A DNA stretch of 32,633 nucleotides, from contig JAITIP010000001.1 of the NCBI GenBank assembly GCA_031279415.1, forward strand, positions 1 to 32,633. The letters are read 5' to 3'. The DNA is from Candidatus Endomicrobium procryptotermitis. GTDB taxonomy: Bacteria; Elusimicrobiota; Endomicrobiia; Endomicrobiales; Endomicrobiaceae. Shown piece by piece: positions 1 to 32,633 of the stretch (its first letter is position 1; each line of letters begins with the position of its first letter). The position numbers and the translations under genes are program-made. Under the pieces are notes generated by a model. The model ran no database searches. It was not told the origin of the DNA and worked only from the letters and a program-made list of their open reading frames with translations.

Positions 1-1010
1 CCACTGCTCTTTCTCCCATTCCACTTAAACGGCTTCGACGTAAGCCTTGCTATCTCACGACCGTTAATATCAAATATTGTAACCGTATCACCTGTACCCA
101 AATTCCTGAATTCAAGCTCATTTCCAGGACGGAAGACTTTGTATTTAGGCCTATGTCCGCTGCTTTCATCGCTGCCTTCAACAAATATTCCAAAAAAACC
201 ACGGTTATTAGATTCAAAAGTTATTGTTTTTTTTGCTGTATCCTGCGTTGGTGTGAAATTTACTTTTTCCCATTTGTTTCCGTTAAAATACTTGACTACA
301 TATTGGCCTTCATTTGACGAACCATAATATAAAGTTATAGTTGCGGTAAGCGAAAGAGGATTGTCGGAATATATTTCATAAAGTTTTAGAAGCCCATCTT
401 TATCACCACTAAAATAAGTAATGTCGGATTCCTGCATAGTTACTAAAGAATCTGAAGAAAATGTGCCTTGTTTAATTACTATTTCGGAGTGACCATATCT
501 TTGGTCGCCATTATCTAAAATCAGATTTCCGCCGGCTGTTGTTATAGTTGTTGAAGTACTGGCAGTTACAGGTACGTGTATCCATCCTGCGTTATATGGA
601 TAATACATTTGCTCCGAGTTATTGTTATCTACCGCAATTACAAACCTATATGAAAAAGTTCCTATGCCTAAAGGTACAGTAAATTCTTTACTTTCAAAAG
701 GTGAAGCTATGTCTTTTAACGGCAATTTTGTTATAGTAGAAGTGTCATTATTTACATAATATTCCACTTCCATATTTGTGACAGACGACGAATCAGGCTC
801 TGTTTTATAATCGCCGACAATGACCAAATTTGCTTCATGCTGATAAGGAGAAATTCTTAAAATATGCCTATGGTTTACGATGAGGTTAGCGATAGGGATA
901 GCCACTCTGGCAGACAATTGTTCAATTCTTATGGCATCATCACCAAATAAAAAAGGTGATGTAAGGAGTGAAATAAATAATAGTAATAATAAAGCAATTT
1001 TTTTATTCAT
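1..1010 (-). CDS. Exported protein with FlgD-like C-terminal domain, 3' end cut by window edge
   Basis: The frame starts at the ATG at 1010 and stays open to base 1, giving 336 residues without a stop. Residues 1-23 form a signal peptide (MNKKIALLLLLFISLLTSPF, then LFG). The body is rich in Thr, Ser and beta-strand-like segments. The last visible residues read VTIFDINGREIARLTSKPFK followed by WNGR, which is the pattern of FlgD-type Ig folds and of the C-terminal sorting-type domains of large exported proteins. The start overlaps the stop of the 489 aa gene by 8 bases (ATGAATAA), so translation is probably coupled. The real length is unknown because the stop lies outside the window. The role is inferred to be surface or secreted; no enzyme motif is visible. 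Confidence 0.75.
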   Translation of the reverse strand, partial: MNKKIALLLLLFISLLTSPFLFGDDAIRIEQLSARVAIPIANLIVNHRHILRISPYQHEANLVIVGDYKTEPDSSSVTNMEVEYYVNNDTSTITKLPLKDIASPFESKEFTVPLGIGTFSYRFVIAVDNNNSEQMYYPYNAGWIHVPVTASTSTTITTAGGNLILDNGDQRYGHSEIVIKQGTFSSDSLVTMQESDITYFSGDKDGLLKLYEIYSDNPLSLTATITLYYGSSNEGQYVVKYFNGNKWEKVNFTPTQDTAKKTITFESNNRGFFGIFVEGSDESSGHRPKYKVFRPGNELEFRNLGTGDTVTIFDINGREIARLTSKPFKWNGRKSS

Positions 1011-2472
1011 AAAATAACCGTAAAATTATCGCATTATTTTTATAAGTTGTAGACCCCGTAGCCGGCGCAAAAGCCTTACTGAAATCCGCTGCCAGATATA
1101 ATTTTGGAGCTATTTTGAAATTTATCATAGCTCCGGCAGACATACCCCAATAACTATCAGGAGAGGCATGAAAACCGCGTTTATCCCAAACTCTTATATA
1201 GTCTTCAGCTTCAAGAGCGGCATCGGAAGCATACTGTGATTTATCTTTTAAATAAAACCAAGGGTGATATGCTTCTTTGTTTGGCGCAGGGCTGCCTGAA
1301 TCATACAATCCTGCATTAACTGTCCCTATACCTGATATATTTCCACCGGAATAAAAACCTATTTCTAAAGTTTGATTATAATCTCCGATTGAAGAATTTC
1401 CAGTTCCAGTATAAGGCAACACTTTGTCTGTAACTCTCCAAGCCAAAGGTATCATTTTTGTAGTGTCGTCAGTGTTTACCAACCCGAAAGCTGTATCGGT
1501 TGAAGCGCCTGTATATTTTGGGTTTGCATAAGCAGCTTTTGTGTCTGAAAAAATTTGTATTCCCCAATTATCGTTTGGTATGCAATCTAAAGTAAGTTCA
1601 AGATATTGATCTGCGGCTTTCCAGCCATTAGGCATTGCATTCGTTAATGTCCATGTAATTTCAGAACTTGAGCTTTCCTGATAAACAGCAGTGGAAACAA
1701 CCATAAGCTTTGCATCCCAAGATACTGCATTGCCCGCTTTTTTCCAAACTATTTGGTCTAGGTCTAATATTGCCGAATAAGCATTTGCACCTGACATTGT
1801 CATTATAAATGGCATTTTAACATTATTAAGAAAACTATTATATGGAGTTAAATCTATTGATACTTTATGCCATTTACCATCCATAACAAATCCTGAAAGA
1901 CTGCCTAAAGTAACAAGTTTATCGCCGTTAGATGAAGTTTGAAAACCGACTTGAAAATATTGAGATGAAGTAGCGCTTGTTCTTACCCAAAATTCTATTT
2001 TCCCATTTGCGTAAGCGCTCATATCTCTATAGGTATTATTGCCATATCCATTGTCTGCTGTAGTGCCGTCTTTAAAAATAAATCCCCATCCTGCCCAACC
2101 GTTAGTAACAGCTTGTAAAAAATTTACCCTAAAAAATTTATTGCCTTCTACTTTTTCTTCATTATTACTATATTCTAAGTCGCCTCTTTCACTTACTGCT
2201 CCCCAGCCTGCAGTGCCTCCGTTCCATTCAATCAATCTAACTCTATCTATATCATTAAGATTTGGGGTTTGAGTAGGCGTACCATTATTTGTTTGCCCAC
2301 TCCATAAATGCAAGTCTATTTTTATTCCATTAAAATTTTCAGAGTAAAGAGAATAAATATTATTGCCAAAATTGGAAGTCTGAGTGCTGCCTGCAATTGA
2401 TTGCGCAAACAGCGGCGCAACGCTAATGGCAACTATGGATAATGATAATAACAAAAGGTTTTTTATTTGCAT
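1003..2472 (-). CDS. Secreted two-domain protein: glycan-binding-like N-terminal half plus FYE-tail domain
   Basis: This 489 aa protein begins with a clear signal peptide (residues 1-23, cleavage after LFA). Residues about 25-245 resemble a carbohydrate-binding beta sandwich, with DMSAYANGKIEFWVRTS at 150-166, DGKWHKVSIDLTPYN at 198-212 and LDLDQIVWKK at 237-246. Residues about 252-489 align by eye with almost the whole mature protein encoded at 3505-4272. Shared points are EITW/DITW, NGW/NNW, a GLV segment followed by P(L/F)AWRV, and a terminal FYE. No strong ribosome binding site is seen before the ATG. It lies between the PapD-like gene and the FlgD-tail gene on the same strand. Sugar binding is inferred from fold-like patterns only; no ligand is known. 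Confidence 0.8.
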   Translation of the reverse strand: MQIKNLLLLSLSIVAISVAPLFAQSIAGSTQTSNFGNNIYSLYSENFNGIKIDLHLWSGQTNNGTPTQTPNLNDIDRVRLIEWNGGTAGWGAVSERGDLEYSNNEEKVEGNKFFRVNFLQAVTNGWAGWGFIFKDGTTADNGYGNNTYRDMSAYANGKIEFWVRTSATSSQYFQVGFQTSSNGDKLVTLGSLSGFVMDGKWHKVSIDLTPYNSFLNNVKMPFIMTMSGANAYSAILDLDQIVWKKAGNAVSWDAKLMVVSTAVYQESSSSEITWTLTNAMPNGWKAADQYLELTLDCIPNDNWGIQIFSDTKAAYANPKYTGASTDTAFGLVNTDDTTKMIPLAWRVTDKVLPYTGTGNSSIGDYNQTLEIGFYSGGNISGIGTVNAGLYDSGSPAPNKEAYHPWFYLKDKSQYASDAALEAEDYIRVWDKRGFHASPDSYWGMSAGAMINFKIAPKLYLAADFSKAFAPATGSTTYKNNAIILRLFYE

Positions 2473-2627
2473 TATTATTCAACTTTGAACTTTTTAACGT
2501 TTTCAGCGGCAAAATACTGAAAGAAATTCATTATAACTGATTTTATCATTTCCACCCTTCTGAAACAGATTCCAAATAAAAAACAGCAACAGCTGACCAA
2601 CAAAAGACAAAAACAATGAAAATTGAC

Positions 2628-3386
2628 TTAAAACGACACTTCTCCGTATTTGTTTACTCTGAACTGAATACTTTTTTCAGTGCTTATGTTAAAAGCGTTC
2701 AAAGAAATATTCAAAACGTATTTGCCTTTTTGAGGCGGTTGAAATTTTTCCATAAAAATTCTGTCCAAACCTGCGTAAACCGGGCTTTGTTCTCCGATAT
2801 GTTTTTCCAAAACAATTTTTTTGCCTTTTTTTATAGTCAAAACGCCTTTTAGCCTTACGGGCAAGTTGCCGTTATTTTTAACTTTAAACGTCACAGGAAT
2901 GCCTTCTTCTTTATACATTCTCGGGTTTGAAAGCAATATCTCTGTAATTTCAAAATCAATTTTTTCAGTGCCTTTTATCGTCAAATATACAGGAACGCTT
3001 GTCATTAAAGATATTCCCGTCATTTTAGGAGCGACATAAGTAAAAGATACCATAGCAGACAAAGAACCGACATAATTTTTAGAACTTACTTTATAAGAAA
3101 TATCCGCTTTTTGATGTGGCTTTAAAATCAACTGTTTATTAGAAACAGAAAGCCAATCTCCGACTTTTACATTTTTGTTTTCAGGTGAATTGTGCCATTC
3201 TTCACAAGTAACGGAAACAGTTATGGCATCATCATTGTTGTTTTCAACGGTATAAACTCCATTAAAAACCGATTCTTGCTCAATATGCGCTTCACTTCTT
3301 GCGGGGGAAACTATAATGGCTGCATAAAGACTACCTGCAAAGAGAAAAAACAAAGAAACTAAAAAAAATAAATTTAATTTTTTCAT
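2628..3386 (-). CDS. Exported PapD-like (periplasmic chaperone-like) two-domain protein
   Basis: The product has 252 aa with a signal peptide at residues 1-22 (ending SLYA). The mature start IIVSPARSEAHIEQ followed by a strand pattern ending in VENNNDDAITVSV looks like the N-terminal Ig domain of PapD-type fimbrial chaperones and related DUF916-like surface proteins. A second Ig-like half follows (about 140-250), with VTFKVKNNGNLPVRLKGVL typical of CARDB-like domains. No usher gene is in the window, so it may be a chaperone, a structural Ig protein or an adhesin partner. It sits between two genes for secreted proteins that share a domain, which makes a folding or assembly role for those products a reasonable guess. 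Family assignment is moderate, exact role unproven. Confidence 0.7.
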   Translation of the reverse strand: MKKLNLFFLVSLFFLFAGSLYAAIIVSPARSEAHIEQESVFNGVYTVENNNDDAITVSVTCEEWHNSPENKNVKVGDWLSVSNKQLILKPHQKADISYKVSSKNYVGSLSAMVSFTYVAPKMTGISLMTSVPVYLTIKGTEKIDFEITEILLSNPRMYKEEGIPVTFKVKNNGNLPVRLKGVLTIKKGKKIVLEKHIGEQSPVYAGLDRIFMEKFQPPQKGKYVLNISLNAFNISTEKSIQFRVNKYGEVSF

Positions 3387-3467
3387 TTATTTATCAGCTT
3401 ATTGAATTTATTTCAGTGTTGTATTAAATTAAATTTCTAAACAAGTTCAGAAAAATAAATTAAACCC

Positions 3468-3499
3468 TTCAGGCTGCGGGTTTTTACCCGCAGCCTGAA
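3468..3499 (-). terminator. Perfect 14 bp hairpin terminator after the secreted protein gene
   Basis: Arms 3468-3481 and 3486-3499 are exact complements around a four-base loop. The hairpin lies 5 bases after the stop codon of the gene at 3505-4272. On the minus strand it is followed by GGG and a T-rich stretch (GGGTTTAATTTATTTTT). The U-tract is not immediate, but the stem is very stable, and on the plus strand the far arm runs into A residues. It should separate the 255 aa gene from the PapD-like gene. Confidence 0.8.
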
Positions 3500-3504
3500 A
3501 AAGA

Positions 3505-4272
3505 TTATTCGTAAAAACCTCTAACAACGATTCTGTCCGAACCATATTCCACTCCGCCCATCGCTGTGGCAAAATTAGCTCCAAAATACATATAGAATGT
3601 TCCCGTAGGAGAATCGCCGATATCACTTACGCCGCCGCCATATCTACGACCCTGATAGCTCAAAAATACGCGATATGCCATCTTGTCAGGGGCGGTATCA
3701 AATCCTGTGTCGCTCTTGTCAATGAAATATTGCCCGCCATCAGCTAAACCCTCCACAACACTATCACCGCTATACGTCGGGGGGAATACCGTTCGCTTAT
3801 TGGTTGCAACTTTTGTAAAAGTTGAAACTCTCCATGCAAAAGGCAAAGCTGCCCGAACTCCGTTTGTGTGACCAGCCGATGTCGTTGACTGTACCAAACC
3901 ATTATGTGTTTTATCTGTGGCTGAGGTATAAGTGGCAGTAGCCTTATAAACCGCGCTGTTGACATTATCTTGATAAATCTCAATTGTTGCCAATTGTTTG
4001 GTTATAGTAGAATTAATAAGTGCATAAACCTCAGAATCTATCCAGTTATTTGAGCCTCCGATCGTTATGTCTGTCGATGCCCAAGTGATGTCAGTGGCGT
4101 TCGCGTTGTCAGCCACTTTTTTTAACTCAAAACTCCATGAAAACTCCCCCAAATTACCAGGAATTGTCACTTTTGCAGTTTTTGTCGAATTTGCCACTTC
4201 AAGCGCATAAACCGACGATACTGCAAATGTCAAAAATGCCACAACTGCCAAAAAACTAAATACTTTACGCAT
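3505..4272 (-). CDS. Abundant-type secreted beta-rich protein with C-terminal FYE
   Basis: The product has 255 aa. The start was set at the ATG at 4272 because GGAGG lies four bases before it; a longer frame from 4296 would place that site inside the coding sequence. Residues 1-23 are a signal peptide ending SVYA. The mature part carries DITW, NNWIDSEVYALI, GLVQSTTS, LPFAWRVS and the terminal RIVVRGFYE. These match in order the C-terminal half of the 489 aa protein at 1003-2472. The gene has its own promoter-like site (4374-4401), a 5' UTR hairpin and a strong terminator, so it is likely a separate and highly expressed transcript. No known family was recognised. A surface or pilin-like subunit is a guess; an aromatic last strand would also fit an outer-membrane-inserted protein. 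Confidence 0.8.
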   Translation of the reverse strand: MRKVFSFLAVVAFLTFAVSSVYALEVANSTKTAKVTIPGNLGEFSWSFELKKVADNANATDITWASTDITIGGSNNWIDSEVYALINSTITKQLATIEIYQDNVNSAVYKATATYTSATDKTHNGLVQSTTSAGHTNGVRAALPFAWRVSTFTKVATNKRTVFPPTYSGDSVVEGLADGGQYFIDKSDTGFDTAPDKMAYRVFLSYQGRRYGGGVSDIGDSPTGTFYMYFGANFATAMGGVEYGSDRIVVRGFYE

Positions 4273-4289
4273 TGTTCCTCCATTTTTTC

Positions 4290-4305
4290 GGGACATTTTT
4301 GTCCC
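4290..4305 (-). promoter_or_regulatory. Small 5' UTR hairpin before the Shine-Dalgarno of the 255 aa gene
   Basis: On the minus strand GGGACA, AAAA, TGTCCC form a perfect six-pair stem with a four-base loop, ending about 8 bases before the GGAGG site. It may protect the mRNA 5' region or tune translation. No known riboswitch class is suggested. Confidence 0.4.
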
Positions 4306-4373
4306 TTTATTTATATCTACTATTGTAAAATAAGAAAAGAAAGAGAAAGCAAAAAAGTAGATACATGTATATA

Positions 4374-4401
4374 TTTATATATATTTTTATGCAAATGTCA
4401 A
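4374..4401 (-). promoter_or_regulatory. Sigma70-type promoter for the 255 aa secreted protein gene
   Basis: TTGACA (4401-4396, minus strand) is a perfect -35 box. TATAAA (4379-4374) lies 16 bases downstream as a -10 box. A start near 4366 would give a leader of about 95 bases containing the 4290-4305 hairpin. The region is very AT-rich, so the -10 choice is less certain than the -35. Confidence 0.55.
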
Positions 4402-5119
4402 TACCCATAAATCGTTAATTCGTTATATATTATAAAAATACAAACAATTTAGCAACAAAGAATTAAAAAAATAATTTGAATTTTGTTTTGAAGAAGTAGA
4501 ATAATAATTGTGTTGTTGGGAATACAAATTATTATTGTGATACAATTTGTTGAATATTAATTTTGGATGATTCTCAAAATTTATTAACATACCATAATAT
4601 ACTATGTTTTTTTTTATTTGTCAATATATAAAAACAAATTTCGCAAGTTTTTCAAACAATCTGTATAATAATTAAATATATTTAATTAAATATTTTTGAT
4701 AAAATTAGTTTTTATTAAAAGTTAAAAACATAAATCTGAGTCTGCAAAAAATAAATGCTTTTTTTGTGCATATCCATGTTGCAAGGTACTTGCACATGAC
4801 AAACTAAGAAGACTTTTACATATCATAAAAATCAACCCAGTTTTTGCTTTTGCCTTTGTCGTGGTCGTCATTGCGGACTCCGCGCCGCAATCTGTTGTTG
4901 TCGTTATTCCCTTTTACAGCTGTCAACCCAAAGGAAAATATTTTTCTTCATCTATCATCTATAATATACGCTGCTGCTTCAGATTCATAGTGGCAGAAAT
5001 CAGATAATAAAGCTTAACATATCTCTACGGCATATATTGAAAGAGAATAAAAAACAATTTGCTTATCAAAAGACATAATATTTTTTATAATTCATATTTA
5101 AATTTAAAACTTTTTTTAG
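4402..5119. other. AT-rich intergenic stretch with no intact gene
   Basis: About 700 bases with stops in all frames and long A/T tracts. I see no tRNA and no intact reading frame. It holds a bulged inverted repeat at 4775-4798 (about CATGT(T)GCAA paired with TTGCACATG around GGTAC) and the degenerate hairpin repeat at 4866-4894. A stretch from about 4818 to 4985 is open on the plus strand but has no start codon and contains that repeat. Confidence 0.6.
4866..4894. repeat. Degenerate CGTCATTGCG...CGCAATCTG intergenic hairpin repeat
   Basis: ATTGCGG (4870-4876) pairs with CCGCAAT (4885-4891) around an eight-base loop, with CGTC before and CTG after. The outer words match the common intergenic repeat type CGTCATTGCGAG...GAAGCAATCT found scattered in many bacterial genomes, with an altered middle. 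It is a GC-rich island in very AT-rich DNA. Only one copy is in the window, so repetition is inferred from the resemblance. Confidence 0.4.
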
Positions 5120-5362
5120 GTGTTATGCTTTAAAAATGCATGGATTATTATCAATTCTTTTTTTCTAACTTCGCTTTACGGACAGTATTTAAATTTTATC
5201 ATTGAATTTTCACGCGAAATCGGAAAAACCCAACAAACTCTTTTAAATTTTACTCTTCCTTTTTCTTACGGGACGATTATTTCTTCAAACTTTTTGTCAA
5301 GCGATACTATAATTATAAATATACAGGATTTGCATTCACACCCAACCGTTCAAAGCTTATAA
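5120..5362 (+). pseudogene. N-terminal fragment of an exported 'IQDxH' protein, truncated
   Basis: This is the only plus-strand frame with coding character. It starts with GTG at 5120 and gives 80 residues. After a hydrophobic start ending LTSLYGQ it reads LPFSYGTIISS and then DTIIINIQDLHSHPTVQ. The pattern 'leader, LPxxYGTI, hydrophobic, IQDxHxxxxxQ' recalls a family of large exported proteins in Elusimicrobiota and Omnitrophota whose full members run several hundred residues. Here a stop follows three codons after the motif, just where the conserved domain should continue. I read it as a decayed gene start. It could instead be a chance frame; the family match is from memory and short. Confidence 0.45.
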
Positions 5363-5400
5363 ATTTCTCAACTTACGACGTTTGTCCGCTGCTCAACTTT

Positions 5401-6420
5401 TCAACTTCTAAGCATCCTTGTTTCTATTGACAAAAATTTTATGACTTCTTCAAATGTTTTCTTGGCGTATTTTGTATCCATATAAAATTGGTATTCATGT
5501 TTTAAAATCGCTTCTTCTTTAGGATAGAAAACACTTTTAACATATATACTTTTTGCTTTCAGCGTATTTTCAAACTCTTTCGCCTGATTCTCGAATGACA
5601 GGGTATTGCCGTCTGTTATAAAAACCGGCGGATAATTTTCATCAATAAATTTTACGATATCGCATAATTCTATATTTTTATCGTTTATATCATCTATGCC
5701 AAAATATGCCCATCCTATTTTTTTAAAAGGCAAAAGCATTGTGTTTTTTGGCGGATTCAAAAGTTCTTTAATATTATATACACCGCAAAACAGCAAAAGA
5801 CCAGAAATATTGTTTTTATCAATAATGGAATTTATAGCAATACCTTTACCTTTAATGGCATCGTTGACTTTTGCAGCATATTCGGAATTTGTTTGTATAT
5901 TCACAAACTGCGCAGCAAGCTGTGCTCCGGCAGAATCTCCTCCAAAATAAATATTTTCTACACTTATTCCGTAATCTGCGGCGTTTTCTTGGATATATAC
6001 ATAAGCCTCTTCAATTTGTTTGAGAGCAATGGGATAGCGGTTCTTTGGAGATAATGCATAGTTCATGTTTACGATATTAAACCCCTTATCTGCAAGAAGA
6101 ACCATATAGTGTTCAACCATAGATTTATCGCCGCTTATAAATCCTCCACCATGTATCCAAAATATCAGTTTGTAGTTATTTTTAGACGGTTGCGGCAGTA
6201 TAATATCAAATTTACCATTAAGATATGCCGAGTTATAATCTATGTTACTTTTAAATGTAAGATTATTTTTTAACGACTCATAATTTTGCGGAATACTGTA
6301 AAGATTTATATTAAATGAGATTTTAAAAAACCAAATGGCAGGCAGCGGCGAAAAAATACAAAAGGCTGCCAAAACAACAATAAACGACAATATAAATATT
6401 ATTAGCCGTCTTTTTTTCAT
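5401..6420 (-). CDS. Membrane-anchored alpha/beta hydrolase, HSL/BD-FAE type esterase
   Basis: The product has 339 aa. Residues 6-32 form an N-terminal hydrophobic anchor or uncleaved signal. The hydrolase signatures are complete: oxyanion motif HGGGF at 90-94, nucleophile elbow GDSAG at 161-165 with Ser163, acid Asp270 in VFITDGN, and base His308 in LKHEYQF. HGGGF plus GDSAG marks the hormone-sensitive-lipase-like esterases, which cut short acyl esters from small molecules or sugars; the real substrate cannot be read from sequence. It is the last gene of a minus-strand run that begins with small membrane proteins and a ChbG-type deacetylase, so removal of acyl groups from a sugar substrate is possible. 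Confidence 0.85.
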   Translation of the reverse strand: MKKRRLIIFILSFIVVLAAFCIFSPLPAIWFFKISFNINLYSIPQNYESLKNNLTFKSNIDYNSAYLNGKFDIILPQPSKNNYKLIFWIHGGGFISGDKSMVEHYMVLLADKGFNIVNMNYALSPKNRYPIALKQIEEAYVYIQENAADYGISVENIYFGGDSAGAQLAAQFVNIQTNSEYAAKVNDAIKGKGIAINSIIDKNNISGLLLFCGVYNIKELLNPPKNTMLLPFKKIGWAYFGIDDINDKNIELCDIVKFIDENYPPVFITDGNTLSFENQAKEFENTLKAKSIYVKSVFYPKEEAILKHEYQFYMDTKYAKKTFEEVIKFLSIETRMLRS

Positions 6421-6445
6421 TCTCGTTCTCGGAGAGTTGCATATA

Positions 6446-6655
6446 TTACGTGTATTTCTTATATTTTGCTGTTTTCCAGTGCTGAATTCCGGATTTTTGC
6501 AAGAGCATTTTATATTTGGCTTTAAAATTTATTACAAGAACAGACACAGGTACTCTTTCGCCCGCTCTTGTACCAAAGCTAATGCCGACTCTTTCATTTA
6601 AATACTTTATCAGAGTTTTTTCGATTTTGTTTTTAGGGTTCTCTGTTTGCTCCAT
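6446..6655 (-). CDS. Small basic hypothetical protein, 69 aa
   Basis: I do not recognise a family. The frame has codon use like its neighbours, no signal peptide and no membrane helix. It is rich in Lys, with a hydrophobic middle (ERVPVSVLVINFKAKY) and a basic tail (HWKTAKYKKYT). The start at 6655 has no good ribosome binding site, which lowers confidence. It sits 25 bases upstream of the esterase gene and 55 bases after the membrane protein gene, all on the same strand. It may be a real small gene or the remnant of a longer one. Confidence 0.4.
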   Translation of the reverse strand: MEQTENPKNKIEKTLIKYLNERVGISFGTRAGERVPVSVLVINFKAKYKMLLQKSGIQHWKTAKYKKYT

Positions 6656-6710
6656 TTTGAGCAGCTGTTACATTTCGACATCATATTCAACGGCACATCT
6701 GAATTTGTCA

Positions 6711-6968
6711 TTATTTTATAATGAGAATTAACAGCATTATAATAAAAGCCACAAACAAAATTGCCGCAGCAACAGCGGCAGTAAGAACTTGCAGCTTTAA
6801 ATACTGATTTTCTTTAAGCAGTTTAGAATTTTCCTGTAACAGTTCAGCAATTTTATCATTTAATACCGCAGTTTGTTTTTTTACGTCTATATACTCCTCG
6901 ATATACGGCAGCGCAAAGCCAACTGCCATTGCGGCATACTTTGTTATTTTGTCAGATACTTTAAACAT
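6711..6968 (-). CDS. Small coiled-coil protein with C-terminal membrane helix (paralog B)
   Basis: 85 aa in three parts: an amphipathic or weakly hydrophobic N-terminal helix (about 8-25), a heptad-rich segment (29-58, with Leu at regular spacing and ELLQENSKLLKENQYLKLQ), and a strong membrane helix at 61-84 ending in IIK. The next gene upstream has the same three-part layout, so the two look like tandem duplicates. Its ATG overlaps the stop of that gene by 8 bases (ATGTTTAA), which implies coupled translation and near-equal amounts. No known family was recognised. Possible roles include an envelope scaffold or a holin-like oligomer, but nothing decides between them. Confidence 0.6.
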   Translation of the reverse strand: MFKVSDKITKYAAMAVGFALPYIEEYIDVKKQTAVLNDKIAELLQENSKLLKENQYLKLQVLTAAVAAAILFVAFIIMLLILIIK

Positions 6969-7215
6969 GAATATCCCCCTGACATCTCATAACTAAAATA
7001 ATAACCTCAGCCATAAATATCGCGCCAGCAAATAACAACGCAATAAGGAGAATAGTTCTTTGATTTTTTAAAGAAGAATTTTCCAGACGGAGTTTTTGGT
7101 TTTCGATTTTCAATTTTTTGTTTTCTTTTGCCTCTTCTGTAAACTTTGAGATTGTCGGCTGAGCAAGCGCGGCTAAAGAAGCTATGAATTTGATTACCGC
7201 AGGTATTGAAGGCAT
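6961..7215 (-). CDS. Small coiled-coil protein with C-terminal membrane helix (paralog A)
   Basis: 84 aa: an N-terminal hydrophobic helix (about 4-20), a charged coiled coil (27-52, KLKIENQKLRLENSSLKNQ), and a membrane helix (54-77). An excellent AAAGGAGG site lies seven bases before the ATG at 7215. The gene starts 22 bases after the stop of the ChbG-type gene and overlaps the next, similarly built protein by 8 bases. The shared layout suggests a hetero-oligomeric pair held by the coiled coils at the membrane. No function is assigned. Confidence 0.65.
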   Translation of the reverse strand: MPSIPAVIKFIASLAALAQPTISKFTEEAKENKKLKIENQKLRLENSSLKNQRTILLIALLFAGAIFMAEVIILVMRCQGDIHV

Positions 7216-7237
7216 ATAGTATCCTCCTTTTTAATAA

Positions 7238-7927
7238 TTAAATATCTTCAAAAGAAATAATTTCAATGTTTTTCTCTCTAAGATATGATTTAAGCACGGG
7301 ATCGCAGCATTTTGCCATTTCAAACTCTCTCCACATTTCATTAAATCCCGGATGCGTCATAAGTTCAGCAAGAGAAAAATCTTCATCTATGTTTCCCCAA
7401 TACCAACCGTTAATAAAATGAGGGCAATACTTTATATGAAAACCATCTAATATATTTTTCATCTCATCTGCAAGATTGTCATCACCGTAAAATGAAGTAA
7501 AAAATCTTATCGGCACATCCATCTCTTTGGCTTTTTGCGCAACCAGAGGAAGCACTTCAGGGTGCATATGCACATTATGGTGCCCGTCCAAATGCGAAAG
7601 CTTAAGTCCCGCGTTCAAAAATTTGTCGAGCTGGCTATCAATCGCGCCGATAATTTCCTGCTTTTGTGCTTTTGGAACTTTAAAATCAGCTATTGACGCC
7701 AAATCGGAAATATCTTTTTTAATATTTATATATGCATCCAAATCAATGTGAAGCCCTGTTTTTAAATCAGGATTTTCTTTTGCAAGATAAACAGCATCTT
7801 CAAAAGCATCTCTGCCGGTTAAAATGGTTGCACTTTTTACTATACCATTTTTATGGGCAAATATTATGCCTTTATTTATCTCTTTTCTGTATCCAAAATC
7901 GTCAGCGTTTACAATTAATTTTTTCAT
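7238..7927 (-). CDS. YdjC/ChbG-family carbohydrate deacetylase
   Basis: 229 aa, near the usual family length. The family motifs are present in order: VNADDFG at 6-12 (metal Asp10), TGLHIDL at 57-63 (His60), SHLDGHHNVHMHP at 111-123 (His120, His122) and ELMTHPGF at 188-195 (His192). Members remove acetyl groups from N-acetylated sugars such as chito-oligosaccharides; a few act on other lipids or sugars. There is no signal peptide, so it works in the cytoplasm. It overlaps the glutamine amidotransferase gene upstream by 26 bases, so the two are co-transcribed. The exact substrate is open. Confidence 0.88.
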   Translation of the reverse strand: MKKLIVNADDFGYRKEINKGIIFAHKNGIVKSATILTGRDAFEDAVYLAKENPDLKTGLHIDLDAYINIKKDISDLASIADFKVPKAQKQEIIGAIDSQLDKFLNAGLKLSHLDGHHNVHMHPEVLPLVAQKAKEMDVPIRFFTSFYGDDNLADEMKNILDGFHIKYCPHFINGWYWGNIDEDFSLAELMTHPGFNEMWREFEMAKCCDPVLKSYLREKNIEIISFEDI

Positions 7928-8630
7928 ATCCCGCTTTATTTAAATAATCCAAAATATCAAACATGCAACGATTATTTTGTTCTATGTATTTATCGTTATT
8001 TAAAATTTCATCAAGCGTTTGTATGTATTTTCCGCTGCAAAAATCACCTGCACAGTTTAAAACCATATCTTTTACGCTTTCTTTCGTAACTTCAAGGTGA
8101 AATTGTAAAGCCAGAACTTTGTCATCATACAAAAATGCCTGATTTGCACAAGCTGCCGATGAAGCGAGCGGTTTTGCGCCTTTCGGAATTTCAAAAGTGT
8201 CACCATGAAAATGAAAGACAGTAAATTCATCTTTAAAAGATTCAAAAGGCGAATCTGCTTTATTTTTTTCTACAACCGTAATTGGAAGCCACCCGATTTC
8301 TTTTTCTTTATTTTTATATACTTTTGCGCCTAATGCTTCAGCTATAAGCTGCGCTCCAAGACAAATTCCTATAACCGTTTTATTGTTTTCTATAGCTTGC
8401 TTTACGGCTTTTTTTTCTTCTTTAAACCAAACATATTTTTCATCTTCATAAACTCCCATGGGTCCGCCCATTACTACAAGCCAATCATAATCTATAGGTT
8501 TTGGTATCAAGCAGACACCGTCTTCATAAAATTTGGTGTAAGAAAGTTCATGCCCGTTTTTAACGCACCAGTCTTTTATGCAGCCGATATCTTCGAAAAA
8601 CACATGTTTGAAACAATGAATTTTAGACAT
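7902..8630 (-). CDS. Class I glutamine amidotransferase (GMP synthase-like GATase1)
   Basis: 242 aa from the ATG at 8630; AGGTG lies six bases before it, which favours this over the TTG codon just upstream. The triad is visible: Cys90 in GICLGAQ, and His178 and Glu180 in LQFHLEV. The VVMGGPMGVYEDE segment at 52-64 is typical of the stand-alone GATase1 group annotated as GMP synthase-like. It carries no synthase domain, so it either serves a partner or hydrolyses gamma-glutamyl compounds. It starts 15 bases after the stop of asd and its end overlaps the ChbG-type gene. Confidence 0.85.
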   Translation of the reverse strand: MSKIHCFKHVFFEDIGCIKDWCVKNGHELSYTKFYEDGVCLIPKPIDYDWLVVMGGPMGVYEDEKYVWFKEEKKAVKQAIENNKTVIGICLGAQLIAEALGAKVYKNKEKEIGWLPITVVEKNKADSPFESFKDEFTVFHFHGDTFEIPKGAKPLASSAACANQAFLYDDKVLALQFHLEVTKESVKDMVLNCAGDFCSGKYIQTLDEILNNDKYIEQNNRCMFDILDYLNKAGYEKINCKR

Positions 8631-8644
8631 CAAGACACCTCACC

Positions 8645-9664
8645 TTAAACAAGTTCCAACTTTACCAGCGTTTCAGCGATTTGTACAGCATTTAAAGCCG
8701 CTCCTTTTAATAAATTGTCGGAAACAACCCAGAAAGTTAAAGCATTGTTTTTTGTCGAAATGTCGCTGCGTATTCTTCCGACATAAGTTATCTGCTTGTT
8801 TTCCGCAAACAGCGGCATAGGATATTTTTTGTTTTCAGGTTCGTCCAAAAGTTCAATTCCTTCCGCTTTCAATAAAAGTTCTTTTGCCTGCTCAACAGAC
8901 AAAGGCTTTTCCATTTCTATCCAGACATTTTCCGAATGCGAACGAAAAACAGGAACTCTTACACATGTCGCGCTTACTTCAATCGAATCATCACCCATGA
9001 TTTTTTTTGTTTCATTTGTCATTTTCATTTCTTCTTTTGTATATCCGTTTTCCATGAACACGTCTATCTGCGGTATGAGATTAAACGCTATTTGATGCTG
9101 AAATTTGTTTTGGACTGGAATTTCTTTACCTTCAGCCCACGCTTTTGCCTGCGCCGTAAGTTCATCCATTCCTCTCTGTCCAGCTCCGGAAACAGACTGG
9201 TATGTGGAAACAATTACTCTTTTTATTTTTGCCGCGTCATGCAGAGGTTTTAAAGCGACGACCATTTGAATAGTGGAACAATTTGGATTTGCAATAAGCT
9301 TTTTATCCCTGCTTAAATCATACGGATTTACTTCAGGAACTACCAAAGGAATATCTTTATCCATTCTCCATGCGCTTGAATTGTCAATGACAAAACATCT
9401 ATCAGTAACAAACGAAGGCGCAAACTCCTTTGAAACGGCTGCCCCTGCGCTGAAAAGCGCTATGTCTACGCCTTTGCCGCTATCCTTTGTCAAAAGTTCT
9501 ACTGCAGCTTCCTTCCCATTATATGTAAGTTTTTTGCCTACGGAACGCTCAGAAGCCAAAAGCTTTATACTTTCAATTGGAAAATTTCTGCTTTCAAGCA
9601 TCTTTACCATTTCGTTTCCAACGGCGCCAGTCGCGCCAGCTACAGCTACTTTGTACTTTTTCAT
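8645..9664 (-). CDS. asd: Aspartate-semialdehyde dehydrogenase
   Basis: 339 aa, the normal length. It reduces aspartyl phosphate to aspartate semialdehyde with NADPH, feeding lysine/diaminopimelate, threonine and methionine. Visible marks are the nucleotide loop GATGAVGNEM at 10-19, the catalytic Cys129 in NPNCSTIQ, the SVSGAGQRGM segment at 156-165, and the active-site His242 in FRSHSENVWIEM. A GGAGAG ribosome site precedes the ATG. It lies between a lipoprotein gene and a glutamine amidotransferase gene; neither is an obvious pathway partner. The diaminopimelate branch would be needed for peptidoglycan. Confidence 0.95.
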   Translation of the reverse strand: MKKYKVAVAGATGAVGNEMVKMLESRNFPIESIKLLASERSVGKKLTYNGKEAAVELLTKDSGKGVDIALFSAGAAVSKEFAPSFVTDRCFVIDNSSAWRMDKDIPLVVPEVNPYDLSRDKKLIANPNCSTIQMVVALKPLHDAAKIKRVIVSTYQSVSGAGQRGMDELTAQAKAWAEGKEIPVQNKFQHQIAFNLIPQIDVFMENGYTKEEMKMTNETKKIMGDDSIEVSATCVRVPVFRSHSENVWIEMEKPLSVEQAKELLLKAEGIELLDEPENKKYPMPLFAENKQITYVGRIRSDISTKNNALTFWVVSDNLLKGAALNAVQIAETLVKLELV

Positions 9665-9696
9665 TTTATTTCTCTCCGTAAAAATAATTATTCTCT

Positions 9697-10179
9697 TTAA
9701 GGAACTTTTTTGATTACCGTAAATCTGTATTGCTTTTCTGGCGCCTGTGCAAAAAAAGCTTTTACTGTTATTAATGCGTCTTTCTGTGTATCAGCACCTT
9801 GCAGAGTTTTTGTTTTTATCTGCATTACCTGCCCCGAAAGAGTTTCATTATTTGTTGAACTCAGTTCAATAAAATCAATTATTTTATATCCAGGAGTCAC
9901 ATCCTTCCACTCTATTTCCTTACTTAATGAATCGCCTTCTGATACAGGACGTCCTTTTATGTATATAGTTCCCTTAAGATAATAGAAAGAATCTTCGTAT
10001 AATTCACTGTTAGTACCCAGCAATGGAGAACCGTCAGGCAAGGCATTTCCGCTGCTGTCAACGATTTCAACTATGACTTTTGGATCTCCGAAAACTTTTC
10101 TTACCGCATCTTCAGGACTGCATGCTGCGAAAGAAAACAAAAAAGCTAAAGCAAATAAGAAAAAAATAAGTTTTTTCAA
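9697..10179 (-). CDS. Small predicted lipoprotein
   Basis: 160 aa with a lipoprotein signal: hydrophobic residues 4-17 and lipobox SFAAC with the lipidated Cys20. The start codon is TTG at 10179; GGAGG lies eight bases upstream, and no other start fits the signal peptide. The mature part has about 140 residues with no recognised domain; segments such as PKVIVEIVDSSGNALPDGSP and YRFTVIKK suggest beta strands. It starts just after the AbiEii remnant and ends 32 bases before asd. Function unknown, probably an envelope component. Confidence 0.75.
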   Translation of the reverse strand: MKKLIFFLFALAFLFSFAACSPEDAVRKVFGDPKVIVEIVDSSGNALPDGSPLLGTNSELYEDSFYYLKGTIYIKGRPVSEGDSLSKEIEWKDVTPGYKIIDFIELSSTNNETLSGQVMQIKTKTLQGADTQKDALITVKAFFAQAPEKQYRFTVIKKVP

Positions 10180-10203
10180 GACAATAGCCTCCGTTATGTT
10201 AAA

Positions 10204-10468
10204 TTATTTTATTATAAGCGAATTTTCTCTTACATGTATTATATCGCTGGCGATTATAGTTATCTCTTTATAGAAATGTTCCCATAAGGGCGGCGCTATC
10301 CAATTTATAGCGTTAAATTCATTATCATTTACAAAAAAATCTAAATCGTCGCAATATCTGTGATTGTAGTATCCCCTGCTAAGAACAGTCCCCCCCCCCT
10401 GTTAGAAAAAAATCTGTGCCGTTTTGAGCGATAACTTTCAGAACCCCATTTTGAAGCCTCTGCTTACA
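10204..10468 (-). pseudogene. Remnant of an AbiEii/AbiGii-type nucleotidyltransferase toxin
   Basis: Two frames together encode an AbiEii core. From about 10468 the frame reads KQRLQNGVLKVIAQNGTDFF then LTGG. It then meets a run of ten G and ends at a stop. One frame over, from 10389 to 10204, it continues as TVLSRGYYNHRYCDDLDFFV and on to a stop. LTGGTxLSRxYxxHRxxDDLDFF is the nucleotidyltransferase signature of the AbiE toxin family, which modifies RNA acceptor ends. Six or nine G would restore the frame. About 85 residues remain of roughly 250-300. No start codon is present before the motif; the fragment begins exactly at the end of leuB. No AbiEi antitoxin gene is seen. Confidence 0.75.
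10390..10399. repeat. Homopolymer run of ten C (G on minus strand)
   Basis: Ten consecutive C in an AT-rich genome, inside the glycine codons of the LTGG motif of the AbiEii remnant. The run breaks the frame. Such tracts slip in replication and can also be miscounted in sequencing. Confidence 0.85.
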
Positions 10469-11525
10469 CAAGAGACGCTATAAAATCGCCCACTTCGGTT
10501 GTGCCCATTCCCATTTTTCCGGCGGACATGCTTTTAATTTTTCCAGATTCCAGCGCTTTTATAACAGCGTTATCTATATCTTTTGCAGCCTGCGGCTCGC
10601 CTATAGTTTCAAGCATCATAGCACCAGCGTTTATCGTTGCTATAGGGTTAATTACATTTTTGCCAGTATATTTTGGGGCAGAACCTCCCATAGGTTCAAA
10701 CATTGAAACACCTTCCGGATTGATATTTCCACCGGCCGCAACGCCCATGCCGCCTTGAATCATCGCGGCAAGGTCAGTAATTATATCGCCGAAAAGGTTG
10801 TCTGTAACTATCACGTCAAACCATTCAGGATTTTTTACAAACCACATACATGCCGCATCAACATTTACATAATCGCCCTTTATCATAGGATAATCTTTTT
10901 CCACTGCGTTAAAAGTGCGCTGCCATAAATCCGACGCATAAGTCAAAACGTTTGTTTTTCCGCAAAGTGTAAGTTTATTGTTTTTGTTTCTCTTTTTTGT
11001 CAGTTCAAAAGCGTATCTGATACATCTTTCAACGCCGAATCTTGTATTTATTGATTCCTGCACGGCGACTTCCTGTAAAGTATCTTTTTTCAAAAATCCG
11101 CCCGCTCCGGTATATAAACCTTCGGTATTTTCTCGGACAATAATCATATCAATATCGGACGGAGTTTTATCTTTCAAAGGTGTGTCCACATTGGGATATA
11201 GTTTTACCGGACGAAGATTTATATATTGGTCAAGCTCAAATCTGAGCCTTAAAAGAATTCCTTTTTCAAGAATTCCGGGCTTTACTTCGGGGTGTCCTAT
11301 AGCTCCCAAAAATATGGAATCAAACTTTTTGAATTCTTCCAAGACGGTATCAGGAAGTATCTCACCGGTTTTCATATATCTTTCACCGCCCAAATCATAA
11401 GGTGTCCATTCTATTTTAAAATTACTCTTTTTTGCCGCCGCTTCGGCTACTTTTACTCCTTCTTTCAGTACTTCTGGTCCTGTGCCATCTCCAGGAAGCA
11501 ATGCTATCTTGTACGTTTTTGACAT
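10464..11525 (-). CDS. leuB: 3-isopropylmalate dehydrogenase
   Basis: 353 aa, normal length. It oxidises and decarboxylates 3-isopropylmalate to 2-oxoisocaproate with NAD, the third leucine-specific step. Marks are LLPGDGTGPEVL at 9-20, LRLRFELDQYINLRP with the substrate-binding arginines, RENTEGLYTG, and the C-terminal EPMGGSAPKYTGKN. An AAAGGAG site precedes the ATG. It is separated from leuD by the broken GT92 gene. Related homoisocitrate and tartrate dehydrogenases look similar, but the leuA-leuC-leuD context settles the call. The AbiEii remnant begins at its stop codon. Confidence 0.93.
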   Translation of the reverse strand: MSKTYKIALLPGDGTGPEVLKEGVKVAEAAAKKSNFKIEWTPYDLGGERYMKTGEILPDTVLEEFKKFDSIFLGAIGHPEVKPGILEKGILLRLRFELDQYINLRPVKLYPNVDTPLKDKTPSDIDMIIVRENTEGLYTGAGGFLKKDTLQEVAVQESINTRFGVERCIRYAFELTKKRNKNNKLTLCGKTNVLTYASDLWQRTFNAVEKDYPMIKGDYVNVDAACMWFVKNPEWFDVIVTDNLFGDIITDLAAMIQGGMGVAAGGNINPEGVSMFEPMGGSAPKYTGKNVINPIATINAGAMMLETIGEPQAAKDIDNAVIKALESGKIKSMSAGKMGMGTTEVGDFIASLV

Positions 11526-11537
11526 TTGTCTTCTCCT

Positions 11538-12282
11538 TTATACTTTTCTATTCATAACTTCTTTTAATTTTGGTATAAATCTTTTTATTGAGTCATTATA
11601 CTGCATTTCAGCACAGGTATTATCATATTCTTTTAATTCGTTCTGGAGATAAACTCCGCTGTGGCGAGTGACACTTCCTCTGGCAGCTTTTACTCTTAAA
11701 AATTCTTCTTCTGACTTAGTGTAATAATGATTTATGCTTATAATATCAGTTGTTGCAATATCAACCGCAGGATCTTGAAGGTAAGGAACCTTCCTTTCAT
11801 CTACTGGCATGCCTATGACATTCGAATAATATACATTTGTTTTTCCAAGAATAGTTCTTGGGTTTACTATGGACTTTCCGCTTATGCATGTCTCTTTAGA
11901 ATACATATAGTTTTCAATCACCAGTCCTTCAGGCTTAGTTTTATGTCCGCAGGTTCCGAAAAATCTGTAATGAATCGTAATTTGGCTAAAATTTTCGTAT
12001 TCTTTCAGAAAATCTTTAATATTATCATGCCTCAATGGAAAGTTTGTGATATTCAATCCATTCCTTTAAATAAAGCGCTTCATTTTTTACGCATGCAAGA
12101 ATGCTGATATAATTAGGGTATGTTCTGTTCTCTTCTAAAGCTGCAATATTTATTTGTCTCTGCAGGGAAAGAAACGATTTCCTACTTTTTCTTCTCAGAG
12201 GAGCATAAAAAATAAAAAAAGAAAAAATGTTTACATTTATTTTTAATGTTCTCATAAGTGCTTTCAAAAATGTAAATGCCAT
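11538..12282 (-). pseudogene. GT92-type glycosyltransferase with catalytic middle deleted
   Basis: Two overlapping frames form one damaged gene. The first (12282-12025) has a membrane-like start and then NYISILACVKNEALYLKEWI and EYHKL, the N-terminal signature of GT92/DUF23 transferases. It goes out of frame at once. The second (from about 12056 to 11538) resumes at FPLRHDNIKDFLKEYENF, then HYRFFGTCGHKTKPEGLVIE, KSIVNPRT and DIISINHYYTKSEEEFL, the C-terminal half of the same family. The part between, normally some 60-80 residues including the metal-binding DxD, is gone. Family members add sugars to surface glycans. It sits inside the leucine operon between leuD and leuB and is surely inactive as an enzyme. 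Confidence 0.72.
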
Positions 12283-12304
12283 ATCTTTAATGTTTTTTTC
12301 ATTG

Positions 12305-12799
12305 CTATTTTTTTATGTATCTAAGCAATCCTCCTGCTTTTATGATTTTTTGCATGAACTCAGGAAAAGGCTGCGACTTATACTCTTTTTTTTGCGTCAA
12401 ATTTTTTATGGTGCCTTGATTTAAATTTATTTCGACTTCATCGCCGTTTTTTATCGCTTTTACGGCTTGCGGAGATTCAAGAATCGGGAGACCTATGTTA
12501 ATGGAGTTTCTAAAAAATATCCGTGCAAAAGAGTTGGCTATTACCGCAGAAATTCCGGCGGCTTTTATGGCTATAGGTGCGTGTTCCCTTGAAGAGCCGC
12601 AGCCGAAATTGTTTTCCGCTACTATAACGTCTCCTTTTTTTACTCTTTTGACAAATTCTTTATCTATATCTTCCATACAGTATTTTGAAAGTATTGAAGG
12701 TTCTGTAGTATTTAAATATCTGGCAGGTATTATTTCATCCGTATTTACATTTGAGCCGTATTTGTGAACCTTTCCTTTCAATATTATATCTTTCGCCAT
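12305..12799 (-). CDS. leuD: 3-isopropylmalate dehydratase small subunit
   Basis: 164 aa from the ATG at 12799, chosen because GGAGA lies seven bases upstream; a start at 12820 would add seven residues and place that site inside the gene. With LeuC it isomerises 2-isopropylmalate to 3-isopropylmalate. The swivel-domain marks are [15 protein letters not shown] near the start and [16 protein letters not shown]. The length fits the short subunit that pairs with the 420 aa type of LeuC. It begins 27 bases after leuC ends. Confidence 0.93.
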
Positions 12800-12826
12800 T
12801 TTATTTTCTCCATATTGCATTAAAAT

Positions 12827-14092
12827 TTATTTTATTTCATCAGGGACGGCTATATACCCTTTTATCGCTGAAGCGGCAGCAACAGCCGGACCTGACAAAA
12901 ACAGCTGAGATTCAACATGTCCCATCCTTCCGACAAAATTTCTATTTGTAGTTGAAACGCATTTTTCACCGGAAGCTAAAATTCCCATATGACCGCCAAG
13001 ACACGGACCACAGGTGGGCGCAGAAATTATTGCTCCAGCGTCAGTGAATATTTTAAACAATCCTTCGGCAAGAGCCTGCGAATAAACTTCCGGTGTAGCT
13101 GGGATTATCAAAGTTCTTACACTAGGATTCACTTTTTTGCCTTTTTTTATGATTGCCGCGGCAACTCTTAAATCTTCAATCCTTCCGTTTGTGCAGGAAC
13201 CTATAACAACCTGATCAATATAAGTTCTCTTGATATCTTTTACAGTTTTTGTGTTTGACGGCAGAAAAGGCATTGCAATCTGCGGATCAATTTTTCTACA
13301 ATCAATTTCCAAAATTTTATGATATTTTGCATCTTTGTCGCTTGTATAAAACTTATATTTCCTTTGAGCTCTTGCAGCAGCATATTTTTCAGTAATTTCA
13401 TCTGGCGTAAAAATTCCACTTTTTCCACCAGCTTCTATCGCCATGTTCGCAATCGTAAATCTGTCAGCCATAGAAAGTTTTTTGCAGACAGGTCCGTCAA
13501 ATTCCATAGACTGATACAGTGCTCCGTCAACGCCGATAAGTCCAATAATGTAAAGAATAATATCTTTGCCGCTGACCCATTTATTAAGTTTTCCTTTTAA
13601 AATGAATTTAATTGTTTGAGGAACTTTAAACCACACTTTTCCAGTTGCCATAGCAGCGGCAATATCGGTTGACCCCACGCCCGTTGAAAAAACGCCGAGT
13701 GCTCCGTACGTACACGTGTGCGAATCAGCTCCTATGATTACGTCTCCGGGAAGGGCTATACCTTTTTCCGGAAGCAAAGCGTGCTCGACCCCGACGTTTC
13801 CGCCTTCGTAATAGTGCTTTATTTTCTGCTCTTTCGCAAACTCTCTTACAAACTTTACGTGTTCAGCGCTTAAAATGTCTTTATTCGGCGTAAAATGATC
13901 CATAACTAAAGCAATCTTATTTTTATCAAAGACTTTCTTTACTCCAGCTTTTCTGAATTCTTTTATAGCGAGCGGCGCGGTGACGTCGTTTGACAGCGCT
14001 ATGTCGATTTTCGGCTCAATAAATTCGCCCGGTTCTATGTATTTTTTACTGCAATGAGCGGCTAAAATTTTTTCTGTAATTGTGCTTCCCAT
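12827..14092 (-). CDS. leuC: 3-isopropylmalate dehydratase large subunit
   Basis: 421 aa, the length of the HacA/type 2 LeuC group rather than the 465 aa enterobacterial form. It binds the 4Fe-4S cluster that abstracts the substrate hydroxyl; the three ligands are Cys300 in VIGSCTNGR and Cys361 and Cys364 in [11 protein letters not shown]. The early motifs MDHFTPNKD at 64-72 and [13 protein letters not shown] at 121-133 are intact. Its ATG shares one base with the leuA stop (TAATG), so the two are translationally coupled. Confidence 0.95.
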
Positions 14093-15684
14093 TATTTCTT
14101 CCCCTTTTTGTAGTTCTTCTTCAAATTAAACGATTTCGCTTTATTGATTGCCTGCATATACGCTTTCACGCTTGCTTCGACAATGTCAGTCGAAGTTCCT
14201 TTACCAGAATAAATCATTCTGTTATATGAAGCTTTCAAATTGACTTCCCCCAATGCGTCTTCTCCGGAAGAAACAGCTCTTAAAGAATAATCGGTCAGCT
14301 TAAGATCCATTGCGGTTATTTTATCTATGGCTTTATATGCCGCATCTACTGGACCGGTTCCGCACGCAGCTTCGCGGATACTTACCGGTTTAATTTTTCC
14401 TTCGGGCAATTTACTTCCGGCTTTAACTGGTTTTTCGTTTTTTGTTATTCTCACAGTTGCCGTCGGGATTGTTCCCGTGCCAGAAGTCACACTTATGTAT
14501 TCGAGAGAAAATATTTCCTGTCCCGAAGATGAATCTTCTTCGATTAAAGCTATTATGTCGTCGTCAAAAATGACCTTCTTTTTATCGGCTAAAACTTTAA
14601 ACTTTTCAAACAATTTTTCAAGTGTTTCAGAATCAAGTTTATATCCCAAATCTTTTATTCTTTTGAAAAATGCATGTCTACCTGAATGTTTTCCCAAGAC
14701 AAGCGAATTTTCCGGAATGCCTATGTCTTTAGGATTCATTATTTCATAAGTTTCCCTGTCTTTTAATACGCCGTCCTGATGAATCCCAGCTTCATGCGCA
14801 AAAGCGTTTGCTCCTACGATCGCTTTATTTACCTGCACGATAATTCCTGTCAGGTTTGAAACAAGTTTACTGGCTTTATATATTTCTTTTGTCCTTATTG
14901 AATGTCCGACATTATAATATTTCGGCCTTACGCTTAAAGACATAACGATTTCTTCAAGAGAAGCGTTTCCTGCTCTTTCGCCTATTCCATTTATGGTACA
15001 CTCAACCTGCCGCGCTCCGTTTTCGACAGCTGAAAGAGAGTTGGCTACAGCCAAACCCAAATCATTATGGCAATGTACACTTATGATCGCTCTATTTATA
15101 TTTGGCACTCTTCTTTTTATTTCCGCAATTTTAGCGCCGAATTCTCCCGGCATTGTGTAACCTACAGTGTCCGGTACGTTTACTGTTTTTGCTCCGGCAT
15201 CTATTACCGCTTCAATGACTTTGCACAGATAATCCATATCAGACCTACCCGCGTCTTCGGCGGAAAATTCTATGTCTTGGCACAAACTCTTTCCATATTT
15301 TACGGCTTTTACAGCCATTTCCAACACCTGAGATCTTGTTTTCCTGAGCTTTTTCTCGATATGTAAATCCGACGTGGCAAGAAAAATATGAATTCTGGGT
15401 TTTTTCGCGTATTTTACCGCTTCCCAACAGACCTTTATATCTTTTTCCGAAGCTCTCGATAGCCCCGCTATAGAAGGTCCTTTAACCTGCTGAGCAACCG
15501 TTTTAACGGCTTCAAAATCTCCATGACTTGAAATCGGAAAACCTGCTTCAATAATATCCACGCCTAAAACCGCCAGTTGATTTGCAACAAGCAATTTTTC
15601 TTTTAAGTTCATGCTTGCACCAGGCGACTGTTCTCCGTCCCTCAATGTAGTATCAAAAAATAAAACTTTATCTTGTTTTTTCAT
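14092..15684 (-). CDS. leuA: 2-isopropylmalate synthase
   Basis: 530 aa, typical. It condenses acetyl-CoA with 2-oxoisovalerate, the first committed leucine step. Near the start [16 protein letters not shown] carries the catalytic Arg and metal Asp. [15 protein letters not shown] holds the metal histidines, and [17 protein letters not shown] the conserved barrel glutamate. From about residue 390 the allosteric dimer domain follows ([28 protein letters not shown]), so leucine feedback is probably kept. It is the first gene of leuA-leuC-leuD-(GT92 remnant)-leuB. Homologous citramalate synthase is unlikely given the neighbours. Confidence 0.95.
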
Positions 15685-15720
15685 GCTAAAATCCTTTATT
15701 AATTATTTTTTTGGTGTTTT

Positions 15721-15726
15721 ATTATA
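15721..15726 (-). promoter_or_regulatory. Possible -10 box for the leucine operon
   Basis: TATAAT (minus strand) lies about 36 bases before the leuA start in the 96-base gap after pssA. No convincing -35 is seen at the right distance, and no leader peptide rich in Leu codons or T-box structure is visible. Confidence 0.25.
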
Positions 15727-15780
15727 CAAATAAATAATTAGTGACTAAGTCGCAGATTTTCCGAGATTATAATGAGGATT

Positions 15781-16578
15781 TTACACATTTTTTCCGTCCA
15801 TTTTTTTGTTTAATTTTTTTAATACTTTCCAATATTTGCTTATGTAGAGAATTATTCCCGATAAAGCATATAATGAGAAAAGAATAAATATTATGTTTTG
15901 CGGAAATACTATTATCAAAAATATAAGCAGTATAATCAAAACTAAAAACTGAAATACTTTTGGTTTTGAAAATTTAAATTTTTTAAATGAAGCGTAAGGT
16001 ATGTTCGATACCATCAACAAAGAAAGTATCACCATGACTATAGGCATACTTTTAAAAAATATGGGCATATTTTTCATAAGCAAAGGTATTGTTTTAACTG
16101 ACAATACCTGATCAGGTTCCGCCAACAGAAGTTCGTAGCTCAATACAAAAGATATCAAAAGTCCCGCAGACGCAGGGGTTGGAAGTCCCATAAAAGAGCT
16201 ATGAACCACTCCCTTTTTAGCTTGAACATTAAATTTTGCAAGCCTTAACGCACTGCACAGAACAAACAACACTGAAATTGCAATTCCAAGTTTTCCCATA
16301 GTATTTAAAACAAGCTGGTACATCATTAAAGCAGGCGCAACACCGAATGAGACCAAATCGCTTAACGAGTCCAACTGCACGCCGAATTCACTTGTAGTTT
16401 TTGTCATTCTTGCAACTCTGCCGTCAAGCATGTCAAACACTATGGCAAGAATAAGCATCCATGCGGCCCAAGTAAAATATCCTCTGATAGAAAAAATAAC
16501 TGAAATAATGCCGCATGCCATATTTCCGCATGTAAATAAGCTGGGCAAAATATATATACCTTTTTTTAAATCTTTCAT
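15781..16578 (-). CDS. pssA: CDP-diacylglycerol--serine O-phosphatidyltransferase
   Basis: 265 aa integral membrane enzyme that makes phosphatidylserine. The CDP-alcohol phosphotransferase signature DGx2ARx8Gx3Dx3D is complete: Asp52, Gly53, Ala56, Arg57, Gly66, Asp70, Asp74. About seven or eight hydrophobic helices are visible, including 14-30, 37-50, 95-110 and several after 150. It starts 24 bases after psd, whose product decarboxylates the PssA product, so the two genes give phosphatidylethanolamine from one transcript. The length matches the Gram-positive-type PssA. Confidence 0.93.
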   Translation of the reverse strand: MKDLKKGIYILPSLFTCGNMACGIISVIFSIRGYFTWAAWMLILAIVFDMLDGRVARMTKTTSEFGVQLDSLSDLVSFGVAPALMMYQLVLNTMGKLGIAISVLFVLCSALRLAKFNVQAKKGVVHSSFMGLPTPASAGLLISFVLSYELLLAEPDQVLSVKTIPLLMKNMPIFFKSMPIVMVILSLLMVSNIPYASFKKFKFSKPKVFQFLVLIILLIFLIIVFPQNIIFILFSLYALSGIILYISKYWKVLKKLNKKMDGKNV

Positions 16579-16602
16579 TTTATTTATCCTATAAAACCGA
16601 TT

Positions 16603-17223
16603 TTATTTGCTTAAAACTGCAAAAACGGTTACGCCTGAAACAACCTTATCATCTTTTTTTACTTTAATATCGACATTCTTTGGCATATGGAGATCGACCT
16701 GCGAACTGAATTTTATAACACCGATTTTATCGCCGATTTTTAATTCATCGCCCGTTTTTACCCATGAAACGCATCTTCTGGCAAGTATGCCGGCAATTTG
16801 TTTAACTGTATATGTACCGCTTTCGTTTTCTATAACGATATGATTTTGTTCGTTGACAATATGTGCTTCAGGCTCCATCGCTTTTAAAAATTTTCCGGGT
16901 TTGTATTCGACTTTTGTAACTTTTCCTTCTATGGGAGAACGTTGCAGATGAACATCAAGGACCGATAAGAAAACCCTTACAACTTTTTCTGTTTCTGTTT
17001 CACTTACTTCAAGAACAGTTCCGTTGCAAGGAGAAAGAATTAATCCCTCTCCCTGCGTGATTTCAATTGCAGGATCTCTGAAAAAATAAATGCAAAATAA
17101 AGATATTAAAATACATAATATGCCGGCAATAAAAAAAATTCCGCCAAAACCCGTAAACAGTAAAACTAAACCGATTACAAGCGGAATTAAAATAAATGAA
17201 TAGCCTTCTTTAACAATTGGCAT
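16603..17223 (-). CDS. psd: Phosphatidylserine decarboxylase, short form
   Basis: 206 aa, the size of the short Psd class. It converts phosphatidylserine to phosphatidylethanolamine using a pyruvoyl group made by self-cleavage. Two N-terminal membrane helices (8-25, 28-47) are followed by SPCNGTV, VFLSVLDVHLQRSPIEG at 84-100 (His92) and the C-terminal cleavage region IKFSSQVDLHMP at 170-181. The usual Gly-Ser cleavage pair is here Ser173-Ser174, a single-base change from GGT to AGT. Ser174 could still become the pyruvoyl group, but the change is unusual. AGAGGA precedes the ATG. It is first in psd-pssA. Confidence 0.9.
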   Translation of the reverse strand: MPIVKEGYSFILIPLVIGLVLLFTGFGGIFFIAGILCILISLFCIYFFRDPAIEITQGEGLILSPCNGTVLEVSETETEKVVRVFLSVLDVHLQRSPIEGKVTKVEYKPGKFLKAMEPEAHIVNEQNHIVIENESGTYTVKQIAGILARRCVSWVKTGDELKIGDKIGVIKFSSQVDLHMPKNVDIKVKKDDKVVSGVTVFAVLSK

Positions 17224-17298
17224 AAATAATTCCTCTTTTCAATAATAATTTATAATTCTCCTGATTTTAAATCCAAAATCCCTTATTTTTTAAAAAAG

Positions 17299-17327
17299 AT
17301 TTTATCAAAAATACAATTTAAAGTCAA
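17299..17327 (-). promoter_or_regulatory. Sigma70-type promoter for psd-pssA
   Basis: TTGACT (17327-17322, minus) and TAAAAT (17304-17299) are 17 bases apart, close to consensus. A start near 17292 gives a leader of about 70 bases. The rest of the 214-base gap up to 17437 shows no gene; a weak GGCAG/CTGCC hairpin sits near 17390-17408. Confidence 0.5.
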
Positions 17328-17437
17328 AACAGGTTGAAAATATAATCTTTTTTAGTAAATAGAGAAGAGATGAGCAAAGATTAGAAGCTTGGCAGCAACA
17401 AGGACTGCCTTTTCAAGTTCCTGCTAGAAATCTGCGA

Positions 17438-17716
17438 TTAATTCTTTGTAAGTAAATCTTCGACTTCTGTTTCAGTCTTTACAATTTTAGGAGCCCCTGC
17501 GGGTTTTGCTATACGAGTATATTTCGGTTTTACATCTGATGTGTAGTTTGCTTTATAATTTTCAGAAGGCTGCAATGAAGTTTTCGTATATACGGCATTA
17601 CTGCGCGCTGGGTTACTTTTATTTATATTATTCTGAGCATATACACTATAAACTATGATAAAAAGAAAAAACACAGCTGAAACTGAAAAGAAAATAATTA
17701 ATTGCTTTAAATTCAT
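17438..17716 (-). CDS. Small exported or membrane-anchored hypothetical protein
   Basis: 92 aa from the ATG at 17716, chosen because GAGGGGG lies six bases upstream and this start gives a clean signal or anchor helix (residues 5-27, ending VYAQ). The rest is polar and low in structure, rich in Asn, Lys, Ser and Pro (KPKYTRIAKPAGAPKIVKTE), ending EVEDLLTKN. No family was recognised. It follows lipA by about 90 bases and precedes psd by over 200 bases. It may be a small periplasmic linker-type protein. Confidence 0.6.
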   Translation of the reverse strand: MNLKQLIIFFSVSAVFFLFIIVYSVYAQNNINKSNPARSNAVYTKTSLQPSENYKANYTSDVKPKYTRIAKPAGAPKIVKTETEVEDLLTKN

Positions 17717-17803
17717 GAAATACCCCCTCAAGTATAAATTTATTTTTTGAACAAAAGAAAGCACGGAATAAGTATAAAATATTTATAAAAAAATGTAATA
17801 AAA

Positions 17804-18637
17804 TTAGGAAATTTTTCTGAAAGATTCTTCAGCAATATATGAACTGCGCACATATCTACCGCATACAACTGTTTTTATTCCGAGCGCAACTGTGAATTTT
17901 TCTATTTTTTTGAGTTCTTCTTCACAGTATTCTTTTATGACGGGATAATGATATTTTGTCGGACTAAGGTACTGCCCGATTGTCAAAATGTCGATTCCAA
18001 TGTTTTTTATATCTTTTATAGTTTCAAAAATTTCATCTTCCTCTTCGCCCAGCCCCAGCATAATTCCCGTTTTGACTTTAAATCCGGACATTTTAGCGTG
18101 TTCCAAAACACTTAAAGAGCGTTTATAATCGGCACCTTTGCGCACTTTTTCATATAAAGACGGCACCGTCTCAATATTATGTGAAAAAACATCCGGGTTT
18201 GCCTGTAAAACGGTATTAATTGAATCTCGGCAACCTTTGAAGTCCGGAACTAGAACTTCAACTTTTATGCCGGGATTTACAATCTTTATTTCTCTAACCG
18301 TATCGGCAAAATGTTTAGCACCGCCATCTTTAAGATCATCTCTGGTAACGGAAGTTATAACGCTGTAAGAAAGTCCGAGTTCTTTTATAGCCTGAGCAAT
18401 ACGCTTTGGTTCGCACAAGTCAACTGTTTCGGGTTCATTTTTGTCAATGCCGCAAAACCGACAGCCGCGCGTGCAGTTGTTACCCAAAATTAAAAAAGTT
18501 GCGATACGCTTTTTAAAACACTCTCCTATGTTTGGACATTTCGCACTCCAACAGACAGTATTCAATTTCTGCGAAAGAAAATTCTTTTTTAATTCCGATA
18601 TGCCTGCTATAGTTATTTTTTTCTTTTCAAGCTTCAT
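17804..18637 (-). CDS. lipA: Lipoyl synthase
   Basis: 277 aa, slightly short but complete. This radical SAM enzyme inserts two sulfurs into octanoyl groups on lipoyl domains. The auxiliary cluster ligands are Cys29, Cys34 and Cys40 (CWSAKCPNIGEC); the SAM cluster ligands are Cys55, Cys59 and Cys62 (CTRGCRFC). The conserved RSSYIAEES sits near the C-terminus, where the RSSY serine ligates the auxiliary cluster. No lipB or lplA is in the window. GcvH, encoded at 27073-27447, is a likely target. Confidence 0.95.
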   Translation of the reverse strand: MKLEKKKITIAGISELKKNFLSQKLNTVCWSAKCPNIGECFKKRIATFLILGNNCTRGCRFCGIDKNEPETVDLCEPKRIAQAIKELGLSYSVITSVTRDDLKDGGAKHFADTVREIKIVNPGIKVEVLVPDFKGCRDSINTVLQANPDVFSHNIETVPSLYEKVRKGADYKRSLSVLEHAKMSGFKVKTGIMLGLGEEEDEIFETIKDIKNIGIDILTIGQYLSPTKYHYPVIKEYCEEELKKIEKFTVALGIKTVVCGRYVRSSYIAEESFRKIS

Positions 18638-18834
18638 TTTAACATTATTTACCCGATTTTATTATGCTGCCCACTTTAAATTCTGAAAATTGTTCACGAA
18701 AGCTGCCGCTCTTTTAGGACATATTTTGATATATTGATTTTTCAGGCATCAGCATTTGCAAACCTATTTATTTTGCCAACTTTGTGTGAAAAAACAACAT
18801 TGGATTAAAAGGAAAATCTGGATTGACAATAAAA

Positions 18835-19131
18835 TCACATTCCGGGTATTTTCATATCTCCCATAAGTTTTTTCGATTCATGCGCCATTACATCTTGCGC
18901 TTTATCTGAAGCAGATTTAAAAGCGTCCAATATAAGTTTTTCTATTTTTTCTTTATTTTCTTTTAACAAATTTTCCGGAATTTCAAAAGACAAAAATTCA
19001 TTTTTGGCGTTTACCTGAATTTTTATCCCTTTATACTCGACATTAATTACATTGGCTTTAAGCTTTTTATCCATTTCACTTAATTTGCTTCTCATAGCTA
19101 TAGCTTCTTTTGCGGCTTTAAACAGTTCCAT
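18835..19131 (-). CDS. YbaB/EbfC-family nucleoid-associated protein
   Basis: 98 aa, the usual size. Members form small dimers that bind DNA and coat the nucleoid. The layout fits: an N-terminal helix (MELFKAAKEAIAMRSKLSEM), a central beta sheet (VINVEYKGIKIQVNAKNEFLSFEIP), and a C-terminal helix ending in the Met-rich GDMKIPGM. It is normally next to dnaX or recR, which are absent here. AAAGGAGAG precedes the ATG. The 197 bases between it and lipA hold no clear gene. Confidence 0.85.
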   Translation of the reverse strand: MELFKAAKEAIAMRSKLSEMDKKLKANVINVEYKGIKIQVNAKNEFLSFEIPENLLKENKEKIEKLILDAFKSASDKAQDVMAHESKKLMGDMKIPGM

Positions 19132-19154
19132 TGTTTTAACTCTCCTTTAAACTT

Positions 19155-19358
19155 TTAAACTTTATTGTCTTTGAAATATTTTTTATCTCTCATTATCAAA
19201 ACGCGTACTAAAACTGCCAGAACAAACCATATTACGCACAAAGCATAACCTATCCAATTGCCTCCGAACTTATATAAAACGTACAAACCTGCAACTCCAC
19301 AAAAAGTCGATATCAAAAATATATTTTTATATATTTTTCCTTTTTTGTGAATATCCAT
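19155..19358 (-). CDS. Tiny two-helix membrane protein, third of three
   Basis: 67 aa with two membrane helices (about 11-29 and 34-53) and charged ends (MDIHKKGKIYK; MRDKKYFKDNKV). AAAGGAG lies eight bases before the ATG. Its start lies inside the end of the preceding small gene (32-base overlap), so it is co-translated with it. The size and layout recall AtpI-like helper proteins, but no motif confirms this. No function assigned. Confidence 0.55.
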   Translation of the reverse strand: MDIHKKGKIYKNIFLISTFCGVAGLYVLYKFGGNWIGYALCVIWFVLAVLVRVLIMRDKKYFKDNKV

Positions 19359-19542
19359 CGCTATGCTCCTTTACTTTTTGAATTTTTAGAATTATAACAT
19401 AAACAGTAACGTTTAAGATAAGCAGTACCGCACTTACGATTATGCCGTGCAAAATGCCGAAAAATTGCGCAGCTGTAAGCCCCGCTAAAATATCTAAAAC
19501 AAAAAGAATGTAGAAAAAAATTTTTATATGTTTAAAATCCAT
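19327..19542 (-). CDS. Tiny two-helix membrane protein, second of three
   Basis: 71 aa with two hydrophobic helices (about 7-29 and 32-53) and a basic, hydrophilic tail (KIQKVKEHSDGYSQKRKNI). AAGGA lies five bases before the ATG. It overlaps the previous gene by 11 bases and the next by 32. The second helix and following turn (LLILNVTVYVIILK) resemble the same part of the preceding protein (LLFVNVIVYKTVAK), so the two may be duplicates. No known family. Confidence 0.55.
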   Translation of the reverse strand: MDFKHIKIFFYILFVLDILAGLTAAQFFGILHGIIVSAVLLILNVTVYVIILKIQKVKEHSDGYSQKRKNI

Positions 19543-19738
19543 TTTTTCCTTTATGTTTTTTATAATATTTTGCCACAGTTTTATAAACGATTACGTTCAC
19601 AAAAAGCAATGCGGCAGCTATTATCATCATTTTAGTATTGCTTCCTGTTTTATCGGCCAGCCTTCCGAAAATAATGATTTCCGCCAGCGAAAGCGCATAT
19701 AAAAACAGTTTAATTTTTCTTATAAAGTCTATTTTCAT
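19532..19738 (-). CDS. Tiny two-helix membrane protein, first of three
   Basis: 68 aa with helices at about 8-26 and 35-55, separated by a polar loop (GRLADKTGSNTK), and a basic tail (KYYKKHKGKNGF). The start overlaps the stop of the NlpC/P60 lipoprotein gene by four bases (ATGA), the classic coupled arrangement. So the three small membrane proteins are tied to the lipoprotein in one operon. No family was recognised. Confidence 0.55.
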   Translation of the reverse strand: MKIDFIRKIKLFLYALSLAEIIIFGRLADKTGSNTKMMIIAAALLFVNVIVYKTVAKYYKKHKGKNGF

Positions 19739-21117
19739 TTTATGTTTTTCATCAGCGTTACTCTTTGAAGCAGAGAACCTTTTTTTGAAGCTTCGCCAAT
19801 ATTCATTGAAGTAATCGCCACTCTGTTAATAAGATACGTTTTTGACTCTTTTTCCGTTTCTTCGCCGTAACCCCATATCGAATGAATTATATATGGACTA
19901 CCATTTTCGCTGCCTACATAAAGCATAATATGTCCGGGAAAATATAAAAGCGTCATGCCGGGAATTCCATTTTTTATAATTTTCTGTGATCTCAGGTATT
20001 CCTGTTCACTTTCTTCAAACTCACCCGCAAAAATTCCAGCAGATTGTATTTGTCCCGCAGAGTTTCTCGGCAGTTTGATTCCGAAACAAGCAAAAATCTG
20101 TCTTATAAAACTCGAACAATCCTGTTCTCCATTCATTCCGCCCCATCCGTAAGGAGAATTGAGATGTTTAAACGCCTGCTGTATTACGTTTCTCTGATTA
20201 TATTTCATATATCCGACCGATATATCGGAAAGATTTATATACGCCTTTTTAAACCCTAAAACACCATCTTGTTTCGCTATGGGAATTCTTATCTCGGCAA
20301 TTTCACCTTTGATGGCCGCTATTGGAAGAGCTGTACCCATACTTATATAATCAAAAAATTCTGTCATATTTTCATTTTTATAAATATCGGCTTTCGGGGA
20401 AATTATTACAGCAAATCTATCCCATCTTTTATAATCTTTTATTACGTCCTGCCGGCAAAAAGCTATAGTATCTCTGTTCAGCCAGCCTTCTGCAATTTCT
20501 GACACTGCATAATACCATTCTTTGTCAAGAGTAGCATACAAAATGGCTACTGGCGACGCCAAATCAAGCTGTGTAACCTGCATTCTGTCTAAATCCAAAG
20601 TGTCAAGCGATGAATATAACGGCTCATAAGAAGGAAGATATCTGAGTTCCGCATACTTTACAGTCATGGCAAAACTTACAGTTACCGTAGAATTAAAAAG
20701 GTCGTAATCTATATTTTTGTCCATATCGAAAAAATGCTCTCTCCCAACGCGTTTTTTCGAATGTCCATCATAATATCTTGCGAACATGTCTACAGACCTA
20801 GTATAAATTCCTGCGGCGTTTTTACGATAATATATTTCTGGAAAATATTGTACATCAGTTATATATATGCTTTGTCCAACAGTATTGGCATTTACGGCTT
20901 CAATTTCTCTTGTGTTAAGCATTACTTTGTCTGGATTTTGAAGCCTTGAAATCCAATATCCCGGACTTTTCATCATTCTGCCAACATCTTGAAAAGCTGT
21001 CGGCGCAGGGCATATCATAATTTCTTTTACAATATTGTCAGCATTTTTGCCCATGCACGAACATAAAAAAAGATATATGCAGAAGCAGAATATTAGTGGA
21101 TGTATTGCTTTTTTCAC
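19735..21117 (-). CDS. NlpC/P60 peptidoglycan endopeptidase lipoprotein with SH3-like region
   Basis: 460 aa, starting with GTG at 21117; GGAGA lies ten bases upstream. Residues 5-20 are a lipoprotein signal and the likely lipidated residue is Cys21 (FLCSC). The middle region (about 80-300) contains SH3-type segments such as WYYAVSEIAEGWLNRDTIAF at 201-220. The C-terminal peptidase domain holds SPYGWGGMNGEQDCSSF (catalytic Cys334), PGHIMLYVG (His396) and a third polar site around His412. Such enzymes cut the bond between D-glutamate and the diamino acid in peptide stems. An enzyme tethered to the envelope and active in wall turnover is expected. Confidence 0.88.
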   Translation of the reverse strand: MKKAIHPLIFCFCIYLFLCSCMGKNADNIVKEIMICPAPTAFQDVGRMMKSPGYWISRLQNPDKVMLNTREIEAVNANTVGQSIYITDVQYFPEIYYRKNAAGIYTRSVDMFARYYDGHSKKRVGREHFFDMDKNIDYDLFNSTVTVSFAMTVKYAELRYLPSYEPLYSSLDTLDLDRMQVTQLDLASPVAILYATLDKEWYYAVSEIAEGWLNRDTIAFCRQDVIKDYKRWDRFAVIISPKADIYKNENMTEFFDYISMGTALPIAAIKGEIAEIRIPIAKQDGVLGFKKAYINLSDISVGYMKYNQRNVIQQAFKHLNSPYGWGGMNGEQDCSSFIRQIFACFGIKLPRNSAGQIQSAGIFAGEFEESEQEYLRSQKIIKNGIPGMTLLYFPGHIMLYVGSENGSPYIIHSIWGYGEETEKESKTYLINRVAITSMNIGEASKKGSLLQRVTLMKNIK

Positions 21118-21134
21118 TTATTATATTCTCCGAA

Positions 21135-21512
21135 CTATTGTTTTGCGGGACCGCCAACCTGTATTTTTTTAAGAATTTTTTCAAATTCTTCAACATTTTC
21201 AGGTGAGTCAAGCCATTTGATATTCTTTTCGGCTTTTTTGACATTTTTAACATCTTTTTCTTTAGCTTCCGGGATCTGCACCGCTTCTGAAACTTGTCCG
21301 GAATTATCCGACAAGGCTGGTTTTAAACTTTCTGAAATCTCAGAAACATCTGTATCTGTACCGCTTTGTACTGCGCCTTCATTTAATATTTTTTGAAATT
21401 GTTCAATTTTTTCCGGAGAATCAAGTTTGATGACGGCTTCCTGCGAATAAGACTGACAAAAAATGCCGGCAAAAAACAAAAAAACTACAGCCGCAAACAT
21501 TTGTAATAGCAT
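21135..21512 (-). CDS. Small exported protein with a duplicated LDSPExxExFxKIL motif
   Basis: 125 aa. A signal peptide covers residues 1-23 (ending SYS). Two copies of a 15-residue unit are visible: LDSPEKIEQFQKILN at 30-44 and LDSPENVEEFEKILK at 101-115. A Ser/Glu-rich, probably unstructured linker lies between them. GGGAGG precedes the ATG, a strong site. The gene lies 17 bases before the NlpC/P60 lipoprotein start, so the two are probably co-expressed and the repeat might bind a shared envelope partner. The motif is not one I recognise. Confidence 0.65.
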   Translation of the reverse strand: MLLQMFAAVVFLFFAGIFCQSYSQEAVIKLDSPEKIEQFQKILNEGAVQSGTDTDVSEISESLKPALSDNSGQVSEAVQIPEAKEKDVKNVKKAEKNIKWLDSPENVEEFEKILKKIQVGGPAKQ

Positions 21513-21527
21513 CTTATTTCCTCCCTG

Positions 21528-22184
21528 TTAAACAGTTTCAAAAATTTCCTCGATAGGTTTTCTTTTGGGAACTGACGGAGTCATTTCGGTTTTTCCTATC
21601 GGAATCAATGCCATAAGATGGTGCGGAGAATTAATATTTAAAACTTTTTCAAGTTTTTCTTTTGCAATAAGAGGGCCTGTCATCCAGCATGCGCCATAAC
21701 CTAAAGCGTGTGCGGCAAGAAGCATATTCTGTACAGCCGCAGAAGGACCATGCGAGTCCGCTGCTTCCAAAGCTTCCGGAGATATGCCGTATCTGCGCAT
21801 AATTCTCATGCTAAACGATGTATATGGAGTTTTGATTACGGCAATAACTAAAGGAGCACTGGCAAAAAAAGTAAAAAATCTAGCATAGGCGTTAAACTCA
21901 TTGTACGCTCTTTTTGACTTAATAAGAGAGGAATACTCTTCAATCTGTTCTTCTATGGCCAGCACAAGCTCTTTTCTTTTATTTTCAGTTTTTACAGCAA
22001 TAAAACGCCAGTTCTGGCTGTTTGTAGCCGACGGCGCCATCGATGCGGCTTCAATTATGGTTTTAATATCATTGTCGCTTACAGGTTCCTGACTGAACTT
22101 TCTCACGCTTCTGCGCTGCTTTATAATATCCAAAAGTATGCTGCTTCTTTCTTTTATAAGCTCGTTAAAAATATTTCCCTGCAT
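21528..22184 (-). CDS. Nitroreductase-family FMN oxidoreductase
   Basis: 218 aa. Family marks are IIKQRRSVRKFSQEPV at 20-35 (FMN-binding arginines), MAPSATNSQNWRFIAV at 49-64, and HALGYGACWMTGPL in the C-terminal part. Such enzymes use NAD(P)H to reduce nitro groups, quinones or similar compounds; members also include dehalogenases and BluB, so the substrate is open. The ATG at 22184 lies seven bases after the birA stop, with AGGAG further upstream; a shorter start near residue 18 is also possible. It reads on from birA. Confidence 0.85.
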   Translation of the reverse strand: MQGNIFNELIKERSSILLDIIKQRRSVRKFSQEPVSDNDIKTIIEAASMAPSATNSQNWRFIAVKTENKRKELVLAIEEQIEEYSSLIKSKRAYNEFNAYARFFTFFASAPLVIAVIKTPYTSFSMRIMRRYGISPEALEAADSHGPSAAVQNMLLAAHALGYGACWMTGPLIAKEKLEKVLNINSPHHLMALIPIGKTEMTPSVPKRKPIEEIFETV

Positions 22185-22190
22185 GTTATC

Positions 22191-23132
22191 TCATACGCTC
22201 CTTCTGAGAGTTCCTGAAATTATTATTTCAAAACCTTTTTCATTTTCAATAATAAGTTTTCCATCACCACTTATTCCTCTGTTAACACCTTTAATTATAC
22301 CAAATCCTGTATCAATTATTATGTTTTCATTCAAAAATTCCTGATTTTTATTATATTCTTCACAAAATCTTCCAAAACCAGAACTGCAAAAATCATTATA
22401 AATTTTATCAAATTCCATTAAAAATGCGGACATAATTTTTGTTCTGTCAATACTTTTTTTAACCATGCTGCCCAAAGAAGCGGCTTGCGGCAAATCTTCC
22501 GGTAGAGAATTATAAATATTTATACCCACACCGGCCACAATCCAATTTACCATATCCTGTTCAGCGGACATCTCAACTATTATTCCGGCTATTTTTTTAT
22601 CTTCAACAAGAATATCATTCGGCCATTTGATTTTTGTTTTAACCGCATAATTTCTTTTTAAAATTCTGTTCAAAGCCAAAGCGATTAAAAGAGAAATATA
22701 TGCTGCACAATCAGGAGATATTTTTGGTTTTAGAAGCATAGAAAACCAAAGTCCACCGGAGCAGGAAATCCACTTTCTCTGCATTCTCCCATAAGAAGAA
22801 GTCTGCTCGTTTGCAGTTACGATTGTTCCTTCCGGTTCGCCTTTTTGTGCAAGATTTTTAAGTTTTGTCTGCGTGGAAGCAGTTCTTCTAAAATGTAGTA
22901 TTTTTTTACATATTCTGGTAGGCGACAAAAATTTCTTAATAACATCTTCCGCTTTAAACGGCAGCACACTTTTTATCAATTTATAACCTTTCACTGACGA
23001 TTTTATTATAAAACCGCCCTTTATCAGTTTTCTTATTTGTTTATGTACGGCGGCTCTCGATATGCCTAAAGCCGCACTGATTTTGTTTCCAGAAATATAT
23101 TTTTCGTCGGAAAGAATTTCAAGAATTTTCAT
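22191..23132 (-). CDS. birA: Biotin--protein ligase with N-terminal HTH repressor domain
   Basis: 313 aa, bifunctional type. Residues 1-55 form a winged helix-turn-helix (ISGNKISAALGISRAAVHKQ). The ligase part has the biotinyl-AMP loop at 113-121, KWPNDILVEDKKIAGIIVEM at 169-188 with Lys180, and a C-terminal SH3-like domain (about 265-313). It attaches biotin to carboxylase carrier proteins and may repress biotin genes. The loop reads SYGRMQRKW where most ligases have GRGRxGRxW, so two glycines and one arginine are changed. No biotin biosynthesis gene is in the window. It starts 13 bases after nadC. Confidence 0.92.
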   Translation of the reverse strand: MKILEILSDEKYISGNKISAALGISRAAVHKQIRKLIKGGFIIKSSVKGYKLIKSVLPFKAEDVIKKFLSPTRICKKILHFRRTASTQTKLKNLAQKGEPEGTIVTANEQTSSYGRMQRKWISCSGGLWFSMLLKPKISPDCAAYISLLIALALNRILKRNYAVKTKIKWPNDILVEDKKIAGIIVEMSAEQDMVNWIVAGVGINIYNSLPEDLPQAASLGSMVKKSIDRTKIMSAFLMEFDKIYNDFCSSGFGRFCEEYNKNQEFLNENIIIDTGFGIIKGVNRGISGDGKLIIENEKGFEIIISGTLRRSV

Positions 23133-23145
23133 TTTGGAGAGAGTC

Positions 23146-23991
23146 CTAACTGATAGTTATTTCTAAAGTAATATCTAAGGCAGGCGCCGAGTGGGTTATT
23201 GTCCCTATCGAAATTCTTTCTGCACCCAACCTGGCAAACTTTTTAATTGTTTTAAGATTTATACCGCCTGATATTTCAATCTCGGGGTTGTAGTCTTTTG
23301 AAGAATTTTTTCTTATTATTCCTATCATCTTTTTCGTTTTTGCAAGTCCTGTGTTGTCAAGCATTATTATGTCCGCTTCGGCTTCGAGCGCATGTTTCAC
23401 CTGTGAAATATTCTCGCATTCGACTTCAATAAGGGTTTTTTTATAAATTTTTCTTAGCTGTTTTGTTTTTTCCGGCAGGTACTTTGTGAGTGATAAATGA
23501 TTGTCTTTTATCAAAATCATATCATAAAGTCCCATCCTGTGATTTATGCCGCCGCCGCATACTACAGCATATTTTGCAAGTTCTCTGTACCCTGGAAGCG
23601 TTTTTCTAGTATCGTAAATTTTTGTTTTTCCATTTTTAGAAGCATTTACAAATTTGTTTGTCAAAGTCGCTATTCCCGACATATGCTGCAAAAAATTTAG
23701 AGCCGTTCTTTCGCCTGCTAAAATGGCATAAGCCTGCCCTTCTATTTCAAGTATGCGGTCGCCTCTTTTTATTTCTGAACAATCTTTTTTTTTAGGATAT
23801 ACGACGCATTTTTTGTCTATGGTTTTAAAAACTTCGGCAAAAATATCAACTCCGCACAATATTCCATGCCTATTTGCGATAAGTACGGCCTTTGCTTTTT
23901 TATCTTTTGGAATTAAAGATTTCGTTGTTATATCATTAAAAACGCCGTCTTCTTCAAGTGCAAGTTTTATTAAGGTTCTCGTATTATTCAT
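23146..23991 (-). CDS. nadC: Nicotinate-nucleotide pyrophosphorylase (quinolinate phosphoribosyltransferase)
   Basis: 281 aa from the ATG at 23991; a TTG nine codons upstream is also possible, and neither has a good ribosome site. It converts quinolinate and PRPP to nicotinate mononucleotide in de novo NAD synthesis. The family marks are DITTKSLIP, GERTALNFLQHMSGIATLT, the basic site TRKTLPGYRELAKYAV and GGGINHRMGLYDMILIKDNH, then VECENISQ and the C-terminal EISGGINLKTI. Neighbouring nadA and nadB are absent. It is first in a run nadC-birA-nitroreductase and onward. Confidence 0.94.
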   Translation of the reverse strand: MNNTRTLIKLALEEDGVFNDITTKSLIPKDKKAKAVLIANRHGILCGVDIFAEVFKTIDKKCVVYPKKKDCSEIKRGDRILEIEGQAYAILAGERTALNFLQHMSGIATLTNKFVNASKNGKTKIYDTRKTLPGYRELAKYAVVCGGGINHRMGLYDMILIKDNHLSLTKYLPEKTKQLRKIYKKTLIEVECENISQVKHALEAEADIIMLDNTGLAKTKKMIGIIRKNSSKDYNPEIEISGGINLKTIKKFARLGAERISIGTITHSAPALDITLEITIS

Positions 23992-24065
23992 AACGGGTTG
24001 ATTGTATAAAATAAACAAATTTTTTTCAATGAATTTTTCAACAAAAAAATTTATTTCCTAAGCAG

Positions 24066-24093
24066 AGTGTAAATTTTATTGGCAGATTGACAA
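24066..24093 (-). promoter_or_regulatory. Possible promoter for nadC-birA
   Basis: TTGTCA (24093-24088, minus) and TACACT (24071-24066) are 16 bases apart, matching five and four of six consensus bases. It lies in the 138-base gap after gcvPB. Moderate at best in AT-rich DNA. Confidence 0.3.
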
Positions 24094-24129
24094 CGTTTTA
24101 AGCATAATTATTTCCTTATTAACATTCCC

Positions 24130-25572
24130 TTACTTGCTATCATTTTTCCATTTCAGGATAGGTTTTCTTGCCGCCTCAACTTCATTAAGCCTTCTTACGC
24201 AGGTATTTACAGGGGCATCTTTCACTTTTTGAGGTTCGTTTACGGACTCTTCAAAAATTATTTTATTTAAAGTTTCTATAAACCTGTCTAAAGTTTCTTT
24301 TGATTCCGTTTCCGCAGGTTCTATCATCATGGCTTCTTCTACTATTAACGGAAAATACACGGTAGGCGCATAATATCCGTAATCAAGCAATCTTTTGGCA
24401 ACATCTATTGTTCTTATGCCATTCTGTAAAACGGATTTCAGCGATAATACGAATTCATGCATACATCTGTTCCCCGCAGGAACGTCTATTTTGTCCTTAA
24501 GTTTGGCGAGCATATAATTGGCGTTTAAAACAGCTTGTGTGGAAGCATTTTTAAGTCCGTTTGCACCAAGCGCTTTGATATATGCATAAGCTTTTACCAA
24601 AACCGGAAAATTTCCAAAAAAAGTTCTCATCTTACCTATACTTCTTGCTTTTTTATAATTTAAAAAAAATTTCATATCTTTTTTTTCAATTCTCGGAACA
24701 GGTAGAAAAGGCTCCAAAAATGCTTTTACGCCCACGGGACCCGCTCCAGGACCTCCTCCGCCATGAGGTGTAGAAAAGGTTTTGTGAAGATTTACATGCA
24801 TTATGTCAAAACCTATGTCCGCCGGACGCAACATGCCAATAACGGCGTTTAAATTAGCGCCATCATAATACAAAAGCGTGCCATTTTCATGAGCAATTCT
24901 TGATATCTCCTGTATTTCTTTTTCGAAAATACCGAGCGTGTTGGGAACGGTAAGCATTATCGCCGCAGTATCCGTAGTTAAAATCTCCTTTAATTTTGCG
25001 GAAGATAAACTTCCGTCCAACTCGGATTTTAAAGAAACTATTTCAAAGCCAGCATAAGCCGCAGAAGCAGGATTTGTTCCATGTGCTGAATCTGGGACAA
25101 TTATTTTTGTTCTTTTTTGTTTAATTGACTTAAAATATGCGGAGATTATAAGAAGAGCGGCAAATTCTCCTTGTGCGCCGGCTGATGGTTGTAATGAAAA
25201 ATAATCCATTCCAGAAATTTCACATAAATCTTTTTCAAGATTATAAATTAATTCCAAAGCTCCTTGAACGGTTTCCACGGGCTGCAAAGGATGTATTTGA
25301 TTAAAGCCGTCAAAGCCTGCAATTTTTTCGTTTATTAAAGGATTGTGTTTCATTGTGCAGGAGCCTAGCGGATAAAAAGTAGTGCTGAGTGCAAAGTTTT
25401 TGCGCGATAGATTTGTAAAATGTCTTAACAAATCGCTTTCCGCAATGCACGGAAGTCCCAAATCTAAATTTCTTTTATAATTTTCAGGAATATTTACATC
25501 AAAATCGACATCGCAGTTAACGCCGAAAGCCGACCTTCCCTGCGAAGATATTTCATTCAAAAGTTTTTCCAT
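24130..25572 (-). CDS. gcvPB: Glycine dehydrogenase (decarboxylating) subunit 2
   Basis: 480 aa, the PLP-binding half of the split P-protein. Lys264 in NLHKTFSTPHGGGGPGAGP carries the cofactor, preceded by PDSAHGTNPASAAYAGF at 160-176 and the early YPLGSCTMKHNP at 67-78. With GcvPA it decarboxylates glycine and passes the methylamine to lipoyl-GcvH. AAAGGA precedes the ATG. It follows gcvPA after 155 bases; that gap holds a TATAAT-like word and a short AATTCT/AGAATT hairpin but no gene. GcvT and the L protein are not encoded here. Confidence 0.95.
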   Translation of the reverse strand: MEKLLNEISSQGRSAFGVNCDVDFDVNIPENYKRNLDLGLPCIAESDLLRHFTNLSRKNFALSTTFYPLGSCTMKHNPLINEKIAGFDGFNQIHPLQPVETVQGALELIYNLEKDLCEISGMDYFSLQPSAGAQGEFAALLIISAYFKSIKQKRTKIIVPDSAHGTNPASAAYAGFEIVSLKSELDGSLSSAKLKEILTTDTAAIMLTVPNTLGIFEKEIQEISRIAHENGTLLYYDGANLNAVIGMLRPADIGFDIMHVNLHKTFSTPHGGGGPGAGPVGVKAFLEPFLPVPRIEKKDMKFFLNYKKARSIGKMRTFFGNFPVLVKAYAYIKALGANGLKNASTQAVLNANYMLAKLKDKIDVPAGNRCMHEFVLSLKSVLQNGIRTIDVAKRLLDYGYYAPTVYFPLIVEEAMMIEPAETESKETLDRFIETLNKIIFEESVNEPQKVKDAPVNTCVRRLNEVEAARKPILKWKNDSK

Positions 25573-25727
25573 TGTTTTATCCTTTCTCTATATGCGTTTG
25601 ATAAAATCAAATTCATTATCTTTGTATTTCGGGAACGGCAACTCTCCATTTTCAAATTATACTTTGAGAATTCTTAAAGAGAATTTATGAATTTTTATTC
25701 TACTCATATTCTTTTGCCGGATAAAAG

Positions 25728-27059
25728 TTATATTTTTGCCAATATTTCGGCAAGTCTGTCTATTTCTTCTTTTGTTCTTTGTTCCGTCACACAAAACAGC
25801 AGGCAGTTTTCATATTGTTTGCAATAAGAAGATAATTCGAGAGGCGGCAAAAAGCCGTTTTTAATAAGCATTTTAGTGATTTTTTTTATGTCTTTCTCTG
25901 TTTTGATTACAAATTCGTGAAAGAAAACAGCATTTTCAAATTTGGCACTGAAACCTTCGATTCCTTTGATTTTATTAAAAGCGTATCTGGCTTTCGCAAT
26001 ATTTGTCAGCGCAAGTTTTTTTAAACCTTCGTTTCCCCATCCGGACAAATAGACACAGCCAGCCAAAGCGTTTAAAGCGGCATTGGTACAAATGTTTGAG
26101 GTGGCTTTTTCTCTTCTTATATGCTGTTCTCTCGACTGTAAAGTCAAGACAAAACCTCTTTTTCCATCTTTATCTACGGTCTGTCCTGCAATTCTTCCCG
26201 GCATTTTCCATTCAAAAGCTTTTTTTACAGACATAAATCCAAAAGTTGCACCACCAAAACTCATCGGATTTCCCAAAGCTTGCCCTTCGCCTACGGCAAT
26301 ATCGGCTCCGTATTCGCCCGGAGCTTTAAAAAATCCCAAAGAAATAGGGTTTACAACCGCGATAAAAAGAGCATTACCGCTTTTTGCTGTTGAAGAAAGC
26401 GTGTCCATATCTTCAATAATACCGAAATAATTCGGCGATTGCACGATAACGGCCGCTGTATTTTCATCCAGATTTGCCTCAACTGAACTTTTTTCTATGG
26501 TGCCCATGCAGGACAAATTAAGCATTACGATTTCTGCTTTCGAATTTTTAAGATAAGTTTTAACAGTTTGAGCATACTGAGGGTTAAGCGCTGAAGATAT
26601 CAGAATTTTATTTTTTCCCGACGCTCTTAATGCAAGCATCGTAGCTTCAGCAGTTGCTGAAGCGCCGTCATAAAGTGAAGCATTTGAAACGTCCAAAGCG
26701 GTTAAAGCGCTTATCATACTTTGATATTCGAATATCGACTGTAAAGTTCCTTGGCTTGCTTCTGCCTGATATGGAGTGTATGCGGTGCGAAAGTCACTTC
26801 TTCCGGTGATTTCGCCTACCAGAGCCGGGATGTAATGGTCGTATATTCCCGCTCCCCTGAAAGAAATAAGGGTTTTATTTTTTGAGGCAAGTTTTTTGAA
26901 AACATCTACAAGTTCCTGTTCGCTTTGTCCGCTGGAAATTTTTAACTCTTTGGCTTTTAACTGCGCGGCTATGACATCAAACAGTTCATCTTCACATTCT
27001 ATGCCTAAAGTTTCGAGCATTTCTTTTTTTTCTTTTTGATTTTGCGATATGTATTCCAT
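25728..27059 (-). CDS. gcvPA: Glycine dehydrogenase (decarboxylating) subunit 1
   Basis: 443 aa, the catalytically supporting half of the split P-protein; as expected it lacks the PLP lysine. Family marks are SFRGAGIYDHYIPALVGEIT near residue 70, YTPYQAEASQGTLQSIFEYQ shortly after, and NASLYDGASATAEA. It forms a heterotetramer with GcvPB. It lies 13 bases after gcvH in the order gcvH-gcvPA-gcvPB. The split form is common in Gram-positive and deep-branching bacteria. Confidence 0.95.
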   Translation of the reverse strand: MEYISQNQKEKKEMLETLGIECEDELFDVIAAQLKAKELKISSGQSEQELVDVFKKLASKNKTLISFRGAGIYDHYIPALVGEITGRSDFRTAYTPYQAEASQGTLQSIFEYQSMISALTALDVSNASLYDGASATAEATMLALRASGKNKILISSALNPQYAQTVKTYLKNSKAEIVMLNLSCMGTIEKSSVEANLDENTAAVIVQSPNYFGIIEDMDTLSSTAKSGNALFIAVVNPISLGFFKAPGEYGADIAVGEGQALGNPMSFGGATFGFMSVKKAFEWKMPGRIAGQTVDKDGKRGFVLTLQSREQHIRREKATSNICTNAALNALAGCVYLSGWGNEGLKKLALTNIAKARYAFNKIKGIEGFSAKFENAVFFHEFVIKTEKDIKKITKMLIKNGFLPPLELSSYCKQYENCLLFCVTEQRTKEEIDRLAEILAKI

Positions 27060-27072
27060 AAAATTCTTATAC

Positions 27073-27447
27073 TTATATAAGTTTTTGATAGTCTTGTGCG
27101 CTTAACAAATCCGAAAGTTCTTCTTCATTGACAAATTCAACCGTAAACAGCCAGCCGTTTTCATAAGGCGACTGGTTTACAGTTTCAGGAGAAGATAAAA
27201 GAGCTTCGTTTATTTCGACTATTTTGCCACTTACAGGAGAGTATATGTCAAAAGCCGATTTAACCGACTCTATCACCGCAGTCGGCGTGGCTTTCTTTGC
27301 ACTTTTTCCATTTTCTGGAAGTTCAATGTGAACAATATCAGTTATTTCGTGCTGAGCAAAATCGGTAATGCCGACTTTTGCCTTATTTCCTTCAACTTTA
27401 ATCCATTCGTGTGTTTTTGTGTACCTAAGTTCCTGTGGAATATTCAT
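27073..27447 (-). CDS. gcvH: Glycine cleavage system H protein
   Basis: 124 aa lipoyl carrier that shuttles the aminomethyl group between P, T and L proteins. The lipoyl lysine is Lys63 in VIESVKSAFDIYSPVSG; the N-terminal YTKTHEWIKVEG and the C-terminal ENGWLFTVEF are typical. It heads the gcv run and has a good promoter just upstream. LipA at 17804-18637 could supply its lipoyl group. Confidence 0.95.
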   Translation of the reverse strand: MNIPQELRYTKTHEWIKVEGNKAKVGITDFAQHEITDIVHIELPENGKSAKKATPTAVIESVKSAFDIYSPVSGKIVEINEALLSSPETVNQSPYENGWLFTVEFVNEEELSDLLSAQDYQKLI

Positions 27448-27483
27448 AAAAAACTCCGCTGTTATTTTATAAACTGCTCACGT

Positions 27484-27511
27484 ATTCTAGCATAAATGTC
27501 GGTTTTATCAA
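27484..27511 (-). promoter_or_regulatory. Sigma70-type promoter for gcvH-gcvPA-gcvPB
   Basis: TTGATA (27511-27506, minus) and TAGAAT (27489-27484) are 16 bases apart, and TG stands one base before the -10 box (TGCTAGAAT), the extended -10 form. A start near 27476 gives a leader of about 30 bases. No glycine riboswitch fits in this space. Confidence 0.5.
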
Positions 27512-27514
27512 AAT

Positions 27515-27976
27515 TTAAATCTGAGAATAAAGGCTGACTGTTTCGATTGCGCTCATTGCGGCGGTTGCACCTTTATTTCCTGCTTTGCTCCCGGCGCGTT
27601 CGATTGCCTGTTCTATGTTATCGGTAGTTAAAACTCCGAAAATTACTGGAACTTTGCTGTGTATTCCCACGACGGAAACGCCTTTTGAAACTTCAGCAGA
27701 GACATAATCGAAATGAGGTGTGGCACCTCTGATAACGCAGCCGAGGCATATTACAGCGTCATATTTTCCACTTTCTGAGATCTTTTTTGCAGCCGACGGA
27801 ATTTCAAAAGCTCCAGGAACCCAAAACAAATAAATGTCATTGTCGGCGGTTCCATGTCTTTTAAGCATATCTTCTGCGCCATCAATAAGTTTATGCGTTA
27901 TAAACTCGTTAAATCTTGACGCGACTATGGCAAATTTTTTGCCTGCCGCGTTTAACTGACCGTTGATGATTTTCAT
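27515..27976 (-). CDS. ribH: 6,7-dimethyl-8-ribityllumazine synthase
   Basis: 153 aa from the ATG at 27976, chosen because AAGAGGT lies just upstream and the product then has the family's usual length. It joins the pyrimidine and the four-carbon unit made by RibBA. Marks are [10 protein letters not shown] at 18-27, [11 protein letters not shown] at 52-62, and the catalytic His88 in [18 protein letters not shown] perfect hairpin TGCGGA-loop-TCCGCA (27996-28012) stands before the ribosome site in the 145-base gap after ribBA. Last gene of the riboflavin operon. Confidence 0.94.
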
Positions 27977-28121
27977 TTTATACCTCTTTATTTTGTGCGG
28001 ATAAATTCCGCAATTTCTTTTTATAAATGCCCGCACAGGATTAACAATAACAGGTTTTCATCATCGTTACCGCTGCCTAGTTGCCAAACTTCCAAGATGC
28101 TTTCCTTATTTTACCTGCCGT

Positions 28122-29342
28122 TCAAACTGTTTTTAAAATATGTCCCATTTTCTCTTTTTTTGTTTTAAGATATATTTTATTTGAGTTTGTCGGAGATATT
28201 TCTACGGAAACTCTTTTTGATATTTTTAAACCATACCCCTCAAGGCCGACTATTTTTCTCGGATTGTTCGTCATAAGATTTATGCTTTTTATGCCGAGTT
28301 CTGACAAAATCTGCGCTCCGATTCCATAATCGCGCAAATCTGGAGCAAAACCCAAAGCGACATTCGCTTCAACCGTATCCATTCCCTGCTGCTGCAGATA
28401 ATAAGCTTTCAATTTATTTTTAAGTCCTATGCCTCTTCCTTCCTGATGCATATACAAAACCACGCCTCGTCCTGCTTTTTCGATTGCACGCAAAGCGGCT
28501 TCAAGCTGATCCCCACAATCGCATCTAAGCGAATGGAATACGTCTCCGGTTTCACATGAAGAGTGTACCCTTACCAAAACGTCTTTTTTACCTTTGACAT
28601 CGCCTTTTATAATCGCCAAATGAACCTCCTTTGTCACGGAATCCTCAAAAAGAACGGATTTGAAATCTCCATACTTTGTAGGCAAATCTACGGCGACGAC
28701 TTCTTTTACAAGTTTTTCGGTTTTTCTTCTGTAATAAATTAAATCTTCTATAGTAATAATTTCAAGTTTATGTCTTCTGGCAAATTTAATAAGATCTGGC
28801 ATTCTCGACATTGTGCCATCATCGTTCATTATCTCACATATTACGCCTGCTGGATAAAGTCCTGCAAGTTTTGCAATGTCAACCGCCGCTTCCGTATGCC
28901 CCGTGCGCACAAGCACGCCGCCTTCTTTGTAACGTAAAGGAAAAATATGACCAGGACGGGCAAAGTCTTCATGTTTTGAGGTTCTATCAATAAGCTTTTT
29001 TACAGTTACAGCTCTGTCATAAGCGGAAATTCCTGTAGTCGTGCCTATGCGGTAATCTACAGAAACTGTAAATGAGCAGCCTTTTTTTTCGGTAGGCTTG
29101 TCAACCATATTTTCTATTTTAAGTTTTTCCAACTGATTACTTTTCATCGGAACGCAGATAAGCCCTCTGGCGTGTTTTGTCATAAAATTAATAATTTCCG
29201 GAGTGACTTTTTCCGCAGCGCAAAACAAATCGCCTTCGTTTTCACGTCCGGGATCATCAACTACTACCGCCATTTTCCCTTTTTTTATATCCTTTAAAAC
29301 GCTTTCAACTTTTGAAAAATTTTTTTTGTCTGATTTAATCAT
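28122..29342 (-). CDS. ribBA: Bifunctional 3,4-dihydroxy-2-butanone-4-phosphate synthase / GTP cyclohydrolase II
   Basis: 406 aa, the normal fused length. The N-terminal half (1-205) has [18 protein letters not shown] at 27-44 and [20 protein letters not shown] at 129-148, ending with the [13 protein letters not shown] segment. The C-terminal half has the zinc ligands Cys263, Cys274 and Cys276 in [19 protein letters not shown] and the later [10 protein letters not shown]. It makes both riboflavin precursors, from ribulose 5-phosphate and from GTP. One base separates its ATG from the ribE stop. Confidence 0.95.
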
Positions 29343-29343
29343 T

Positions 29344-29964
29344 TTAAATAAACTCGTTTCCTTTCAGCATCTCCAAAGAGATGCCTTTTGAATTATTATC
29401 TTTAGTAAATCTTTCTACATATTTAGCTAAAATGTCGGTCTCTATATTTACCAAACTGCCCGCTTTTTTGAATTTAAGAACCGTATTGTTAAAAGTTTCC
29501 GGTATCACAAACAGTTCTATATTTGAGTTCTCAACCTTCGCGATTGTAAGACTAATTCCGTCAATAGCTACAGAACCTTTGTCAACACAATGAGCTGCAC
29601 ATTTTGCATCAAGGGAAACCAAAATTCTGTAAAAACGATTCTGCTTTTCCACAATTTCTATTTTACCCGTTCCATCAACATGTCCGGTTACTATATGTCC
29701 CGCTATTCTTGACAAAAGCGTTAAAGCTCTTTCAAGGTTTACAATTTCATTAACTTTAAGAAATGAAAGAATCGTAACTTTATCCGTCTGAGGGCTGTAA
29801 TCCGCTGTAAAACCACCTTTTTTAACTGAGACAGCCGTAAGACAAACGCCGTTAACGGCAATGCTGTCGCCTGTCGAAATGCCATCAAGTTTCGTATCTA
29901 TCGCGATTTGCGAAGATGATATTCGTTTTACACAGCCCAAATCTTCAATTAATCCTGTAAACAT
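29344..29964 (-). CDS. ribE: Riboflavin synthase, alpha chain
   Basis: 206 aa starting [10 protein letters not shown] at 29964, the universal start of this family; the frame can be read five codons further but that part overlaps ribD. It dismutates two lumazines to riboflavin. Two lumazine-binding barrels are visible: the first with [14 protein letters not shown], the second with [15 protein letters not shown], plus [12 protein letters not shown] between them. It begins four bases after the ribD stop. Confidence 0.94.
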
Positions 29965-29968
29965 TTTC

Positions 29969-31036
29969 TCACCGTACAATCTGACCTGTAAATAAAAAGT
30001 CAGTTCCTATTTTCATTATTTTTATATTTTTAAATTTTAAGGCCTCAGAAACCTTTTTCACACCTATCCCTCCGACAACCGACGGAGCATTTTTTCCTCC
30101 TATTATTTTCGGGGCGACAAACAAGAATATATCATCTACGGCTGCGGAAAATAAAGCCGAAGAGATAATTTCTCCTCCTCCTTCGATTAAAACTGTTCTA
30201 AGTCCGAAACTTTTGAGTTTTTCTACTATAACTTTAAAATCTTTTCTCGCTGCTTCGGCATTTACCGGAGCAAAAATAATATTTTTTTTAAACAGACAGC
30301 GGGGAATATTTTTTAATTTTTCATCATAAATGATTACTGTTGCAGCCGAGCTATCGACAATGTGGTAATTTTCAGAAATTTTTAAATTAAAATCTATGAC
30401 GACTCTTACGGGATTTCTACCTTTGCCGTGCGATGTCAAACTAGGATTATCTTTTAAAGCGGTATTTGTTCCGACAAGCACGGCGTCATATACGCTTCTC
30501 AATTTATGCGTAAAATCTCTGGCTTTATCAGAAGTTATCCATTTCGAATCATAGGTATGCGCTGCGATTTTGCCATCAAGACTCATTGCGGCTTTTATTG
30601 AAACTTTTGGCTTTATTTTCAAATGCTTCAGATAATCTTTTAAAAGAATTTTTGCTTCACCGCTCAAAATTCCACAATATACTTTGACTCCGGACTTTTC
30701 AAGAACTTCTTTGCTTTTTGAAACGTTTGGGTCTTTTACGGCAAAAAATACTTGACTGATTCCCGCCTTTATTATCGACTGAGTACACGGTGGACGTTTT
30801 CCGTAACTGTTGCAAGGTTCCAAAGTGACATATAAGTCTGCACCTTTTGCTTTATCTCCCGCTTCGGTTAAAGCATTTATTTCCGCATGATTTCCACCAA
30901 AATATTCATGAAATCCCTTTGAAATTATTTTATTGTCTTTAACGATAACGCAGCCTACCATAGGATTCGGATAAACTTTGTTTTTTCCTTTTTTTGCCGC
31001 TTTTATCGCTTCCCGCATAAATATCGTCTTGTTCAT
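29969..31036 (-). CDS. ribD: Bifunctional riboflavin deaminase-reductase
   Basis: 355 aa. The N-terminal deaminase domain (1-140) has NPMVGCVIV and the zinc site His50-Ala-Glu52, Cys75 and Cys84 (TLEPCNSYGKRPPC). The reductase domain (about 150-355) has KAAMSLDGKIA, SKWITSDKARDF, VGTNTALKDNPSLT and LIEGGGEI. It deaminates and reduces the pyrimidine from GTP cyclohydrolase. It is the first gene of ribD-ribE-ribBA-ribH. The ATG at 31036 follows directly after the U-tract of the riboswitch terminator, with no separate ribosome site; an ATG at residue 7 has none either. Confidence 0.94.
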   Translation of the reverse strand: MNKTIFMREAIKAAKKGKNKVYPNPMVGCVIVKDNKIISKGFHEYFGGNHAEINALTEAGDKAKGADLYVTLEPCNSYGKRPPCTQSIIKAGISQVFFAVKDPNVSKSKEVLEKSGVKVYCGILSGEAKILLKDYLKHLKIKPKVSIKAAMSLDGKIAAHTYDSKWITSDKARDFTHKLRSVYDAVLVGTNTALKDNPSLTSHGKGRNPVRVVIDFNLKISENYHIVDSSAATVIIYDEKLKNIPRCLFKKNIIFAPVNAEAARKDFKVIVEKLKSFGLRTVLIEGGGEIISSALFSAAVDDIFLFVAPKIIGGKNAPSVVGGIGVKKVSEALKFKNIKIMKIGTDFLFTGQIVR

Positions 31037-31070
31037 AAAAATAAAAAACCCCGTAATTACAATTTCGGGG
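31037..31070 (-). terminator. Riboswitch-controlled terminator just before ribD
   Basis: CCCCG (31070-31066, minus) pairs with CGGGG (31053-31049), with extra A-T pairs inside, followed at once by TTTTTTATTTTT and then the ribD ATG. It is the expression platform of the FMN riboswitch. The GGGG in the 3' arm is also the only Shine-Dalgarno-like word near the start. Confidence 0.8.
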
Positions 31071-31091
31071 TAATGAAAAATTTATAATATT

Positions 31092-31275
31092 CTTCTTTTG
31101 TCCGGACTATACCGTCGGCATCCGAATTTCACGGATTCAGTCCACTTTTAAGCGGAGTCGCAGGCTTGAAACTTCATTTCTTTTTTAATGAAACCCTGTT
31201 TCTTTTACTGCCGGTAAGGATTCGGGAAACAAATTCCAAAGGGAACTTTGTTCCTTCACCTTCCCCGAAGACTTA
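31092..31275 (-). ncRNA. FMN riboswitch (RFN element)
   Basis: Read on the minus strand it has the ordered RFN signatures: TCTTCGGGG at the 5' end, ACCGGCAGTA, AAGCCTGCGAC, GTGGACTGAATCCG, GATGCCGACGGTATAGTCCG and a closing GAAGAA that pairs with the 5' TCTTC (P1). It senses FMN and should end transcription of the riboflavin operon when FMN is abundant, through the terminator at 31037-31070. The P2 arm (AAGG/CCTT) carries a loop of about 39 bases where Bacillus subtilis has about seven; P3 is also long. Confidence 0.93.
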
Positions 31276-31278
31276 ATA

Positions 31279-31307
31279 ATTAAACCATTTTTCATTTGCG
31301 ATGTCAA
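31279..31307 (-). promoter_or_regulatory. Sigma70-type promoter of the riboflavin operon
   Basis: TTGACA (31307-31302, minus) is a perfect -35 box; TTTAAT (31284-31279) lies 17 bases downstream and matches five of six -10 bases. The start would fall near 31272, just at the 5' strand of P1 of the riboswitch. Confidence 0.75.
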
Positions 31308-31345
31308 ATTTCAAAAATTTTACTGTTTCAATTTTTTACTTTCAA

Positions 31346-31574
31346 TCAAATATAAGGGACGCTTTTTTGTCTCAGTAAAATTCTGCCGATATATCCCCCT
31401 AAAATGTCGATTGACACAAGCTTTGACGCCATTGCTATTTCTTTACCGCAGTTTCTCAATAAGTTGCTATAAGCGGTGTCTTTTTTTCTGGGATTTTTCT
31501 ACAATCATTTTGAGCATACGGTCGATTAAGCCATCGTTTATAAAAAGCGATTGCCAAATTAAAACTGTTATTTT
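31346..31574 (-). pseudogene. Frameshifted remnant of an unrecognised gene
   Basis: On the minus strand a frame from about 31574 reads TVLIWQSLFINDGLIDRMLK and MIVEKSQKK, then hits a stop shortly after a run of seven A (31487-31481). With six A it continues as DTAYSNLLRNCGKEIAMASK and LVSIDILGGYIGRILLRQKS to a stop at 31346. Both halves look like real protein and join smoothly, so I read about 75 residues of a decayed gene. I do not recognise the family. It lies between the broken glucosyltransferase gene and the riboflavin promoter. Confidence 0.45.
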
Positions 31575-31575
31575 C

Positions 31576-32633
31576 TTATTTTAAAATAACTAAGATGTCT
31601 CCGTTTTCGCCTTCTTTAATAGTGTGGTAATATGTATCTAAAACTATTTTCATTTTATCTGAATCCATTTTTCTATCTTTATTTAAAATTATTTTTTGCT
31701 TACGATTGTAATAATGTTCAAACTTAAAAAAACCATTAAACGAATCACCTCCTAAACCCTCCTGTCCCCAAATGTTTTTTAACGAGGGATAAAGAAAAGC
31801 GATATGTCTTGTAACTTCTGTTCTTCCTATACTGCCTTGTATTTGCAATTTAGTCTTTGCAACCTCGTCCTTGCTTGTCCATATCCGCGATAAGTCATTT
31901 AATAACAATTCATTTCTAAAATTTGCATATCGTTCTTGGTCTGCCAAAACATTTCCAAAAGCAAAAGAAAATACAAGAAAAGAATAAAGCAAAATCAACA
32001 GGGGAGCAGCCATAAATTTTTGCCAAAGCTTATTAAAATTTTTCACAGTAATAATGCCAATTATTGCAAGAACCACGCCAATGCCTATCAAAGACCTTCC
32101 ACTAAAAGAACTTTCCTTTAATATTAAAAAGTTCCGTAAGACAGAGGTATTGCAAGCGCCGCAAATAAAACGCCTGCTGCTGCGTCGGATAGAATAAACG
32201 ACCTTTTACGCTTTGAAAAAATAACAAGAGATGCTATAAAACAAATAAACAGTAAAACCGCCAAAACGCTCCAAATGTCGTTTAGATAAGACGACAGCGT
32301 TTTAAAAAGCTTTATAATGTTATGATAAAGCCCACTGGTCATCTCGGAAAACGCAAAAATCTCGGTTTTTCTATATCCTTTTGGCATAGGCAGAGCACAC
32401 TTAAAAATAAAAGCCGCAAAAAAATATGGACTGATAAAAATTAAAATTTTTTTCAATATATCCTTAATTCTTGCATTGTCTAAAAAATCTTTTAACGCCA
32501 AGCCTAAAATCATAACCAAAAATATGCCGTTTGCCGCCTGATAAGACATCCACATTGCTATTAAACAAACAAACGAAATTAAGAAAAACTTAATATACCG
32601 TAGAAAAAAGCGAGATGACCAGTGGGCTTTATC
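31576..32633 (-). pseudogene. GtrII-like membrane glucosyltransferase, frameshifted and cut by the window edge
   Basis: The upstream part is open from the window edge to a stop at 32124 and carries several membrane helices, with AMWMSYQAANGIFLVMI and, at its end, AIPLSYGTF. One frame over, LILKESSFSGRSLIGIGVVL and further helices continue to 31576, with SFAFGNVLADQERYANFRNE and LLLNDLSRIW. Adding one T to the run of five T at about 32129-32133 joins them as SYGTFLILKESSFSGRS. The order of helices plus the FxxGNxxADQxRYxxFRxELLxxDLS pattern fits the GtrII family, which adds glucose to surface O-antigen-like glycans. The N-terminal part is outside. A single base error in the assembly would give the same picture. 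Confidence 0.6.
32324..32633. repeat. Perfect 23 bp inverted repeat reaching the last base
   Basis: Bases 32324-32346 and 32611-32633 are exact reverse complements (23 of 23), with 264 bases between. The left arm lies within coding sequence of the GtrII-like gene (SEMTSGLY). The right arm ends exactly at the end of the window and would add the out-of-place residues DKAHWSS to the same frame. Confidence 0.85.

Follow-up and report, generated by a model that had tools for sequence, protein, structure and literature searches.

A putative surface-protein cassette of Candidatus Endomicrobium procryptotermitis with a distant WxL-interacting protein homologue, a new C-terminal domain and type IX-like parts

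Four consecutive genes at the edge of a Candidatus Endomicrobium procryptotermitis contig, here called A, B, C and D, appear somewhat more likely than otherwise to encode a protein complex of the outer surface that binds carbohydrate and functions in the manner of the Gram-positive WxL/Csc clusters. This likeness is drawn because a small protein made of a domain that we call FYE, a homologue of the WxL-interacting protein (WxLIP), and a large protein ending in the same FYE domain, together repeat the WxL/Csc layout. The interest of the cassette lies in the joining of a WxLIP homologue with parts resembling those of type IX secretion (T9SS), in a phylum for which the searched literature describes neither; our search found no paper describing WxL or T9SS in Elusimicrobiota.

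Results

The window, that is the whole stretch of 32,633 nucleotides under analysis, opens at base 1 of contig C1 in a 2.0 Mb genome of 46 contigs, the named relatives of which are termite-gut Endomicrobium and rumen Elusimicrobia. A preliminary description of this DNA had recognized four consecutive exported genes on the minus strand, and this holds: A, B, C and D are open reading frames of that strand, with signal-peptide-like N-termini as read from their sequence. Gene A (3505..4272, minus strand) encodes the small FYE protein of 255 aa; its frame can be opened to 4296, and the likely start is the ATG at 4272, with GGAGG before it. Gene B (2628..3386, minus strand) encodes a two-Ig protein and gene C (1003..2472, minus strand) the large FYE protein, while gene D (3..1010, minus strand), whose frame shares 8 bases with the end of C, encodes a beta-rich exported protein with a C-terminal sorting-like domain. 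As the window starts at the first base of the contig, D is cut short of its last residues. A second cassette, composed of A, B, a small ORF and D, lies on contig C43, where D is cut at the same point, and bases 1..113 of the window are identical to the end of that contig and belong to the same D domain; both contigs therefore stop at an assembly break in a repeat that codes for the D C-terminal domain. A promoter-like site at 4624-4596 (minus strand) is a good match, from a scan which overall showed no excess over chance.

The domain common to A and C was first compared within the window and then between families. By BLASTP, residues 53-263 of A align with residues 251-489 of C (34.7 bits, E value 2e-6, 25% identity), whereas 60 shuffled versions of A reached at best 23.9 bits against C. 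Family profiles, of 42 small proteins and of the C-terminal domains of the large ones, align at 99.9% (E value 6e-34). Judged by these alignments, A and the end of C have one domain in common, FYE, in agreement with the preliminary description, where A was said to recur at the C-terminal end of the larger protein. The domain makes up mature A by itself, and occupies residues 237-489 or thereabouts of C (1003..1764, minus strand). It is C-terminal in 76 of 76 instances in the fetched loci, and its final residue is E or D in 62 of the 76, against approximately 8% of other genes. The letters 'FYE' themselves are a local form of the domain end, which in other proteins reads YTE, VTE, SYE and so on. 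Beyond the cassette, FYE is found at the end of a 1301-aa GH81 glucanase encoded at another site of this genome, as well as of large multi-CBM proteins in relatives, and on an Omnitrophota contig a glucoamylase-type enzyme ending in FYE adjoins a B gene. A homologues gave nothing meaningful in Pfam, and A itself nothing in NCBIfam; as far as sequence comparison reaches, FYE is a new C-terminal domain family, unknown to both collections.

Ahead of its FYE domain, C carries a galactose-binding or carbohydrate-binding-like domain (residues 133-231; 1780..2076, minus strand), which matches Exop_C with an E value of 4.2e-5, below the cut-off. Homologues score above the cut-offs (Exop_C, 64.6 bits; CBM30, 51.2 bits), which upholds the glycan-binding-like front domain proposed at the outset.

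AlphaFold2 predicts a beta-rich structure for A, with moderate confidence (pLDDT 75.6). A fold search with this model gave no significant match, the best having an E value of 0.011, with TM-scores near 0.2; the top of this non-significant list is occupied mostly by the fibre subunits CfaB, CanA, TasA, FimF and Csu. A solved WxL domain (chain 9i25_A) is absent among the 50 listed matches of the FYE model. Likewise, no profile match was obtained between FYE and WxL, with full-length or mature proteins, and the WxL family PF13731 had no match in 60 genomes, with a search that did give a match in a Lactococcus control. Assignment of FYE to the WxL domains, for which a dual W-x-L motif and a family match would be expected, was rejected for lack of profile similarity, and homology with pilins was rejected for lack of a profile match. 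Compared with the PDB by sequence, FYE gave mainly antibody-chain matches within the first 71 profile positions, which we took to be signal-peptide matches.

Gene B had been described as encoding a PapD-like two-Ig protein. The two-Ig fold is modeled confidently (pLDDT 90), but by sequence, and by its best structural match, B sides with WxLIP. Its profile aligns by hhalign with DUF916-DUF3324 (WxLIP) over 245 columns, which take in both Ig domains (97.8%, E value 1.1e-12), and alignment persists when signal peptides and helix are trimmed (96.8%, E value 2.5e-10; reversed control, 1.8%), whereas alignment with seven E. coli K-12 pilus chaperones (PapD/FimC) reaches 2.4%. Scored with the B profile, the 11 WxLIPs all come ahead of every E. 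coli pilus chaperone; conversely, the WxLIP profile places B proteins top among the genes of the loci, and a PapD profile matched no gene in the fetched loci. EfmWxLIP1 (9i1y) is the sole PDB sequence match of B (E value 0.0076), and is also its best fold match in Foldseek (1.8e-11), followed by Vpr and pilus chaperones; as TM-scores are near 0.5, the fold evidence alone is indecisive. These comparisons make B a distant homologue of the WxL-interacting protein, PapD-like in fold only. Homology to DUF916-DUF3324 is full-length, but the NQIDKxxxYFDLK segment, which is conserved near the N-terminus of WxLIPs, corresponds to a gap in the alignment, and the maximum 19-residue hydropathy exceeds 1.6 in 2 of 37 B proteins, against values of 2.2-3.6 in the 11 WxLIPs. 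Without this segment and a transmembrane helix, B is therefore to be regarded as a homologue and not as a standard WxLIP member. The candidate assignment of B to the PapD/FimC pilus chaperones was rejected, WxLIP being the better match by both sequence profile and structure.

About 30 loci in related genomes carry the cassette; B homologues were found in 30 and C homologues in 27 of 100 such genomes. The fetched loci repeat the layout A-B-C-D or A-C-B-D, and neighbouring pairs number 25 for AB, 17 for BC, 22 for CD, 11 for BD and 21 for DE, where E denotes the barrel gene considered below. Co-occurrence in relatives, anticipated by the preliminary description, was observed: B and FYE are both present in 27 of 80 genomes, both absent from 47, and found one without the other in 6, counts which are uncorrected for relatedness; counted by genus, both occur in 12 of 37 and one alone in 2. 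Both are absent from all 13 tested genomes of one small-genome genus of the family (g8). Some cassettes have no C, and two side-by-side cassettes can have a single B in common (loci L082, L084 and L096). An outer-membrane usher, searched for with a profile of five E. coli ushers, was found in none of the fetched loci.

The C-terminal domain of D, of which the first 55 residues lie within the contig (3..167, minus strand), resembles T9SS type B and FlgD ends and matches its own profile with an E value of 3e-13. Complete D homologues gave C-terminal matches, mostly weak, to CHU_C (22 of 26), TIGR04183 (T9SS type A; 21 of 26) and FlgD_ig (18 of 26), the last of which bears out the FlgD-like end ascribed to this protein earlier. 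Directly after D, in 21 of 28 loci with a visible neighbour, lies a PorV/PorQ/PorP-family barrel gene, E, with PorV_fam E values of 1e-7 to 8e-24, under the curated cut-offs; it is unseen beside the present D because the contig ends there. Further, a 1787-aa frame on contig C38 of this genome has 66% identity with a homologue for which a SprA/Sov match was obtained (TIGR04189, E value 4e-38, at 130 bits vs. a curated cut-off of 200 bits), and SprA_N matches occur in 22 of 70 related genomes. The C25 peptidase (PorU-type) and GldM gave no match, in searches where no control genome gave one. Parts by which a type IX system can be recognized are thus a SprA/Sov homologue in the genome, a type A/B C-terminal domain (CTD) on D homologues, and a PorV/PorP-family gene beside D in relatives. 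The preliminary description had reported neither an usher nor a known secretion gene: the former statement agrees with the fetched loci, but the latter is qualified by the SprA homologue elsewhere in the genome and by the PorV/PorP-like gene that follows D in relatives.

A hairpin of 17 pairs lies between A and B (3465..3502, minus strand; z -7.1), beginning 2 nt past the A stop codon. Stems scoring at least 16 follow 25 of 42 A genes, and none of 38 B, 33 C or 29 D genes, compared with 5% of 339 other genes. Among seven close loci the stem sequences vary, 11 of 13 predicted pairs having changed on both sides, and a clear T-run comes after few of the stems. Read most simply, the hairpin is a processing or attenuation element, which would leave more message of A than of B to D; that the stem follows only A among the cassette genes suggests that A is made in excess. 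This hairpin, the PorV/PorP-like gene, the SprA homologue and the occurrence of FYE on glycoside hydrolases were not mentioned in the preliminary description.

Discussion

WxL clusters have been described almost only in Firmicutes, and combine a small domain-only WxL protein, a large one that ends in this domain, and a WxLIP (PMC10599100); Csc clusters, which are proposed to handle plant carbohydrates, add the short sortase-anchored CscD (PMC1534035). The present cassette resembles the WxL/Csc clusters of Lactobacillales and Bacillales in several respects, including a small domain-only protein and a large one in which binding domains precede the C-terminal domain, a two-Ig DUF916-DUF3324 protein placed between these two (the order in E. 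mundtii is small-WxLIP-large), a separate anchored protein, and a proposed role in carbohydrate use. What marks such a cluster, namely a single WxLIP-type gene plus two or more proteins that have a common C-terminal domain, one of them domain-only, is found here with FYE in place of WxL. Indeed, A, C, B and D fill the places of the WxL/Csc proteins one for one, if a T9SS-type CTD protein and its PorP-like partner are taken to stand in for CscD. In contrast to those clusters, the host of the cassette is diderm, and its anchor is a T9SS-like CTD protein, rather than one of the LPXTG kind. The WxL/Csc-like reading is also opposed by the want of detectable WxL similarity in FYE, and by the missing helix and NQIDKxxxYFDLK segment of B. 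We therefore consider the cassette best read as WxL/Csc-like in its working, and not as a member by its domain.

The anchoring end of the cassette has its closest parallel in the T9SS. Type B CTD proteins of Bacteroidota have PorP/SprF-like partners, often encoded adjacently, with which they are secreted and by which they are held (PMC9143113, PMC12618676), and type IX secretion has been described as Bacteroidota-specific (PMC7463736). Like such pairs, D ends in a CHU_C/type B-like domain, a PorV/PorP-family barrel gene comes next, and a SprA-like protein is present; unlike them, the cassette belongs to Elusimicrobiota, its C25 sortase and GldM searches (which were uncontrolled) gave no match, and gene E scores under curated cut-offs.

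If the WxL/Csc-like reading is correct, A would be the abundant building block, and C, or FYE-tagged enzymes, the glycan-active or glycan-binding member. A strand of WxLIP completes the WxL sandwich according to an AlphaFold2 prediction (PMC10599100), and B may hold FYE domains in the same manner, by completing their beta-sandwich. D might be exported via the SprA-like translocon, with its PorP-like partner E retaining it in the outer membrane, so as to serve as surface anchor in the role of the sortase-anchored CscD; for A, B and C, passage of the outer membrane by the same SprA-type route is a guess. The complex as a whole would serve glycan capture in the gut. This account retains from the preliminary description a multi-protein exported surface system, in which A is the subunit, C the adhesin and D an anchor-type protein, but not the chaperone-usher label, which is unsupported because the fetched loci yielded no usher.

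Some of the evidence would also suit a divergent chaperone-usher-like fibre, with B as periplasmic chaperone, A as donor-strand pilin and C as tip adhesin, although we regard this as unlikely. Chaperone-usher pili (FimC/PapD) likewise combine a two-Ig protein with a major-subunit and adhesin logic, and class 5 and archaic chaperones appear soon after WxLIP in the Foldseek list for B. Weak matches of the FYE model are mostly to pilins, TasA and other fibre subunits, the domain ends in a conserved strand with the predominantly acidic terminal residue noted above (62/76), and the hairpin makes A probably the most abundant product. Yet B bears no sequence relation to PapD/FimC chaperones, nor FYE to pilins, the fetched loci hold no usher, and the fold matches of FYE fall short of significance. 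TasA-type and other donor-strand fibres resemble the cassette in having a secreted beta-rich subunit of approximately 260 aa, comparable to A and probably in excess, but differ in that the fold matches are weak and non-significant.

Less probable still is that FYE constitutes a new T9SS-like C-terminal sorting domain, and A an unattached copy occupying or modulating the exporter. Such a role would accord with the invariably terminal position of FYE, on enzymes and binding proteins alike, and with the presence of SprA and PorV-like genes; however, a mature A consisting of the domain only makes little sense for a sorting tag, and D of the same cassette already has a recognizable sorting domain of a different kind. 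The least probable alternative, in our estimation, is a periplasmic or cell-wall assembly, in which FYE binds peptidoglycan as WxL does and D alone reaches the surface. In its favour are the peptidoglycan binding of WxL domains (PMC10599100) and the homology of B to WxLIP, but the fusion of FYE to a GH81 glucanase and to carbohydrate-binding domains, which act on outside substrates, argues against this location, as does the absence of a membrane anchor from B.

On the preferred WxL/Csc-like reading, a WxLIP homologue together with T9SS-type parts in one Elusimicrobiota cassette would link two surface systems, and would provide a diderm solution to the anchoring problem. In FYE, termite-gut and rumen bacteria would have a new C-terminal domain family for the display of glucanases and carbohydrate-binding domains, and the cassettes would lend themselves to comparative tests of the way in which WxLIP holds clients. 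More broadly, and with considerably more doubt, WxL-type assembly might be an older modular system and not a Gram-positive invention. Elusimicrobiota, which are diderm, and relatives in Omnitrophota and perhaps Aminicenantes, might then have kept the WxLIP partner, while using as client the FYE domain, completed by B via a donor-strand-like contact; a type IX-like SprA/PorP route, here found outside Bacteroidota, would anchor the complex to the outer membrane. As a separate observation, stems similar to that after A also follow some small WxL genes of Gram-positives.

Type IX-like secretion components and FYE-bearing enzymes

A SprA/Sov-like frame of 1787 aa, resembling the translocon of type IX secretion (T9SS), lies in the window's genome (contig C38, 19435-24762), and SprA_N was matched in 22 of the 70 related Elusimicrobiota genomes, including three (G011, G037 and G041) of the small-genome genus g8, which lacks the cassette of exported genes A to D. 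These matches contrast with the description of the T9SS as Bacteroidota-specific (PMC7463736). A further PorV/PorQ-like gene of the window's genome sits directly 3' of a gene whose product has a sorting tail of the PorU/M6 type (locus L124, 7177-9400), and the two constitute a candidate second T9SS cargo-shuttle pair.

The FYE domain shared by A and C also terminates a GH81 endo-glucanase of this genome (contig C40, 15981-16949; locus L078, 7979-11884), where the stretch before it resembles C's galactose-binding-like front domain. Comparable FYE frames of 1270-1560 aa occur in G001, G002, G004, G018 and G028.

Genomic surroundings of the cassette genes

Several cassettes follow a conserved block (L072, 1-6524; L073, L074 and L090) that encodes a DUF5683 protein, a 500-aa protein which resembles a glycoside hydrolase but matches nothing in Pfam, and membrane-anchored or lipoprotein-like proteins whose ends resemble carbohydrate-binding domains; this block is perhaps a polysaccharide-use locus. 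Two genomes of genus g10 carry the two-Ig gene B without adjoining A, C or D (L087, 7502-8260; L097, 7403-8188). On an Aminicenantes contig (L116, 178-3503), the gene for a B-like protein that matches WxLIP_PGBD at E 3e-5 overlaps that for a protein of 742 aa. The latter combines a barrel-like front with SdrD_B/carboxypeptidase-regulatory domains and may be an usher-like partner.

Within the window, an AT-rich stretch of ~1.1 kb without a likely gene lies 5' of A (4297-5400). A sigma-70-like candidate site therein (4624-4596, minus strand; 11/12 match, from a scan showing no overall excess over chance) would give A a 5' leader of ~320 nt. Elsewhere, an FMN riboswitch (31086-31276, minus strand) precedes minus-strand genes including DHBP synthase/GTP cyclohydrolase II (28122-29342).
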